Below, piece after piece: positions 1 to 64,000 of a DNA stretch of 64,000 bases; positions within the stretch are counted from its first letter, which is position 1, and the number at the start of each line of letters is the position of its first letter. Source of the stretch: Halanaerobium praevalens DSM 2228 (GTDB lineage: Bacteria > Bacillota > Halanaerobiia > Halanaerobiales > Halanaerobiaceae); contig NC_017455.1 in assembly GCF_000165465.1 (NCBI RefSeq), forward strand, positions 992,001-1,056,000, given 5' to 3'. The position numbers and the translations under genes are program-made. Below the pieces are notes generated by a model. It had not been told where the DNA came from. It did not search any database and worked only from the letters and a program-made list of their open reading frames with translations.

Positions 1-283
1 ACAAGAATTAGATAATTTAGAAACTCAATTAGTGCATCAAATAGAAAAAAATTATCAAGACTGGGAAAATAAATATCAATTATTACATCAGAAATTAAAT
101 AATTTAAGCCCTTTAAAAACTTTAGATCGAGGTTATACTATTTTACAAGATCAAACTAAAAAACCAATTAAATCAATTAAAGAAATTGAAATTGGGGATT
201 TAGTTAAGGCCCGTTTAACTGATGGTTTAGCCGAAGTGGAAATCAAAGACTGTAGAAAAGTGGGTGACATTAATGGAAAATAA
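1..283 (+). CDS. xseA: Exodeoxyribonuclease VII large subunit, C-terminal fragment
   Basis: This is the last 94 codons of a gene that begins before the window; the reading frame is open from base 2 to the TAA at 281-283. Exonuclease VII (XseA plus several XseB) degrades single-stranded DNA in both directions in the cytoplasm. The visible part has the charged helical stretch typical of the large subunit's C-terminal region, then the conserved closing segment around 'LDRGYTIL' that precedes a short beta-rich tail (DLVKARLTDGLAEVEI). The identity is strengthened by xseB following immediately and overlapping its 3' end. The catalytic part lies outside the window. Confidence 0.9.
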   Translation, partial: QELDNLETQLVHQIEKNYQDWENKYQLLHQKLNNLSPLKTLDRGYTILQDQTKKPIKSIKEIEIGDLVKARLTDGLAEVEIKDCRKVGDINGK

Positions 284-545
284 AAAAGAATTTGAAAAGA
301 AAATCAAAATTGAAGAATTAGATTTTGAGTCTGCCCTAGCAAAATTACAAAAAATTGTAGACGATTTAGAAGAAGGTGGGAATGATTTAGATAAAACTTT
401 AGCAGAATTTAGTCAAGGAATGAAATTGCTTAAATTTTGCCACCAAAAATTAGATAAGGCAGAATCCAAAATAGAATTAATGTTAAAAGAAAATCAAGAA
501 TTTACTAAAGAAGTAGCTTTTGAATCTGAGTTGGGAGAGGATTAA
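273..545 (+). CDS. xseB: Exodeoxyribonuclease VII small subunit
   Basis: A 90-residue acidic helical protein, the usual size for XseB, which binds XseA to form exonuclease VII. The family core is visible: 'DFESALAKLQKIVDDLE' followed by a Gly-Gly turn and a second helix (LDKTLAEFSQGMKLLKFC). I chose the ATG at 273, which has a GGTG ribosome-binding sequence six bases upstream. An in-frame GTG at 264 would add three residues. Either way the gene overlaps the xseA stop, so the two are probably translationally coupled. It ends two bases before ispA. Confidence 0.93.
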   Translation: MENKKEFEKKIKIEELDFESALAKLQKIVDDLEEGGNDLDKTLAEFSQGMKLLKFCHQKLDKAESKIELMLKENQEFTKEVAFESELGED

Positions 546-547
546 TT

Positions 548-1429
548 TTGGATAAAATAAAGAATATTTTAAAAGCTAAAGCAGAAGTTATTGAAGAAAA
601 TCTAATAAAGTTATTAGATTGTCAAGATGAACTTGCACCTCAATTAACTAAGTCAATGAAATACACCCTACTTTCGGGAGGTAAAAGGATTAGACCAATC
701 CTTACTCTTTTAATAGCCGAATTATTAGAAGGTAATTATCAAGCTGCTTTAAAAGCAGGATCTGCCTTAGAGATGATTCACAGTTATTCTTTAATCCATG
801 ATGATTTGCCAGCTATGGATGATGATAAATTAAGAAGAGGAAAAAAGACTAACCATCTTGTTTTTGGAGAGGCAACTGCAATTTTAGCTGGAGATGGACT
901 TTTAACTTATGCTTTTCAAGTGTTAGCTGATCTAGAACTTAAGCCTGATTTAAAGGTTAAAATTATTGCAAATACAGCCAAATTCTCTGGTTATCAGGGA
1001 ATGGTTGGAGGTCAGGTTTTAGATCTTGAGGCTGAAAATAAGGACTTAACACTTCAAGAAATGCAAAAAGTACATCAAGCTAAAACTGGAGCCTTGATTA
1101 AAGCATCAGTTTTAAATGGAGTTTATTGTTCTGATTTTAAGCCAGAAGAGAAAAAAGCACTTTTAACTTATGCAGAAAAAATTGGAGTCTTATTTCAGAT
1201 AGTAGATGATTTGCTAGACTTAACTGGTGAAACTGAGGCGATGGGAAAAGTAGTTGGTAGGGATCAAGAATTAAATAAAGCAACTTACCCTAAATTATTA
1301 GGGTTGAAAAAGGCTCAAAAAGAAGCTGAAAAATATGCTAAAGAGGCTAAAGAAGCTTTAATTATTTTTGGCAAAAAAGCTGAGAAATTAGAAGCTTTAA
1401 TTGATTTTATTTTAAAAAGACAGCAGTAA
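548..1429 (+). CDS. ispA: Polyprenyl (farnesyl/geranyl) diphosphate synthase
   Basis: A trans-isoprenyl diphosphate synthase of 293 residues that condenses isopentenyl diphosphate with allylic diphosphates to give C15 (or C10/C20) chains for quinones and for the undecaprenyl carrier. Seen directly: GGKRIRP at 44-50, the first Asp-rich motif DDLPAMD at 85-91 and the second DDLLD at 220-224. The start is TTG at 548, with GGAGAGG eight bases upstream and only two bases after xseB. Chain length cannot be fixed from sequence alone; the operon position favours IspA. A promoter for the downstream non-coding RNA begins at its stop codon. Confidence 0.93.
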   Translation: MDKIKNILKAKAEVIEENLIKLLDCQDELAPQLTKSMKYTLLSGGKRIRPILTLLIAELLEGNYQAALKAGSALEMIHSYSLIHDDLPAMDDDKLRRGKKTNHLVFGEATAILAGDGLLTYAFQVLADLELKPDLKVKIIANTAKFSGYQGMVGGQVLDLEAENKDLTLQEMQKVHQAKTGALIKASVLNGVYCSDFKPEEKKALLTYAEKIGVLFQIVDDLLDLTGETEAMGKVVGRDQELNKATYPKLLGLKKAQKEAEKYAKEAKEALIIFGKKAEKLEALIDFILKRQQ

Positions 1430-1458
1430 TTGAAGCCCCTAAATAAATGTGTTATAAT
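1430..1458 (+). promoter_or_regulatory. Sigma-A-type promoter of the OLE RNA
   Basis: TTGAAG (1430-1435), 17-base spacer, TATAAT (1453-1458): a near-consensus promoter directly after the ispA stop. A start site near 1465 would mark the 5' end of the structured RNA. The RNA can therefore be made independently of the xse-ispA transcript. Confidence 0.7.
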
Positions 1459-1464
1459 TAGTTA

Positions 1465-2040
1465 AAATGCAGATGGTGCAGTATTCTAGTCAGCATACTA
1501 TCTTTGAAGGCGGGCCTAAAAATCCGTCAACGGGCATATCGATGAAGTTCTTTGTAATGGCTGCTGACGCCCAGTCGGGGGCTGTTGCAGAGAGATAAGG
1601 GCTTGGGGCGATCCACAATGGCATGTGGGCGTTGACCCCTTTCCCGCGGAGGCCTGGTCGAGTTTGTAAAAAATAAGGCTAGGTTCACCTGTTCTAACCG
1701 CAAGGTTGAACAGTGTAGCCTGCTTTGAAGTGGTACTGGAGACAGTAGCAAAACACAGACGCTTGGATCCAGCTCTGGGTTGAACCTGCTGGAAACCAGT
1801 ACTGCAAAAGAAGCTAGGGGATAGTTTAAATGCTGTTAAGGAAAACTTCTAGACTGTCTTAGTGAATTCAATAGGGATTAAAGTGTGTTCTTAGTGGCAA
1901 TCCAGCTCTGTAGAGGGAGACCCTACAGCAGGAATTTAAAGAGAAATCTCCTGATTGGTGACGATTAGGAATTCCTGGGGAAAACCTGCTGGACCTATGA
2001 CACAGCATTTATCTATTGTATTACCATCTGTTATTTATAA
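1465..2040 (+). ncRNA. ole: OLE RNA (ornate, large, extremophilic RNA)
   Basis: A region of about 575 nt with no plausible gene, clearly richer in G+C than the AT-rich DNA around it. It lies between ispA and a membrane-protein gene matching OapA, followed by dxs: the known genomic setting of OLE RNA, whose described members are about 600 nt. Structure is visible. A stem at 1689-1713 is closed by a GCAA tetraloop, and another at 1908-1928 by a GAGA tetraloop (both GNRA). Bases 1526-1532 and 1630-1636 are fully complementary over 7 nt. Known OLE RNA forms a membrane ribonucleoprotein with OapA and is linked to stress tolerance (cold, short-chain alcohols, Mg2+). The 5' end is set by the promoter and the 3' end by the oapA ribosome-binding site; both are approximate. 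The identity rests on position, length and fold features, not on a covariance-model score. Confidence 0.88.
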
Positions 2041-2056
2041 CAAGAGGAGGATTTTT

Positions 2057-2620
2057 TTGTCTAATTTAAAGAGCAGTATTATTATTGCTATAATAACTTT
2101 TTTTATTGCAGTAAGTGTTTCATCGATTTCTCAAACCCAAGTTCGTTTTGTGCCCTTATCGATGGCAGTAATAATACTGTTAATTATTATAATCGTAGGG
2201 GTCTTAGCAGATATGGTTGGAGTTGCTGCTACTGTAGCCAGACCAGAACCTTTTAATGCTAAAGCAGCTAAAAAAATTTTTGGTGCTAAAATATCACTTA
2301 AATTAGCTAAAAATGGTGATAAAGTAGCAAGTTTGATGTGTGACATAGTTGGTGATATTTGTGGAACTGTCAGTGGTGCAATTAGTGCTGTAATTGCAAT
2401 TGACTTAATTAATTATTATAACTTTTCAAGCTTTTGGACTAATTTAATAATTATTGGCTTAGCTTCCTCTTTGACTGTTGGAGGTAAAGCTTTTTTTAAA
2501 TATTATGGGATGAAAAAATCGACAGAAATAATTTTTTTGTTTGGTCGTTTTTTAACAATTTTCCATCTTATTTATGCTAAAATTTATAGATTTATAAAAA
2601 GAGGTGTAATTAATGACTAA
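2057..2620 (+). CDS. oapA: OLE-associated membrane protein OapA
   Basis: A 187-residue integral membrane protein. Hydrophobic stretches lie at about 8-25, 34-58, 96-118 and 126-143, with a basic loop (AKAAKKIFGAKISLKLAKNG) after the second and a Lys/Arg-rich C-terminus. Length, topology and position next to the structured RNA match OapA, which binds OLE RNA and localises it to the membrane. I place the start at TTG 2057, behind a strong AGAGGAGG at 2043-2050. A longer open frame back to 1955 would run through the RNA's 3' part and has no good ribosome-binding site. The gene overlaps dxs by 8 bases, so the two are likely translated together. Confidence 0.85.
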   Translation: MSNLKSSIIIAIITFFIAVSVSSISQTQVRFVPLSMAVIILLIIIIVGVLADMVGVAATVARPEPFNAKAAKKIFGAKISLKLAKNGDKVASLMCDIVGDICGTVSGAISAVIAIDLINYYNFSSFWTNLIIIGLASSLTVGGKAFFKYYGMKKSTEIIFLFGRFLTIFHLIYAKIYRFIKRGVIND

Positions 2621-4544
2621 TTATTTAGATAAAATAAATGGAACAAGTGATTTAAAGAAATTAAAAGGTTCTCAACTGAACGAATTAGCCTCTGAAATAA
2701 GAGATTTTTTACTTGAAAATATTTCTCAAACCGGTGGTCATCTTGCTTCAAATTTAGGTACAGTAGAATTGACAATTGCCCTACATCATTATTTAAATAG
2801 TCCTACAGATAAAATAATTTGGGATGTTGGTCACCAGGCTTATACTCATAAAATTTTGACAGGACGTAAAAATTGCTTTACAAAATTAAGACAAAAAAAT
2901 GGTTTAAGTGGTTATCCCAAATGTACTGAATCTCCACATGATATTATTGGAGCTGGACATAGCAGTACTTCTATTTCTGCAGCTTTAGGTCTAGCTTTGG
3001 CTAGAGAAAATTTAAATCAAATAGGAGATATTTATTCAGTAATTGGTGATGGTGCTTTAACTGGGGGGATGGCATTTGAAGCTTTAAATCATGCTGGGCA
3101 TATTGGAGCTGACATTAATGTCATTTTAAATGATAATGAAATGTCTATTTCTGATAATGTTGGAGCTATTTCAAGCTATTTAAATAGTTTAAGAAGTGAT
3201 CCAACTTTAAAAAAGGTACAAGCAGATATAGAATTTCTGCTTAATAAAATACCTAAATTTGGAAAGACAGTTTCTAATACAGTAGATCGAGTTAAAGCAG
3301 CTTTAAAATATAGTTTTATCCAAGGGGTTTTATTTGAAGAATTTGGTTTTAAATACTTAGGACCAATCGATGGTCATAATATAAATGAATTAATCAAATA
3401 TTTTCAACAGGCTGAAAAAATAGAGGGGCCTGTACTTTTACATGTTTTAACTAAAAAAGGTAAAGGTTATCCACCAGCAGAAAATAATCCAGATCAATTT
3501 CATGGTGTTGGGCCTTTTAATCTTAAAGATGGAAGTTCTAAAAAAACAAAATCAAAGCCAAGTTATAGTAAAGTTTTTGGAGAGTGTTTAACTAAAATTG
3601 CAGCTCAAGACAAAAGGGTTGCTGGTATAACTGCTGCTATGCCTTCAGGTACTGGCTTAAATATTTTTGCTAAGGCTTTTCCTGATAGATATTATGATGT
3701 TGGAATTGCAGAACAGCATGCAATAACTATGAGTACTGGTTTAGCCAGAGGAGGTATGAAGCCTGTTTGTGCTCTTTATTCTACCTTTTTACAAAGAGCT
3801 TATGATCAGGTGATTCATGATGCTGCAATTCAAAATTTAGATTTAACTATTGCTATTGATCGGGCTGGTATTGTTGGTAATGATGGTGAAACACATCAGG
3901 GATTATTTGATTATTCATTTTTACGTCCTATTCCTAATTTAGTTATGATGGCACCTAAAAATGCTGAACAATTACAGCAGATGCTCTATACAGCTATTAA
4001 TTATTCTGGTCCAGCTATATTGCGTTATCCTCGAGGTAGTATTAGAGGTCAATATTTGCCTCTGCCAGTTGAAGAACTACAAGAACTAGAAATTGGAAAA
4101 GCTAAAGAAGTGCTTGCAGTAAAAAAAGAAACACTGATTACTATTTTAGCAATTGGTTCAACTGTAGAGCCAGCAGTTAAAGCTGCAGAAATTTTAAATA
4201 AAAATGGATATCAAACAGCTTTAGTGGATGCTCGGTTTATAAAACCTTTAGATCAAGAAATAATCCTTAAAGCTTTAAATAATTCTCAAAATATAATCAC
4301 AGTTGAAGAACAAGTTTTAGCAGGAGGTTTTTCTTCTGCTGTTTTAGAACTTGCAGCTGATAATGGAATTAAAATTAATAAAATTAAAAGAATTGGTATT
4401 GGAGATCAATTTGTAAATCAAGGTGGAATGGAAGAAATGAAAAAAGAATATGACTTAGATGCCCGAGGAATTCTAAAAAATGCCCTTTCTTTGCTTGATA
4501 AAGCAGAGGAGGTAGATGAGTTATGGCCCGAAAAAAAAGATTAG
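2613..4544 (+). CDS. dxs: 1-deoxy-D-xylulose-5-phosphate synthase
   Basis: First enzyme of the MEP isoprenoid pathway: thiamine-diphosphate-dependent condensation of pyruvate and glyceraldehyde 3-phosphate. The protein has 643 residues, normal for Dxs. Visible: GGHLASNLG (41-49) with the conserved His, the ThDP/Mg motif beginning GDG at 145-147 and ending near N173-N175, a transketolase-like pyrimidine domain (DVGIAEQHA), and a C-terminal transketolase domain (ITVEEQVLAGGFSSAV). The ATG at 2613 overlaps oapA. The 3' end overlaps tlyA by 22 bases, indicating one transcript. Confidence 0.97.
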   Translation: MTNYLDKINGTSDLKKLKGSQLNELASEIRDFLLENISQTGGHLASNLGTVELTIALHHYLNSPTDKIIWDVGHQAYTHKILTGRKNCFTKLRQKNGLSGYPKCTESPHDIIGAGHSSTSISAALGLALARENLNQIGDIYSVIGDGALTGGMAFEALNHAGHIGADINVILNDNEMSISDNVGAISSYLNSLRSDPTLKKVQADIEFLLNKIPKFGKTVSNTVDRVKAALKYSFIQGVLFEEFGFKYLGPIDGHNINELIKYFQQAEKIEGPVLLHVLTKKGKGYPPAENNPDQFHGVGPFNLKDGSSKKTKSKPSYSKVFGECLTKIAAQDKRVAGITAAMPSGTGLNIFAKAFPDRYYDVGIAEQHAITMSTGLARGGMKPVCALYSTFLQRAYDQVIHDAAIQNLDLTIAIDRAGIVGNDGETHQGLFDYSFLRPIPNLVMMAPKNAEQLQQMLYTAINYSGPAILRYPRGSIRGQYLPLPVEELQELEIGKAKEVLAVKKETLITILAIGSTVEPAVKAAEILNKNGYQTALVDARFIKPLDQEIILKALNNSQNIITVEEQVLAGGFSSAVLELAADNGIKINKIKRIGIGDQFVNQGGMEEMKKEYDLDARGILKNALSLLDKAEEVDELWPEKKD

Positions 4545-5350
4545 ATATTTTAGTAACAGAAAGAAAAATGTTTAAAAGCCGTTCTCAGGCTAAAAGAGCT
4601 ATTATGGCTGGTCTAGTTTTTGTTAATGGGCAAAGAGAAGATAAGGCTGGGACTCAAATTGATCCTGCAGCTGAGATTGAATATAAAGGAACTAAAAATC
4701 CTTATGTTAGTCGAGGTGGTTTTAAGTTAGAAAAAGCTTTAAAGGTATTTGAAGTTGATCCTGAGCAAAAAGAAGCGATTGATATTGGTGCTTCTACAGG
4801 TGGTTTTACAGATTGTTTATTACAAAATGGTGCTCAAAAAGTTTATGCAATTGATGTTGGTTATGGCCAATTAGCTTGGAAATTACGACAAGATAAAAGA
4901 GTTGAAATTTTAGAGAGATGTAATTTTCGGCATTTAGAGAAGAAAGATTTGCCAGTTGAAGTTCCTTTAATTGTGACAGATGTTTCTTTTATTTCTCTGC
5001 GTTTAATTGTTAAAGGAGTTAAAAAATTTTTGAAAAAAGAAGGAGATTTTATAGCTTTAATCAAACCTCAATTTGAAGCAGGAAGAGATAGAGTAGGTAA
5101 AAATGGGATTGTAAAAGATCCAGCTGTCCATCAGGATGTAATTAATCAATTAAGCGAAGTCTTTTTAGAAGAAGGATTTAAACCTATAAACTTAGATTAT
5201 TCTCCAATTACAGGTGCTTCAAGTAAAAACATTGAATATTTGATTCAGCTTAAGTACATTGATCAGACATCTGACTTTAGACTGGAAAAATGGGTTAAAA
5301 AAATTGAGAGTGTTATCAATACTGCTCATTCTGAATTAGGGGGAGCTTAA
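4523..5350 (+). CDS. tlyA: TlyA family rRNA (cytidine-2'-O)-methyltransferase
   Basis: 275 residues with an N-terminal S4 RNA-binding domain (about 4-65) followed by an FtsJ/RrmJ-type Rossmann methyltransferase. Visible are the SRGGFKLEKAL segment, the SAM-binding DIGASTGGFTDCLL and IVTDVSFISLR. Family members (TlyA/YqxC) methylate 16S and 23S rRNA; older annotations call them hemolysin A. The start ATG 4523 lies inside the dxs end, preceded by GAGGAGG. It is followed two bases later by nadK, the usual Firmicutes order. Confidence 0.92.
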   Translation: MARKKRLDILVTERKMFKSRSQAKRAIMAGLVFVNGQREDKAGTQIDPAAEIEYKGTKNPYVSRGGFKLEKALKVFEVDPEQKEAIDIGASTGGFTDCLLQNGAQKVYAIDVGYGQLAWKLRQDKRVEILERCNFRHLEKKDLPVEVPLIVTDVSFISLRLIVKGVKKFLKKEGDFIALIKPQFEAGRDRVGKNGIVKDPAVHQDVINQLSEVFLEEGFKPINLDYSPITGASSKNIEYLIQLKYIDQTSDFRLEKWVKKIESVINTAHSELGGA

Positions 5351-5351
5351 G

Positions 5352-6206
5352 ATGGATAAAGCTGCTTTAATTGTTAACTTAGATAAAAGAGAAGCCTTTA
5401 CAGTGGCAGAAAGAGCAATTGAGTGGTTTGAAAAGCGAGGTAAAGATTATTTAATTGAAAAAAAAGCAGCTTTTCAACTATCTCAAAAAAGCAAAGGTGC
5501 TGACTATCAAAAAATAAAAGCTGAAAGTGATTATATAATTATTATTGGTGGTGATGGAACTTTTTTGCATAGTTCACATCATTTTATTGGTAGTGATCTT
5601 CCTTTATTGGGAATTAATGTAGGGCACTTAGGTTTTTTAACTGATGTTGAAACTGAAGAGTTGACGAAGGCTCTAGAGATGATTGATAATGGAAACTATA
5701 AAGTGGAAAAAAGAATGATGTTAAAATGTGAACAGCATCGAGCTAAAAAAGTAATTAGATCTAGTTATGCTCTTAATGATTATGTTTTAAATAGAGATCC
5801 TGATTCTCAAATGTTAAAAATAGAACTTTTTATTAATAATGAACTTGTTAATAAATTCAGAGGTGATGGCCTAATTCTTGCTACTCCAACTGGCTCAACA
5901 GCTTATTCTTTATCTGCAGGAGGACCAATAATTAACCCACACAAAATAAAGGCTATTTTAATTACTCCTATTTGTCCTCATAATTTACATTTGAGGCCAA
6001 TGGTTATTGCTAAAGATGAACAAATAAGGATTAAAGTAGATAGTGATGGTCGTTCTATCAAAGGTTGTGCTGATGGAAGGAAAAAAAATGAAATAGTTCC
6101 TGGTGATGAAATCTATATTAGTGGAGCTGATCAGGAATTATCAATAATTAAACTTCCTGATCGGACATTTTATACTATTGTTAAAGAAAAAATGAACCTT
6201 GCCTAA
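5352..6206 (+). CDS. nadK: NAD kinase
   Basis: ATP-dependent phosphorylation of NAD+ to NADP+. 284 residues, the normal size. The diagnostic GGDGTFL is at 66-72, followed by INVGHLGFLTD and the C-terminal ATPTGSTAYSLSAGGPI glycine-rich NAD-binding motif. The start is ATG 5352, preceded by a GGGGGAG stretch within the tlyA end. In many Bacilli and Clostridia argR follows this gene; here recN follows directly with only an 18-base gap. Confidence 0.96.
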   Translation: MDKAALIVNLDKREAFTVAERAIEWFEKRGKDYLIEKKAAFQLSQKSKGADYQKIKAESDYIIIIGGDGTFLHSSHHFIGSDLPLLGINVGHLGFLTDVETEELTKALEMIDNGNYKVEKRMMLKCEQHRAKKVIRSSYALNDYVLNRDPDSQMLKIELFINNELVNKFRGDGLILATPTGSTAYSLSAGGPIINPHKIKAILITPICPHNLHLRPMVIAKDEQIRIKVDSDGRSIKGCADGRKKNEIVPGDEIYISGADQELSIIKLPDRTFYTIVKEKMNLA

Positions 6207-6224
6207 GTGACAGGAGGAAAATTT

Positions 6225-7901
6225 ATGCTCAGTGATTTACAGGTTAAGAATTTTGCTTTAATTAATAAAGTTAATATAAATTTTAAACAGGGATTAAATA
6301 TTTTAAGTGGTGAAACAGGAGCTGGTAAATCAATAATTATTGGTGCTTTAGATTTATTATTAGGTGCTCGAGCTAATACAGATGTCATTAGAAGTGGTAA
6401 AAAATCTGCTTATATTTCTGCTTTTTTTCAGCCAAATGAGCTTCCAATAATTAATGGGATTTTAACTGAAGCTGGGATAGAAAAAGAAGAAAATGGAGTT
6501 TTAATCGCCCGTGAAATTAGAGAAAATGGTCGTAACCGTACTCTAATTAATGGTCAATTAGCAACTTTGAAAATTGTAAAAAAGATAAGTAGATATTTAA
6601 TTGATATTCACGGTCAACATGAACATCAACTTCTTTTAGATCAAGGCTCTCATTTAATAATATTAGATGCTTTTATTGGTGGAGAAATTAAGACTTTAAA
6701 ATCTGAAATAAGAGATTTATATCAAAAATTAACAAAAATAAGAAATGAATTATCTGAGATTGAAATTGATGATTCAGAACGAGTTAGAGAATTGGATATT
6801 ATTAATTTTCAGATTGATGAAATTGAAGAAGCTGCTCTAGTAAAGGGAGAATATCAAAAATTAAAAGAAGAGTATAATTCTCTTGCACACGGAGAAGAAA
6901 TTTATAATATAGCAGTTGAATTATTAAATGTTTTGAGTGGTGATGATTATAGTGAAAAAGGAATTATAGATAGATTAGCTATTTTAAAAAAGAAATTTTC
7001 TACTGTAGAAGAATATAATCAAAACTTAAAAGACTTAAATAAGAAGTTTGCTGATATTTATTATATTTTAGAAGATTTTATTTTTGATTTAAGAGATTTT
7101 GAAACTAATTTTGATTATGATGAAGAAAGAATTTCTATAATTAGTGATCGTTTAGATTTAATTAATACTTTATTAAGAAAATATGGAGAAAATGTAGAAA
7201 CAATTTTATTGTATTTAGATGAATTATATCAGAAAAGAGATAAATTAGAAAATGCTGAAGCTAAAATTTCTGATTTAAATACTAAAAAAGAAAAGTTAAA
7301 GAATGAAATATTAACTAAAGCTAAAAAACTTTCTCAAATCAGAAAAGAGCATGCTCAAGATTTAGAAAAAAAGTTAAAAGCCGAATTAAAAGATTTAGCA
7401 ATGGAAGATGTTCGTTTTAGGGTTGATTTTAAAGCAAAAGAAATTTCTCCAACTGGAATTGATCAAATTGAATTTTTAATTTCACCAAATAGAGGTGAAG
7501 AATTAAAATCACTGGCTAAAATTGCTTCCGGAGGAGAATTATCCAGAATAATGCTTTCTTTAAAAACAATAACAGCTGCTCTAGATCAAGTAGATACTTT
7601 AGTTTTTGATGAGGTAGATAGTGGTGTTGGTGGTAAAACAGCTGCTAAAATGGCAGCAAAATTAACTCAGATTTCAAAGTCAAGACAGATAATTTGTATT
7701 ACTCATTTACCACAATTAGCTAGTGCTGCCAATCATCACTTTTTGATCAAAAAAGAAAATGATAAAAATAGAACTTTCACTAAAATCAAGGCTTTAACTG
7801 CAAAAGAAAGAATTAGCGAAATAGCTAGAATGATTGGTGGAACAACGATTACTGATAAAACACTAGCCCATGCTGAAGAAATGCTGCAATTGGCAAATTA
7901 A
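6225..7901 (+). CDS. recN: DNA repair protein RecN
   Basis: SMC-like ATPase acting in double-strand-break repair. 558 residues. Walker A GETGAGKS at 29-36, a long central coiled-coil region, the ABC signature ASGGELSRIMLS and Walker B TLVFDEVDSGVGG, then the His switch ICITHLPQLAS. The start is ATG 6225 behind CAGGAGGAAAA. A GTG at 6207 is in frame but precedes the ribosome-binding site, so it is rejected. Neither argR upstream nor spoIVB downstream is present, unlike the common Firmicutes arrangement. Confidence 0.95.
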   Translation: MLSDLQVKNFALINKVNINFKQGLNILSGETGAGKSIIIGALDLLLGARANTDVIRSGKKSAYISAFFQPNELPIINGILTEAGIEKEENGVLIAREIRENGRNRTLINGQLATLKIVKKISRYLIDIHGQHEHQLLLDQGSHLIILDAFIGGEIKTLKSEIRDLYQKLTKIRNELSEIEIDDSERVRELDIINFQIDEIEEAALVKGEYQKLKEEYNSLAHGEEIYNIAVELLNVLSGDDYSEKGIIDRLAILKKKFSTVEEYNQNLKDLNKKFADIYYILEDFIFDLRDFETNFDYDEERISIISDRLDLINTLLRKYGENVETILLYLDELYQKRDKLENAEAKISDLNTKKEKLKNEILTKAKKLSQIRKEHAQDLEKKLKAELKDLAMEDVRFRVDFKAKEISPTGIDQIEFLISPNRGEELKSLAKIASGGELSRIMLSLKTITAALDQVDTLVFDEVDSGVGGKTAAKMAAKLTQISKSRQIICITHLPQLASAANHHFLIKKENDKNRTFTKIKALTAKERISEIARMIGGTTITDKTLAHAEEMLQLAN

Positions 7902-7906
7902 AAAGA

Positions 7907-7935
7907 TTAAATAAATTTTTCATGTTTTGTATAAT
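7907..7935 (+). promoter_or_regulatory. Possible sigma-A promoter of spo0A
   Basis: TATAAT at 7930-7935 with a poor -35 (TTAAAT, 7907-7912) at 17-base spacing, in the 50-base gap before spo0A. No sigma-H-like AGGA element is visible here, although spo0A often has one. Only the -10 is convincing. Confidence 0.4.
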
Positions 7936-7951
7936 ATAAAGGGGGATAAAA

Positions 7952-8737
7952 ATGAATAAAATTAATATTTTAATTACAGATGATAATCGAGAATTTTGTC
8001 AACTCTTTGCTGAATTTTTAGAAGGGGATGCTGATTTTAATGTAATTGATATGTTTTATAATGGGGAAGAAGTTTTAGAATATATTAAAGAAAACGAAAA
8101 TCCTGATATTTTAATTTTAGATTTAATTATGCCTCATTTAGATGGAATTGGAGTTTTAGAAGAATTAAATGCTCAAGATTTAATTGGAGACATGAAGATT
8201 ATTGCGCTGACAGCAATGGGTCATGATACAATTATGAAAACTGTAATTGAATTAGGTGTTCATTATTATATTATGAAACCATTTGATTTAGACAAATTAA
8301 AAGATAGAATTAAATTATTGGCAGCTCAAGATTATAAAAAACAAAATAATATCCATCTTAATCAAGCTCAATTAGAATTTGAAAAAGGTAATTATACTCC
8401 TTTAATTACAGATGTGATAGAAGAATTAGGTATTCCTGCACATATTAAAGGTTATCGTTATGTTAGAGAAGCGGTAGAATTAGTTATTAATGATATGGAT
8501 TTATTAAGTGCTGTAACTAAACAACTATATCCTCAAGTTTCCAAAGAATTTGATTCTACTCCCAGTCGAGTTGAAAGAGCTATTCGACATGCAATTGATG
8601 TTGTCTGGCAGCGAGGTAATCAAAAAGCTTTAAAAAAATATTTTTCAAATAATATGAATGAAGATATTAAACCAACGAATTCTCAATTTATTGCTAAAAT
8701 AGCAGATACAATTATGGTAGAGTTAAAAGTTTCATAA
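7952..8737 (+). CDS. spo0A: Sporulation master response regulator Spo0A
   Basis: 261 residues. The N-terminal receiver domain has the acidic pair D10-D11, phospho-acceptor D57 (ILILDLIMP) and K109 in YYIMKP. The C-terminal Spo0A effector domain carries the hallmark recognition helix SRVERAIRHAIDVVW at about 205-219. It binds 0A boxes and commits cells to sporulation after phosphorelay input. GGGGG precedes the ATG by eight bases. It marks a spore-forming ancestry, although Halanaerobiales species vary in whether they sporulate. The pairing with recN is conserved, but spoIVB, which usually lies between them, is missing. Confidence 0.97.
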   Translation: MNKINILITDDNREFCQLFAEFLEGDADFNVIDMFYNGEEVLEYIKENENPDILILDLIMPHLDGIGVLEELNAQDLIGDMKIIALTAMGHDTIMKTVIELGVHYYIMKPFDLDKLKDRIKLLAAQDYKKQNNIHLNQAQLEFEKGNYTPLITDVIEELGIPAHIKGYRYVREAVELVINDMDLLSAVTKQLYPQVSKEFDSTPSRVERAIRHAIDVVWQRGNQKALKKYFSNNMNEDIKPTNSQFIAKIADTIMVELKVS

Positions 8738-8750
8738 ATGGAGGAAGATT

Positions 8751-9284
8751 ATGAAAATTATGCAAGAGAAAAAAATAGCTAGAAAAAATATATATTCAGG
8801 TCAGATAATTGATGTTTATCAAGATCAAGTTGAGTTTCCAAATAAGAAACAATCTAGCCGTGAAGTAGTAAAACATAGTGGTGGAGTTTCAATTATAGCT
8901 GAAAATGAAGCTGGAAAAGTTTTAATGATTAAACAATATAGATATCCTGTTGATGAAATCATTTATGAGATACCAGCTGGAAAATTAGAAGCAAAAGAAG
9001 AATTATTGGACTGTGCCAAAAGAGAATTAAGAGAAGAAACAGGCTATACAGCCCAAAAATTTAAAAAATTATTTGAATTTTATCCAACACCTGGTTATAG
9101 TAGTGAAACTATTTATATTTATCAAGCTCAAGATTTAAGTTTTGTTGGCAGAGATTTAGATGAGGGAGAATATATTGAGGTTGTTCCAAAAACAAAATCT
9201 GAATTAAAAGAACTCTTTCAAGCTGGTAAAATTAAGGACAGTAAAACTTTAATTGCTGTAATGCATTACTTAGGTGATTTTTAA
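8751..9284 (+). CDS. nudF: ADP-ribose pyrophosphatase (Nudix hydrolase)
   Basis: 177 residues with a complete Nudix box: G77, E83, then RELREETG at 91-98, matching GX5EX7REUXEEXGU. The upstream segment KQYRYP and the proline-rich EFYPTPGYSSE after the box are typical of ADP-ribose and related sugar-nucleotide pyrophosphatases. Substrate is inferred from family only. ATG 8751 follows GGAGG by six bases. The stop overlaps the start of the next gene, implying coupling. Confidence 0.9.
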   Translation: MKIMQEKKIARKNIYSGQIIDVYQDQVEFPNKKQSSREVVKHSGGVSIIAENEAGKVLMIKQYRYPVDEIIYEIPAGKLEAKEELLDCAKRELREETGYTAQKFKKLFEFYPTPGYSSETIYIYQAQDLSFVGRDLDEGEYIEVVPKTKSELKELFQAGKIKDSKTLIAVMHYLGDF

Positions 9285-10468
9285 TGTTAAAAGAATATTT
9301 TGCTGATTTGCATATTCATATTGGGGGAGGTAGTGATGGTAGCCCTGTTAAAATAACTGCTTCACGCAAATTGAATTTTCCTAATATTTTAGCAGAAGCT
9401 GCTTTTAAAAAAGGTTTAGATATTATTGGAATAATTGATTGTGCTTCACCTGTAGTTTTAAAAGATATTGATCAGATGTTGGCTGAAGCTAAGATGAAGG
9501 AATTAGAACAAGGTGGAATTCTTTATTCAGAAAAACTGCTGGTACTTCCTGGAGCAGAAATTGAGAGCAGAGAAAAAAATGGAGGTCAAGTTCATTATTT
9601 AGCTTTTTTTCCTAAAATAAAACAGATTAAAAATTTTAGTAAAACTATGGAAAATTATATTTCTAATATAACTTTAAGTTCTCAAGCTGCTAGTTTAACT
9701 GGACAAGAATTACTTAAAATAGTAGATTATCATGGTGGAATTATGATTCCAGCTCATATATTTACCCCATATAAAAGTTTTTATGGTAGAGCTTTTGCAA
9801 GTTATTCGGAAATTTTCACAACTGCTGAATGGGATAAAATACCAGCTGTTGAACTTGGTTTAAGTGCCGATACTAAAATGGCAGATTTACTGCCTGAATT
9901 GAGTAATAAATCCTTTTTAAGTAATTCAGATGCTCATTCTTTAGCTAAAATTGCTAGAGAATACAATGTTTTAGAACTGGAAGCTTTAAATTTTAAAAAT
10001 GTTTTTAGAGCTTTAAAAAGAGGCTCTAAGAATAAAATTAAAAAAAATTATGGTTTAAATCCTGAATTAGGAAAATATAATCGTTCACATTGTGAAGGGT
10101 GTAATACCACTTTCACAGGCGATAAAGCAGTTTTAAAATGTCCTAATTGTAAGTCAGATCAGATGGTGATTGGGGTTAAAGATAGAATTTTAGAAATTGC
10201 AGCTAAAAAAAGACCTCAAGCTCCAGTTAAAAGACCAGATTATATTTATCAAGTTCCAATTTTAGATATTCCTGGAATTGGGAAAAAAACTGCTGCTAAA
10301 CTTTTTGAAAACTGTGGAACTGAAATGGATATTATTCATAATTTAAGTGCAAAAGAATTAGAAAATTGTTTAAGCCCTAGAATATATAAAAAGTTAATAA
10401 AAGCTAGAAAGCAAGATTTCAGTTTTAAAGCTGGTGGAGGCGGAAAATACGGCAAAGTAGTTTTTTAA
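9284..10468 (+). CDS. Endonuclease Q-like PHP-domain protein
   Basis: 394 residues with three visible parts. First, an N-terminal PHP-type metal-binding domain (LHIHIGGGSDGS with H10 and H12, PGAEIES near 89-95, SNSDAHS near 213-219). Second, a four-cysteine zinc ribbon (C270, C273, C286, C289). Third, a helix-hairpin-helix DNA-binding motif at about 328-350 (IPGIGKKTAAKLF). This order matches the family that includes endonuclease Q, a repair nuclease cleaving 5' of deaminated bases, known in archaea and some bacteria. DNA-repair function here is inferred. The start overlaps the nudF stop. Confidence 0.8.
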   Translation: MLKEYFADLHIHIGGGSDGSPVKITASRKLNFPNILAEAAFKKGLDIIGIIDCASPVVLKDIDQMLAEAKMKELEQGGILYSEKLLVLPGAEIESREKNGGQVHYLAFFPKIKQIKNFSKTMENYISNITLSSQAASLTGQELLKIVDYHGGIMIPAHIFTPYKSFYGRAFASYSEIFTTAEWDKIPAVELGLSADTKMADLLPELSNKSFLSNSDAHSLAKIAREYNVLELEALNFKNVFRALKRGSKNKIKKNYGLNPELGKYNRSHCEGCNTTFTGDKAVLKCPNCKSDQMVIGVKDRILEIAAKKRPQAPVKRPDYIYQVPILDIPGIGKKTAAKLFENCGTEMDIIHNLSAKELENCLSPRIYKKLIKARKQDFSFKAGGGGKYGKVVF

Positions 10469-10493
10469 TTTAAAAAAGAGAGAGGTTTTGCTA

Positions 10494-11597
10494 ATGTCAG
10501 ATATTAAATTAAATAAGTATGCTAAATTACTAGTTGATTATTCTTTAGAGTTAAAAAAAGGAGATCAAGTTTTAATCCAGGCTGAAGATGTAAGTCAAGC
10601 TTTAGTAAAAGAAGTATATCAGGAAGTACTCAAAAAGGGTGGCCACCCATTAGTCATAACAAAATTTGCAGAGCAAGAAGAGCTTTTTTATAAATATGCA
10701 TCTGAAGAGCAATTAAAATATAAATCACCTTTTATTAAGCATTTAATGAAAAATGTAGATGCATCTTTAAAGATTTTAGGTAATAATAATACTAAAAATT
10801 TGGCAGGAGTTAATCCAGAAAAAATAAAAATGAAAGCCATAGCTCAAAAAGAAATTAGTGAGATTGTAATGAATAGAGCAGCTGAAGGTAGTTTAAATTG
10901 GAATCTTTGCCAATTTCCAACTCAAGCTGATGCTCAAGAAGCTGGTATGTCTTTAATTGATTACCGTGATTTTGTTTATAAAGCTTGTCATTTAGATAAA
11001 GAAGACCCAATTGCTTATTGGAAAAAATTTGGTAAAGAATTAGAGAGAATAGCTTCTGTTTTAAACCAAAAAAATGAATTACATTTTATTGCTGAAGATA
11101 CAGATTTAAAGTGTAAAGTTGGCGGCCGAACTTGGGTAGCAGATAAGGGTGAAGAAAATTATCCTGGGGGAGAAGTTTTTACAGGGCCAATAGAAAATAG
11201 TGTTGAAGGAAAAATAAGATTTTCTTTTCCTGGAATTTATAGTGGTCAAGAAATTAAAGATATTAGACTTGAATTTAAGGCAGGTAAGGTAGTTCAAGCC
11301 TCAGCTGCCAAAGGAGAAAAATTATTAAATTCATTACTTGAAACTGATGAAGGTGCTCGTTATGTAGGAGAAGTTGCTGTTGGCTGTAATAAGGGAATAA
11401 ATAAATTTAGTCGCAATATGTTATTTGATGAAAAAATTGGAGGCACAATCCATTTAGCCTTAGGCCGCAGTTATCCTGAAACTGGAGGTGAAAATATTTC
11501 AACTATTCACTGGGATATGCTTTGTGATATGAAAAATGGTGGAGAAATTTATGCTGATGGAGAATTAATTTATCAGGCTGGTGAATTTATAATTTAA
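10494..11597 (+). CDS. ampS: M29 family metallo-aminopeptidase (AmpS-like)
   Basis: 367 residues, the usual length of thermophilic-type M29 aminopeptidases, cytoplasmic enzymes that remove N-terminal residues. Family landmarks are visible in the C-terminal half: GEVFTGPIENSVEG, the ETDEGARYVGEVAVG segment, HLALGRSYPETGG and HWDMLCDM, which together carry the metal-binding Glu, His and Asp residues. ATG 10494 follows a purine-rich GAGAGAGG by eight bases; a TTG two codons earlier (10488) is less well spaced. A 104-base gap without clear signals follows. Confidence 0.9.
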   Translation: MSDIKLNKYAKLLVDYSLELKKGDQVLIQAEDVSQALVKEVYQEVLKKGGHPLVITKFAEQEELFYKYASEEQLKYKSPFIKHLMKNVDASLKILGNNNTKNLAGVNPEKIKMKAIAQKEISEIVMNRAAEGSLNWNLCQFPTQADAQEAGMSLIDYRDFVYKACHLDKEDPIAYWKKFGKELERIASVLNQKNELHFIAEDTDLKCKVGGRTWVADKGEENYPGGEVFTGPIENSVEGKIRFSFPGIYSGQEIKDIRLEFKAGKVVQASAAKGEKLLNSLLETDEGARYVGEVAVGCNKGINKFSRNMLFDEKIGGTIHLALGRSYPETGGENISTIHWDMLCDMKNGGEIYADGELIYQAGEFII

Positions 11598-11701
11598 TCT
11601 ATTTTAAAATAAACTAAAGTTTAAACTTAAAAATTTAAGTTAAAGTGCTATTTTATTAGCTCAAAATATATTTATAAAATACTAATGGAGGTTTTAAAAA
11701 A

Positions 11702-12514
11702 ATGATTAAAGATATTAAAACTAATGCAGAAATCATTTCTAAACAACTTAATTATAAGCCAGAAGTTGGATTAATTTTAGGATCAGGACTTGGAGTGATG
11801 GCTGAAGAAATTGAGAATCCAATTTATATTGATTATGGTGAATTAAAAAACTTTCCTATTTCTACTGTTAAAGGACATGCAGGTAGATTTGTAATTGGCG
11901 AATTAGAAGGTAAAAAAGTAATTGCTATGCAGGGTAGAACACATTATTATGAGGGTTATTCTATGCAAGAATTAGTTATGCCAGTTAGAATAATGAAAGA
12001 AGTTGGAATAGAAAAATTGATTTTAACTAATGCAGCTGGTGGAGTTAATGAAGAATTTACCGCTGGAGAATTTATGATTATTTCTGACCATCTAAATTTA
12101 ATGGGAGATAATCCTTTAATTGGTGAAAATTTTGCTGATTTTGGTCCTCGCTTTCCTGATATGTCAACAGCATATAATGAAGAATTAATTAAAGTAGCAG
12201 AACAAGTTGCTAGAGATAATGGAATTTTAACTCGCAAAGGGGTTTATGCTGCTGAATCAGGCCCTAGTTATGAGACTCCTGCTGAAATTAAATATCTCAG
12301 AACTATTGGAGCAGATGCAGTTGGAATGTCTACTGTCCCAGAAGTTATTGCAGCTAACCATATGGGATTAGATATTATTGGTGTTTCTTGTATTACTAAT
12401 ATGGCTGCTGGAGTTTTACCACAGCCCTTAGATCATAGTGAAGTAGTTGAAATAGCTGAAAAAGTTAGACCTGATTTTATTAAACTAATGCGAGGAATTA
12501 TAAAAAATATTTAG
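11702..12514 (+). CDS. punA: Purine nucleoside phosphorylase (class I, trimeric type)
   Basis: Phosphorolysis of (deoxy)inosine and guanosine to free base and (deoxy)ribose 1-phosphate. 270 residues, normal for the PNP/MTAP family. GSGLG at 27-31, KGHAGRFV, QGRTHYYEGY, the phosphate/base loop NAAGGVNEE and VGMSTVPEV are present. GGAGG lies eleven bases before the ATG. It is followed 15 bases later by pdp, forming a nucleoside-salvage operon. Confidence 0.94.
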   Translation: MIKDIKTNAEIISKQLNYKPEVGLILGSGLGVMAEEIENPIYIDYGELKNFPISTVKGHAGRFVIGELEGKKVIAMQGRTHYYEGYSMQELVMPVRIMKEVGIEKLILTNAAGGVNEEFTAGEFMIISDHLNLMGDNPLIGENFADFGPRFPDMSTAYNEELIKVAEQVARDNGILTRKGVYAAESGPSYETPAEIKYLRTIGADAVGMSTVPEVIAANHMGLDIIGVSCITNMAAGVLPQPLDHSEVVEIAEKVRPDFIKLMRGIIKNI

Positions 12515-12529
12515 CAGGAGGTTTTAATA

Positions 12530-13834
12530 ATGCGTGCTTATGATATAATATATAAAAAAAGAGAAGGCCAAAAACTAAGCAAAGAAGAACTAGAGTTTTT
12601 AGTAAATGGTTATGTAGACTCTAAAATACCTGATTATCAAATTGCAGCTTGGGCAATGGCAGTTTATTTTCAGGGGATGGATGCTCAAGAAACTGCTAAC
12701 TTAACTATGTTAATGGCAGAATCAGGTGATATGATTGATTTAAGTCCTATTTCAGGCATCAAAGTTGATAAACATAGTACAGGAGGTGTAGGTGATACTA
12801 CCACCTTGATTTTAGCTCCTTTAGTAGCTTCTGCTGGTATTCCAGTTGCTAAAATGTCTGGTAGAGGTCTTGGTCATACAGGTGGAACTATAGATAAATT
12901 AGAGTCTATACCTAGTTTTAATACATCTTTAAGTAGAGATAAATTTTTTGATAATGTTAACCAGCATGGTGTAGCAGTAGTTGGCCAAACTGGTAATTTA
13001 ACTCCAGCTGATAAAAAATTATATGCCTTAAGAGATGTTACAGCTACTGTTGAATCTATACCTTTAATTGCTAGTAGTATTATGAGTAAAAAATTGGCTG
13101 GTGGAGCAGATGCTATAGTTCTTGATGTGAAAACAGGTAATGGTGCTTTTATGAAAGATTTTGAAAATGCTAAAAAATTGGCAGAAGCAATGGTTGCAAT
13201 TGGTAAAGAAGTTGGTCGTGATACTGCAGCTTATATTACTGATATGAATCAACCTCTTGGTCAGGCAGTTGGAAATGCTTTAGAGGTAAAAGAGGCAATT
13301 AGGACTCTGAAAGGAAAAGGACCTGCAGATTTAACAGAACTATGTGTTGAATTAGGTGCTGGTATGCTTCAATTAGCTGGTAAAGTAAGTAGTTTAGATC
13401 AAGGTAAAGAGCTTTTAAGAACTAAGCTTAAAAATGGTGAGGCTTTGGCTAAATTTGGAGAATTGATTACTGCTCAGGGCGGTAGTGCTAAAGTAATAAA
13501 AGATTTATCATTACTACCAACTGCTGAAAATAAAGTTGAAGTCAAAGCAGAAAAATCAGGCTATGTTTCTGCAATTAAAGCTTTAGATGTTGGATTAGCT
13601 GCGATGATTTTAGGTGCTGGTAGAGAAAATAAAGATTCTAAAATTGACCTAGCTGTTGGTTTAGAACTCAAGCAAAAAATAGCTGATTCTGTAGAAAAAG
13701 GAGATACTTTAGCAGTCTTACATTATAATGATTCAGCTAATTTAGAGGAAGCTAAAGCAAAATTATTAGCAGCCTTTACTATAACTAAAGAAAAAAAGAA
13801 TAAAAACAAACTATTATATGAGATAATTAAATAA
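12530..13834 (+). CDS. pdp: Pyrimidine-nucleoside phosphorylase
   Basis: 434 residues, the typical length of Firmicute Pdp (uridine/thymidine phosphorylase). The family signature [17 protein letters not shown] is visible near residues 107-124, as are [15 protein letters not shown] (phosphate loop) and [10 protein letters not shown]. The C-terminal beta-rich domain follows. It works with the preceding PNP to recover ribose 1-phosphates and bases. CAGGAGG before ATG 12530 is a strong ribosome-binding site. Confidence 0.95.
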
Positions 13835-13855
13835 GTAAATTTTAGAGGTGAGTTT

Positions 13856-15184
13856 ATGACTATTTTTAATGGTGAGCGTCTGGAAACTGAACTCTTTCAA
13901 TTAGATAGAGAAAGAATGGCAGATGGTTGGTATTCAGATGTTTACTTTCGTAATATAGCTGGTATTTTAACAAAGTTATCAGAAGAAGGGTATCAGTTTG
14001 AAGAACAAGATATTGGTAATATAGAAGTAGAAATGCAAATTTTTCCTAGAAGACAACCATTTTGTATTTTAGGTGGTATTGATGAAGCCCTTTCTATTTT
14101 AAAGGTAGCTACTGGCTATAAAAATGAAGCAGGTGATTTTATTAACACCTCTTCTAATTTAGAAATTGAAGCCTGTCATGATGGAGAAAAAGCTTATTAT
14201 AAAGGTAATCCTCATAATGTTGATCCAGTAATTAAAATTAGAGGTCGTTATCGTGATTTTTCCATTTTAGAAACACCTATTTTAGGATCTTTAACTGAGG
14301 CTTCAAGAATAGCTACTAATGTTTATCAAGTTATGGTAGCTGCTCGGGGTAAAGATATATTATTTTTCCCTGCTAGATTTACCCATTATAAATCCCAGGC
14401 TATGCACGGTTATGCTTATTCTTTAGGAGTTAATGCTTATAATAATGAGTATGGAACAAATACTCAACGCTTTATTTCTACTGATGAGCAGGGAGCCTGG
14501 TGGGGTGGTAAAGGTGGAGGAACTATTAGTCATTCTTATATAGCTTCCTTTTTGGGAAATACAACTGAAGCAATGCTCCAATTTTGTCGTTTAATGCCCC
14601 TTGATGTAAATCGAATTGCTTTAGTTGATTTTGATAATGATTGTGTTGGTACAAGTTTGAAAATCTTAAAAACAATGTTTGATAAATATTTAAAACTAAC
14701 CAAGGCAGGTAAAAAAGAAGAGGCTAAAAAATATAAATTATTTGGTGTTAGACCTGATAACTCTTCTGATTTAAGAGATAAAAGTGTTGAGCCACTTGGA
14801 AAAAAAGAGCTAGATAATGGAGTTAATGCTCGTTTAATTTTTAATTTACGTAATACTCTTGATCAGGCCTACAAAAATTGGGATTTAAGACCAGAAGATT
14901 TAGAAGTTGCTAAAAGTTTTTGCCAAGATGTTAAAATTATTGCAACAGGTGGTTTTAAACCTGAAAAAATAGATAGATTTGAATCATCACAAGTACCAGT
15001 TGATATTTATGGAGTTGGTAGCTGGTTATTATCTAATTGCTCTTGTGAAGGTACTAAAAATGATTTTACGGCAGATGTTGTGCGAGTTAAAGTTGATGGT
15101 CAATGGATTGATTTGGCTAAAGTGGGTCGTTCAGCTGCCGAAAATGATAAACTTCAAAAAATTGATTTAAGTAAAATCAATTAA
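13856..15184 (+). CDS. Nicotinate phosphoribosyltransferase family protein
   Basis: 442 residues of the nicotinate phosphoribosyltransferase superfamily, which makes nicotinate mononucleotide from nicotinate and PRPP. The N-terminal segment DVYFRN resembles the substrate-binding region. RFTHYKSQAMHGYAYSLG, STDEQGAWWGGKGGG and a C-terminal IIATGGFKPEKI form the expected barrel motifs. It may be the divergent NAPRTase-like group rather than classical PncB, so I leave out the symbol. Position after punA-pdp links it to nucleobase and NAD salvage. A hairpin terminator follows. Confidence 0.82.
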   Translation: MTIFNGERLETELFQLDRERMADGWYSDVYFRNIAGILTKLSEEGYQFEEQDIGNIEVEMQIFPRRQPFCILGGIDEALSILKVATGYKNEAGDFINTSSNLEIEACHDGEKAYYKGNPHNVDPVIKIRGRYRDFSILETPILGSLTEASRIATNVYQVMVAARGKDILFFPARFTHYKSQAMHGYAYSLGVNAYNNEYGTNTQRFISTDEQGAWWGGKGGGTISHSYIASFLGNTTEAMLQFCRLMPLDVNRIALVDFDNDCVGTSLKILKTMFDKYLKLTKAGKKEEAKKYKLFGVRPDNSSDLRDKSVEPLGKKELDNGVNARLIFNLRNTLDQAYKNWDLRPEDLEVAKSFCQDVKIIATGGFKPEKIDRFESSQVPVDIYGVGSWLLSNCSCEGTKNDFTADVVRVKVDGQWIDLAKVGRSAAENDKLQKIDLSKIN

Positions 15185-15208
15185 AAATTTGATTTAGATT
15201 ATAATCTA

Positions 15209-15236
15209 GGCTGTCTCATTTGAGGCAGTCTTTTAA
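15209..15236 (+). terminator. Terminator after the salvage operon
   Basis: Seven-base-pair stem CTGTCTC/GAGGCAG (15211-15217 with 15222-15228) with a four-base loop, followed by TCTTTT. It is short, with one G-U pair, but lies in the gap between two transcription units. Confidence 0.6.
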
Positions 15237-15251
15237 AGTGGTGAATATAAA

Positions 15252-16868
15252 ATGGAAAAAAGAAAAAAATTATTAAATAAACTTTTAAATTCAAAGGCAG
15301 AAGAATACTTTAGTTTTAATAACAAAATTATTAAAGTTAATAATTTGATAGAATCTGATTTTAAGAAATTAGGTCAAAAAACTAAAAATCAGATTGAAGC
15401 TGACTATTTGATCATTGAAAATGAGGTCTATTTTAATAAGCAAAGTTCTAGTCTGGCCCAGTCTAAGCTCAATTTTTTACACAAAGTAAAAGCTGGAGAA
15501 CATCACTTGACTGCTCATAATACTTTATTATATAAAAATTTGAGTCTAGATTTAAATAAGGCTCTAGATTTATTAGAAAAATATAAAAAGAACAAACATC
15601 AACAGGCTTCATTTTTACATTATGATTCAGATTTATTAGATTATTTACCTCAACAAAGAAGAAAATTACTTTTAAAATTAGCTAAAGAGGCCTCTTTATT
15701 GGGCTATAATCTTTATTTAGTTGGAGGGCAGGTTAGAGATCTTTTGATTAATATTCCCCTAAATAAAGATTTAGATATTTTACTTGAAGGAGATTTAAAA
15801 AAGTTTTTTGTTCATTTAGAAAATAAATATGGTTATCAATATGATTATAATAATAAATTTTCGACTGGCTTTTTGCATAATCAATATGGTTTTTCAATTG
15901 ATATAGCTAGTTGTAGAGAAGAAAAATATCATTTTCCTGGTTCTCTGCCTCTAGTAGAAAAAGCAGATTTATTTTCTGACCTTTTTAGGCGTGATTTTAC
16001 AATTAATACTCTAGTTATTGATTTAAATCCTGGCAGAAGTGGCATTTTATATGATTTTTTTGGTGCACTAAATGATTTAAAAAATGGTATTTTAAAAGTG
16101 ATGCATGATTATAGTTTTAGAGATGACCCTTTAAGAATTTTAAGAGGTATTCGTTTTCAAATTTTAAAAGATTTTAAATTAAGTTCTAAAACTATAGAAA
16201 TTAGTCAACGCTCATTAAGAAATTATGATTATCATAAATTAGCTATAGAAAGAGTTTTTACCGAACTTTCTTATTTATTTAAATCTAAACAAGATTTGTC
16301 TCAATTTGCTTCAGTTTTGTTAAAAGAAATTCCTGTGCTTAAACTAATTAAAAGTGATTTTGAGTTTAGCAGCAGCCAAAAGTCTAATTTTTTGCGAGCT
16401 GAAAAATTACTGGCTCAAAGTCGAGAAAATTCTTTGGGAGTAAATCATTTTCTTGTCAGACTAATGATTTTGTTCTATAATAGTAAAGAAAGCTTAATTA
16501 AGTCTTGGCCTCTTTCTACTTTGGAAAAAAAGATATTTGTGAATAAAATTTGGGAAAATATTGATTTTTCAATTTTTGAAATTAAAGATCCTGCTTTAAA
16601 ATATAGACGATTAGAATTTTTTAAAAAAGAAGAGTTGATTATGTTTGCTTCTTTAAATTTTGAGTCAGATTATATAGAAGAGATATTTAAGCATTTAAAA
16701 AGGAGAGAGACACTTAAAATTCCTATTTCAGGACATGATCTGCTAGATCTTGGTGTCAAACAAGGTCCTGAAATAAAAAAATACTTATTAGAAGTTAGAG
16801 ATCAAATTTTACGTCATCAAATAGAAAATAGAGAAGAAGCCTTAACTTATTTGAAGAAAATATTATAA
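15252..16868 (+). CDS. cca: CCA-adding/poly(A) polymerase family nucleotidyltransferase with N-terminal extension
   Basis: 538 residues. From about 145 on it is a class II nucleotidyltransferase of the tRNA CCA-adding/poly(A) polymerase family: LVGGQVRDLL (156-165), catalytic DLDILLEGD with D173 and D175, RRDFTINTLVIDL, DDPLRILRGIRFQ and a helical tRNA-binding body. The first ~140 residues are a Lys/Leu-rich region absent from the minimal enzyme, in which I recognise no CBS or DHH domain. The role in tRNA 3'-end maturation is inferred from the family; A-adding or poly(A) activity is possible. The gene is preceded by a terminator and a short gap and begins at ATG 15252. Confidence 0.82.
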   Translation: MEKRKKLLNKLLNSKAEEYFSFNNKIIKVNNLIESDFKKLGQKTKNQIEADYLIIENEVYFNKQSSSLAQSKLNFLHKVKAGEHHLTAHNTLLYKNLSLDLNKALDLLEKYKKNKHQQASFLHYDSDLLDYLPQQRRKLLLKLAKEASLLGYNLYLVGGQVRDLLINIPLNKDLDILLEGDLKKFFVHLENKYGYQYDYNNKFSTGFLHNQYGFSIDIASCREEKYHFPGSLPLVEKADLFSDLFRRDFTINTLVIDLNPGRSGILYDFFGALNDLKNGILKVMHDYSFRDDPLRILRGIRFQILKDFKLSSKTIEISQRSLRNYDYHKLAIERVFTELSYLFKSKQDLSQFASVLLKEIPVLKLIKSDFEFSSSQKSNFLRAEKLLAQSRENSLGVNHFLVRLMILFYNSKESLIKSWPLSTLEKKIFVNKIWENIDFSIFEIKDPALKYRRLEFFKKEELIMFASLNFESDYIEEIFKHLKRRETLKIPISGHDLLDLGVKQGPEIKKYLLEVRDQILRHQIENREEALTYLKKIL

Positions 16869-16895
16869 AGTTAACTGCTTTTAAGAGGTGAAAAA

Positions 16896-17537
16896 ATGAA
16901 TACAATTTATCAATTATTATTATTAGTTCCGATTTTACTACTTTCTTTATCTTTACATGAATTTATGCATGGTTATATTTCTCATAAATTAGGAGACCCA
17001 ACTCCAAAAGCTCAGGGAAGACTAACTTTAAATCCTTTAGCTCATCTAGATCTCATGGGTAGTTTAGTTTTAATTATAACTAGACGTTTTGGTTGGGCTA
17101 AACCAGTTCCTATTAATCCTAATTATTATAAGAATCCTAGAAAAGGAATGATGTTAGTTAGTTTGGCAGGACCAGGAGCCAATTTTTTTCTAGCAGCATT
17201 ATTTGCCTTAATAGCTCGTTTAGTGGTTTTTTCTAGTTCTGCTAATCTTTATCAATTACAAATGGCAGGTTATTCCAGTTTAGTTGAAACTTTTTTTGCT
17301 TTTTTTCAATTGGCAATTATTATCAATCTTAGTTTAGCTTTTTTTAACTTATTACCAGTTCCTCCCTTAGATGGCTCTAAAATTTTGATGGGAATTTTAC
17401 CACCAAAGTTTGATCATTACATTAGAAAATTAGAAGGTCCCTATGGCATGATATTATTAATATTGTTAGCCTATACAGGTGTTTTGTGGGGTATTATTGG
17501 ACCTCTTGTAAACACCATGTATAAAATATTACTCTAG
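16896..17537 (+). CDS. Site-2 protease family (M50) membrane metalloprotease
   Basis: 213 residues, almost entirely membrane-spanning. The zinc motif HEFMH is at 21-25 and the third ligand lies in NLLPVPPLDG with D159. There is no PDZ domain, so it belongs to the short YwhC-like group, distinct from the RseP homologue at 55992. Substrate unknown. An upstream AGAGGTG serves the ATG. It is next to scpA, as in many Clostridia. Confidence 0.9.
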   Translation: MNTIYQLLLLVPILLLSLSLHEFMHGYISHKLGDPTPKAQGRLTLNPLAHLDLMGSLVLIITRRFGWAKPVPINPNYYKNPRKGMMLVSLAGPGANFFLAALFALIARLVVFSSSANLYQLQMAGYSSLVETFFAFFQLAIIINLSLAFFNLLPVPPLDGSKILMGILPPKFDHYIRKLEGPYGMILLILLAYTGVLWGIIGPLVNTMYKILL

Positions 17538-17554
17538 GGAAAAGAGGATAATTT

Positions 17555-18283
17555 ATGGATTATAAATTGGTTTTAGATGATTTTGAAGGACCACTTGAAC
17601 TTTTATATCAATTAGTTAAAAAAAATGAAATTAATATTAGTGAAGTTTCTTTAGCTCAAATAACTGATCAATATCTTAAACATTTAGAACAAATGCGAGA
17701 ATTTGATCTTGATTTAGCAAGTGAATTTTTAATTATAGCAGCTGAGTTAATTGAGATTAAAATTAAAGCTTTATTACCTAAAAAAGAAGTAGAAGCAGAA
17801 CCAGAAAGTGAACATGAATTAATTACTAGATTAAGAGAATATGAACTATTTAAAAATATTGCCCAAATGTTAAAAAAATGGGAAGAAGAAGCTGGGAGCC
17901 GTTATCAAGTTGAAGTTGATATTGAAGAACTAATGCCTGAGATGCTTCAAATTGATTTAGAAATTTCAGCTCTAAAATTACATGAGTTAGTAATAAAAGC
18001 TTTAACTTCTGAGAAAGAAGAAAAAACTGAAATTATAAGAAATCCTAAATTAGAGTATCTTAAAGAAGAAAAATTTAATATTAGGAATAAAATTAGAGAT
18101 ATTTTGCAAGATATTAGAGAAGTAAATCATAAAATTTCTTTTTTTGAGTTAATTAAAGAAAAAGATAATCAATTAGAAATTGTAGTTAGTTTACTTGCAT
18201 TATTAGAGTTAATGAAAAGAAAAAAAGTAAAAGTAATTCAAGAAAATAATTTTTCCGAAATTATGGTGCGAAAAGAAAGGTGA
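17555..18283 (+). CDS. scpA: Segregation and condensation protein A
   Basis: Kleisin subunit of the Smc-ScpAB condensin, which organises and segregates the chromosome. 242 residues, normal size. The N-terminal helical Smc-binding part shows FEGPLELLYQLVKKNEINI and QYLKHLEQM; a charged middle linker and a C-terminal winged helix (LLALLELMKRKKVKV) follow. It lies four bases before scpB and about 2 kb upstream of smc itself, so all three condensin genes are in this window. Confidence 0.95.
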   Translation: MDYKLVLDDFEGPLELLYQLVKKNEINISEVSLAQITDQYLKHLEQMREFDLDLASEFLIIAAELIEIKIKALLPKKEVEAEPESEHELITRLREYELFKNIAQMLKKWEEEAGSRYQVEVDIEELMPEMLQIDLEISALKLHELVIKALTSEKEEKTEIIRNPKLEYLKEEKFNIRNKIRDILQDIREVNHKISFFELIKEKDNQLEIVVSLLALLELMKRKKVKVIQENNFSEIMVRKER

Positions 18284-18287
18284 TCTA

Positions 18288-18944
18288 ATGAGCAATGATA
18301 AAGTAAGTTATCTTAATAATAAAAGACGTGAAAAAGAACAACAAATGCTAGAAGAATTAGGTTTTGAAGATTTAAAAGCTCAGGATATCGCCCTAGTTGA
18401 AGCTCTAATTTTTAGTAGTAAAAAAAATCTTCCTTTGAATGTAATTAAAGAAATAACTAATTTTTCGGCCGAAAAATTAGAAAGGATTCTAATTTATCTA
18501 GAACAAAAATATCAAGGAGCTGAATTTGGAGTTCAACTAAAAGAGTATAATAGTAGTTATTTATTTCAAACTAAAAAAGAATTTGCCCCCCAAATAGAAA
18601 AACTATTTGATATAACAAAAGTTTCTTCTCTTTCTACTGCTGCTTTGGAGACTTTAGCAATAATTGCTTATCGTCAACCAGTTACTCGCTCAGAAATTGA
18701 AGAAATACGAGGTGTTAGCGTAGAAAGAACTCTAGCCACTTTAAGCAAATATGAATTAATAGAAGAACTTGGTAGAAAAGAGAGTATTGGTAATCCAATT
18801 ATTTATGGAACTACAGACCAATTTTTAGAATATCTTGATTTAGAAGACTTAAGTCAATTACCAGAAATTGAAAGAGTTGAAAAACTATTTGCAGAAGAAA
18901 TTGAAGAAGCTGCAGCTGAAGCTAAGTCAGCAGCAGAAAAATAA
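18288..18944 (+). CDS. scpB: Segregation and condensation protein B
   Basis: 218 residues; kite subunit binding ScpA in the condensin complex. Two winged-helix domains are visible: VEALIFSSKKNLPLNVIKE near the N-terminus, and the conserved second block ALETLAIIAYRQPVTRSEIE, then IRGVSVERTLATL. The C-terminal tail is acidic and Ala/Glu-rich. ATG 18288 follows AAAGGTGATCTA. Confidence 0.95.
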   Translation: MSNDKVSYLNNKRREKEQQMLEELGFEDLKAQDIALVEALIFSSKKNLPLNVIKEITNFSAEKLERILIYLEQKYQGAEFGVQLKEYNSSYLFQTKKEFAPQIEKLFDITKVSSLSTAALETLAIIAYRQPVTRSEIEEIRGVSVERTLATLSKYELIEELGRKESIGNPIIYGTTDQFLEYLDLEDLSQLPEIERVEKLFAEEIEEAAAEAKSAAEK

Positions 18945-18982
18945 AATTATTTTGATTTAAAATTTGAATTTGAGGTGAAAAA

Positions 18983-19693
18983 ATGGAAAGATTACAAAAA
19001 GTTATGGCTCATGCTGGAGTTGCTTCACGCAGAAAATCAGAAGAAATAATTGCTGAAGGTAGAGTTAAAGTAAATGGTCAAGTAATTACTGAAATGGGAT
19101 ATAAAATTGATCCAGCACAGGCTGAAGTTATGGTTGATGGTCAAGTTATTAGTGAAGAAAAAAAAGTATATATTTTATTAAATAAACCTGAAGGATATAT
19201 TACAACAGTTTCTGATCCAGAAAATAGGCCAACAGTTATGGATTTAATTCCCGATTTAAACCAAAGGTTATATCCCGCAGGGAGACTTGATTTTGATAGC
19301 TCAGGACTTTTAATTATGACTAATGATGGGGATTTAACCTATAAATTAACTCACCCTAAAAAAGAGGTAGATAAAAAATATAGAGTCTTAATTCAAGGTA
19401 AATTGGAAGAAGAAGATTTTGAAAAATTTGAAGCTGGAATGGTGATTGATGGTCAAGAAACAGCACCAGCAGAAATATCAAATGTAGATTATAAAGGTGA
19501 GCAAACAGAATTTGATATAGTAATTCATGAAGGTCGGAACAGACAGGTTAGAAGGATGGCAAAAATTGCTGGTTTTTCTGTTATTTCATTAAAAAGAATT
19601 GGTTTTGCCTTTTTAACCTTAACTGGAGTAGAAGAAGGAAAATTTAGATATTTAACAGAAGCAGAAGTTGAAAATTTAAAAAAACTAGCTTAA
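18983..19693 (+). CDS. rluB: Pseudouridine synthase RluB/RsuA family
   Basis: 236 residues. N-terminal S4 RNA-binding domain (1-60), then the RsuA-type catalytic domain with GRLD at 100-103 (catalytic D103) and EGRNRQVRRMA near the C-terminus. In Firmicutes the member adjacent to scpAB is RluB, which modifies 23S rRNA helix 89/90; the exact target is inferred from position. GAGGTG precedes the ATG. Confidence 0.93.
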   Translation: MERLQKVMAHAGVASRRKSEEIIAEGRVKVNGQVITEMGYKIDPAQAEVMVDGQVISEEKKVYILLNKPEGYITTVSDPENRPTVMDLIPDLNQRLYPAGRLDFDSSGLLIMTNDGDLTYKLTHPKKEVDKKYRVLIQGKLEEEDFEKFEAGMVIDGQETAPAEISNVDYKGEQTEFDIVIHEGRNRQVRRMAKIAGFSVISLKRIGFAFLTLTGVEEGKFRYLTEAEVENLKKLA

Positions 19694-19706
19694 TTTGACT
19701 AATAAA

Positions 19707-19734
19707 GAAGGAAAAAGTAATTTAACCAAGAAAT
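19707..19734 (+). promoter_or_regulatory. Possible sigma-H-type promoter of spoVS
   Basis: GAAGGAAAA (19707-19715) fits the sigma-H -35 consensus RnAGGAwWW. After 12 bases comes AAGAAAT, one mismatch from RnnGAAT. spoVS is a known sigma-H gene in Bacillus subtilis, which supports the reading; the -10 is imperfect. The rest of the 150-base gap shows nothing else clear. Confidence 0.35.
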
Positions 19735-19843
19735 AAATAAGTAGCTGTTTAAATATTCTCAAGATTATACTTATAATCCTGAAAATTATCCACCTATCAA
19801 AAATAAACTAGTACTTATTATTAAGGGGGCAGTGAAATAATTT

Positions 19844-20104
19844 ATGGAAGAATTAAAAGTTTCATCAAAATCTGATCCAAAAGCTGTTGCTGGAGCTTTA
19901 GCAGCAGTTTTAAGAGAGGAAAAAAAGGTTGAATTACAGGCAGTAGGAGCTGGAGCAGTTAATCAAACTATTAAAGCTATTGCGATTTCTAGGGGTTATG
20001 TTGCTCCTAATGGTATGGATTTAATCATGATACCAGCATTTACTGAAATTGAAATTAACGGAGAAGAAAGAACAGCTATTAAATTTTTAGTAGAACCCAG
20101 ATAA
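19844..20104 (+). CDS. spoVS: Stage V sporulation protein S
   Basis: 86 residues, exactly the size of SpoVS, a small highly conserved Alba-like nucleic-acid-binding protein affecting sporulation and septation. Conserved text: LKVSSKSDPKAVAGALA, ELQAVGAGAVNQTIKAIAI and a C-terminal AIKFLVEP. The nearest Shine-Dalgarno-like run (AGGGGG) is about 14 bases from the ATG, longer than usual, yet no other start fits the conserved N-terminus. It stands as its own unit, ended by a terminator, before smc. Confidence 0.96.
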   Translation: MEELKVSSKSDPKAVAGALAAVLREEKKVELQAVGAGAVNQTIKAIAISRGYVAPNGMDLIMIPAFTEIEINGEERTAIKFLVEPR

Positions 20105-20120
20105 ACTAAGCTTTTTGAAG

Positions 20121-20143
20121 CCTATCCGTGAGGGTAGGTTTTT
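20121..20143 (+). terminator. Rho-independent terminator after spoVS
   Basis: CCTATCC, loop GTGA, GGGTAGG, then five T. A seven-pair stem directly after spoVS and 22 bases before smc. Confidence 0.8.
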
Positions 20144-20164
20144 AAATGTAATAAGGACTAATTT

Positions 20165-23100
20165 GTGAGGTTGGTGGTTAATATTTTTTTAAAAAAAATA
20201 AGACTCAAAGGATTTAAATCTTTTGCTAATAAAACTGATATAGAGATTGAGGAAAATATAACTGCTATTGTTGGCCCAAATGGCAGTGGTAAGAGTAATA
20301 TAGTAGATGCTATCCGCTGGGTATTAGGAGAACAAAGTGCTAAGAATTTAAGAGGAAGTAGAATGGCAGATATTATATTTTCTGGAAGTGAGACTTTAAA
20401 AGCTAAAAAAAAGGCAAGTGTAACTTTATTTTTTGATAATACAAATGGAGAACTCCCAGTAGAGGGCAAAGAACTAACCCTAGGTCGTCAAGTTAGTGAT
20501 GATGGGCGTAGCAATTATTTAATTAATGGAGCTTCTTGTCGTTTAAAAGATATAGAAATGCTTTTAATGGACAGTGGTCTCGGTAGTGATGGTTATTCAA
20601 TTGTTGGTCAGGGAAGAATTGATTCAATTATAAAATCCAAACCTGATAAAATGCGTTTATTTTTTGAAGAAGCTGCTGGAATTATGAAACATAAATCACG
20701 CAAAGAAGAAGCTGAAAAAAGATTAGAAAATACTAATACAGATCTAAGTAGAATTCAGGATTTAGTAGAAGAACTAGAAAAAAGACATGATCCTTTAGCT
20801 AAAGCAGCTGCTAAAGCAAAAAAATATAAAAAGCATAAAAGTAAATTATCAGATTTAGAAATAAGTCTGTTAAATAAACAATGGCAAAAAAAGCAAGCAG
20901 AATTTAAGAAATTAACTAAAAAAAGAGAAAAAATGCAAAAAAAATTGAAAGAAAAAGAAAGTAATTATAATAGTATTTCTTATCAGCTTGCTAATTTTAA
21001 AGATAAATTAAAATCTTTAAAAAGCAAAAAAGAACTAGTAAGTAATGATTATTTTCAAAACCAAAATAAAATTAATGAAATTAATAATAATTTAAATGTA
21101 ATGGAAGAAAGAAAAAATAATTACATAAAAAATAAATCTAAATTAAAAAATAGAATTTCTCAACTTAAATCAGAGCTTGATGCCAAAAAAGAGGAATTTA
21201 AAAAAGCAAAGTCTAATTTTAAATTAATTGATTCTGATCAAAAAACAATAGCAGAAAAGATTAATGATTTAGAGCACAAAATTGAGATAAAAAAAGAAAA
21301 TAGATTATCATTTAGGAATAAAATAGAAAGCATAAATAATAAAATAAAAAATAAAAAAGAAAAAATACAAACTCTTAATTCAAATTTAGAAAGATTAAAA
21401 GAAAGAATAGATATTTCAAAGAATAGACTGCAAGAAATATCTACAGATCAAAATCAGTTTAAAAATAAACTGCAGTTGGAAAAAGATAAACTAAAACAGA
21501 TTAATTTAGAGTTAACTGCAAATAAAAAAGAAATAAAAGAACAAGAAACTGCTTTAAGAAATTTAAATAAAAAAATAACAAAAGAAAATAAAAGCTTAGA
21601 AGCAGGTAAAGCAGAGCTTTTAAAAACTAAAGAAGATTACCAGCACTACAATTCAAGGCTGCAATTAATGCAGGAAATGCAGGAAAGTTATGAAGGGTAT
21701 TATAATGGTGTGCGTAATATTTTAGAAAAAAGAAAAGAATTTAGTGGGCTAATAGATGTAGTAGCAGAAATTGTATCTGTTAAATCAGAATATGAAACAG
21801 CTATTGAAACAGCTTTAGGTGCGAAAATGCAGAATATTATAGTAGAAGATGATCAGACTGCTAGATCAGCTGTAAATTATTTAAAAAATAATAAAAAAGG
21901 AAGAGCTACTTTTTTACCTTTAAATATGGTTAAAGGTTCACGTTTAAGAAAAAATTATTTAAAAAAACTAGAAAAAGAAGCAGGTTTTATTGGTTTAGCA
22001 GTTGATCTTGTTGATTTTCCTAAACGTTTAGAAAAAATATTTAACTTTTTATTAGGTAAAATAGTGATTACTGATAATTTAAAAAATGCTGTTCAAATTG
22101 CTAAAAATATTAAACGTAATTTTAAGATTGTTACTAAAAAAGGTGATGTAGTTTATCCTGGGGGAGCAATTTCTGGTGGTAGTAGTGCTAGTAATAGTAG
22201 AGATTTAATCGGAAGAGATAGAAAGATTAAAGAATTAGAAGAAAAAAGATCAAAATTACAAGCAAAAGGTAAATCGCTTTTAGAAAAACTAGAAAAAGAT
22301 AAAAAAGAAATTGATCAGAAAAAAAATAAATTAGAACTTGCAAAATCTAATTTACAGAGTTTGAAAATGGATGAAAATAATATTTTGAATCAAAAAAATC
22401 AGATTCAAACAAAAATAAAAGAATTAAGCACAGCTCAAGATTCAAGTCAGAATGATTTCGCTAAATTAAATAACAATCTCAAAGATAATAAAAAATCAAT
22501 GCAAGCAAAGTTAAGAGAAATAGAAAATTTAAAAAATGAAATTCAAAATTTAGAGTCAGAAATTGAAGCTTTAGAGAAGAAATTAAATAAGAAAAAAAAT
22601 GAATTAAATAATCTAGAGCCTAGATTAAAAGAGCTAGAATTAAATGCTGCTCGAATTTCAGAAAAAAGGAATAATGCCCAAGAACAAGTATTAGAAAAAG
22701 AAAAAATAGTAACTGCTAAAACTAAAGAAATTCGGGCAAAGCAAGCAGAAATTGAAACTATTAATAATGATTTAGAAAAAATAGCTAAGCGAAAATTGAA
22801 GTTAAAAGAAAAACAAAATGATTTAGAACAAGCAGCAGAGAAATTAGAAATTAGTAAGAAAAATTTAACTAAAAAAGTTAAAGAGTTAGAAAAAGAAGTA
22901 GAAATTAAAGAAAAGCAAGCAAAAAAATTACAAGATAAATTAAATCAAACTAAGGATACTTTTCATCAGCTTGACTTAAAGTATAATAAGTTAGATGATC
23001 AATTAGAAAATATTAAATCTATATTAATGACAGACTATAGTTTAAAGCCAGCAGAAATTAATCTAGATTCCTTAATGGAAATAAAAGATGAAAATGAAGC

Positions 23101-23782
23101 TGAAGTTGAAAAAGAAATTAAAGATTTAAAAAAGAAAATAAAAAAGCTACATCCTGTAAATGAATCAGCAGTAGAAGAGTTTGCAAAATTAACTGAAAGA
23201 CTTGATTATTTAAAAGAACAGCAAACAGATTTAAATCAAGCTCGCAATTCAATTGAATTAGTTATTTCTGATATTGAAGAATCAATGAAAAAAATGTTTG
23301 CTAATACTTTCTATCAAGTTAAAGAAGAGTTTGCTAAAGTTTTTAAAGCTTTATTTCAGGGCGGAAAAGCTCAACTAAAGTTAACTGATTCTGAAAACAT
23401 GTTAACTACAGGGGTTGAAATTCAGGCTCAACCCCCAGGCAAAAGTCTTAAAAGCTTATCACTATTATCAGGTGGAGAAAGGGCTTTAACAGCAATAGCT
23501 TTAATTTTTGCTTTTATTCAGGTTAAACCGAGTCCTTTTTATGTTTTAGATGAGATTGATGCTCCTTTAGATGATGTTAATATTGTTCGCTTTGCTAGCT
23601 TTATTAAAAAATATGCAAAAGTGGCTCAGTTTATTATTATAACTCATCGTCGTTATATGATGACAGAGGTTGATTCTTTATATGGAGTTACAATGGAAAA
23701 ATCAGGTGTTTCCAGTCTTGTTTCTTTAAAATTAGATCAAGCAGAAAGTTTTAATGATAATTATATTAAGGAGGCTTTATAA
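20165..23782 (+). CDS. smc: Chromosome partition protein Smc
   Basis: 1205 residues, the core ATPase of bacterial condensin. Walker A GPNGSGKS at 37-44, two very long Lys/Glu-rich coiled coils, a hinge around 510-660 (YEGYYNGVRNIL, VVYPGGAISGGS), then the signature LSGGERALTAIALIFAF and Walker B YVLDEIDAPLDD near the C-terminus. The GTG at 20165 is preceded by AAGGA at seven bases; downstream GTG 20174 is a weaker alternative. Usually rnc lies just upstream in Firmicutes; here spoVS does. FtsY follows immediately. Confidence 0.97.
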   Translation: MRLVVNIFLKKIRLKGFKSFANKTDIEIEENITAIVGPNGSGKSNIVDAIRWVLGEQSAKNLRGSRMADIIFSGSETLKAKKKASVTLFFDNTNGELPVEGKELTLGRQVSDDGRSNYLINGASCRLKDIEMLLMDSGLGSDGYSIVGQGRIDSIIKSKPDKMRLFFEEAAGIMKHKSRKEEAEKRLENTNTDLSRIQDLVEELEKRHDPLAKAAAKAKKYKKHKSKLSDLEISLLNKQWQKKQAEFKKLTKKREKMQKKLKEKESNYNSISYQLANFKDKLKSLKSKKELVSNDYFQNQNKINEINNNLNVMEERKNNYIKNKSKLKNRISQLKSELDAKKEEFKKAKSNFKLIDSDQKTIAEKINDLEHKIEIKKENRLSFRNKIESINNKIKNKKEKIQTLNSNLERLKERIDISKNRLQEISTDQNQFKNKLQLEKDKLKQINLELTANKKEIKEQETALRNLNKKITKENKSLEAGKAELLKTKEDYQHYNSRLQLMQEMQESYEGYYNGVRNILEKRKEFSGLIDVVAEIVSVKSEYETAIETALGAKMQNIIVEDDQTARSAVNYLKNNKKGRATFLPLNMVKGSRLRKNYLKKLEKEAGFIGLAVDLVDFPKRLEKIFNFLLGKIVITDNLKNAVQIAKNIKRNFKIVTKKGDVVYPGGAISGGSSASNSRDLIGRDRKIKELEEKRSKLQAKGKSLLEKLEKDKKEIDQKKNKLELAKSNLQSLKMDENNILNQKNQIQTKIKELSTAQDSSQNDFAKLNNNLKDNKKSMQAKLREIENLKNEIQNLESEIEALEKKLNKKKNELNNLEPRLKELELNAARISEKRNNAQEQVLEKEKIVTAKTKEIRAKQAEIETINNDLEKIAKRKLKLKEKQNDLEQAAEKLEISKKNLTKKVKELEKEVEIKEKQAKKLQDKLNQTKDTFHQLDLKYNKLDDQLENIKSILMTDYSLKPAEINLDSLMEIKDENEAEVEKEIKDLKKKIKKLHPVNESAVEEFAKLTERLDYLKEQQTDLNQARNSIELVISDIEESMKKMFANTFYQVKEEFAKVFKALFQGGKAQLKLTDSENMLTTGVEIQAQPPGKSLKSLSLLSGGERALTAIALIFAFIQVKPSPFYVLDEIDAPLDDVNIVRFASFIKKYAKVAQFIIITHRRYMMTEVDSLYGVTMEKSGVSSLVSLKLDQAESFNDNYIKEAL

Positions 23783-24706
23783 ATGGGTTTTTTACAAAAA
23801 TTAAAAGCAGGGTTAAAAAAGACAAAAGCAGGTTTTGTTGATAAGGTAACAAATATTTTCACTGGAAGATCTAATATTGATGATCAATTATTTGAAGAAT
23901 TAGAGGAAGTTTTAATCCAGGCAGATGTTGGGGTGAAAACTACTTTTACTTTAATTGATAAATTAAAAGAAGATGTTGATAATGAAGAAGTTACTGAACC
24001 AGAAGAGTTAATGTCTTATTTCCAAAAAGAATTAAAAGAATTACTACAAAATGATGAAGGTGATTTTAATTTTAATAATGAATTAAATATAATAATGATG
24101 GTTGGGGTGAATGGAGCTGGTAAAACAACTACTATTGCCAAACTTGCTGGTCGTTATAAAAAAGAGGGCAAAAAAGTAATGTTAGCTGCAGGTGATACAT
24201 TTAGAGCTGGAGCAATTGAACAATTACAGATTTGGGGAGATAGATTAGGAGTAAATGTTATTTCTCAACAAGAAGGTTCTGATGCAGCAGCAGTAGCTTA
24301 TGATGCTATTCAATCGGCAAAGGCAAAAGATGTAGATCTTTTAATTGTTGATACAGCTGGCCGACTACATACTCAAACAAATTTAATGAAAGAGTTAAAG
24401 AAAGTAAAAAGAGTAATTGAGAGAGAAGCAGAAGCAATTGGGGCTGGAGTAGAGGTGCTTTTAGTTTTAGATGCTACAACTGGTCAAAATGCAATTTCAC
24501 AAGCAAAATTATTTAATCAAGCAGTAAATGTAGATGGAGTTGCTTTAACTAAATTGGACGGAACTGCTAAAGGTGGAATTGTAATTACAGTAAAAAATGA
24601 ATTAGATATCCCAATTAAATTAATTGGGGTTGGAGAAGCAGCAGAGGATTTACAAAATTTTGATCCTGAGCAATTTATAGAAGCACTATTTAGTCAAGAT
24701 GAATAA
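23783..24706 (+). CDS. ftsY: Signal recognition particle receptor FtsY
   Basis: 307-residue SRP GTPase that docks the SRP-ribosome complex at the membrane. GVNGAGKT (G1) at 108-115, GDTFRAGAIEQL, DTAGRLHTQ (G3) and TKLDGTAKGG (G4) are all present. The N-terminal A domain is short, as in Gram-positive relatives. AAGGAGG lies in the smc end, seven bases before the ATG. Confidence 0.97.
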   Translation: MGFLQKLKAGLKKTKAGFVDKVTNIFTGRSNIDDQLFEELEEVLIQADVGVKTTFTLIDKLKEDVDNEEVTEPEELMSYFQKELKELLQNDEGDFNFNNELNIIMMVGVNGAGKTTTIAKLAGRYKKEGKKVMLAAGDTFRAGAIEQLQIWGDRLGVNVISQQEGSDAAAVAYDAIQSAKAKDVDLLIVDTAGRLHTQTNLMKELKKVKRVIEREAEAIGAGVEVLLVLDATTGQNAISQAKLFNQAVNVDGVALTKLDGTAKGGIVITVKNELDIPIKLIGVGEAAEDLQNFDPEQFIEALFSQDE

Positions 24707-24731
24707 AAATAGAATTTGGAGGAGATTTGAA

Positions 24732-25220
24732 ATGAAAGATAATAAATCTAAGTTTAAGATCAGATTTGCTAAAGAAGAAGATAGTCAGCTAATTTTAAAA
24801 TTCATTAAAGAACTAGCAGATTACGAAAAATTATTAGATCAAGTTGAAGCAACTACAGAGAAAATAAAGGAGTCTATTTTTGAAAAAAAGCAGGCTGAAG
24901 TTCTAATAGCAGAAGTAGATAAAAAAGCTGTTGGTTTTGCCTTGTTTTTTCATAATTATTCTACTTTTTTAGGTTGGGCTAATCTCTATTTAGAAGATTT
25001 ATATGTGATTCCAGAAGCAAGAGGTCAAGGTTATGGAAAAAAACTATTTAAAAAATTAGCTGAAATAGCAGTTGATAGAGGCTGTAAAAGGCTAGACTGG
25101 TGGTGTCTAGATTGGAACCAGTCCTCTATTGATTTTTATAAAAGTATTGGTGCTAAAGCAATGGATGAGTGGACTGTTTATAGATTAGAAGATCAGGCAC
25201 TAAAAAAAATGGCTAAGTAA
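24732..25220 (+). CDS. GNAT family N-acetyltransferase
   Basis: 162 residues with a GNAT fold: IRFAKEEDSQLILKFIKELA at the N-terminus, then LYVIPEARGQGYGKKLFKKL, which holds the acetyl-CoA loop R-x-x-G-x-G/A. The tail WWCLDWNQSSIDFYKSIGAK resembles spermidine/diamine acetyltransferases, but substrate cannot be decided. ATG 24732 follows TGGAGGAG by seven bases; the in-frame ATG at 24699 overlaps the ftsY end and lacks a site. Confidence 0.88.
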   Translation: MKDNKSKFKIRFAKEEDSQLILKFIKELADYEKLLDQVEATTEKIKESIFEKKQAEVLIAEVDKKAVGFALFFHNYSTFLGWANLYLEDLYVIPEARGQGYGKKLFKKLAEIAVDRGCKRLDWWCLDWNQSSIDFYKSIGAKAMDEWTVYRLEDQALKKMAK

Positions 25221-25232
25221 ATCAATTTTGAC

Positions 25233-25261
25233 TTGACAAAAGCTCTAAAATATCATATACT
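25233..25261 (+). promoter_or_regulatory. Sigma-A promoter of ylxM-ffh
   Basis: TTGACA (25233-25238), 17-base spacer, TATACT (25256-25261): near perfect. Transcription should begin near 25268, leaving a leader of about 34 bases before ylxM. It excludes the upstream TTG at 25233 as a translation start. Confidence 0.8.
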
Positions 25262-25301
25262 ATCATCTGTGTTAAGTAAATTAACTTTACAGGTGATTAT
25301 T

Positions 25302-25646
25302 TTGTTAAAGAAAACAATTAAAATAACAATGTTATTTGATTTTTATGGCTCACTCTTAACAGATAAACAGCAAGAAATTATTAAAAGCTACTTTTTCAAT
25401 GATTTATCCCTTTCAGAAATTGGAGCTAATATAGGTATTAGTCGGCAGGGAGTCTATGATCATTTACATCGAAGCGAAGCAAGTTTAAAAGATTATGAAG
25501 CTAAATTAGGGCTTTTAAAAAAATATAATAGAATTCGAGCTAAAATTAATGATTTAGAAAAAATAATGACTGATAAAGGAATTTTAATTGAAGATAAAAA
25601 TGAAGATTTAAGAAAAAAGATGGAATCGATTAAATCGATCCTCTAA
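25302..25646 (+). CDS. ylxM: YlxM/p13-like HTH protein of the SRP operon
   Basis: 114 residues. A sigma-70 region 4-like helix-turn-helix (LSLSEIGANIGISRQGVYDHL) is followed by a coiled tail. YlxM proteins are encoded next to ffh in Firmicutes and bind the SRP system, modulating its assembly. The start is TTG 25302, with AGGTGA five bases upstream; a longer open frame starts inside the promoter and is rejected. Ffh follows after 12 bases. Confidence 0.92.
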   Translation: MLKKTIKITMLFDFYGSLLTDKQQEIIKSYFFNDLSLSEIGANIGISRQGVYDHLHRSEASLKDYEAKLGLLKKYNRIRAKINDLEKIMTDKGILIEDKNEDLRKKMESIKSIL

Positions 25647-25658
25647 AGGAGGAATATT

Positions 25659-26999
25659 ATGATTTTTTCCAGTCTAGCTGAAAAATTACAGGATACTTTT
25701 AATAAATTAAAAGGAAAAGGTAAACTGTCTGAAAAAGATGTTAAGGCTGCTTTAAAAGAAGTTAAAATGGCTCTTTTAGAAGCAGATGTAAATTATAAAG
25801 TTGTTAAAGATTTTATTAAAAAAATTGAAGAAAGAGCTGTCGGGAATGAAGTTATGGAAAGTTTGACTCCTGGACAGCATGTAATTAAAATTGTAAATGA
25901 AGAAATGCAAGCTTTAATGGGCGGTAGTAAAGAAGATATTGCTATTTCGTCTGAACCACCAACAATTATTATGATGGTTGGTTTACAGGGATCTGGTAAA
26001 ACTACAAGTGCTGGTAAGCTGGCCCGCAAACTAGATAAAGATGGTAAAAATCCACTTTTAGTTGCAGGAGATGTTTATAGACCTGCTGCCATTAGACAGT
26101 TACAGGTTTTAGGAGAAAGATTAGATCTGCCAGTTTTTTCAATGGGAGATGATAGTAATCCAGTTGATATTGCCAAAGGAAGTATTAATTATGCTTCTTC
26201 TCATAATTGCGATACTATTATTCTTGATACAGCAGGACGCCTGCATATTGATCAAGAAATGATGGAAGAGCTGGAATCAATTAAAGCTGCTGTAGATCCA
26301 GATGAAATCTTGTTAGTTGTCGATGCAATGACAGGTCAAGATGCAGTAAATGTAGCTAAAAACTTTGATCAACGACTTGATGTTGATGGAATAGTTTTAA
26401 CCAAAATGGATGGTGATGCTCGTGGTGGTGCTGCTTTATCAATTAAAGCTATTACAGGTAAACCAATTAAATTTGCTGGTACAGGTGAAAAACTAGCAGA
26501 TTTAGAAACTTTTCACCCTGATCGAATGTCTTCACGAATTTTAGGAATGGGAGATGTTTTAAGCTTAATTGAAAAAGCTGAACAAAGTATTGATCAGGAA
26601 AAAGCTAAAAAGCTTGAAGAAAAATTACGAAAAAATGAATTTACTTTAGAAGATTTTATGGAACAGATGGAACAGGTTAGAAATATGGGTCCAATGGATG
26701 AAATCTTAGGCATGATTCCTGGTTTAGGTGGAGCAAAACAATTGAAAAATATGCAGGTTGATGATAAGCATCTTGATTATATAGAAGCTATTATTTCCTC
26801 AATGACTCCAGAAGAAAGAAGAGACCCAGAAGTAATAAATGGTTCTCGCAGGAAAAGAATTGCTCAAGGTAGTGGAACTAGTATTCAAGAAGTTAATCGT
26901 CTTTTAAAACAGTTTAGACAAACTAAAAAAATGATGAAACAATTAAACAGTGGTAAAATGAAAAAAGGTGGAGGATTTAATCTACCATTTTTCAATTAA
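25659..26999 (+). CDS. ffh: Signal recognition particle protein Ffh
   Basis: 446 residues. The N-terminal four-helix domain, then the G domain with GLQGSGKT at 108-115, GDVYRPAAIRQL, DTAGRLHID and TKMDGDARGG. A Met-rich M domain binds 4.5S RNA and signal peptides (GSRRKRIAQGSGTSIQEVN). It works with FtsY, encoded 1 kb upstream, in co-translational targeting. No SRP RNA gene is visible in this window. AAAGGAGG precedes the ATG. Confidence 0.97.
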   Translation: MIFSSLAEKLQDTFNKLKGKGKLSEKDVKAALKEVKMALLEADVNYKVVKDFIKKIEERAVGNEVMESLTPGQHVIKIVNEEMQALMGGSKEDIAISSEPPTIIMMVGLQGSGKTTSAGKLARKLDKDGKNPLLVAGDVYRPAAIRQLQVLGERLDLPVFSMGDDSNPVDIAKGSINYASSHNCDTIILDTAGRLHIDQEMMEELESIKAAVDPDEILLVVDAMTGQDAVNVAKNFDQRLDVDGIVLTKMDGDARGGAALSIKAITGKPIKFAGTGEKLADLETFHPDRMSSRILGMGDVLSLIEKAEQSIDQEKAKKLEEKLRKNEFTLEDFMEQMEQVRNMGPMDEILGMIPGLGGAKQLKNMQVDDKHLDYIEAIISSMTPEERRDPEVINGSRRKRIAQGSGTSIQEVNRLLKQFRQTKKMMKQLNSGKMKKGGGFNLPFFN

Positions 27000-27011
27000 A
27001 ATAAAAGTAAT

Positions 27012-27040
27012 TTATCGGGTTAATTTATATCCGTTATAGT
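27012..27040 (+). promoter_or_regulatory. Possible promoter of the rpsP operon
   Basis: TATAGT (27035-27040) with TTATCG 17 bases upstream, in the 81-base gap between ffh and rpsP. The -35 matches only half the consensus. Confidence 0.35.
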
Positions 27041-27080
27041 TTTTGTATTTAGGCTAGAAATGAAGGGAGGTGTTTGATAG

Positions 27081-27341
27081 ATGGTTAAGATTCGTTTAAA
27101 AAGAATGGGAAGTAAGCGTAATGCATCATACAGAGTTATTGTTTCTGATTCCAAGAGAGCTCCTCAAGGATACTTTGTTGAAGAATTAGGTTTTTATGAC
27201 CCTACAACCGAACCAGAAACATATAATATTGATGAAGAAAAAGCACTTAAATGGTTAAATAATGGTGCTAAACCTTCTGACACAGTTAAGACTTTATTAA
27301 AAAAGTCAGGTGTTATGGCTAAGTACCACGGTAATGAGTAA
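27081..27341 (+). CDS. rpsP: 30S ribosomal protein S16
   Basis: 86 residues, the usual bS16 size. It begins VKIRLKRMGSKRNASYRVIV and continues with APQGYFVEELGFYDP, both diagnostic. GGGAGGTG lies ten bases ahead of the ATG. First gene of the conserved rpsP-khpA-rimM-trmD-rplS ribosome-maturation operon. Confidence 0.98.
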   Translation: MVKIRLKRMGSKRNASYRVIVSDSKRAPQGYFVEELGFYDPTTEPETYNIDEEKALKWLNNGAKPSDTVKTLLKKSGVMAKYHGNE

Positions 27342-27360
27342 TTAGAGGGAGGTTTTCTCC

Positions 27361-27588
27361 ATGGAAAAACTGATAAAATTTATTGCCGAATCTATTGTAG
27401 ACAATCCTTCTGAAGTTACAGTTAATAAAATTGAAAAAAATAATTCTCTAACTGTAGAACTTTCTGTTGCAGATGAAGATATGGGTAAAGTAATTGGTAA
27501 AAGAGGCCGAATTGCAAAAGCAATTAGAACTGTTGTTAATGCTGCAGCAGCTAAAGAAGGAACAACAGTTAAGGTTGATATTAAATAA
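27361..27588 (+). CDS. khpA: KH-domain RNA-binding protein KhpA
   Basis: 75 residues, a single type II KH domain with the GXXG loop in VIGKRGRIAKAIRTVVNAAA. KhpA (YlqC) forms an RNA chaperone with KhpB and affects cell size and division in Firmicutes. Position between rpsP and rimM is standard. AGGGAGG precedes the ATG. Confidence 0.95.
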   Translation: MEKLIKFIAESIVDNPSEVTVNKIEKNNSLTVELSVADEDMGKVIGKRGRIAKAIRTVVNAAAAKEGTTVKVDIK

Positions 27589-27609
27589 ATTTTCAGGCTG
27601 GTGAAATAA

Positions 27610-28122
27610 TTGAGTGATAATTATTTAGAAATTGGAATCATTACTCGTTTTCAGGGGAATAAAGGTGAAGTTCGTGTCAAAGCGACAACTGATATTCCAG
27701 AACGTTTTTTTGATTTAGAGAGTGTTTATCTAAAAAGACGAGATAATTTAAAAGAACTGGAAATTGATTATATTCGCTTTCAAAAGCAGTTTGTAATAAT
27801 TAAGTTTTTCTCTATTAACTCGATTGATGAAGCAGAAGAACTTAAAAATTACCAGGTCTTAATTGATGAGTCTGAAAAATATTTACTTCCAGAAGATAAC
27901 TTTTATGTTAGTGATTTAATAGAAAGTGAAGTTTATTTAAAAACTGGAGAATATCTTGGTAAATTAGTTGATGTTATCTCAAACACAGGAACTGATATTT
28001 TTTTGATTGCAGGTCAAAAAAAAGAATATATGATACCTGCTAGTCATGAAATGATTATAGAAATTAAAGTTGAAGCTAAAAAAATTATTGTTGATCCAAT
28101 TCCAGGAATTTTAGATCTTTAG
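27610..28122 (+). CDS. rimM: Ribosome maturation factor RimM
   Basis: 170 residues. An N-terminal RimM barrel ([25 protein letters not shown]) and a C-terminal PRC-barrel ([21 protein letters not shown], ending [10 protein letters not shown]). It assists maturation of the 30S head together with S19 and S16. The TTG at 27610 lies a few bases after GGTG and is the only start that keeps the conserved N-terminus. Confidence 0.94.
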
Positions 28123-28133
28123 GAGCTGAATTT

Positions 28134-28886
28134 ATGTTTTTTGATATTTTAACTCTTTTTCCCGAAATGTTTGTAGGACCTTTTAGTGAAAGTATTTTAA
28201 AAAGGGCTAGAAAAAAAGACTTAATTGATATTAGAACAATTAATATTCGTGATTTTGCTACAGATAAACACCATAAAACAGATGAGCCACCATATGGTGG
28301 TGGAGCTGGTATGGTAATGAAAGCAGAACCGATCTTTAAGGCCTGGCAGGATACTCAAAATAAAAGAGAAGTCAAAACAAAAACAATTTTAATGAGTCCA
28401 CAGGGAGAAGAACTAAATCAAAAAATCGTTAAAGATCTGAGCCAAGAAAAAGGTTTAACAATAATTTGCGGCCGTTATGAAGGTGTAGACGAAAGAGTGA
28501 GAGAAACTATTGTTGACCAGGAACTTTCTATTGGTGATTATGTTTTAACTGGTGGAGAACTGCCAGCAATGGTACTCGTTGACTCAATTTCTAGACTTTT
28601 AACTGGTGTTTTAGGAGCTGAGGATTCTTCTAAAAAAGATTCATTTTATAATGGACTTTTAGAACATCCTCATTATACTAGACCACGAGAATTTAAAGGC
28701 CTAAAAGTTCCTTCAGTTTTAGTTAGTGGTAATCATCAATTAATTGAGCGCTGGCGTAAAAAAGAATCTTTAAAAAGAACTTTTCTAAGAAGAAAAGATT
28801 TGCTGGAAAATAAAGAACTTAGTAATTTAGAACAGGAATTACTTAAAGAAATAAAGCTGGAACTAAAGGGTGAAGTTAATGAGTAA
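28134..28886 (+). CDS. trmD: tRNA (guanine37-N1)-methyltransferase TrmD
   Basis: 250 residues, SPOUT-class enzyme making m1G37 in tRNA, which prevents frameshifting. [15 protein letters not shown], the trefoil-knot SAM site [11 protein letters not shown] and [19 protein letters not shown] are diagnostic. The 3' end overlaps the next gene by 8 bases, so the two methyltransferases are co-translated. Confidence 0.97.
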
Positions 28887-29463
28887 AATTGAGGCAGATA
28901 TCTATTTGGGTTTAGTCCATAATCCCATTTATAACAAATTGGGCGAAGTTATAACAACAACTGTAACTAATTATGATTTACATGATATCTCAAGGGCTGC
29001 AAAGACTTATGATGTCAAAAAATATTATATAATCAATAATTTAAAATCACAGCAGGAATTAGTAGCTAGAGTTAGAGATTACTGGACTGGTGGTCGTGGT
29101 GCAGATTATGTTTATAATCGTCATCAGGCTTTTTCTGTTCTCGAAATTGCTTCTGAATTAGAAGAAGTTAAAGCAAAAATAAAGGCAGAAACAGGTCAAG
29201 AACCTCTTTTAATAGCTACAGATGCTCGTGAATACCCTAATACTATCTCTTATAAAAATATGAGGCAAGAATTAGAGAAAATTGATCGTCCTTTTTTAAT
29301 TATTTATGGTACAGGTTATGGGTTAACAGAAGAGATAATTGCTGATTGTGATTATATACTTTATCCTATTTGGGGTAGAGGAGATTTTAATCATCTTTCA
29401 GTTAGAAGTGCTGCTTCAATAATTATGGATCGTTTATTAGCTGACCCCTGGTGGGAAGCCTAA
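28879..29463 (+). CDS. SPOUT-type RNA methyltransferase of the TrmD neighbourhood
   Basis: 194 residues. Matches the small family encoded between trmD and rplS in Clostridia, Thermotogae and deltaproteobacteria (RNA methyltransferase, SPOUT knot). Seen: [30 protein letters not shown] at the start, [13 protein letters not shown], and the knot segment [15 protein letters not shown] with [17 protein letters not shown]. The RNA target is not known to me. ATG 28879 follows AAGGGTG by six bases; GTG at 28870 overlaps that site and is less likely. Confidence 0.88.
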
Positions 29464-29496
29464 AATTTAAAGATTTTTTTGAGAGGAGGTTTATAG

Positions 29497-29850
29497 ATGA
29501 ATATTATCAATGAAATAGAAAAAGAACAAATTCGTGCTGATATTCCCGAATTTGCTGTTGGAGATACATTAGATCTAAAAGTTCTAATCTCTGAAGGTGG
29601 AAAAGAAAGACTACAGCCATTTAAAGGTGTTGTAATTAGAAGAAATGGTGGCGGTTTAAGCGAAACTTTTACTATTCGTAAAATTGCTCATGGTGTAGGA
29701 GTGGAAAGAACTTTCCCACTACATACTTCTAAGCTTGAAGAAATTAATGTAGTTCGCCGTGGTGATGTAAGAAAGTCACGTCTTTACTATCTGCGTGATA
29801 GAAGAGGTAAAGCTTCAAGAATTAAAGAAAAAAGAGAGCAAAGAAAATAA
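29497..29850 (+). CDS. rplS: 50S ribosomal protein L19
   Basis: 117 residues, the bL19 size. [38 protein letters not shown] is split here by description only; the FPLH and [25 protein letters not shown] regions are diagnostic. GAGAGGAGG gives a strong translation start. The short 33-base gap upstream leaves no room for the L19 leader seen in Bacillus. Confidence 0.98.
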
Positions 29851-29861
29851 GTTTAATTTTG

Positions 29862-29887
29862 AGGTGGGGAATTTCTCCACCTTTTTT
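29862..29887 (+). terminator. Rho-independent terminator after rplS
   Basis: AGGTGGGGA and TTTCTCCACCT form a stem of about nine pairs, followed by six T. It closes the rpsP-rplS operon. Confidence 0.85.
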
Positions 29888-29952
29888 CAATATTAGCTTA
29901 TTTTTTAATTATGCTTAGATTCAGAAAAAGTTTTATTAAAGGAGTTTTAATA

Positions 29953-30825
29953 ATGATACAATGGTATCCTGGCCATATGGCCAAAGCAAAAAGAATATTA
30001 AAAGATGATCTCAAAATGGTTGATATTGTAATTGAAGTTGCTGATGCAAGAATTCCCGTAAGTAGTCAAAACCCTGATTTGAAAAAATTGATTAGTAAGC
30101 AAACTAAAGTAACTGTTTTAAATAAAAAGGACCTTGCTGATCCTAATTATAACCAAAAATGGCTGCAATATTTTTCAGAAAAGAATTCGGAAGCCGCAGT
30201 TTTAATTAATTCTTTAACTGGAGAAGGTGTTAGTGACTTAAAGAGCGTTTTAAATAATACTTATGATCAAATTGCAGCTAAATTAGCTAAAAAAGGGAGA
30301 AACCCTCGTCGTTTAAGAGCAATGATTATTGGGATTCCCAATGTTGGCAAATCAGCTTTAATTAATTTATTAGCTGGTTCTAAAATAACTACTATTGGTG
30401 ATAAACCTGGAGTGACAAGGGGAAGACAGTGGGTTAATGTTGGTCAAAAAATTAGATTACTTGATACTCCTGGTATTTTATGGCCTAAATTTTCAGATGA
30501 AGACAAAGCTTATAAATTAGCTTTAACTGGAGCGATTAGTAATGATATTTATGATGCTGAATTAGCTGCTTATAAATTAATTAAATTTATAATTGAAATT
30601 AATTCGCAATTATTATTAGACACTTATAATTTAGATTTTTTAGAAGCACATCCTTATGATATTTTAGCTGATATTGCCCGCAAAAGAGGTTGTTTGATGA
30701 CAGGTGGTAAAGTTGATCGCAATCGAGCTGCAAAAATAATAATTAATGATTTTCAAGCTGCTAAATTAGGTAAAATAACTTTAGAAAAACCTGATAATTT
30801 AGAAGTAGGAAATAAAAATGAATAA
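29953..30825 (+). CDS. rbgA: Ribosome biogenesis GTPase RbgA/YlqF
   Basis: 290 residues, circularly permuted GTPase needed for late 50S assembly. It begins MIQWYPGHMAKAKR, the family hallmark. The G4 motif NKKDL precedes the G1 loop GIPNVGKS, as expected for the permuted order, and G3 is DTPGILWPKF. ATG 29953 follows AAAGGAG. The in-frame ATG 42 bases earlier adds a non-conserved peptide. The 3' end overlaps rnhB by 8 bases. Confidence 0.95.
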   Translation: MIQWYPGHMAKAKRILKDDLKMVDIVIEVADARIPVSSQNPDLKKLISKQTKVTVLNKKDLADPNYNQKWLQYFSEKNSEAAVLINSLTGEGVSDLKSVLNNTYDQIAAKLAKKGRNPRRLRAMIIGIPNVGKSALINLLAGSKITTIGDKPGVTRGRQWVNVGQKIRLLDTPGILWPKFSDEDKAYKLALTGAISNDIYDAELAAYKLIKFIIEINSQLLLDTYNLDFLEAHPYDILADIARKRGCLMTGGKVDRNRAAKIIINDFQAAKLGKITLEKPDNLEVGNKNE

Positions 30826-31633
30826 TTCACTAGATTTTGATTTAAATAGAGTAAGTGAGCTAACAATTAAAGAATTAAAAAATAAATGTTCTAATTTAGA
30901 GCTAAAGCAAGAGTTAATTAGCGTGATTAAGGTTTTAAAAAAAGATTCCCGCAAAGGGGTTCAAAAAATTGCAGCTAAATTAGAGCGTAAAATTGCTAAA
31001 AAAGAAGCCATAGTCACTAAGTGGGAAAAAATGCAGCAGCTTGAAAAAGAGTATAGTCAAAAAGGATATCAAGTAATTATTGGGATTGATGAAGCAGGCC
31101 GAGGCCCATTAGCTGGTCCAGTAGTTGCTGCAGCAGTTCTTTTAGATCCTCAAAATAAAATTTATGGTTTAGATGATTCGAAAAAGTTAAATTTAACTAA
31201 AAGAGAAAATTTATTTAAGCAGATTAAAGCTAAAGCTAAAGTTGGAATAGGCCAGGCTACAAGTAGTGAAATTGATAAATATAATATTAGAGAAGCTACT
31301 TTTACTGCCATGAAAAGGGCAGTAAAAGATCTTTTGCCTAAATTACAAAAACAACCTGATTTATTACTTATCGATGGCAATGCAGTTATTCCTGGACTAA
31401 CAGTTGAACAAGAATCAATTATTGATGGAGATGCTAAGGTTAATAATATAGCAGCTGCTTCTATAATTGCTAAGGTAAGTAGAGATAAACTTATTTATAA
31501 ATATGCTGAAGAATTTCCAGAGTATAATTTAGAATCAAATAAGGGTTATGGAACTGCAGAACATATTGCTGCTTTAAAAAAATATGGTTCTACCCCTATT
31601 CATCGTAAATCTTTTGCTAGAGTTCCAGATTAA
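30818..31633 (+). CDS. rnhB: Ribonuclease HII
   Basis: 271 residues. The catalytic domain starts at about 85 with GIDEAGRGPLAGPVVAAAV (acidic D91, E92); later acidic residues lie in LLIDGNA and INNIAAASIIAKVSRD. It removes ribonucleotides and RNA primers from DNA. The N-terminal ~80 residues are a helical extension, as in Bacillus RnhB. Overlap with rbgA shows the two form a unit. Confidence 0.96.
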   Translation: MNNSLDFDLNRVSELTIKELKNKCSNLELKQELISVIKVLKKDSRKGVQKIAAKLERKIAKKEAIVTKWEKMQQLEKEYSQKGYQVIIGIDEAGRGPLAGPVVAAAVLLDPQNKIYGLDDSKKLNLTKRENLFKQIKAKAKVGIGQATSSEIDKYNIREATFTAMKRAVKDLLPKLQKQPDLLLIDGNAVIPGLTVEQESIIDGDAKVNNIAAASIIAKVSRDKLIYKYAEEFPEYNLESNKGYGTAEHIAALKKYGSTPIHRKSFARVPD

Positions 31634-31666
31634 ATTTAAAAAATATTAAAAAGGAGGAAAACTAAA

Positions 31667-32113
31667 ATGGATACAAAAAGATTAGCTAGAGGAGCTGCGA
31701 TTACGGCTTTATACATTGTTATTACTTATTTTTTGGCACCTGTTAGCTTTGGACCAATTCAATTTAGAGCAGCTGAGGCTTTAACTGTTTTACCAATTAT
31801 TTTTCCAGAAGCTGTTCCAGCTTTATTTTTAGGTGTGCTTTTAGCCAATATAGTAGGTGGTTTAGGTTTAGTTGATATAGTTTGTGGGAGTTTAGTGACT
31901 CTGATAGCTGCTTATGTTACTTATAGAAATAGAAATAATATTTTTGCTTATTTGAGTCCTATTTTATTTAATGCTTTTTTAATTAGTATTTATTTACATC
32001 TTTTATTTGATCTGCCATATTGGCTAAATGTAATTCAGATTGGCTTAAGTGAAGCAGCAGTAGTTTTAATTTTAGGGGTTCCTTTAATTAAATATTTAAA
32101 GAAGCATTTCTGA
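31667..32113 (+). CDS. queT: QueT family queuosine-precursor transporter
   Basis: 148 residues, about five hydrophobic segments. The N-terminal GAAITALYIVITYFLAPVSFG and FRAAEALTVLPIIFPEAVPALFLGVLLAN blocks match QueT, the S-component of an ECF transporter for queuosine precursors. No preQ1 riboswitch is visible in the 33-base upstream gap. The 3' end overlaps the convergent comM by 18 bases. Confidence 0.85.
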   Translation: MDTKRLARGAAITALYIVITYFLAPVSFGPIQFRAAEALTVLPIIFPEAVPALFLGVLLANIVGGLGLVDIVCGSLVTLIAAYVTYRNRNNIFAYLSPILFNAFLISIYLHLLFDLPYWLNVIQIGLSEAAVVLILGVPLIKYLKKHF

Positions 32114-33619
32114 TTTTTCTGCATACCACCTAAAATCAATTGCTTTAATTAAATCACTTTTTGTGATTTCTAAATTTTGATTTAAATCAGCAATAGTTCT
32201 AGCTACTCTAAGTAATCTGATATAGCCTCTGACACTAAGTTGTAATTTTTGATAAGCTTGATTTAAGATTGCTTGAGAACTAGATTCTAGCTGACAGTAT
32301 TGATCTATATCTTTTAACATTAATTGTGAATTGTTTTTTAAAGAAGTATTTTTATATCTTTTTGCCTGCATTTTGCGGGCATTTTTTACTTTTTGATAAT
32401 AGTCTATTTTTGAATCTGATTTATTATTTTCTAATAGTTCTTCTTTTTTTAAGGGTAAAACTTCAATTTGGAGGTCAATTCTATCTTTAAGTGGACCAGA
32501 TAATTTTTGTTGATAACGAACAATATCTCGTTCAGAACATCTACATTTTCTATTTTTTACTCCAGCAAAACCACAAGGGCAGGGATTCATGGCTGCTAAG
32601 AACTGAAAATTAGCTGGAAAAAAATAGCTCCCCTGCTGACGGACAATTTTTATTCTCTTTTTTTCTAATGGCTCACGCAAATTTGCTAAAACATTATTTT
32701 TAAATTCTGGTAACTCGTCTAAAAATAGAACTCCATTATGGGCCATTGAAATTTCCCCAGGACCTGGAATTCTACCTCCTCCAATTAAAGCAGCAGAAGT
32801 TATAGAATGGTGTGGAGCTACAAAAGGTCTGTATTTCTTTTCTAAATTAAGTTCTGCTAAGCTATCATTAATACTATATATTGAGGCAGTTTCTAATAAT
32901 TCTTTTTTAGTTAAAGGTTCTAATAACTTGACTATTGATTCTGCCAAAATTGTTTTACCACAACCAGGAGGACCAATCAAAAGTAAATTATGTCCCCCAG
33001 CAGCAGCTGTAATTATTGCATTTTTAGCAGTTTTTTGACCTTTAATTTGATTAAGATCAGGATAATTTGTTGTTTTAGTTTGATTTTTTTTAGTTAGCGG
33101 CTTTTTGTTATACTTTTTAGTAAGATTATTAAGCTCATGTAAATGATCTATTAAATATGAATTTATATTTTTTACTAATAGAGATTCTTTTTGATTAGCT
33201 TTGGCAATTATAGCTTCTGAATAATTATTTTTTTGAGCAACTAATAACATAGATAAGATACCTCTAACATGATTTAAATTACCATTTAAATTTAATTCTC
33301 CTGCAAAAATTTTTTGTTCTTTATTTTCTATTTTAATTTGGCCTGAACATTCTAATAAGACTGCTGCAATTGCTAAATCAAAATGAGAACCATATTTATT
33401 TAAGTTGCCTGGGGCTAAATTGATAGTAATTTTTTTAACAGGCCACTCAAAACCTGAATTGATAAGCGCTGACCTTACTCTTTTGGCAGATTCTTGGACA
33501 GTTTTTCCAGCTAAACCAACGATTTTAAAGCAAGGTAATCCTCTTGAAATATCAACTTCAACTTTAACCATTTTTGCTTTAACACCATGAATTACTGCGG
33601 AATAGACATAAGAATACAT
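32096..33619 (-). CDS. comM: ComM/YifB family Mg-chelatase-like AAA+ ATPase
   Basis: 507 residues. An N-terminal Lon-protease-like fold (ARGLPCFKIVGLAGKTVQES-type start), then AAA+ Walker A GPPGCGKT at 216-223, MAHNGVLFLDELPEF as Walker B, and a C-terminal Mg-chelatase domain with an arginine-rich SVRGYIRLLRVARTIADL. ComM drives branch migration during natural transformation in other bacteria; dprA, another transformation gene, lies 8 kb away. It is read with yraN from the divergent region at 34 kb. Confidence 0.93.
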   Translation of the reverse strand: MYSYVYSAVIHGVKAKMVKVEVDISRGLPCFKIVGLAGKTVQESAKRVRSALINSGFEWPVKKITINLAPGNLNKYGSHFDLAIAAVLLECSGQIKIENKEQKIFAGELNLNGNLNHVRGILSMLLVAQKNNYSEAIIAKANQKESLLVKNINSYLIDHLHELNNLTKKYNKKPLTKKNQTKTTNYPDLNQIKGQKTAKNAIITAAAGGHNLLLIGPPGCGKTILAESIVKLLEPLTKKELLETASIYSINDSLAELNLEKKYRPFVAPHHSITSAALIGGGRIPGPGEISMAHNGVLFLDELPEFKNNVLANLREPLEKKRIKIVRQQGSYFFPANFQFLAAMNPCPCGFAGVKNRKCRCSERDIVRYQQKLSGPLKDRIDLQIEVLPLKKEELLENNKSDSKIDYYQKVKNARKMQAKRYKNTSLKNNSQLMLKDIDQYCQLESSSQAILNQAYQKLQLSVRGYIRLLRVARTIADLNQNLEITKSDLIKAIDFRWYAEKSEMLL

Positions 33620-33656
33620 TTTAAGACCCCTCTTTTTAATATTTTTAAAAAATAAT

Positions 33657-34022
33657 TTAATTAATAATATTTTTATAATGTTTAAGCTTATCTATTTTTT
33701 TAAAATCAGGGTTAATTTTGATTGTAATTAGATCAAAGCGAATGGAAGCTAAATGAATATTTTTTTCTGCAAAATAAAAGATGGCTGCTCTTTTAAGATG
33801 AGCAATTTGTTTAGCATGAAGGGAATGAGCTAAGGCAATATAATTTTCAGAGCTTCTACTTTTTACTTCAATAAAAATAGTATAATTATTTTTAGAAGCA
33901 ATAATATCTATTTCTCCAAATTTATTGCGGTAGTTCCTTTGAATAATATGGTAGTTTTCTTTGATTAAGTATTTAACGGCAATATCTTCACCAAGTTGAC
34001 CAAGCTTATTATGAAGTGCCAT
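33657..34022 (-). CDS. yraN: UPF0102 (YraN) nuclease-like protein
   Basis: 121 residues, PD-(D/E)XK-like fold: LGQLGEDIAVKYLIKENYHII, then NKFGEIDIIASKNNYTIFIEVKSR, where E, D and ExK form the predicted nuclease core. Function is unproven for the family. TAAAGGAGG precedes its start. It commonly lies with rnhB and comM in Clostridia, as here. Confidence 0.92.
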   Translation of the reverse strand: MALHNKLGQLGEDIAVKYLIKENYHIIQRNYRNKFGEIDIIASKNNYTIFIEVKSRSSENYIALAHSLHAKQIAHLKRAAIFYFAEKNIHLASIRFDLITIKINPDFKKIDKLKHYKNIIN

Positions 34023-34072
34023 AAAAAAACCTCCTTTATAGAATATATTATATAATTATGTAAAATATTAGA

Positions 34073-34161
34073 AAATCCTGCATTAAATTTAATTTTTTTA
34101 AAATTAATTAAATATTCATAAGATAATTATTTTCTTAGATTTAAAATTAATTGCAGGATTT
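34073..34161. repeat. AT-rich inverted repeat in the yraN / riboswitch divergent gap
   Basis: Arms AAATCCTGCA (34073-34082) and TGCAGGATTT (34152-34161) are exact inverted repeats of 10 bases separated by a 69-base, almost purely A/T interval. The bases inside the arms are also loosely complementary. It lies between the yraN start and the cobalamin riboswitch. No gene is visible here. Confidence 0.5.
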
Positions 34162-34212
34162 AAAGGATAATAAAAGAATATATATAAATAAGAAATCAAA
34201 TAATGTTCTCTT

Positions 34213-34378
34213 TTTAGGTGCTTCTTTCAATAGAAGATAATAGGGAATCAGGTGTAATTCCTGAACGGGTCCGCCACTGTTAAACAGTAATCAACTAAAA
34301 CCACTCAATTATTATTGGGGAAGGTTAGCTGCTAAAGCTGTAAAGTCAGGAGACCTGCCTAAAAAGATAACAGCCATC
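34213..34378 (+). promoter_or_regulatory. Cobalamin (B12) riboswitch
   Basis: Conserved adenosylcobalamin-aptamer elements appear in order: AATAGGGAATCAGGTG near 34229-34244, then GGTCCGCCACTGT (34268-34280), and the B12 box AAGTCAGGAGACCTGCC (34343-34359), matching the rAGYCMGgAgaCCkGCc consensus. The 3' boundary is approximate. It controls the receptor-tonB-exbBD genes through the downstream terminator. Confidence 0.93.
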
Positions 34379-34414
34379 TTCGAGACAGGAATGGTTGTGG
34401 GCTTTATTAATTCA

Positions 34415-34447
34415 AAACCCTCAATTTAATGGCTGAGGGTTTTTTTG
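34415..34447 (+). terminator. Riboswitch expression-platform terminator
   Basis: ACCCTCA (34417-34423) and TGAGGGT (34434-34440) form a stem followed by seven T. Bases CAGCCAT at 34371-34377 could instead pair with ATGGCTG at 34428-34434, which overlaps the terminator: a plausible switching helix. About 60 bases of leader with a second GTCTAG-containing repeat remain before the receptor gene. Confidence 0.85.
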
Positions 34448-34510
34448 TTGTCTAGCCTTATTTTGTCTAGGGTGGCTGTGAGCAAACAAAAACTCAAGGA
34501 GGAATAGTTA

Positions 34511-36307
34511 ATGTTTAAAAAGTCGGTTTTAGTTATGCTTGCAGCACTTTTAATTTTTTCAGTTACAGTAAGTGCGCAGGAGGAAGTTTTGGATTTAGAA
34601 GAAGTTGTTGTGACAGCAAGTAGGTATGAAGAAAGTATTATGGATACCCCAGTTAGTATTGAGGTTATTGATGAGGAGGAGATAGAAGAAAGCAATGCCC
34701 AGAATGTGGCAGAGTTAATTTCTTCTATTGCGGGAGTTCAAATTACAAATTATGGAGGACCAGCTGGTAGTAAAACTATTAATATTAGAGGAAGTGATTC
34801 TAATCAAGTATTAGTCTTGATAGATGGACAATCTATTAATACTAAAATGATTGGAGATGTTGACTTAGGTCAAATTTTAATTTCTAATGTAAAAAGAGTT
34901 GAAGTTTTAAAGGGTCCTGCTTCTGCTATTTATGGTGCTAACGCGTTGGGTGGAGTAGTTAATATAATAACTAAAAATGGTTCTGATAATGAGGGATTAA
35001 AATTAGATTTAGGTATAGGATCTTTTAACACTTATAAAACTGCTTTAAATTATGGTCTAGTTTTTGATAAATCTGAAGTTTTGATAACTGCAGAAACATT
35101 AAATTCAGATGGCTTTAGAGACAATCCAGATAATAGTGGTTTAGATCAATATAATATTTCTACAAAAATAAATTATGATTTAAATCAATATGATGAATTT
35201 GTTTTTGACATAATATATAATAATTCTGATAAAGAAGTTCCAGGTAAAGATAAAGATGGTTGGAGAACCCCCAATGCTAAACAAGAAGATATAATGGAAA
35301 ATTATAGAATAACTTATAATAGAGAGAAAGAAAATTATGATTTGAAATCTTTTCTTTATTATAATGATCAGGAGACTAATTATATAAATCCTGATTCTAA
35401 TACTGATAATATTCATAAAAAGAAAAAGATTGGTTTTGATTTGAGTAACACTTTATTTTATAAAAATAATACTTTAACATATGGATTTGAAATTGTAAAT
35501 AATGAATTAGATAGTTCTCAATTACCTGAAATTTATGATGCAACTAATAAAGCTGTTTTTTTAGAAAATAGTTATACTAAAATTAATAATTTAAAAATAA
35601 ATACAGGAATTAGATACGATGATAATGAAGATTATGGTTCAGAAACTAATCCAAGAGTCAGTTTATTATATAGTATAAATAATAATAATAATATATTTGC
35701 TTCATATGGAGAGGCATATAGGGCTCCAACTTTTGATGAATTGTATTGGGATGAATCTTGGTTAAAAGGTAATCCAGATTTAGAACCTGAAAAATCTAAA
35801 AACTATGAAATAGGTATCAAAAGTAGATTGAATAATAGTAAATTGGAAGTTGTCTTGTTTAAAAATGAAATTGAAAATGAAATTATTGGTTATCCAAATC
35901 CTACTTATAAAAATATTAAAGAATCTGAGACAGATGGTTTAGAGCTAAGTTTAAGTAAAAATATAACTGATAACTTAACATTAGGCTACAGTCATACTTA
36001 CTTAGATAGTAGAAATGTTAAAACTAATAAACTGTTAAAAGATCAATATTATAACGATATTTCTTTAGCTTATAGACCAAAAAACTATTTGGTTAAATTT
36101 AATGTAAGTCATGTTGGTGGTCGAGTTGAGGATTTAGATAATTATACAGTTTGTGATTTAAACTTTTCTAAAAATATAAAAGTTACAGAAAGAGATTATA
36201 AAGTTAAATTAGCTGTTAATAATCTATTTGATCAGGACTATCAAGTTAATGACGGCTATCCAATGCCCGGCCGTAACTTCATGCTTAATCTAAGCACCAA
36301 ATTCTAA
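34511..36307 (+). CDS. btuB: TonB-dependent outer-membrane receptor, probable cobalamin receptor BtuB
   Basis: 598 residues. A signal peptide (cleavage about 22, VSA-QEE) is followed by a TonB box (EEVVVTA, 30-36). The plug domain shows MDTPVSIEVIDEEEIEES, NIRGSDSNQVLVLIDG and VEVLKGPASAIYGANALGGVVNI-type motifs. The rest is a beta-barrel with alternating strands that ends in phenylalanine, the usual outer-membrane insertion signal. The riboswitch upstream argues that the substrate is cobalamin or a corrinoid; this is inference. The gene requires an outer membrane, consistent with a diderm Firmicute. AAGGAGG precedes ATG 34511. Confidence 0.9.
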   Translation: MFKKSVLVMLAALLIFSVTVSAQEEVLDLEEVVVTASRYEESIMDTPVSIEVIDEEEIEESNAQNVAELISSIAGVQITNYGGPAGSKTINIRGSDSNQVLVLIDGQSINTKMIGDVDLGQILISNVKRVEVLKGPASAIYGANALGGVVNIITKNGSDNEGLKLDLGIGSFNTYKTALNYGLVFDKSEVLITAETLNSDGFRDNPDNSGLDQYNISTKINYDLNQYDEFVFDIIYNNSDKEVPGKDKDGWRTPNAKQEDIMENYRITYNREKENYDLKSFLYYNDQETNYINPDSNTDNIHKKKKIGFDLSNTLFYKNNTLTYGFEIVNNELDSSQLPEIYDATNKAVFLENSYTKINNLKINTGIRYDDNEDYGSETNPRVSLLYSINNNNNIFASYGEAYRAPTFDELYWDESWLKGNPDLEPEKSKNYEIGIKSRLNNSKLEVVLFKNEIENEIIGYPNPTYKNIKESETDGLELSLSKNITDNLTLGYSHTYLDSRNVKTNKLLKDQYYNDISLAYRPKNYLVKFNVSHVGGRVEDLDNYTVCDLNFSKNIKVTERDYKVKLAVNNLFDQDYQVNDGYPMPGRNFMLNLSTKF

Positions 36308-36339
36308 ACAAAAACTAACTACAAGAAAGGATGATGATA

Positions 36340-37422
36340 ATGAAGCATAATAAAATAATATATTTAACAGCCTTCCTCTTATCATTATCCCTTATCCTGC
36401 TGCTGGAGGCTAGTTCCTTGAGGCTTCTGGCAGAGGATATAAAACCTAAAGAAAAAAAAGAGGTAGAAATCGAACTATTATTATCTGCTTCTAAAGCTTT
36501 TGCTGGTGATTTAGAGTCAGAACAGCAGCAAACAAACGGGCCAGCAGAATCTTCAAAACCGGAAGTAGATAAAAATAGTTCAGCACCTAAAAAAGAAGTA
36601 ACTACAGAAAAAACTCAAATCGATAAAAAAGTAAAAGAAGAAGTTAAAAAGGTTGAACCAGTTAAAAAAGAGGTTATTGAAACTAAAAAAGTTACAAAGA
36701 CAGCCAAAAAGCAGGTAAAAACAAAATCTAAACCAAAGCCTAAACAAAATAAAGTTAAAGCAGAGCCAGCTAAAAAAGTGGAAAAAGAAGCAAAAAATGA
36801 AGAAATAGAAAAAGAAACTAAAACAGAAGCTCCAGCCTGGCTAAAAGATTCAAAAACTAAAGCAAAAGCTGAGACTAAAGCAAAGAATAGAGAAAAATTT
36901 GATTTAGATAATTTTCTAGAAAAAATAGAAAGTGAAAAAGACACTGAAAATAATAATCAGTCAAAATCAACTGCTGCTAAAAGTAAGCAGGAGTCAAAGC
37001 AAGCAGCAAATAGCTCTAATTCAGCTGCAGATAGTCAAAAAACTAAAACAGCTAGAGCTCAAACAGCAGAAAGTTCTGAAAATAATAAAGAAACAGCAGA
37101 TAAGGGGAATTCAAATAAAGTCTATGATTTACGTCAGGGTAACTCAGACAATTTAAAAAAGCCGGGCATCAAAAACTATTCTCAGCCTAAATATCCTGCT
37201 AATTTAAGAAAAAGAGATATTGAAGGAAAAGTAATAGTTTCTTTAAGAATCGACAAAAAAGGGCAGGTCCATGACTTAAAAATCAGTCAGAGCTCAGGTT
37301 ATGAATCATTTGATCAAGCCGCTTTAAAAGCAGTTTCAAATTGGGAATTTAAAGCTGCAGCTAAAGCTGGTAAAAAAGTTGAAGTAATTGTCAATCTTCC
37401 CATTCGTTTTAAGTTAAATTAA
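36340..37422 (+). CDS. tonB: TonB energy-transducing protein
   Basis: 360 residues. One N-terminal membrane anchor (7-25) leads into a long Lys/Glu/Ala/Pro-rich linker (about 35-270) able to span the periplasm. The C-terminal TonB domain follows: PKYPANLRKRDIEGKVIVSL, then SSGYESFDQAALKAV and PIRFKLN. Of three in-frame ATGs (36331, 36334, 36340) I chose 36340, nine bases after AGAAAGG. It follows the receptor by 32 bases, so the receptor and its energiser are co-transcribed. Confidence 0.92.
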   Translation: MKHNKIIYLTAFLLSLSLILLLEASSLRLLAEDIKPKEKKEVEIELLLSASKAFAGDLESEQQQTNGPAESSKPEVDKNSSAPKKEVTTEKTQIDKKVKEEVKKVEPVKKEVIETKKVTKTAKKQVKTKSKPKPKQNKVKAEPAKKVEKEAKNEEIEKETKTEAPAWLKDSKTKAKAETKAKNREKFDLDNFLEKIESEKDTENNNQSKSTAAKSKQESKQAANSSNSAADSQKTKTARAQTAESSENNKETADKGNSNKVYDLRQGNSDNLKKPGIKNYSQPKYPANLRKRDIEGKVIVSLRIDKKGQVHDLKISQSSGYESFDQAALKAVSNWEFKAAAKAGKKVEVIVNLPIRFKLN

Positions 37423-37436
37423 ATGGAGGTCTAATT

Positions 37437-38084
37437 ATGATTACAGAGTTTATCAAAACAGCAGGGGTGGTTGCCTATCCATTACTTTTAGCAGCCTTTG
37501 TAATGATTTTTATTATAATTGAAAGATCTATAGTTTTTATTTTAAATTATCGGAGCATTAATAAAGAAAAATATTTAAAGGCAGTTTTAAATTTTGATTC
37601 AGAAAAACCAAAAAAAAGTATTTTAGCCAATAAAAAAGGAATTGCAGCCGAAATTTATTATAATTTATTAAAAAGAAAGCCCAAAAATAGAGAAGAATTC
37701 AGTTTATATTTAGATGCTGAAGAAGTAGATAAATTACCTGAATTAGAAAAACACTTAGGATTTTTAAACTTTATTGCTCAGGCTGCCCCCACTCTAGGAC
37801 TTTTAGGTACAGTAAGTGGCATGATCACTACTTTTCAAGTGCTTGGAGTTGGTGGTAATCCAGAGCAGATGGCTTTAGGTATTTCAGAAGCTTTATTTAC
37901 TACAGCTGCAGGTTTAATAATTTCTCTACCAGCAGCAGCTTTTTACCATTATTTTTATTCTAGGCTTGAAAAACTGCATAATCAGCTTAATAACTTAAGA
38001 TTAGAAAGTGAATCACTGCTTTTTAAAGAAGAATTGAAGGAGACTCAAAAGAAGGAGTCTGATCAGAATGAAGTATCAGCCTAA
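37437..38084 (+). CDS. exbB: ExbB/MotA/TolQ family proton channel
   Basis: 215 residues with three membrane segments: about 12-33 at the N-terminus, then FIAQAAPTLGLLGTVSGMITTFQVL and FTTAAGLIISLPAAAFYHYFY, the conserved helices of the family. It forms the proton-conducting motor with ExbD that powers TonB. TGGAGG precedes the ATG. It overlaps exbD by 17 bases. Confidence 0.95.
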   Translation: MITEFIKTAGVVAYPLLLAAFVMIFIIIERSIVFILNYRSINKEKYLKAVLNFDSEKPKKSILANKKGIAAEIYYNLLKRKPKNREEFSLYLDAEEVDKLPELEKHLGFLNFIAQAAPTLGLLGTVSGMITTFQVLGVGGNPEQMALGISEALFTTAAGLIISLPAAAFYHYFYSRLEKLHNQLNNLRLESESLLFKEELKETQKKESDQNEVSA

Positions 38085-38466
38085 AAAAAGAGATTCAGCT
38101 CTTAATCTGGCTCCCATGATTGATATTGTTTTTTTGCTTTTAATTTTCTTTTTAGTTTCTTCCACACTACAGGGAGAAGAGTCTCTTTATAAGATTACTG
38201 TTCCTAATAGTAATTTAGGTCAAAGTGCAGCTGAACAGAGGATTAGTGTCTTTTTAGATAAAAATAATAAGATATACTTTCAGGAAAAAGAATATAAAAA
38301 AGAGCAGATAAAGCAGTTGTTTGCTGTAATTCCAGCTGCTAAAGATAATAAAATTAAAATTTATGCAGACCAGAAAAGTAATTTTGAAGCAATAGTATTT
38401 TTAATCGAAGAGTTTAAAGAGAGGGATTATAAAAATATTTCTTTTGCTTTAAGAGAAAAAAATTAA
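38068..38466 (+). CDS. exbD: ExbD/TolR family biopolymer transport protein
   Basis: 132 residues. One membrane helix with the essential Asp (D19) in LAPMIDIVFLLLIFFLVSS, then a periplasmic domain with a YADQKSNFEAIVFLIEEFK region. Partner of ExbB in the TonB motor. The start lies inside exbB. Confidence 0.94.
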   Translation: MKYQPKKRDSALNLAPMIDIVFLLLIFFLVSSTLQGEESLYKITVPNSNLGQSAAEQRISVFLDKNNKIYFQEKEYKKEQIKQLFAVIPAAKDNKIKIYADQKSNFEAIVFLIEEFKERDYKNISFALREKN

Positions 38467-38487
38467 AATATTTATCTTAAAAAGAAT

Positions 38488-38514
38488 AAAGGAATTACTT
38501 AGTTTTATGCGAAT
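38488..38514 (+). promoter_or_regulatory. Sigma-H-like promoter of the SIMPL-domain gene
   Basis: AAAGGAATT (38488-38496) fully matches RnAGGAwWW. After 11 bases comes TGCGAAT (38508-38514), six of seven to RnnGAAT. A start near 38521 leaves a 50-base leader to the ATG at 38574. Confidence 0.45.
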
Positions 38515-38573
38515 TATATAAATAAGAGCTTAATAAATATAATATCTTAATTAAGTAAAATGGAGGCGATTTT

Positions 38574-39353
38574 ATGAATAGAAATACAGGCATGTTTTTA
38601 GTCTTTTTAGCTTTAATTTTATTATCGGTTTTAGTTGTTAATGGTCTATATTTTAACAGTCCAGTTGTGGAAGCTCCTCAAAATCAAACAGAAAGTGTTA
38701 GTCAGCAAAAAGATAATACTAATGATCATATCGCTACTAATTTAAGCATTAATCAAGAACAAGAATATGATCCAGATTTAGTTGAAGTACTTATTGGTTT
38801 TGAAAGTCAAAGTAAAGAACAGTCTGAAGCTGTAGAGGAAAACAATCAAACTGTTAGTAAGTTAATGGAAATACTTAAAGCGGCTGATTTAGAAAAAATA
38901 GAAACTCAAGGTTTTAGGGTTTATCCTACTAGTAAATATGATAAAGAAAAAGAAGAAAGTATTAGATATTATGTAGTTAATAACCAAATAAAATTTAGTT
39001 CTAAAGATTTAGGTGAGTTACCAGTTCTTTTAGCTGATTTACTAGATGCAGGAGCTAATAGAATAATTAATCTCAATTATGATTTAGAAAACAAAGAACA
39101 AGTCTTAGAAGAAGTTACTAATTTGGCTTTAAATTCTCTTAAAGAAAAGGCAAATTTTATGGCCACAAATTTAGACAAAGAAAATTATAGAATTAAAGAA
39201 ATTAACTTAGGTACTCAAAATATATATAGAAGTAATTCACCTATGAAAACTATGCTTAGAAGTGAAACCCTTGATCAGAGTTCTGAGGTTCCCTTAGCTG
39301 AACAAAAAGTAAATATTAGAGTTTCTGTATCAGCTAGAATTGAATTATATTAA
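38574..39353 (+). CDS. SIMPL-domain (DUF541) exported protein
   Basis: 259 residues. An N-terminal membrane segment or uncleaved signal (about 7-26) is followed by a low-complexity Gln/Asn linker and a SIMPL domain. That domain shows the repeated pattern SKEQSEAVEENNQTVSKLMEIL, IETQGFRVYPTSKYD and a C-terminal VNIRVSVSARIELY. SIMPL proteins are periplasmic or envelope proteins of largely unknown function, forming oligomers. A strong TGGAGG precedes the ATG. It has its own promoter-like element. Confidence 0.85.
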   Translation: MNRNTGMFLVFLALILLSVLVVNGLYFNSPVVEAPQNQTESVSQQKDNTNDHIATNLSINQEQEYDPDLVEVLIGFESQSKEQSEAVEENNQTVSKLMEILKAADLEKIETQGFRVYPTSKYDKEKEESIRYYVVNNQIKFSSKDLGELPVLLADLLDAGANRIINLNYDLENKEQVLEEVTNLALNSLKEKANFMATNLDKENYRIKEINLGTQNIYRSNSPMKTMLRSETLDQSSEVPLAEQKVNIRVSVSARIELY

Positions 39354-39355
39354 TT

Positions 39356-39388
39356 AAAAAGCTGAGTGCTTTAAGCACTCAGCTTTTA
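39356..39388. terminator. Bidirectional terminator between the SIMPL gene and trkA
   Basis: GCTGAGTGCT-TTA-AGCACTCAGC (39361-39383) is a perfect ten-pair stem with A-rich and T-rich flanks, usable on both strands by the converging genes. Confidence 0.9.
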
Positions 39389-40063
39389 TTATTTATTATT
39401 TAGCAAAAAGTCTGCAGCGCTTTTCATATCTAGCTCTGAGGCAACTAAAAATACTTGGTTGCCCGCAAAAATCTCTCTATTACCTCTAGGAACAATATAT
39501 CGATCTTGAGCTTTATCATAAATACCGGCAATTACACAGTTTTCAGGAAAGTTTTTTTGGCTAACTATATCTGAAATTTTCATTCCTGAAATCCTTGAAT
39601 CAGAAGGAATGGTCAAAATTGAAACTTCTGCCTTACCATCACCTAAAGAAGCTACTTTACGCACATCTGGCTGCTCAATATCTGTTATAAAACGATCTAC
39701 AATTAATTCCATAGTTGCCGCAATATTAGTAGCACCAGCCATTTCATAAGCATTTTCATATTCAGGTTCTCTCATTCTAACTAATATTTTTTCTACTCCA
39801 AAATTTTTAGCTAAAAGTGAAAAAGATAGATTATCAGCATCATCACGCATTACTGCAATTGCTACATCACATTTTTCTATTCCAGCCTCTTTTAAAATAT
39901 CAATTCTAGTTGCACTTCCTAAAACAGTTACTGCTCCATAACGACTATATATTTTTTCTGCTACACTTTGTTTTTTTTCAATTACAATTACATCATGTTT
40001 TTGGACTAAACTTTTGGTTAAATTCCTCCCAGCAATACCTCCACCAGCAATAATAATATACAT
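39389..40063 (-). CDS. trkA: Trk potassium-uptake regulatory subunit TrkA
   Basis: 224 residues: one Rossmann NAD-binding RCK-N domain beginning IIAGGGIAGRNLTKSLV and one RCK-C domain (VSILTIPSDSRISGMKISD onward). It is a half-size TrkA (one RCK unit, against two in Escherichia coli), like KtrA/TrkA in Firmicutes, and gates the TrkH pore. The gene follows trkH on the minus strand by 28 bases. It begins with ATG behind GGAGG and ends in the shared terminator. Confidence 0.93.
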   Translation of the reverse strand: MYIIIAGGGIAGRNLTKSLVQKHDVIVIEKKQSVAEKIYSRYGAVTVLGSATRIDILKEAGIEKCDVAIAVMRDDADNLSFSLLAKNFGVEKILVRMREPEYENAYEMAGATNIAATMELIVDRFITDIEQPDVRKVASLGDGKAEVSILTIPSDSRISGMKISDIVSQKNFPENCVIAGIYDKAQDRYIVPRGNREIFAGNQVFLVASELDMKSAADFLLNNK

Positions 40064-40091
40064 CTTTTTACCTCCAATTTATAAAATTAAA

Positions 40092-41582
40092 TTAATTTTT
40101 CCAAGCATTTTTGTTAAGTAAAATAATAATGGGAATAATTTCTAGCCTTCCTGCTAGCATTCCAATAATATAGGTTAACTTAATAATTGGGGAAAGGGAA
40201 GCCATTTTTTCAACTGAAAAGAAAAAAGGTCCAATATTTCCCATAGCAGAAAACATTCCTGAAAAAGACTGCCAACCATTCAGGTCAGAAAAAATAGAAG
40301 TTATAATTCCTCCAATTACAATTAAAATAAGCCAAAATGAAAATAAGCCTGTTAATTTATTAATTTCATCACTTTTAATAATTTTTTTATCTAAAGTAAC
40401 AGGTAGAACTGCATGATTTGGTAAATATATTTTTTTGATTTCTCTTTTAAATAAGCCACCTAAAATATTTAAACGCATTACTTTGATTCCACCTGATGTT
40501 GAACCAACACTACCCCCAATTAACATAAAAACTAGAAATATTTGTCGAGCAGCAGCTGGGAAAAAACTAGAGTTAATATCATGTGTTCCAAATCCAGTTG
40601 TAGTAATAATAGAAGTAACTTGGAAAATAGTTTTTCTAAAAACTGCTTCTAACTTAAAATTACCAGCTGTATTTAAACTTATAATTAAAAAACTAATAAA
40701 AATTGTAGAATATAAAATTAATTTAATAAAAGTTTTAAACTCACTATTTTTTTTAATGCTCTCAAAATCTTTAGTGAAAAATCTAAAATGAAGTAAGAAA
40801 TTTACTCCACCTAAAAACATAAAAAATGTTATTACATATTCAATTAGAATATAGTTTTGATAGCCACTGTTGGCAAAATAAGCTATACTAGCATCATAAC
40901 TAGAAAAGCCACCAGTTGATAAAGTTGTAAAGCTATGAGTTATTGCATCAAAAGGTGATAAGCCTAATGAAATTAGAATAACAGTTTCTAAAAACATAAA
41001 GCCTAAATAAATTATCCACAATATTTTTACTGTTTTAAAGACATTTGGTACAGGTCTTGAAACATTTATTTTATGACTTTCTGCACTAAAAAGTTGCCAG
41101 GTTTCACCTTGGGCTCTAGTAGAAATTAAAAGAAAAAATGTCAAAATACCAAGACCACCTAAAAGCTGCATTAAACTTCTCCAAAAAATAATTGATTGAG
41201 GCATTTTGTCTAAACCTGTAAAAACAGTAATTCCAGTAGTAGTAAAACCACTTACGGCCTCAAAAAGAGAATCGATAAAAGATTTTTCGATTCCAATCAT
41301 AAAAGGTATAGCACCTAAGATTGAAACAATAAGCCAACCTAATGAACATAAAAGCATGGCCGTAGTTAGATCAATATAAATATTATTAGCATCAGTTGGT
41401 AATTTAAGTAAAGTTCCAGTTAAAAGCGAGATAATAATAGTATAATAAAAAGCTTTATAAATAACTGTTCCTGCTTGATTGATAAAAGCTAAAATCAAGG
41501 GAGCTACTATTATAAAGGCCATAATAAAAGCTAGAATACTTAAAAAATATAAAATAGTATTATATTTAGTAGATTTAATCAA
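40092..41582 (-). CDS. trkH: Trk potassium-uptake membrane subunit TrkH
   Basis: 496 residues, four pore-forming M1-P-M2 repeats. Filter segments are visible: TTTGITVF, LSTGGFSSYD, TTGFGTHD and GSTSGGIKVMR, all with the glycine filter residue. With TrkA it imports K+ in exchange for the proton gradient, which suits a halophile that balances salt with potassium. The start is TTG 41582 behind AAGGAGG. A TATAAT lies further upstream in the divergent gap with dprA, but no good -35 is seen. Confidence 0.95.
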   Translation of the reverse strand: MIKSTKYNTILYFLSILAFIMAFIIVAPLILAFINQAGTVIYKAFYYTIIISLLTGTLLKLPTDANNIYIDLTTAMLLCSLGWLIVSILGAIPFMIGIEKSFIDSLFEAVSGFTTTGITVFTGLDKMPQSIIFWRSLMQLLGGLGILTFFLLISTRAQGETWQLFSAESHKINVSRPVPNVFKTVKILWIIYLGFMFLETVILISLGLSPFDAITHSFTTLSTGGFSSYDASIAYFANSGYQNYILIEYVITFFMFLGGVNFLLHFRFFTKDFESIKKNSEFKTFIKLILYSTIFISFLIISLNTAGNFKLEAVFRKTIFQVTSIITTTGFGTHDINSSFFPAAARQIFLVFMLIGGSVGSTSGGIKVMRLNILGGLFKREIKKIYLPNHAVLPVTLDKKIIKSDEINKLTGLFSFWLILIVIGGIITSIFSDLNGWQSFSGMFSAMGNIGPFFFSVEKMASLSPIIKLTYIIGMLAGRLEIIPIIILLNKNAWKN

Positions 41583-41682
41583 TTAAATACCTCCTTGGTT
41601 TAAAATTTAAATCAAATTATTTTCAAGCTTAATTATAGTATTCAAGAATTATTTTTAAGCTCCTTTAAATTAAAGAAAATAT

Positions 41683-41711
41683 TTGCTTTTAACATAATTT
41701 GGATATATAAT
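41683..41711 (+). promoter_or_regulatory. Promoter of dprA
   Basis: TTGCTT (41683-41688), 17-base spacer, TATAAT (41706-41711). A start near 41718 leaves a leader of about 19 bases that includes the TTAGGAGG ribosome-binding site. Confidence 0.6.
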
Positions 41712-41736
41712 GAGATTAAAAATTAGGAGGTAAATT

Positions 41737-42879
41737 ATGGATATTAATCAATTTTCAGTAATTTTTTTAAATGATCTAAATGGTTTTGGACCTAAAACAA
41801 TTGCGAATTTAATTAAAAAATTTGATGATTTAAACAAATTGTGGTATTTAAAAACAAAAACACTCAAAAATTTAGGCTTAAGTTCTGATCAAATAAAAAT
41901 ATTTAATAAAAATAAAGATAAATTTAGGCCTAAAAAAATAAAAAAAGAATTGAAAAATAAAAATATTAAATTCCTTACATTATATAATGATAATTATCCT
42001 AAAAAATTAAGAATGATCTATGACCCTCCTCCCGTTATTTTTTATCAAGGAGAAACTAATTTTCAATTACCTGCCGTTGCGATTATTGGTTCTCGAAACT
42101 CAACAGTTTATGGACGTAAAATTGCTTTTTCGACTGCTTCTAAATTAGCGAAATTAGGAATAAATATTATTAGTGGACTGGCAAATGGAATAGATAGTAC
42201 TGCTCACAAAGGAGCATTGTCAGTTGAATTAGGAATTACAACTGCAATTTTAGGCAATGGTTTTGATTTTCTTTACCCTTCTCAAAATAAACTGTTAGCT
42301 CAAAAAATAACTGAAAATGGATTGATGATAACAGAATTTAATCCAAATAAGCCTCCTAAAGCTAAACATTTTCCAAGACGTAATCGAATAATTAGTGCTT
42401 TAGCTGATTTGATTTTGGTAATAGAAGCAGGTGCTAAAAGTGGAACTTTAATTACTGTTGATTATGCTCTGGAACAGGGTAAAGAAGTTATGGCAGTACC
42501 TGGTAATATAGATCGGCCCAATTCTATAGGTGCTAATCGGTTATTAAAAAAAGGAGCAGCTGTTTTCACCCAAGTTAGTGATGTTAAAGATTACTTAAGT
42601 GCTTATTTGCAGCAAAAGCAAGATAAAAATGACTTTGTAATTAATTCTCAAAAGCTTAATACTCTTTATCCTAAATTAAATGCAGCAGAAATTAAAGTTC
42701 TAAAATTATTTCAACATGAAGTTGAAATCTATTATGATGATCTACTTAAATTAAGTAATCTAACTGAGACAATACTTGATCAAATACTAGTAAAATTTGA
42801 GTTAATGGAGCTTATAATTCGCTTACGGGGAAAAAAATATCAATTTAAGGGTTTACAAAAGCTAATTCAACCAATATAA
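41737..42879 (+). CDS. dprA: DNA-processing protein DprA
   Basis: 380 residues. An N-terminal helix-hairpin-helix/SAM-like region, then the Rossmann DprA core: AIIGSRNSTVYGRKIAFS, IISGLANGIDSTAHKGAL, FPRRNRIISALADLILVIEAG and SGTLITVDYALEQGK. A C-terminal winged-helix (DML1-like) follows. It loads RecA on incoming single-stranded DNA in transformation. With comM this hints at competence genes, although both are also kept in non-competent species. Confidence 0.95.
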   Translation: MDINQFSVIFLNDLNGFGPKTIANLIKKFDDLNKLWYLKTKTLKNLGLSSDQIKIFNKNKDKFRPKKIKKELKNKNIKFLTLYNDNYPKKLRMIYDPPPVIFYQGETNFQLPAVAIIGSRNSTVYGRKIAFSTASKLAKLGINIISGLANGIDSTAHKGALSVELGITTAILGNGFDFLYPSQNKLLAQKITENGLMITEFNPNKPPKAKHFPRRNRIISALADLILVIEAGAKSGTLITVDYALEQGKEVMAVPGNIDRPNSIGANRLLKKGAAVFTQVSDVKDYLSAYLQQKQDKNDFVINSQKLNTLYPKLNAAEIKVLKLFQHEVEIYYDDLLKLSNLTETILDQILVKFELMELIIRLRGKKYQFKGLQKLIQPI

Positions 42880-42941
42880 TAATATACTAGTTGAAGATTT
42901 TAATAATAGGGAGGCCTAAGGGGCAAAAATGCCAGAATACT

Positions 42942-43430
42942 ATGAATAAAAATATAGTTGAAATTTTAAGTGTCCTTATTCAAAAAATGATTCAAGATAA
43001 GGACTTATCAAAACAGCGTGAAGAAATTACAGTGGAATTAGAAGATGAAGGCTATACAATAGAAGATATAAATGAAGCATTTGATATTGTTTTTGAAGAA
43101 GTAATTGAATTAGAGGAAAATGATTTTTATAATGATTTAGAAATGACAAGTGGTTATAATAGAGTATTTACAGATATTGAAAAATTCTACTTTAATAAAG
43201 AAACTAAAACTATAATTTATAAATTAAATAATTTAGCTGTCTTAAAAGCCGAAGAATTAGAAAGTATTATTCAGCAAATGATGTATATGGGGATTGGACA
43301 TGATTTAGAAGCCGATCTTATTTGGGAAATAATTAATGAAGAAGTAGATAGTACAGAAGTAATGTTGAAAATAGCAACTGAAATTGAAGAGTTTAAAGGT
43401 AATTTTTTAAAACAAGAAGTAGTAAACTAA
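42942..43430 (+). CDS. smg: DUF494/Smg family protein
   Basis: 162 residues, acidic and helical. The N-terminal NIVEILSVLIQKMIQDKDLS and the C-terminal block MMYMGIGHDLEADLIWEIINEEVDS match the Smg family (between dprA and topA in many bacteria), whose function is unknown. I chose ATG 42942; the in-frame TTG at 42891 adds 17 non-conserved residues. No clear ribosome-binding site precedes 42942. A tiny frame (ATG 42929 to TAA 42949, six residues) with GGGAGG upstream overlaps it and may couple translation. Confidence 0.82.
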   Translation: MNKNIVEILSVLIQKMIQDKDLSKQREEITVELEDEGYTIEDINEAFDIVFEEVIELEENDFYNDLEMTSGYNRVFTDIEKFYFNKETKTIIYKLNNLAVLKAEELESIIQQMMYMGIGHDLEADLIWEIINEEVDSTEVMLKIATEIEEFKGNFLKQEVVN

Positions 43431-43457
43431 TAAAGGTTTACTGGAGGTATCAATTTA

Positions 43458-45536
43458 ATGGCAAAGAAAAAGAAAAAATTGGTGATTGTTGAATCACCTG
43501 CAAAGGCAAAGACTATTAAGAAATTTTTAGGCAAAGATTATAAAGTGGAAGCTTCAATGGGACATGTTAGAGATTTACCTAAAAGTAAATTAGGAATTGA
43601 CTTAGAATCTGATTTCGAACCAAATTATATAACCATTAGAGGTAAAGGAAAAACTTTAAATAAGTTAAGAAAAGCTGCTAAAAAAAGTAAAGAAGTATAT
43701 CTTGCAACTGACCCTGATAGAGAAGGAGAAGCTATTTCATGGCATTTAGCTTATGCTCTTAAATTATCTGATCAGGAAAATAATAGGATAGAATTTAATG
43801 AAATTACTAAAAATGCAATTCAAAATGCAATAAAAAATCCTAGAAATATAAATAAAGATCTAGTTGATGCTCAGCAAGCTCGGCGTTTATTAGATAGAAT
43901 AGTTGGTTATCGCTTAAGCCCACTACTGTGGAAAAAAGTACGTAAAGGTTTAAGTGCAGGCCGTGTTCAGTCAGTAGCTGTAAAAATAATTTGTAAGCGA
44001 GAAGAAGAAATTAGAGATTTTGATGAAGAAGAATATTGGAGTCTAGAAGTTGAACTAAAAAATGATGAAAATCAAACTTTAAAAGCTGACTTATATAGAA
44101 TTGATAATAAAAAATATAATTTGGCCACCCAAGAAGAAGTAGAGCAAGTAGTTGAAGCTATTAAAAAAGAAGAGTTTGAGATTATAAAAGTAAAAAAACG
44201 CAAAAGAAAACGCAATCCCAAATCTCCTTTTACAACTTCTACTTTACAGCAGCGAGCTTCTACTAAACTTAATTTCACTGCTAAAAAGACGATGTATATA
44301 GCTCAACAGTTATATGAGGGGATAGATATTGGTAGTTCTGGGACTGTAGGTTTAATTTCTTATATTAGAACTGATAGTACTAGACTTTCTAATGAAGCTA
44401 AAAAAGGAGCTAAAGATTATATTTTAGCTGAATTTGGTACCGATTTCTTAAAAAAGAAAAAGGAAAAATCAAAAAAGAATGCTAATGCTCAGGATGCTCA
44501 TGAAGCCATTAGACCTACTGATACTCAAAGAACACCTGAGAAAATTAAAAAGCATTTATCAAAAGATCAATTTAAATTATATGATTTAATTTGGAAAAGA
44601 TTTATTGCTAGTCAAATGAGTTCTGCTCTTTATCAAAATATATCTGCCCAATTTAAAGTTGGGGAAAAATATAAATTTAGAGTTAGTGGTTCTCGACTTT
44701 TATTCCCAGGTCATTTGATTTTAACAGGTAAAGAAAAAGAAAAAGATATTGATTTACCTGTTTTAACAGAGGGAGAAAAATATAAATTAATAAAAACAAA
44801 TCCCGAGCAGCATTTTACTACTCCTCCACCTAGATTTTCAGAGGCTTCTTTAGTTAAAACACTAGAAGAAGAAGGAATAGGAAGGCCGAGCACCTATGCT
44901 CCAACTCTTTCGACAATTGAATCTAGGGATTATGTCAAAAAAGAAGGTCGCTATTTTGAACCAACTGAATTAGGAGAAACAGTTACTAAATTATTAACCG
45001 AATATTTTCCAGATGTAACTGATGTAGAATTTACAGCGGAATTAGAAAAAAACTTAGATGAAATTGAAAACGGGAATAAAGATTGGAAACAAATTTTAAG
45101 AGATTTTTATGAACCTTTTTATCAACGCTTAGAAAATGCCAGAGAAAATATGGAAAGTGTTAATATTGTTGAAGAAACTGATGAAGTTTGTGATAAATGT
45201 GGCAGTCCAATGGTAGTTAAATATGGACGCTATGGCAAATTTTTAGCTTGTTCCAGTTATCCCGAATGCAAAAACACTAAACCTTATTTAGTTAGAACTG
45301 GTGTTGATTGTCCAGATTGTGAAGAAGGAGAGATTATTGAGAGAACCTCAAAAAAGGGACGAACTTTTTACGGTTGCAGTAATTATCCAGACTGTAATTT
45401 TATGGTTTGGAATAAGCCTGTTGAAAAACCTTGTCCCAAATGTAAAAGCTTAATGGTTGAGAAAACTACTAAAGCTAAAGGTAAACATCATAAGTGTACA
45501 AACAAAGAATGTGGACATATAGAAAAAGTTGATTAA
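43458..45536 (+). CDS. topA: DNA topoisomerase I
   Basis: 692 residues, type IA topoisomerase relaxing negative supercoils. The Toprim domain starts VIVESPAKAKTIKKFLG and includes ATDPDREGEAISWHLA. The active-site tyrosine is Y302 in SYIRTDSTRLS. Three C-terminal four-cysteine zinc modules follow (from CDKCGSP, CPDCEEG and CPKCKSL). GGAGG precedes the ATG. In Bacillus trmFO and xerC/codV come next; here a 279-base gap leads straight to hslV. Confidence 0.97.
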   Translation: MAKKKKKLVIVESPAKAKTIKKFLGKDYKVEASMGHVRDLPKSKLGIDLESDFEPNYITIRGKGKTLNKLRKAAKKSKEVYLATDPDREGEAISWHLAYALKLSDQENNRIEFNEITKNAIQNAIKNPRNINKDLVDAQQARRLLDRIVGYRLSPLLWKKVRKGLSAGRVQSVAVKIICKREEEIRDFDEEEYWSLEVELKNDENQTLKADLYRIDNKKYNLATQEEVEQVVEAIKKEEFEIIKVKKRKRKRNPKSPFTTSTLQQRASTKLNFTAKKTMYIAQQLYEGIDIGSSGTVGLISYIRTDSTRLSNEAKKGAKDYILAEFGTDFLKKKKEKSKKNANAQDAHEAIRPTDTQRTPEKIKKHLSKDQFKLYDLIWKRFIASQMSSALYQNISAQFKVGEKYKFRVSGSRLLFPGHLILTGKEKEKDIDLPVLTEGEKYKLIKTNPEQHFTTPPPRFSEASLVKTLEEEGIGRPSTYAPTLSTIESRDYVKKEGRYFEPTELGETVTKLLTEYFPDVTDVEFTAELEKNLDEIENGNKDWKQILRDFYEPFYQRLENARENMESVNIVEETDEVCDKCGSPMVVKYGRYGKFLACSSYPECKNTKPYLVRTGVDCPDCEEGEIIERTSKKGRTFYGCSNYPDCNFMVWNKPVEKPCPKCKSLMVEKTTKAKGKHHKCTNKECGHIEKVD

Positions 45537-45548
45537 GTTTTATTTATT

Positions 45549-45591
45549 AAAAGCTTTCTCTGGAAATGAACAATTTTCTGGAGAAAGCTTT
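45549..45591 (+). terminator. Hairpin downstream of topA
   Basis: AAGCTTTCTC (45551-45560) and GAGAAAGCTT (45581-45590) are exact ten-base inverted repeats, but the tail is TAAAATTTGTT and the loop is 20 bases. It is probably a terminator or transcript 3' end. The remainder of the 279-base gap holds the hslV promoter. Confidence 0.5.
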
Positions 45592-45708
45592 AAAATTTGT
45601 TCTAAAAGTTTTTATAATAATATAATTAAACAAGAAAAGTTTTTAGTTCAATACCTAATTAAAACTTATTAGAATCTGATTAAAATAAAATAAAATTGAG
45701 TTAGCTAC

Positions 45709-45738
45709 TTGACAATTTTAAGTTATATATGGTAGTAT
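45709..45738 (+). promoter_or_regulatory. Promoter of hslVU-codY
   Basis: TTGACA (45709-45714), 18-base spacer, TAGTAT (45733-45738). It gives a leader of about 70 bases before hslV, with AAAGGAGG as ribosome-binding site. Confidence 0.65.
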
Positions 45739-45815
45739 AAACAAAATAGATTAAAATATTTTGAATCATATGACAATTTAAAAAATATAAGTTTATAAGT
45801 AAAGGAGGTCCTAAA

Positions 45816-46376
45816 TTGTCTATAACAGATTTCGATGCAACTACAATAGTTGCTGTTAAACATAATAGTTCTATGGCTTTGGCTGGAGATGGCCAAGTAA
45901 CACTAGGTAATACAGTTATGAAAAGTACCGCTAAAAAAGTCAGAAGATTATATAATGGCAAAATCTTAGCTGGTTTTGCTGGTACATCTGCAGATGCTTT
46001 TACTCTTTTTGAAAAGTTTGAAGCTAAATTAGAAGAGTATCATGGTAGTTTACAAAGAGCTGCAGTTGAACTAGCTAAAGAGTGGAGAACAGATAAAATT
46101 TTGCGTAAACTGGAAGCTTTGCTAATTGTTGCAGATCTGGATGAAATCCTCATTATATCTGGTAATGGTGATGTAATTGAACCTGATGGCAAGATTACTG
46201 CTATTGGTTCTGGCGGCCCGTATGCAAGGGCAGCTGCTATAGCATTATCAGACCATGCCCAAGATATGAAGGCTGGGGAAATAGCCAGTGAAGCACTTAA
46301 AATAGCGGCTTCTATTTGTATTTATACTAATGAAAATATTAGCTTAGAGGAGCTAAAAGGAGGTGAGTCTGAATAA
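45816..46376 (+). CDS. hslV: ATP-dependent protease proteolytic subunit HslV (ClpQ/CodW)
   Basis: 186 residues, proteasome-like beta subunit. The N-terminus is [17 protein letters not shown]; Ser2 follows the initiator Met, as in Bacillus CodW, where a serine rather than a threonine serves as N-terminal nucleophile. A Thr at position 9 (TTIVAV) is the alternative if the prepeptide is cut. Conserved [25 protein letters not shown] and AIGSGGPYA are present. TTG 45816 follows AAAGGAGG. It overlaps hslU and forms the HslUV protease with it. Confidence 0.95.
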
Positions 46377-47754
46377 ATTGGATAATCAACTAACACCAAA
46401 AGAAATTGTTGCTGAATTAGACAAATATATAATAGGTCAAAAAAATGCTAAAAAATCAGTAGCTATTGCTTTAAGAAATAGATATCGCAGAAAATTAGTT
46501 AAAGCAGAAATGAAAGATGAGATAATACCTAAAAACATTTTAATGATTGGTCCTACTGGAGTAGGTAAAACTGAGATTGCTCGCAGACTTGCTAAAATAG
46601 CTAGAGCTCCTTTTATTAAAATAGAGGTAACTAAATTTACTGAAGTTGGTTATGTTGGACGTGATGTTGAGTCAATGGTTAGGGATTTAACAGAGTCTGC
46701 AATTAGAATTGTTAAAGAAAATAAAAGGGAAGCAGTCGAAATTGAAGCTGAAAAAATGGCTATTCAAAAAATTGTAGATCATATGCTGCCTGGTAAAAAA
46801 AATAATAATGATGATTATTATTCTAACCTAGTTGATGATGTGAAGAAAAATCCTGCTAATCTTGATGATCGAGTTGCAGCGCGCAGAAAGAGAATGTTTA
46901 AAAGAATTGAATCTGGCCAACTTGATCAGCAAAAAATTGAGATTGAAGTAGAAGAAAATAATCAACAAATGATGGAAGTTTTTTCTGGTTCTGGAGTTGA
47001 AGAAATGGGAATTAACTTTCAGGATATGTTAGGAAATATTTTTCCAAATAAAAAAGAAAAGAAAAAAGTATCTATCAAGCAAGCTAAAGAGATACTTAAG
47101 GATGAGGAAGTACAAAAACTAATTGATATGGAACAAGTAAAAGTAGAAGCTATCCAAAAAGTAGAAGAAGATGGAATTATCTTTTTAGATGAAATGGATA
47201 AAATTGCAGGTAAAGAATCTGGTTCTGGTCCTGAAGTTTCAAGACAGGGAGTGCAAAGGGATATTCTGCCCATAGTAGAAGGATCTACTGTCAGCACTAA
47301 ACATGGTTCAGTTAAAACAGATCATATACTTTTTATTGCTGCAGGAGCTTTTCATGTTTCTTCACCAGCTGATTTGATTCCAGAGTTACAGGGGAGATTT
47401 CCGTTAAGAGTTAATTTAAATAGTCTTAGCAGACAAAACTTTAAGGATATCTTATTACTCCCTCAAAATTCTTTGGTTAAACAATATAAGGCTTTACTAG
47501 AAACCGAAGGAATAGAGATTGAATTTACAGAAAAAGCAGTAGAAGAAATTTCAAGCTTTGCTTATGATATCAATGAAGAAACAGAAAATATAGGTGCTAG
47601 ACGTCTACACACAATAATGGAAAAATTATTAGAGGATTTATCATTTGAGGCACCTGAAATTACTGATAAAAAGGTTGAAATAAATCTTGAATGCGTAAAA
47701 GATAAATTGCAAGATGTTGTAAAAGATAAAGATTTAAGTAAATATATTCTATAA
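46363..47754 (+). CDS. hslU: ATP-dependent protease ATPase subunit HslU (ClpY)
   Basis: 463-residue AAA+ unfoldase of Hsl[26 protein letters not shown] opens the ATPase domain. Walker A GPTGVGKT is at 63-70, a helical I domain is inserted at about 115-240, Walker B is [12 protein letters not shown], and the C-terminal tail docks into HslV. Start ambiguous: GTG 46363 overlaps the AAGGAGG that would serve a CTG at 46369. Both keep the conserved core. Its 3' end is followed by codY. Confidence 0.95.
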
Positions 47755-47787
47755 TTAAAAAAATTGAAAAACGGAGGAGATTATAAG

Positions 47788-48570
47788 ATGGGTAGTTTAT
47801 TAGAAAAAAGTAGAAAGATTAACAGATTATTACAAAGAACAGGTGGTAATGCAGTCGATTTTTCCGATATGGCATATGTTTTAAAAGAAGCAGTAAGGTG
47901 TAATGTTTATGTAACAAGTAAAAAAGGTAAAATTTTAGGTTATAGTTTACTTGATGATTTTGAGTGTGATATTATGGAAGAAGAAGTAATTGATCATGGA
48001 AATTTCCCAAAAGATTATAATAAAGGCTTATTAAGAATTAGAGAAACAAAATCAAACATTGAACAAAAAGATGGAAATTGTGTCTTTTCTGAAGGAGATA
48101 AATGCTTATTTGAAGATAAGCTAACAACTATTGTCCCTGTTATTGGTGGAGGAGATAGATTAGGAACTTTAGTCTTAGCTCGCTATGGTTCAGCTTTTGA
48201 TGATGAAGATTTAATTTTAGCTGAATATGGAGCTTCAGTTGTGGGAATGGAAATTTTACGTTCTCGTAGTGAAAGAATAGAAAAAGAAGCACGTAAAAAA
48301 GCAGCTGTTCAAATTGCTATTGATACCTTATCATATTCTGAATTAGAGGCAATTGAACATATTTTTGAAGAATTAGATGGAGAAGAAGGTTTATTAGTTG
48401 CCAGTAAGGTAGCTGATAGAGTTGGTATCACTCGTTCTGTAATTGTTAATGCCCTACGTAAATTTGAGAGTGCAGGAGTAATTGAATCTCGCTCTTTAGG
48501 TATGAAGGGTACTTATATTAAAGTATTAAATGATAATCTATTAGGTGAGTTAGAAAAACTTAAGTCATAG
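47788..48570 (+). CDS. codY: Global transcriptional repressor CodY
   Basis: 260 residues, the standard length. The N-terminal GAF domain binds branched-chain amino acids (and works with GTP), and the C-terminal winged helix has [26 protein letters not shown] as its recognition region and a [11 protein letters not shown] end. It represses nutrient-uptake and biosynthetic genes in rich conditions. ATG 47788 follows GGAGGA by nine bases; an in-frame TTG at 47764 is rejected. The operon with hslVU is the Bacillus arrangement. Confidence 0.96.
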
Positions 48571-48596
48571 ATAATTAAAAACTAAGGATTTTAAAT

Positions 48597-48618
48597 GCTC
48601 CTGCTTAAAAAGAGGAGC
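48597..48618 (+). terminator. Weak hairpin after codY
   Basis: GCTCCT (48597-48602) and AGGAGC (48613-48618) pair, followed by TATTTAATTG; no true T tract. Confidence 0.4.
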
Positions 48619-48656
48619 TATTTAATTGTCTGGTCAAAATTTATTTTCAAAAAGAC

Positions 48657-48685
48657 TTGATTATATTTTTAGTATATGGTATACT
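48657..48685 (+). promoter_or_regulatory. Sigma-A promoter of rpsB
   Basis: TTGATT (48657-48662), 17-base spacer, TATACT (48680-48685). A start near 48692 yields a leader of about 110 bases. Confidence 0.75.
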
Positions 48686-48691
48686 TTTTTG

Positions 48692-48803
48692 TGGCAAAAT
48701 ACACACGACAGTTAATCTAAATGCTGGTGCTGTATTTAAATATACAGTTGTGTTTAGAGTTGATGCTGTCGGAGGCTAAAACCAGAAGGGAGGTGCAGGA
48801 GTT
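48692..48803 (+). promoter_or_regulatory. Structured rpsB leader, possible S2 autoregulatory element
   Basis: CGACAG (48706-48711) pairs with CTGTCG (48766-48771) to close a domain. It contains the hairpin CTGTAT-TTAAAT-ATACAG (48730-48747). A GGAGG begins at 48771, at the edge of the outer stem, and the true GGGAGGTG lies at 48788-48795. Such leaders are known for autoregulated ribosomal operons in Firmicutes; assignment to the S2 class is inference. Confidence 0.5.
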
Positions 48804-49538
48804 ATGTCAGTTGTAAATATGAAACAACTCCTCGAATCAGGTGTTCACTTTGGTCATCAGACTAAAAGATGGAACCCTAAAATGAAGCAATATATTTTCA
48901 CTGAAAGAAATGGAATTTATATTATTGACCTACAGCAAACAGTTAAGTTAATTGATAAAGCTTATAATTTTGTTAAAGATCAAGCTGCTGAAGGTAAAAA
49001 TGTATTGTTCGTTGGAACTAAGCGTCAGGCACAGGAAACTGTTAAAAATGAAGCAATTAAATGCGGAATGCCTTATGTTAATCAACGTTGGTTAGGTGGT
49101 ATGTTAACTAATTACAAGACCATCAAAAAACGGATTGATCGTTTAGAAGAAATCGAACAAATGGAAGAAGAAGGTATTTTTGAAGTTCTTCCTAAAAAAG
49201 AGGTTATCGAATTAAATAAAGAACATGATAAGCTCGAAAGATTCCTTGGTGGAATTAGAGATATGAATGGTTTACCAGATTTAATTTTTATCACAGATGC
49301 AAGAAAAGAAGATATTGCAGTTTCTGAAGCAAGAAAACTGGATATCCCAATTGTATCAATTTTAGATACAAACTGTGATCCAGATCTGATAGATTATGTC
49401 ATTCCTGGTAATGATGATGCTATTAGAGCTGTCAAATTGATTACCAGTGTTATTTCTGACGCAGTACTTGCTGGAAAGCAAGGTAAACAAGAAGCTGAAG
49501 CAAGAAAAGCAAAAGCTGAAGAAAAAACTGCTGAATAA
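48804..49538 (+). CDS. rpsB: 30S ribosomal protein S2
   Basis: 244 residues, standard uS2. Conserved [33 protein letters not shown] and [26 protein letters not shown] are visible. GGGAGGTG gives a strong start. It begins the rpsB-tsf-pyrH-frr series, with a strong terminator between it and tsf. Confidence 0.98.
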
Positions 49539-49551
49539 TTAAGAATTAATA

Positions 49552-49594
49552 AAAGCGCTGGTAAAGTTTATGCTTTGCAGCGCTTTTTTTCTAG
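49552..49594 (+). terminator. Terminator or attenuator between rpsB and tsf
   Basis: AAAGCGCTG (49552-49560) pairs with CAGCGCTTT (49578-49586), with an inner AAAG/CTTT pairing, followed by seven T. It may let rpsB be made in excess over tsf. Confidence 0.85.
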
Positions 49595-49659
49595 CATAAT
49601 TTTAAATATATTTACTAGATATAATGTTTTATAAGTTAATATAAGGAGGTTATTAATAA

Positions 49660-50559
49660 ATGGGAGTTACAATGAAAGATATAAAAGAACTTCGTTCCCG
49701 TACTGGTGCAGGTGTTTTAGACTGCAAAAAGGCTTTAAATAAAGTTGACGGAGATATCGAAGCTGCTGTTGAACATTTAAGAGAAAAAGGAATGGCTGCT
49801 GCAGCTAAAAAAGCTGGTAGAATTGCAGCTGAAGGTTTAGTGAGCTTAAATATTACTGATGATCGCAAAAAAGGAGTTTTGGTTGAGGTTAACTCTGAAA
49901 CTGACTTTGTTGCTAAAAATGATAATTTTAAAGCTTTAGTTTCTGATATTTCTGAGCATCTAATGCAAACTGATGCAGAAGAAGTAGAAGCTGTAGAAAA
50001 AGAAAATTGGTTTAAAGATGAATCAGAAACAGTTAATGATGTAATTAAAGCAGCTATTGCAAATATTGGTGAAAATATAAATCTGAGAAGATTTAAAAAA
50101 ATTGAAACTGATGGCTATCTCTTTGGTTATATTCATTTAGGTGGTAAAATTGGAGTTTTAGTTGAATTTGCAAGTGAATTTGGTTCTGAAAAAGAAAAAA
50201 CAGCTAAAGATATTGCAATGCATATTGCAGCTATCAATCCTGATTTCTTAGACCGTGATTCAGTTGATTCTGAATCAATAGCTAAAGAAAAGAAAATTTA
50301 TAGAGAACAAATGCTTAATGAAGGTAAACCAGAGCATATTTTAGATCAAATTATTGAAGGCAAAATTAACAAATATTATACTCAAGTGTGTCTTTTAGAA
50401 CAGCCATTTGTTAGAGATGATGAGCAAACTGTTGCTGAAATACTAGCAGAAAATGATATGGAAATTAAACAGTTTACTCGTTTTGAAATCGGTGAAGGAA
50501 TCGAAAAGAAGGAAGAAGATTTCGCTGCTGAAGTAGCCGCTATGACAAAAAATCAATAA
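49660..50559 (+). CDS. tsf: Translation elongation factor Ts
   Basis: 299 residues; the nucleotide exchange factor for EF-Tu. IKELRSRTGAGVLDCKKAL and VEVNSETDFVAKNDNFKAL are the two family signatures, and a C-terminal EF-Tu-contact domain follows. ATG 49660 follows AAGGAGG by ten bases. A TATAAT (49620-49625) lies upstream without a good -35. Confidence 0.97.
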   Translation: MGVTMKDIKELRSRTGAGVLDCKKALNKVDGDIEAAVEHLREKGMAAAAKKAGRIAAEGLVSLNITDDRKKGVLVEVNSETDFVAKNDNFKALVSDISEHLMQTDAEEVEAVEKENWFKDESETVNDVIKAAIANIGENINLRRFKKIETDGYLFGYIHLGGKIGVLVEFASEFGSEKEKTAKDIAMHIAAINPDFLDRDSVDSESIAKEKKIYREQMLNEGKPEHILDQIIEGKINKYYTQVCLLEQPFVRDDEQTVAEILAENDMEIKQFTRFEIGEGIEKKEEDFAAEVAAMTKNQ

Positions 50560-50570
50560 TAATTAAAAAA

Positions 50571-50601
50571 GGAGAACACTTAGAGAGAGTGTTCTCTTTT
50601 T
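50571..50601 (+). terminator. Terminator after tsf
   Basis: GAGAACACT / AGTGTTCTC (50572-50596) with a seven-base loop and a run of seven T. Clear rho-independent terminator. Confidence 0.88.
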
Positions 50602-50675
50602 TTAAGTAAATTTGCTTTGAAAAAAGGAATTAGCTAAAAATTGAAGAATAATACTTAATGGAGGTTAATTATATA

Positions 50676-51395
50676 ATGACAGATAAACCAGTTTATTCAA
50701 GGATACTACTTAAGATCAGTGGGGAGGCACTTGCAGGCGATAATGGTTTTGGTATTGATCCCCAAATGATTAAAAAAATTGCTTCTGAAATAAGTGATGT
50801 TGTAAAAACTACAAATGTAGAGATGGCAGTTGTAGTTGGTGGGGGCAATATTTTTAGAGGTATAGCTGGCAGTGCTAAAGGTATGGATCGAGGAACAGCT
50901 GATTATATGGGAATGCTAGCAACTGTAATTAATGCTTTAGCTTTACAAGATGCAATCGAAAAATTGGATATTGAAACCAGAGTTCAGTCTGCTATTGAAA
51001 TGCGTCAAATTGCAGAACCATATATTAGAAGAAGAGCAATTAGACATTTAGAAAAAGGAAGAGTGGTTATTTTTGCTGCTGGTACTGGTAATCCATTTTT
51101 CTCAACAGATACTACTGCAGCTTTAAGAGCAGCAGAAATTTCTGCTGATGCAATTTTAATGGCTAAAAATGTTGATGGTATCTATGATTCTGACCCTTCA
51201 GTGAATGAGAAAGCAAAAAAACACAAAAGTTTATCTTATATTGATTTATTAAACAATTCTTTAAGAGTTATGGACTTTACTGCTGTTTCACTTTGTATGG
51301 ATAATAAAATTCCTTTAAAAGTTTTTGCAGTAAAAAAAGAAGGTAATATTAAAAGAGTATTACTTGGTGAAGACATTGGGACATCTGTTAATTAA
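50676..51395 (+). CDS. pyrH: Uridylate kinase
   Basis: 239 residues; phosphorylates UMP to UDP. An amino-acid-kinase fold with [11 protein letters not shown] near the N-terminus, [11 protein letters not shown], the conserved [17 protein letters not shown] and [18 protein letters not shown] 50676 follows TGGAGG; an in-frame upstream start at 50658 overlaps that site and is rejected. Confidence 0.97.
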
Positions 51396-51420
51396 TAATT
51401 TGATTTAAGGGGGAAAATTT

Positions 51421-51978
51421 ATGTTTAGAGAAGTAATGAATGAAACAGAAAAGAAAATGGAAAAAGGGTTAGAAAAAACCAAAGAAGATTTAAATACTAT
51501 TAGAACTGGTCGAGCTAGACCATCATTAGTTCAAAATATTAAAGCAAACAACTATGGAGTGGCTACTCCAATCCAACAAATGGCCAAAGTGTTTGCTCCA
51601 GAAGCAAGACAAATTGTAATTGAGCCTTGGGATAAAAATAATATTGAAACAATTGAAAAAGCAATTATGCAAGAAAACTTAGGTTTAACTCCCAGTAATG
51701 ATGGAAGTGTAATTAGAATTAATATCCCTCAATTAACTGAAGAGAGAAGAAAAGAATTAGTTAAAATTTTACATGAAAAAGCTGAAAAAGGAAGAATAGC
51801 TATTCGCGCTATTAGAAGAGAAGCAAATGAGGAATTAGAATTATTAGAAGATGAAGGTGAAATTTCTGAAGATAATATGCATCGTGGTTTAGAAAATGTA
51901 CAGGAATTAACTGATGAGTATATTGATAAACTAGATCAAATTGTTAAGAAAAAAGAAGAAGAGATTATGGAAGTTTAG
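51421..51978 (+). CDS. frr: Ribosome recycling factor
   Basis: 185 residues, exactly the family size. RTGRARPSLVQNI, the hinge region and NIPQLTEERRKELVKILHEKAEKGRIAIRAIRR-type text (RAIRREANEEL) are diagnostic. With EF-G it splits post-termination ribosomes. AGGGGGAAAA precedes the ATG. Confidence 0.98.
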   Translation: MFREVMNETEKKMEKGLEKTKEDLNTIRTGRARPSLVQNIKANNYGVATPIQQMAKVFAPEARQIVIEPWDKNNIETIEKAIMQENLGLTPSNDGSVIRINIPQLTEERRKELVKILHEKAEKGRIAIRAIRREANEELELLEDEGEISEDNMHRGLENVQELTDEYIDKLDQIVKKKEEEIMEV

Positions 51979-51981
51979 TAG

Positions 51982-52188
51982 ATGGAAGCTACTGAATTTT
52001 TGGCTTCTCCACTTACAGAAACTTTAGCTTATTTTAAAGAAAATAAATTGAAATATAAGCTAAAAGAAATTAAACCTCCATTTGAGACTAAGTTTTTATC
52101 TGAAAATGATAAACCAAAGCGTGTGTTAAAAATTGAAAGAAAAAATAATTTTTATTTAATAACCTGGTCTTTTCAATATAATAGCTAA
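51982..52188 (+). CDS. Small protein of unknown function between frr and uppS
   Basis: 68 residues starting three bases after the frr stop. The pattern 'LAYFKENKLKYKLKEIKPPF' followed by 'KRVLKIERKNNFYLITWSF' resembles short proteins found at this place in other Clostridia, with a T/K-PP turn and a basic R-V-x-(R/K)-x-(E/R) strand. I know no function. GGAAG eight bases before the ATG is a weak ribosome site; the position suggests coupling to frr. It is in the same reading direction with similar codon use. Confidence 0.75.
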   Translation: MEATEFLASPLTETLAYFKENKLKYKLKEIKPPFETKFLSENDKPKRVLKIERKNNFYLITWSFQYNS

Positions 52189-52192
52189 TTTA

Positions 52193-52213
52193 TACCCCCT
52201 TTTATAGGGGGTA
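52193..52213 (+). terminator. Hairpin before uppS, no T tract
   Basis: TACCCCCT and AGGGGGTA pair over eight bases with a five-base loop, but the following sequence is ATTAATTAATT. It could stabilise the upstream mRNA or act as a weak terminator. Confidence 0.4.
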
Positions 52214-52239
52214 ATTAATTAATTGGAAGGGATGATTTA

Positions 52240-52959
52240 ATGAATACACCCAAAAGCATTGCAATAATTATGGATGGAAATGGCCGTTGGGCAGAAAAAA
52301 GAAATAAAAGTCGGAGTGCTGGTCATAAAGAGGGTGTTAAAGCTCTAAAACGGATAGTCAAAGCAGCAGTAGATTTAAAATTAGAATCATTGACTGTTTA
52401 TGCTTTTTCTACCGAAAATTGGAAAAGGCCGAAAGCTGAAGTTAATTTTTTACTAACTTTAATGAAAAGAGCAATGAAAAATGAAGTAGAAGAACTGCTC
52501 GCAAATGGTGTCCAGATAAATTTTATTGGACGCAAAGATACACTTTCTAAAAACTTAATTAAAGAAATAGAAAATATAGAAAAAAAATCTGCTACAAATA
52601 ACAAATTGACTTTAAATATTGCCTTTAATTACGGTGGGCGAGCTGAAATAATTGATGCAGCTCGAAATTTAGCTAAAGCTTATAAAGAAAATAAATTAGA
52701 CTTAAATCAAATTGATGAAAAAGGATTCTCTAATTATTTATATAATAAGAATTTAAAAGATGTAGAGTTATTAATTAGAACTGGAGGAGAGCTTCGTCTA
52801 AGTAATTTTCTTTTATGGCAGTCTGCTTATGCAGAGTTACATTTTGTTGATAAATTTTGGCCTGATTTTTATGCTGAAGATTTAAAAGAAGCGATTAAAA
52901 TTTTTAGTCAGAGAACAAGAAGGTTCGGCGGTTTAAATGATGGTGATCAGAATGCTTAG
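52240..52959 (+). CDS. uppS: Isoprenyl (undecaprenyl) diphosphate synthase
   Basis: 239 residues, cis-prenyltransferase. SIAIIMDGNGRWA (catalytic Asp) at the N-terminus, LTVYAFSTENWKRP, and LLIRTGGELRLSNFLLWQSAY near the C-terminus. It makes the lipid carrier for cell-wall polymers and depends on IspA product from the 1 kb region. The gene overlaps cdsA by 8 bases. Confidence 0.96.
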   Translation: MNTPKSIAIIMDGNGRWAEKRNKSRSAGHKEGVKALKRIVKAAVDLKLESLTVYAFSTENWKRPKAEVNFLLTLMKRAMKNEVEELLANGVQINFIGRKDTLSKNLIKEIENIEKKSATNNKLTLNIAFNYGGRAEIIDAARNLAKAYKENKLDLNQIDEKGFSNYLYNKNLKDVELLIRTGGELRLSNFLLWQSAYAELHFVDKFWPDFYAEDLKEAIKIFSQRTRRFGGLNDGDQNA

Positions 52960-53761
52960 AAAAAGAGTGATTAGTGCAATTATAGGTATTTTATTATTAA
53001 TATTTTTAGTTTTTTCTGGTTCACTACCATTTTTTATAACAGTTAGTATTATTACAATTTTAGCTATTAGAGAATATAGCAGAATGCTAGAAATAAAGTC
53101 TAATTTATTACGATTATTACTTGCTTTAGCTTCTGTTTTGATCGTTTTTAATGCTTATTTACTTTCTAATAATTATAATTTTTTACCACATGGTCTTATA
53201 TTTTTTCTAATTATATTTATACTTTATATTTATAATTTATATAATTATCAAGAGCAGAAATTTATTCATAATATAAGTTATCAACTTTTTTCTATAATTT
53301 ATATTGGAGGCGGTTTGTCTTTTGCTGTTTTTTTAAGAGATATTAACCAAGGACCTTTTGTCAATACATTGGCTCTTTGGTTTGTTTTAATTGCAACTTG
53401 GATTACTGATTCAGGTGCATATTTTGTTGGTAAAAAATATGGTAAAAAATCAATGGCTCCGATTATAAGTCCGAATAAAACAGTAGCTGGAGCGGTTGGA
53501 GGAATTTTAACAACTGCTGCCTTTATTATAATTGTATCTGTTTCTTTAAATGTCTTTAATCTTTATTATTTAATTTTTGCTTTTTCTTTTCCTGTTATTG
53601 CAATTATGGGAGATTTATTTGAATCTTGTATTAAGCGCTATTTTAAGGTTAAAGATACTGGAACTATTATTCCAGGTCATGGTGGGATTTTAGATCGCTT
53701 TGATAGTTTTATTTTTACAGCACCATTTACATATTATTTTATAACTATTTTATTGGGGTGA
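52952..53761 (+). CDS. cdsA: Phosphatidate cytidylyltransferase
   Basis: 269 residues, eight-helix membrane protein making CDP-diacylglycerol from phosphatidate and CTP. The C-terminal CDS signature KDTGTIIPGHGGILDRFDS is complete. Several in-frame starts exist (52937, 52940, 52943, 52952). I favour ATG 52952, which gives MLRKRVISAIIGI like typical CdsA and overlaps the uppS stop. Confidence 0.96.
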   Translation: MLRKRVISAIIGILLLIFLVFSGSLPFFITVSIITILAIREYSRMLEIKSNLLRLLLALASVLIVFNAYLLSNNYNFLPHGLIFFLIIFILYIYNLYNYQEQKFIHNISYQLFSIIYIGGGLSFAVFLRDINQGPFVNTLALWFVLIATWITDSGAYFVGKKYGKKSMAPIISPNKTVAGAVGGILTTAAFIIIVSVSLNVFNLYYLIFAFSFPVIAIMGDLFESCIKRYFKVKDTGTIIPGHGGILDRFDSFIFTAPFTYYFITILLG

Positions 53762-53766
53762 ATTAA

Positions 53767-54828
53767 ATGAAAATAAACAAATGGTATATTAAGTATTTTT
53801 TAACTTTTCTCTTTTTATTATTAAGTTTAGTTATGTTAAAACATGTGTTTATTTATTTCACTCCTTTTATTATTGCAGCAGTCATAGCTAGTTTAATTAA
53901 TCCCGTTGTAGATTATTTTAATAAAAAAATACCAATTCATCGTGGCTTTATTGTAATTATAGTTCTCATTCTAGTTGTAGTTATTTTAGTAACTATGATT
54001 ATTATTGGTGGTGCTCAAGGTTATTTAGAATTAAATAGATTGCTGCGCAATTTGCCTGATTATCGTTCAATTGATAGTCAAATTAAATGGTTATCTGTTC
54101 AAAATCAACAATTAGAAACTTTAATTCAAAATTGGGAAGTTTCAGATGCAGTTCGAGATGCAATTAATAGCAACTTACAACTTTTATATAATGGAATTCG
54201 TGATACTCTAATTTCTGTTATAAATTCAATTTTAGAATTTTTAACTAAATTACCAAGTGTTTTTATGATTCTCTTTATTGCTTTTATTGGAACCTTCTTT
54301 ATTAGTAGAGATCGTGATAAAATTAAAGAATTTTTAGTTAATATTTTTCCGCTGGCTATCCAACCTAAAATAGCTAATGTTTTTACCCAACTAAACAGTT
54401 CTGCTGTAGGCTATATTAGAGCTATGTTGATTTTGATTACAATTAGTGGTATAGTGGCTGGTATCGGGGTCAAATTGCTTGGTAATCAATATGCTTTAAT
54501 TGTAGGAGTAACGGCTGCCGTTTTAGATTTAATTCCTATTATTGGGCCAGCTTTATTATTTTATCCTTGGATAATAGTATCAATTATTTTTGGTAACTTT
54601 TCCCAAGCTTTTAGTCTTTTTATTCTTCATTTATTTTTAGCTGGAATTCGTTCAGCCTCTGAGGGTAAAATTATGGGGAAAAGTCTTGGCTTACATCCCC
54701 TTGCTACAATGATCGCTCTTTTTTCTGGATATAGAATTTTAGGGGCAATTGGTTTTGTTGTTGGACCGACTTTTTTGGTATTAATTAAAGCAATCGTTGA
54801 TTCTGACTTAATAGATATTAAAAACTAA
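53767..54828 (+). CDS. AI-2E/YtvI-like permease family membrane protein
   Basis: 353 residues with about eight hydrophobic helices and a central hydrophilic stretch (YLELNRLLRNLPDYRSID). The end carries the family's DLIPIIGPALLFYPWIIVS and GLHPLATMIALFSGYRILG segments. The family includes sporulation protein YtvI, autoinducer exporters and Na+/H+ antiporters, so the substrate is open. The gene begins five bases after cdsA. Confidence 0.85.
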   Translation: MKINKWYIKYFLTFLFLLLSLVMLKHVFIYFTPFIIAAVIASLINPVVDYFNKKIPIHRGFIVIIVLILVVVILVTMIIIGGAQGYLELNRLLRNLPDYRSIDSQIKWLSVQNQQLETLIQNWEVSDAVRDAINSNLQLLYNGIRDTLISVINSILEFLTKLPSVFMILFIAFIGTFFISRDRDKIKEFLVNIFPLAIQPKIANVFTQLNSSAVGYIRAMLILITISGIVAGIGVKLLGNQYALIVGVTAAVLDLIPIIGPALLFYPWIIVSIIFGNFSQAFSLFILHLFLAGIRSASEGKIMGKSLGLHPLATMIALFSGYRILGAIGFVVGPTFLVLIKAIVDSDLIDIKN

Positions 54829-54852
54829 TTGAGAAATTTTGAGGTGAAATTT

Positions 54853-56001
54853 ATGAAAGAAATAACAATCCTTGGTTCCACAGGTTCAATTGGGACTCAA
54901 ACTTTAGCAGTAATAGATAAATTAGATGATTGGAAAGTTAAAGGGCTAACAGTTTATCAAAATATTGATTTATTAGCTAAACAAATAAAAAAATACCAAC
55001 CAGAATTTGTAGTAGTCGTTGATGAACAGGCTGCTTCTTCTTTAAAAAATAATTTAAATACTAAAAAAACGAAAATTTTAAGTGGTAAAGAGAATTTAAA
55101 AACTGCTGCTGCTGAGAATGTAGATATTTTATTAAATGCTATTGTGGGTTTTGCTGGCTTAGAACCATCGATAGCTGCAGCCAAAGCAGCTAATGACATC
55201 GCTTTAGCAAATAAAGAAAGTCTAGTTAGTGGTGGGCCAATTTTAACAGAATTGGTTAAAGAAAAAGGAATTAAATTACTTCCAGTTGATAGTGAACATA
55301 ATGCTATTTTTCAATTATTACAAGGACATGCAAAAGAATTGAAGGAAATTATTTTAACTGCTTCTGGGGGACCTTTCTTTGCTTATTCTAAATCAGAACT
55401 AGAAAAAGTGGGGGTTGAAGATGCTTTAAATCATCCTAATTGGGAAATGGGTAGTAAAATTACTATTGATTCAGCTTCTTTAATGAATAAAGGCTTAGAA
55501 GTGATAGAAGCTCACTGGTTATTTGATTGTCCATATGAAAAAATCAAGGTTTTGGTGCATCCTCAAAGCATTGTTCATTCTATGATTAGACTTCTTGATG
55601 GAACAATACTTGCAGAGATGGGGCCAGCAGATATGAAATTACCTATTAATTATTGTTTAAATTATCCTCAGCGAAAAGCAAGTTTTGAAAACGATTTAAA
55701 ACTTGATCAAATCACTGCTTTAGAATTTTTTAAAGCAGATACAGAAAAATTTCCTAATCTAAAATATGCTTATACAGCTGGTAAAGCAGGAGGAACTTTT
55801 CCAGCAGTTTTAAATGCTGCTAACGAAATTGCAGTTTATAGTTTTCTGAAAGGAAAAATACCATTTTTAGCTATTAGTCAGGTTGTTGCAGCAGTTCTAG
55901 ATCAGCATCAAAATATTAGTCAACCGAATTTAGAAGCAATATTAAGATCTGACCAAGAAGCTAGACGCTTAGCGCTGGAGGTTATTAAAGAATGGTTTTA
56001 A
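54853..56001 (+). CDS. dxr: 1-deoxy-D-xylulose 5-phosphate reductoisomerase
   Basis: 382 residues, second MEP-pathway enzyme (DXP to MEP with NADPH). ILGSTGSIGTQTLAVI at the N-terminus is the nucleotide site; LANKESLVSGG, VDSEHNAIFQLL (metal-binding Asp/Glu), ASGGPFF and NHPNWEMGSKITIDSA are all present. ATG 54853 follows GAGGTGA. It overlaps rseP by 10 bases. Confidence 0.97.
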   Translation: MKEITILGSTGSIGTQTLAVIDKLDDWKVKGLTVYQNIDLLAKQIKKYQPEFVVVVDEQAASSLKNNLNTKKTKILSGKENLKTAAAENVDILLNAIVGFAGLEPSIAAAKAANDIALANKESLVSGGPILTELVKEKGIKLLPVDSEHNAIFQLLQGHAKELKEIILTASGGPFFAYSKSELEKVGVEDALNHPNWEMGSKITIDSASLMNKGLEVIEAHWLFDCPYEKIKVLVHPQSIVHSMIRLLDGTILAEMGPADMKLPINYCLNYPQRKASFENDLKLDQITALEFFKADTEKFPNLKYAYTAGKAGGTFPAVLNAANEIAVYSFLKGKIPFLAISQVVAAVLDQHQNISQPNLEAILRSDQEARRLALEVIKEWF

Positions 56002-57065
56002 CTATTGTTTCCTTTATAATTGTTTTAGGTCTCTTAGTTTTTATTCACGAATTTGGTCATTATATTACAGCTAAGAAATCTGATATAATGGTCACGGAAT
56101 TTGCGCTTGGTTTTGGTCCAAAATTAATTTCCAAAAAAGTTGGAGAAACAGTATATTCAATTAGATCTATACCTTTAGGTGGTTTTTGTAATATGGTCGG
56201 TGAATTTCCAGCCGATGAATCAATGCCAGAGGCAGAAAGAAAAGTTTATGAAAAAGCCAAAGCAGCAGGAAGACTTTTTAATCAAAAGTCAGCCTTTAAA
56301 CGCTTAGCTGTTATTCTAATGGGGCCAATTATGAATTTTTTATTGGCTACTTTAATTTTTATTTTGGCTTTTATAGCAGTAGGAGTACCAACTGCTACTA
56401 CTCAAAATGCAATTCTAGGTCAAGTTATACCAGAACAACCAGCTGCTCAAGCAGGATTAAGAGCAAATGATAAAATAATATCAATTAATGGTCAAGAAAT
56501 TAACAGTTGGGAACAAATGTCCCAGCTGATTCAAAAAAATGCTGAAAAAGAAATTAGCCTGCAATATGAGAGGAATAATAAAATTAAAAAAGTTAATTTA
56601 ACTCCTATTTTTAGTCAAAACAGTGAAAAAGGAGTAATTGGAATTTATCCTCAATTAGTTAGAGAAAAAGTTTCTTTTGCTAAATCAATTAAATTAGGCT
56701 TAAAACAAAGTTATCAAGTTTTTATAATGACAATTCAAGGTTTTATGCAGATGTTTAAAGATAGTTCAGCTGAGGATATTGGTGGTCCAATAATGATAGC
56801 TTCAATTATCGGTAGAGCTGCTAGAGTCGGCCTGATTAACGTTTTAAATTGGACCGCAATTATTAGTATTAATTTAGGAATTATTAATTTAATACCTTTT
56901 CCAGCTTTAGATGGAGGTAGAATACTCTTTATTTTAATTGAAATGATTCGGGGGAAAGCGGTAGATCCCAAAAAAGAAAATTATGTTCATTTAATTGGCT
57001 TTGCAATTTTAATAGTCTTAATGATCTTTATTATTTATAATGATTTAATGCGAACTTTATTTTAA
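55992..57065 (+). CDS. rseP: Site-2 protease RseP
   Basis: 357 residues. HEFGH zinc motif at 19-23, FCNMVGEF, one PDZ domain (about 120-210, with LRANDKIISINGQEI), and INLIPFPALDGGRI carrying the third metal ligand. It cleaves membrane anchors such as anti-sigma factors within the bilayer. Usual position after dxr. Confidence 0.95.
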   Translation: MVLTIVSFIIVLGLLVFIHEFGHYITAKKSDIMVTEFALGFGPKLISKKVGETVYSIRSIPLGGFCNMVGEFPADESMPEAERKVYEKAKAAGRLFNQKSAFKRLAVILMGPIMNFLLATLIFILAFIAVGVPTATTQNAILGQVIPEQPAAQAGLRANDKIISINGQEINSWEQMSQLIQKNAEKEISLQYERNNKIKKVNLTPIFSQNSEKGVIGIYPQLVREKVSFAKSIKLGLKQSYQVFIMTIQGFMQMFKDSSAEDIGGPIMIASIIGRAARVGLINVLNWTAIISINLGIINLIPFPALDGGRILFILIEMIRGKAVDPKKENYVHLIGFAILIVLMIFIIYNDLMRTLF

Positions 57066-57124
57066 AGTGAAATTAAGCAATTAGTTAAATAATAATTTTT
57101 ATTTAAAATAGATAGAGGTGAATT

Positions 57125-58177
57125 ATGTATAATAGAAGGAAAAGCAAAACTGTTTACTTTTCTAAACAACCGGTAGGTGGAAACTCTTTAATTTCCATTC
57201 AATCAATGTGTAATACCAAAACTGAAAATATTAAAGCTACTGTTGCCCAAATCAAAGAATTGGAAGCAGTTGGTTGTGAGATTATTCGAGTTGCTATTCC
57301 TAATAAAAAAGCAGCTGCAGCTATTCCAGCAATAAAAAAAGAAATTAAGATTCCTCTAGTAGCAGATATTCATTTTGATTATCGCTTAGCCTTAATGGCT
57401 GTTGCTAATGGAATTGATGCTTTGCGAATTAATCCTGGTAATATTGGTAATGAAAAAAGAGTTAAAGAAGTGGCTTTAGCTTGTAAAGAAAAAAAAATTC
57501 CCATTCGAGTTGGCAGCAATTCTGGTTCACTTGCCAAAGAATTATTAAAAAAACATGGTGGTCCAACTGCAGAAGCAATGGTTGAGAGTGCCTTAAAAAA
57601 TATTAAAATTTTAGAAGCGAATGATTTTTATGATATAGTAATTTCTCTTAAATCAAGTCATATTCCAGCAACAATTAAAGCTTATCAATTAATGGCTAAA
57701 AAAGTTGATTATCCTTTCCATATTGGTATAACTGAAGCGGGAACACCTGGGAGAGGAACTATTAAATCAGCAGCAGGTATTGCTGCTCTTTTAACCCAAG
57801 GTCTTGGAGATACTTTAAGAATTTCTTTGACTGGTTCTCCAGTTCAAGAAGTTAAAGCTGCTTGGCAAATATTAAAATCACTTGAATTAAGAAAAAAAGG
57901 AGTTAATATTATTTCTTGTCCTACCTGTGGCCGGACTAATATTGATTTAATTTCTTTAGCAGAGAAAGTAGAAAAAGAATTAAGGGGACTTGACAAAGAT
58001 ATTACAGTTGCAGTCATGGGCTGTGCAGTTAATGGGCCTGGTGAAGCAAAAGAAGCTGATATTGGGATTGCAGGTGGTCAAGACTCAGGCTTGATTTTTA
58101 AGTCAGGAAAAATAATTAAAAAAGTTGAAGAAGATAAACTTTTATCAGAGCTTTTAAAAGAGATTAACAAACTATAA
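57125..58177 (+). CDS. ispG: 4-hydroxy-3-methylbut-2-enyl diphosphate synthase (IspG)
   Basis: 350 residues, iron-sulfur enzyme of the MEP pathway. The TIM-barrel part contains PLVADIHFDYRLAL and RINPGNIG. The 4Fe-4S site is C-x2-C in SCPTCGRT plus the Cys of VMGCAVNGPGEA, with its conserved Glu. GAGGTG precedes the ATG. It is the fifth isoprenoid gene in the window. Confidence 0.97.
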   Translation: MYNRRKSKTVYFSKQPVGGNSLISIQSMCNTKTENIKATVAQIKELEAVGCEIIRVAIPNKKAAAAIPAIKKEIKIPLVADIHFDYRLALMAVANGIDALRINPGNIGNEKRVKEVALACKEKKIPIRVGSNSGSLAKELLKKHGGPTAEAMVESALKNIKILEANDFYDIVISLKSSHIPATIKAYQLMAKKVDYPFHIGITEAGTPGRGTIKSAAGIAALLTQGLGDTLRISLTGSPVQEVKAAWQILKSLELRKKGVNIISCPTCGRTNIDLISLAEKVEKELRGLDKDITVAVMGCAVNGPGEAKEADIGIAGGQDSGLIFKSGKIIKKVEEDKLLSELLKEINKL

Positions 58178-58230
58178 AATTTTATATAAACTAAAAATAT
58201 ATTTAAAGATTAGTAATAGGAGTGATTTAA

Positions 58231-59937
58231 ATGAGAATGTCAAAATTATATTTACCTACTTTAAAAGAAGATCCAGCTGAAGCCGATGTTATTAGTCATC
58301 AGCTAATGTTAAGAGCTGGGATGATGAGAAAACATGCTTCTGGTATTTATTCATATTTACCACTGGGCTATAAAGTGATTAAAAAAATAGAAAAAATAGC
58401 TAGAAAACATATGGATAATAGTGAAGCCCAAGAAGTATTATTGCCAATTATGCAGGATTCTCAGATCTGGAAAGATTCTAAGCGTTGGGATAAATTTGGT
58501 CCTTTAATGATTAAATTTAATGATCGTAAAAATAGAGAATTTTGTTTAGGACCAACTCACGAAGAAGTTGTAACTGATCTTGTAAGAGATGAGGTTCGTT
58601 CTTATAAAGATTTACCTTTAAATTTATATCAAATCCAAACTAAAGTTAGAGATGAAATTAGACCTCGTTTTGGTGTAATGAGAGGGCGAGAATTTATTAT
58701 GAAAGATGCTTATAGTTTAGATATTGATTCTGCTGGCTTAGATAAAAGTTATCAGGCAATGTATGATGCCTATGAAAAAATATTTGCTGAATGTGGATTA
58801 GAAGCTGTTTCAGTTGAGGCAGATACTGGAGCCATGGGAGGTAAAGACTCACACGAATTTATGGTTTTAGCTGACTCTGGTGAAGATGAAATTGCTTTCT
58901 GTAATGATTGTAATTATGCAGCAAATGTAGAAAGAGCTACTTCTCAAAAAGTTGGTATTGATTTTGAGATAGAATCTGATTTTGAAAAAATACAGACACC
59001 TCAAATCAAAACAATTAGTGAATTAGAAGACTATTTAGAAGTGCCAGCAGCTAAAATGATTAAAGCAGTTGCTATGGTTGCAGATGGTGAAGCTGTTTTA
59101 GCTTTAGTTTCTGGTGAAGATGAATTAAATGAAATTAAATTAACTAACTATCTACAAGCAAATGAATTAAGAGCTGCTGAAGCAGAAGAATTTGAAGAAT
59201 TATTTAATAGTGTTCCAGGCTTTATTGGACCGATAAATTTAACTGAAGTTAGAATTATCGCTGACCAAAGACTAAAAAATATGTCAGGAGCTATTGTTGG
59301 TGCTAATGAAGAAGACTATCATTTTAAAAATGTTAAAGTAAAAAGAGATTTTGAAGTAGAAGCATTTGCTGATTTACGTTCAGTTAAGAGTGGAGAGCGC
59401 TGTCCTAAATGTGAAAAAGGTAAATTGGATATTAAAGCTGGAATTGAAGTCGGACATATTTTTAAATTAGGAACTAAATATAGTGAAAATATGGATGCTA
59501 ATTATCTTGATGAAAATGGAAAAGCTCAGCCAATTGTAATGGGAAGTTATGGGATTGGAATTACTCGTCTAGTTGCAGCAGCTATTGAACAAAATAATGA
59601 CCAATATGGAATTAAATGGCCTAAAGCTATTGCTCCTTATCAAATTATTATTCTTCCTTTAGGTAATGATGATGAGGTACAGACTAAATCTGAAGCGATA
59701 TATCAAGACTTAAAAGCTAAAGGGTGGGAAGTTTTAATTGATGATCGAAAAGAAAGAGCTGGAGTTAAGTTTAATGACTCGGAATTAATCGGAATTCCTC
59801 TGCGTCTAACAATCGGTTCTCGTTCTCTAAAAAATGGTGTTGTAGAAGCTATGACTAGAGAAAATAATATGAAAACAGAAATTGAATTAGAACAGTTAGA
59901 AACTAAAATAGAAGCTTTATTTGCTGGAATTGCTTAA
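58231..59937 (+). CDS. proS: Prolyl-tRNA synthetase (bacterial type)
   Basis: 568 residues. Class II core motifs: GIYSYLPLGYKVIKKI, LPIMQDSQIW, CLGPTHEEVVTDL and GSYGIGITRLVAAAIEQ. Between motifs 2 and 3 lies the inserted editing domain (about 230-380) of bacterial ProS. A C-terminal anticodon domain follows. GGAGTGA precedes the ATG. Confidence 0.97.
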   Translation: MRMSKLYLPTLKEDPAEADVISHQLMLRAGMMRKHASGIYSYLPLGYKVIKKIEKIARKHMDNSEAQEVLLPIMQDSQIWKDSKRWDKFGPLMIKFNDRKNREFCLGPTHEEVVTDLVRDEVRSYKDLPLNLYQIQTKVRDEIRPRFGVMRGREFIMKDAYSLDIDSAGLDKSYQAMYDAYEKIFAECGLEAVSVEADTGAMGGKDSHEFMVLADSGEDEIAFCNDCNYAANVERATSQKVGIDFEIESDFEKIQTPQIKTISELEDYLEVPAAKMIKAVAMVADGEAVLALVSGEDELNEIKLTNYLQANELRAAEAEEFEELFNSVPGFIGPINLTEVRIIADQRLKNMSGAIVGANEEDYHFKNVKVKRDFEVEAFADLRSVKSGERCPKCEKGKLDIKAGIEVGHIFKLGTKYSENMDANYLDENGKAQPIVMGSYGIGITRLVAAAIEQNNDQYGIKWPKAIAPYQIIILPLGNDDEVQTKSEAIYQDLKAKGWEVLIDDRKERAGVKFNDSELIGIPLRLTIGSRSLKNGVVEAMTRENNMKTEIELEQLETKIEALFAGIA

Positions 59938-59968
59938 GCTTTAGTTTTTCATTTGGAAGGAGTATTTA

Positions 59969-62900
59969 ATGACAAAAGCAATTACTATAAGAGAAAACAA
60001 TGCTTTATATAAATATTTAATTTGTGATCAAAAAGAAAATATTATTTATTGTATTACAAATAAAAGTAATAGTGAAGATATAAAAAATGAAATAAGGAAT
60101 AAACTTTCTCTTATAGAAAATAATTTTCAAATAGAAATTATTTCTGACTTAAATTTAAAAGAAGAATTATTTTTAATTTGGCCCCAATTAATTAATGATT
60201 TTGAAAGATATTTTTCTTTTACTAATAATTGGTTAAAAAGAGCCCAATTATTTTTAGAAAATCAGGAACTGAAGATTAAAGTTGAAACAAAAATGGCACA
60301 AAAAAAATTAGCTCAACCAAAAGTAATTAATTTTTTAGAAAATAATATAGCTAAATATTTAAAAGAAATAAAAAAAGTAAGTGTTCATAACGGTGATTTT
60401 TTACCAGAAATAAAAAGCAAAACTGATCCCAGCAAATTTAAGCAGAGATCTGAAAGAACAGCTCCTCCTTCTAATAATAATTATTCAAATGGAGGAACTC
60501 GTTCGTCTAAGCGGAAGCGTAAAAAAAATAAAGATCGTTATGGTAGAGTAATCAGAGGTCAGAAAACTCATGCTTTAGTTGATTTAAATACCGAAATACC
60601 CTCTGTTATAGTTGAAGCAGAATTATTTGATATTGATGTTCGCCAAACTCGTAAAGGTAGTTATCTTTATATTTTGAAAATTACTGATTATGATAGCTCA
60701 ATTTCTGCTAAATGTTTTTCTGATGAAAAGGATGATTTTTTAGATAGTTTAAATAAAGGTCAATATCTTAAAATAAGAGGTAAAGTAACTTTTGATCCTT
60801 ATAGTAAAGAATGGGGAATTATGTTTAATGATTTAAATCCTCTTAAGCAGGAAAAAAGAAAAGATGAAGCAGAAAAAAAGAGGGTAGAACTACATTTGCA
60901 CACTCAAATGAGTGCTATGGACTCTGTGCTTAATGTAAAAGATGTGGTTAAAAGAGCTGGAGATTGGGGACATAAAGCACTTGCTATTACTGATCACGGA
61001 GTAGTTCAGGCTTTTCCAGATGCTTATGCAGCTGGTGAAAAACATGGAGTCAAAATAATTTATGGAGTAGAAGCTTATTTGGTTGATGACGGAGAACCAA
61101 TAATCCATAATCCATATTCAGCTTCTTTAGCAGAAACTGAATTTATTGTTTTTGATCTAGAAACCACAGGTTTAAATCCCTCTCAGCATGAGATAATAGA
61201 GATTGGAGCTGTTAAATATCAAGGTGGTAAAAAAATAGCTGAATTTGAATCATTTATTAATCCTGGAGTGCGAATCCCAGCTAAAATCACTGAAATTACA
61301 GGAATTAATGATCGGATGGTTAAAAATGCTCCAGGTTTAGAAAAAGTAATTAATGATTTTATTGAATTTGCAGGAACTGGAGTTTTAGTAGCTCATAATG
61401 CTGATTTTGATTATGGTTTTATTAGAACAGCACTTGAAAAATTAGAAATTGAAAAAGACGATTATACTGTCCTTGACACCTTAGGACTTTCAAGAGCAGT
61501 TGTTAAAGATAGTAAAAATCATAAATTAAATACTTTGGCCAAATATTTTGGTGTTGATTTAGAAAATCATCATCGTGCTTTAGATGATGCTAATGCTACA
61601 GCAGAAGTTTTAGCTAAGCTTTTAGAATTAATAAAAGATGACGGATGTCATAATCTAAATAAAATTAATGATTATATTTCTAAAATAGATTGGAAAGACT
61701 TAAGACCTTTTCATGCTGTAATTTTAGCTGAGAACAAAAAAGGGTTAAAAAATCTTTATCAACTAATTTCTATTTCTCATTTAAATAATTTTTATAAAAA
61801 ACCAAGGATTTTAAAAAGTGTTCTGCTCCAGCATAGAGAAGGATTAATCATTGGCTCTGCTTGTGAAGCAGGACAAATTTATAAAGCTTTTGTTAATAAT
61901 AAACCACGAAGTGAAATTAAAAAGATTGCTAAACTATATGATTATTTAGAATTACAGCCTTTAGGTAATAATCAATTTTTAATTCCAGCCAAGGTGAACT
62001 CTAAAGATGATTTAAAAGAGATAAATAAAAAAATATATAAATTAGGACAAGAACTTGATAAACCTGTAGTTGCAACTACAGATGCTCATTTTTTGGATCC
62101 TAAAGACAGTATTTTTCGAGAAATTTTACAGACTGGTCAGGGCTTTAATGATGCTGATCAACAACCACCAATTTATTATAGAACTACAAATGAAATGTTA
62201 TCTGAATTTGCATATTTTGGTAAAAAAATAGCAAAAGAAATTGTAATTGATAACCCAAACCAAATTGCAGATCGAATTGAAAAAATAAAACCGATTCCAG
62301 ATGGACTTTTTACTCCTGAAATTGAAGGTGCTGAAGCAGAAATTAGAGAGATGTCATATAATCGAGCCCATAAATTTTATGGAGAAAAATTGCCCCAACT
62401 GGTTATTGATCGTTTGGAGAAAGAACTTTCTTCAATTATTGAAAATGGTTTTGCAGTTATTTATTTAATTGCCCATAAACTAGTTAAAAAATCATTAGAA
62501 GATGGCTATTTAGTAGGTTCACGAGGATCAGTTGGATCTTCGTTTGTAGCAACAATGACCGAAATAACTGAGGTTAATCCACTACCTCCACATTATCGTT
62601 GCCCTAAGTGTTCTAAGCATGAGTTTATTACGGATGGCTCAATTGGAACTGGGGTGGATTTACCAGATAAGAAATGTCCTGATTGTGGAACTGAATATAT
62701 TAAAGACGGTTTTGATATACCTTTTGAAGTTTTTATGGGGTTTAAGGGAGATAAAGTTCCGGATATTGATTTAAACTTTTCTGGTGAATACCAAGGCAAA
62801 ATTCACAAATATACAGAAGAATTTTTTGGTAGAGACTATGTTTATAAAGCAGGTACTATTTCGACCATTGCTGATCGAACAGCTTTTGGCTTTGTTAAAA

Positions 62901-64000
62901 ATTACCTTGATGAAAAAGGAATGGATGTTAAAAGAGCAGAAATTGATCGTTTAGTTGCTGGTTGTACTGGAGTTCGTCGGACTACTGGTCAGCATCCAGG
63001 TGGTTTAATGATTGTTCCTAAATCAAATAGTATTTTTGATTTTAGTCCAATTCAGCATCCTGCCAATGATCAAGATACAGATATTAGAACAACTCATTTT
63101 GATTATCATTCCATTAGTGGTCGTATTTTAAAATTAGATTTACTGGGGCATGATGATCCAACTTCTTTAAGGCTTTTGCAGGATATGACAGGAATAGAAC
63201 CAAAGGATATTCCGCTTGATGACCCAGATACAATGAGTATTTTTTCAAGTACAGATATATTGGAAGTTGAGGCTGATTTATTAGGTACTGATATAGGTAC
63301 TTTAGGTATCCCAGAATTTGGAACTTCTTTTGTTCAGCAAATGCTTAGAGATACTAGGCCAACAACTTTTGCTGAATTAGTCCGAATTAGTGGTCTTTCT
63401 CATGGGACTGATGTCTGGATTAATAATGCTCAAAGTTTAATTAGAAATGGCAAAGCTGAATTAGCAGAAGTTATTTCTGTAAGAGATGATATTATGAATT
63501 ACCTTTTACAAAAAGGTGTAGAACCATCTCAAGCTTTCTGGATTATGGAACATGTGCGTAAAGGTAAAGGTCTAACAGCTGAAGAAGAAGAGGCGATGAG
63601 GGAAAACCAGGTGCCAAATTGGTATATTGATTCTTGTAAAAAGATTAAATATATGTTTCCAAAGGCACATGCTGCAGCTTATGTAACAATGGCTTATCGG
63701 ATTGCATATTTTAAAGTTCATTATCCAGCTGCTTTTTATACTGCTTATTTTTCTATTAAAGCAGGAGATTTTGATGCTCAGCTAGCTTGTAATGGCCGCC
63801 AGGTTGTTATTGATAAAATTGAAGAGCTGGAGGCTTTAGGAAATGATATGACTGCTAAAGAAAGTGGAACTCTTACTGTTTTAAGAATTGTACTGGAAGC
63901 TATGATGCGTGGTATAGAGTTTATGCCAGTTGACATTTATGAGTCAGCAGCAAATCATTTTATTAAAAAAGAAGAAAATAAACTTTTAGCCCCTTTAATT
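59969..64000 (+). CDS. polC: DNA polymerase III alpha subunit PolC-type, partial at 3' end
   Basis: Open from ATG 59969 (GGAAGGAG upstream) to the window end, 1344 codons; PolC is normally about 1430, so roughly 90 codons may be missing. In order: an N-terminal domain, an OB fold (about 195-280), a PHP domain with VELHLHTQMSAMD at about 305, and a proofreading 3'-5' exonuclease inserted at about 390-560 (FIVFDLETTGLNP, AHNADFDYGF). Next come polymerase segments, a zinc knuckle near 877-905 (CPKC and CPDCG), PDIDLNFSGEYQ and HQHPGG-type active-site regions. It is the replicative polymerase of low-GC Firmicutes. Confidence 0.95.
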   Translation, partial: MTKAITIRENNALYKYLICDQKENIIYCITNKSNSEDIKNEIRNKLSLIENNFQIEIISDLNLKEELFLIWPQLINDFERYFSFTNNWLKRAQLFLENQELKIKVETKMAQKKLAQPKVINFLENNIAKYLKEIKKVSVHNGDFLPEIKSKTDPSKFKQRSERTAPPSNNNYSNGGTRSSKRKRKKNKDRYGRVIRGQKTHALVDLNTEIPSVIVEAELFDIDVRQTRKGSYLYILKITDYDSSISAKCFSDEKDDFLDSLNKGQYLKIRGKVTFDPYSKEWGIMFNDLNPLKQEKRKDEAEKKRVELHLHTQMSAMDSVLNVKDVVKRAGDWGHKALAITDHGVVQAFPDAYAAGEKHGVKIIYGVEAYLVDDGEPIIHNPYSASLAETEFIVFDLETTGLNPSQHEIIEIGAVKYQGGKKIAEFESFINPGVRIPAKITEITGINDRMVKNAPGLEKVINDFIEFAGTGVLVAHNADFDYGFIRTALEKLEIEKDDYTVLDTLGLSRAVVKDSKNHKLNTLAKYFGVDLENHHRALDDANATAEVLAKLLELIKDDGCHNLNKINDYISKIDWKDLRPFHAVILAENKKGLKNLYQLISISHLNNFYKKPRILKSVLLQHREGLIIGSACEAGQIYKAFVNNKPRSEIKKIAKLYDYLELQPLGNNQFLIPAKVNSKDDLKEINKKIYKLGQELDKPVVATTDAHFLDPKDSIFREILQTGQGFNDADQQPPIYYRTTNEMLSEFAYFGKKIAKEIVIDNPNQIADRIEKIKPIPDGLFTPEIEGAEAEIREMSYNRAHKFYGEKLPQLVIDRLEKELSSIIENGFAVIYLIAHKLVKKSLEDGYLVGSRGSVGSSFVATMTEITEVNPLPPHYRCPKCSKHEFITDGSIGTGVDLPDKKCPDCGTEYIKDGFDIPFEVFMGFKGDKVPDIDLNFSGEYQGKIHKYTEEFFGRDYVYKAGTISTIADRTAFGFVKNYLDEKGMDVKRAEIDRLVAGCTGVRRTTGQHPGGLMIVPKSNSIFDFSPIQHPANDQDTDIRTTHFDYHSISGRILKLDLLGHDDPTSLRLLQDMTGIEPKDIPLDDPDTMSIFSSTDILEVEADLLGTDIGTLGIPEFGTSFVQQMLRDTRPTTFAELVRISGLSHGTDVWINNAQSLIRNGKAELAEVISVRDDIMNYLLQKGVEPSQAFWIMEHVRKGKGLTAEEEEAMRENQVPNWYIDSCKKIKYMFPKAHAAAYVTMAYRIAYFKVHYPAAFYTAYFSIKAGDFDAQLACNGRQVVIDKIEELEALGNDMTAKESGTLTVLRIVLEAMMRGIEFMPVDIYESAANHFIKKEENKLLAPLI

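Follow-up and report, generated by a model that had tools for sequence, protein, structure and literature searches.

The cobalamin riboswitch and the four genes following it in the stretch of DNA analysed (64,000 nucleotides of Halanaerobium praevalens DSM 2228, hereafter the window) are best explained, with a probability of about 0.85, as a conserved operon, repressed by B12, through which Halanaerobium would take up corrinoids across its outer membrane by a TonB-driven route, with a leader that would act in two stages and with BtuFCD encoded at another site. The genes, the aptamer, the terminator, their conservation, the btuFCD locus and a long-range helix with covariation were obtained by computation and are described below, together with the readings that compete with this explanation. 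The window belongs to a single contig of 2,309,262 bases.

Organization of the operon

Downstream of the riboswitch, the genes appeared in the order receptor, tonB, exbB and exbD, with intergenic gaps of <30 nt and, like all the features of the window given hereafter, on the + strand. The first gene encodes a BtuB-like TonB-dependent receptor of 598 aa (34511..36307; Pfam Plug with 108.3 bits and TonB_dep_Rec barrel with 141.8 bits), whose Shine-Dalgarno sequence AAGGAGG (34496..34502) lies 8 nt 5′ of the ATG at 34511. It is followed by tonB (36331..37422; 363 aa, with a long linker rich in Lys and Glu; TonB_C, 89.6 bits), exbB (37437..38084; 215 aa; MotA_ExbB, 98.3 bits) and exbD (38068..38466; 132 aa; ExbD/TolR, 87.6 bits). 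The TonB_C, MotA_ExbB and ExbD domains, all above the Pfam cut-offs and all within one operon, make up an energy motor; the NCBIfam equivalog cut-offs for exbB and exbD were not reached by the ExbB and ExbD of the window. An earlier note on this DNA had placed a cobalamin riboswitch with a terminator ahead of the four genes, which was borne out by the RF00174 match, the terminator, the open reading frames and the Pfam domains, and had remarked on short gaps, which proved to be 23 nt between receptor and tonB and 14 nt between tonB and exbB, with exbB and exbD overlapping by 17 nt. Its proposal of a Ton uptake module under a B12 riboswitch in a Firmicute with an outer membrane was also supported, the nearest named relatives of the source genome being Halanaerobium species.

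It is unlikely that tonB, exbB and exbD are expressed mainly from an internal start, outside riboswitch control. A promoter within the receptor gene would be possible on sequence grounds, but the intergenic gaps, 23 and 14 nt, are too short to house one, the promoter-like sites of the block were at chance level (22 found vs. 21 expected), and the only partner receptors in the genome are both under cobalamin riboswitches. Regarding the surroundings of the operon, a SIMPL/DUF541 gene (38574-39353, +) was found 3′ of exbD throughout the genus and not after exbD in other genera, with no clear terminator between the two genes. A conserved operator was sought 5′ of the aptamer, where an inverted repeat (about 34072-34160) was not conserved; in one relative (G014), a short-chain-dehydrogenase-like gene was inserted between yraN and the riboswitch (L055:6500-7291, −). 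The window also harboured an OLE RNA (1457-2043, +), matching RF01071 over its full length with 446.9 bits.

Distribution of the module

The order riboswitch-receptor-tonB-exbB-exbD was found in all 14 of the examined Halanaerobiales relatives bearing the main receptor, representing three families, and was kept even though the module occupied more than one genomic site among them. In L054, tonB was missed by BLAST and a TonB_C domain was present at that place. Within the order, a plug domain appeared in 16 of the 38 genomes sampled and some receptor match in 17 of them, and the sample of the phylum yielded a plug domain in 48 of 393 good genomes. Among 41 plug-bearing Bacillota genomes outside the order, 23 had a receptor preceded by a cobalamin riboswitch at ≤1 kb, and in 12 of these exbD was also present within 4.5 kb; six further genomes had a wider block, and riboswitch, receptor and exbD lay close together on one strand in 18 of the 41. 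Moreover, the block was present under a cobalamin riboswitch in Halobacteroidaceae and Atribacterota. The claim that a receptor and its motor under one riboswitch are notable in this phylum therefore fails, as the arrangement is shared by the 14 relatives, by these two groups and by the 18 other Bacillota. The layout is common among receptor-bearing Bacillota rather than an oddity, and in a diderm anaerobe the function of the operon is nothing unusual.

The receptor and the B12 pathway of the genome

The best NCBIfam family for the receptor, over its full length, was the TonB-dependent B12 receptor (TIGR01779), with 287.9 bits vs. a curated equivalog cut-off of 599.7; thus, it is named BtuB-like and not a certified orthologue. 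By sequence profiles, CirA and BtuB scored alike. A plug domain and a barrel of the 22-strand type, as in TonB-dependent receptors, were found by Pfam, in the AlphaFold2 model (pLDDT 81.7, pTM 0.83) and in its PDB matches, the eleven best of which were all E. coli BtuB (Z 41.8-44.0), followed by PirA (39.2). The best match had a Z of 44.0 and an rmsd of 2.0 over 528 residues. The receptor shares the fold, the size and the TonB box of E. coli BtuB, but is only about 23% identical to it, falls below the equivalog cut-off and stands in an operon with its own motor. Stronger evidence than sequence or fold for a role in B12 uptake comes from genomic context. In Halanaerobacter jeridensis, receptor, tonB, exbB and exbD are placed behind btuF-btuC-btuD, with one cobalamin riboswitch over all of them, and the receptor adjoins a riboswitch-btuFCD operon in Orenia, Halonatronum and Natroniella.

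Six cobalamin riboswitches were found in the genome, all of them 5′ of B12-related genes. The btuFCD genes (genome C1:61571-64466) are located behind their own cobalamin riboswitch, which confirms the expectation that, with no btuCDF at the locus, the inner-membrane step is encoded elsewhere. Others precede a cobalamin synthesis cluster (cbiP-like, cobO, cbiC, cbiD, cbiE, cbiT and cbiL-like, named by reading), cobT (by reading) and nrdD, encoding the anaerobic ribonucleotide reductase. The latter gene (L018:4109-7294, +; 1061 aa) is split by a LAGLIDADG-like insertion, probably an intein. Furthermore, a second receptor operon under a cobalamin riboswitch (L016:6460-18512, −, corresponding to genome C1:1324459-1336511) comprises genes for a NikA/DppA-like importer, a TrmO-type protein, a BtuF-like protein, the receptor, a FecCD permease, an ATPase and a cyclase-family protein, and is a candidate operon for the uptake of cobalt or corrinoid. 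A ZMP/ZTP riboswitch was observed 5′ of a pyruvate formate-lyase-like gene (L016:6292-6376, −).

The riboswitch-controlled B12 synthesis cluster, the NikA-like importer of the second riboswitch operon and the score below the B12-receptor cut-off would suit a receptor that imports cobalt or a metallophore instead of a corrinoid, B12 being the repressor because cobalt serves B12 synthesis. Such a function is improbable, however, given that the closest fold is that of BtuB, ahead of siderophore receptors, that linkage to btuFCD occurs in four Halobacteroidaceae, and that the receptor is BtuB-sized, without long loops of the siderophore type; both a cobalt and a siderophore receptor were rated unlikely identities. 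As for the energy supply of the BtuB-like receptor and its counterpart in the second operon, no tonB was found near the latter, and the only other TonB_C/ExbD pair in the genome (C1:1121163-1122518) is part of a set that occurs in 35 of the 38 genomes of the order, with or without receptors, and is therefore probably Tol-like. Hence, both receptors are probably powered by the B12-repressed TonB-ExbB-ExbD of the window.

Aptamer, terminator and candidate antiterminator

The aptamer (34199..34376) matched the full RF00174 model (1-189) with 108.7 bits (gathering threshold 31.5, E-value 2.6e−26), its last 7 bases being shared with the start of P13. According to the sequence and to constrained folds, P13 (34370..34398) is formed by 34370-34377 and 34391-34398, with 34378-34390 as loop L13. 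The likely L5 kissing strand, GUCCG (34269..34273), would have CGAGAC in L13 (34381-34386) as its partner, with one bulged A, and both strands, read by eye, were identical across the 12 leaders bearing the long-range helix described below. An intrinsic terminator (34414..34446) begins 37 nt 3′ of the aptamer and consists of a hairpin (34414-34423 with 34434-34443; dG −11.6) and a U7 tract (34440-34446); it was missed by a pattern scan because only hairpin loops of 3-8 nt were allowed. An intrinsic terminator was present in all 15 leaders compared (the window and 14 relatives), in the relatives at +37 to +72 after the aptamer.

The potential alternative helix of the earlier note does exist, as a candidate antiterminator (34393..34426) in which the P13 3′ arm GGUUGUGGG (34393-34401) would pair with the terminator 5′ arm CCCUCAAUU (34418-34426), but the window has a weak version of it (−8.6 kcal/mol, with p of 0.24 against shuffles). 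It was also weak across most of the genus Halanaerobium, a distant member of which (L048) gave p of 0.041, and stronger in other genera, with p of 0.000, 0.013 and 0.045 in the three relatives L049, L050 and L052. As the full reason for the conserved terminator loop, the antiterminator was rejected, being weakly backed within Halanaerobium. Pairing of the loop sequence AUGGCUG (34429-34435) with the P13 5′ arm, possible in the window alone, was set aside because the relatives lack it. The terminator is probably not the whole mechanism, and a second switch, located after it, is indicated.

A post-terminator helix next to the ribosome site

Directly 5′ of the Shine-Dalgarno sequence, the post-terminator strand UUGUCUAGGGUGGCUGU (34463..34479) is complementary to the P13 5′ arm and L13 (34370-34388), forming a long-range helix of −24.5 kcal/mol that was lower in energy than 300 out of 300 shuffles. 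This helix was found in 12 of the 15 leaders, including all ten from Halanaerobium (p ≤ 0.007) and L059, from another genus. In L054, which belongs to another family, the stem sequence is wholly different and the two strands still match, the cognate pairing reaching −20.9 kcal/mol vs. −9.5 to −13.8 kcal/mol for non-cognate ones. By hand alignment, seven helix pairs of L054 were altered on both sides with pairing kept, a covariation not explained by the constraint on P13 itself, since the post-terminator strand is outside P13. The helix was missing in L049, L050 and L052 and is therefore not needed for the basic switch. Other cobalamin leaders of the genome, of Halobacteroidaceae and of Atribacterota yielded no convincing post-terminator helix, an absence weakly tested because the start-codon rule shortened several post-terminator stretches, which were too short. 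In the L050 and L052 leaders, from another family, the P13 region was complementary to the Shine-Dalgarno sequence itself (CTCC/GGAGG and TTTCCTC/AAGGAGA), possibly a different translational link, and individually these matches were not significant.

Constrained folding of the window and 11 relatives predicted a competing local fold (34459..34506) that partly covers the Shine-Dalgarno sequence once P13 has formed. When P13 was forced in silico, the predicted accessibility of this site fell in all 12 leaders, which are related and not independent, folding being of a single strand without tertiary contacts or co-transcriptional order. The decrease was from 0.88 to 0.32 in L046 and from 0.62 to 0.38 in the window, and was small in L057, L056 and L059, while shuffled post-terminator stretches gave a mean change near zero. 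There is about an even chance that the leader combines two serial platforms, in which the P13 3′ arm would set termination and the P13 5′ arm, with the kissing loop, would set ribosome access in the transcripts that escape. A somewhat doubtful, still quite possible, alternative is control by termination only, the post-terminator helix serving to block the re-forming of P13 or to protect the readthrough mRNA, with no gating of the ribosome. It would fit the presence of a terminator in every leader, the lack of the helix in three relatives with an otherwise unchanged operon and the small changes predicted in L057, L056 and L059; on the other hand, it does not account for accessibility decreasing with P13 in 12 out of 12 leaders with shuffles averaging zero, nor for a covarying strand directly 5′ of the ribosome site. 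A coherent two-stage switch is the simplest reading of the leader, in which, as the folding suggests, the long-range helix would act on translation.

Proposed mechanism and comparison with known leaders

The proposed mechanism covers the ligand response, the antiterminator step in H. praevalens, the translational stage and the transport. With corrinoid bound, L5 and L13 would kiss and hold P13, so that the terminator forms and none of the four genes is transcribed. In the absence of corrinoid, the P13 3′ arm would pair with the terminator 5′ arm, allowing readthrough. In the readthrough transcripts, the freed P13 5′ arm and L13 would pair just 5′ of the ribosome site and leave it open, whereas re-formation of P13 would let the post-terminator strand fold over the Shine-Dalgarno sequence. 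The receptor, driven by the co-expressed TonB-ExbB-ExbD, would then bring corrinoid into the periplasm, from which it would be imported by BtuFCD, encoded at its separate locus under its own cobalamin riboswitch. Among the points against the overall explanation are the score of the receptor far below the TIGR01779 cut-off, the similar profile scores of CirA and BtuB, and the weak antiterminator of the window.

The terminator logic is that of the tested metE case of Priestia megaterium, a repressing corrinoid riboswitch, in which corrinoid binding joins L5 and L13 and holds P13 so that the terminator forms; when corrinoid is absent, the 3′ side of P13 and the 5′ side of the terminator pair with each other (PMC10653944). 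Both leaders have an aptamer, P13/L13, an antiterminator of the P13 3′ arm with the terminator 5′ arm (a candidate one in the window) and a terminator; the window differs in the L5 sequence (GUCCG vs. UCCCG) and adds the post-terminator strand that pairs with the P13 5′ arm and L13 near the ribosome site. The cobalamin riboswitch of E. coli btuB, which acts on translation (PMC10653944), resembles the proposed second stage, as a P13 held by kissing favours a hairpin at the ribosome site, and also controls a BtuB-type receptor; in the window, in contrast, the proposed stage would come after an intrinsic terminator, and the receptor gene is followed by tonB-exbB-exbD in the operon. Dual riboswitches acting on transcription and translation exist, such as the c-di-GMP riboswitch Bc1 (PMC11218506), whose single leader likewise joins a terminator to control of the ribosome site. 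However, Bc1 binds another ligand and is incoherent, whereas the two stages of the window would act in the same direction through the two arms of one stem. No cobalamin riboswitch with both platforms split in this way was found in the open papers searched, only dual riboswitches of other kinds, and the expression platform looks like a new layout variant among cobalamin riboswitches.

Exchange of the receptor core

The central part of the receptor gene (34750..36250, about residues 80-575) showed an abrupt change of DNA identity vs. relatives and a conflict between trees. Compared with G010, G012, G014 and G016, identity was mostly 68-86% from the riboswitch to nt 240 of the receptor gene, about 55% across the core, and 84-88% again at the end of the receptor gene and the start of tonB. 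With respect to G015 and G017, the core was 74-90% identical and the tonB linker only about 50-60%. Moreover, H. congolense and G014 are sisters according to their flanking proteins (89% identity), but their cores are 36% identical, that of G014 grouping with those of WC1 (80%) and H. kushneri. A core tree holding the crown species together was rejected (cost of 177 log units, AU p of 6.7e−67), as were flank trees holding either of two core groups together (p of 0.0013 and 3e−37). Within one genus, at least four core types followed the same leader and signal/TonB-box segment, and where the core was exchanged (window vs. L055-L058) these two parts and the motor genes were retained.

These patterns are best read as exchange of the core in place, by homologous replacement between conserved ends among related species. 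Phages and bacteriocins attack the outer loops of TonB-dependent receptors, and such loops evolve fast, which would favour divergence of the core by fast selection inside each lineage, without exchange between species. This is very improbable here, as the core and flank trees differ in topology and not just in length (see the cost of 177 log units above), the core of G014 goes with WC1 and H. kushneri and its flanks with H. congolense, and identity changes in sharp steps near nt 34750 and 36250.

Significance

Among outer-membraned Bacillota, TonB-dependent transport is known from Negativicutes, a separate diderm lineage (Veillonella parvula, PMC5491611); the Atribacterota loci, with the same riboswitch-receptor-tonB-exbB-exbD order, represent another separate diderm lineage. 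In H. orenii, TonB-ExbBD-like genes were reported with no receptor (PMC2626281), and H. congolense WG8 under pressure had more TonB-associated and B12 synthesis proteins (PMC6544827). A survey of 2025 placed the Ton systems of diderm Firmicutes in Negativicutes alone and called the complete Ton systems of 'Clostridia' probably non-functional (PMC12204202). Since NCBI files Halanaerobiales under Clostridia, some of those systems may be the module described here. The Halanaerobiales are a second lineage of outer-membraned Bacillota with complete, dedicated and regulated Ton systems, the survey having had Negativicutes only (PMC12204202).

What is new is the probable second stage of the leader and the mosaic receptor, both absent from the earlier note. 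A two-arm switch, if real, would offer a simple route from one aptamer to a leak-proof off state. The exchange of the core in place, which spared leader and motor, suggests that in natural brine communities selection acts on the receptor's outer face or on its preference among corrinoids.
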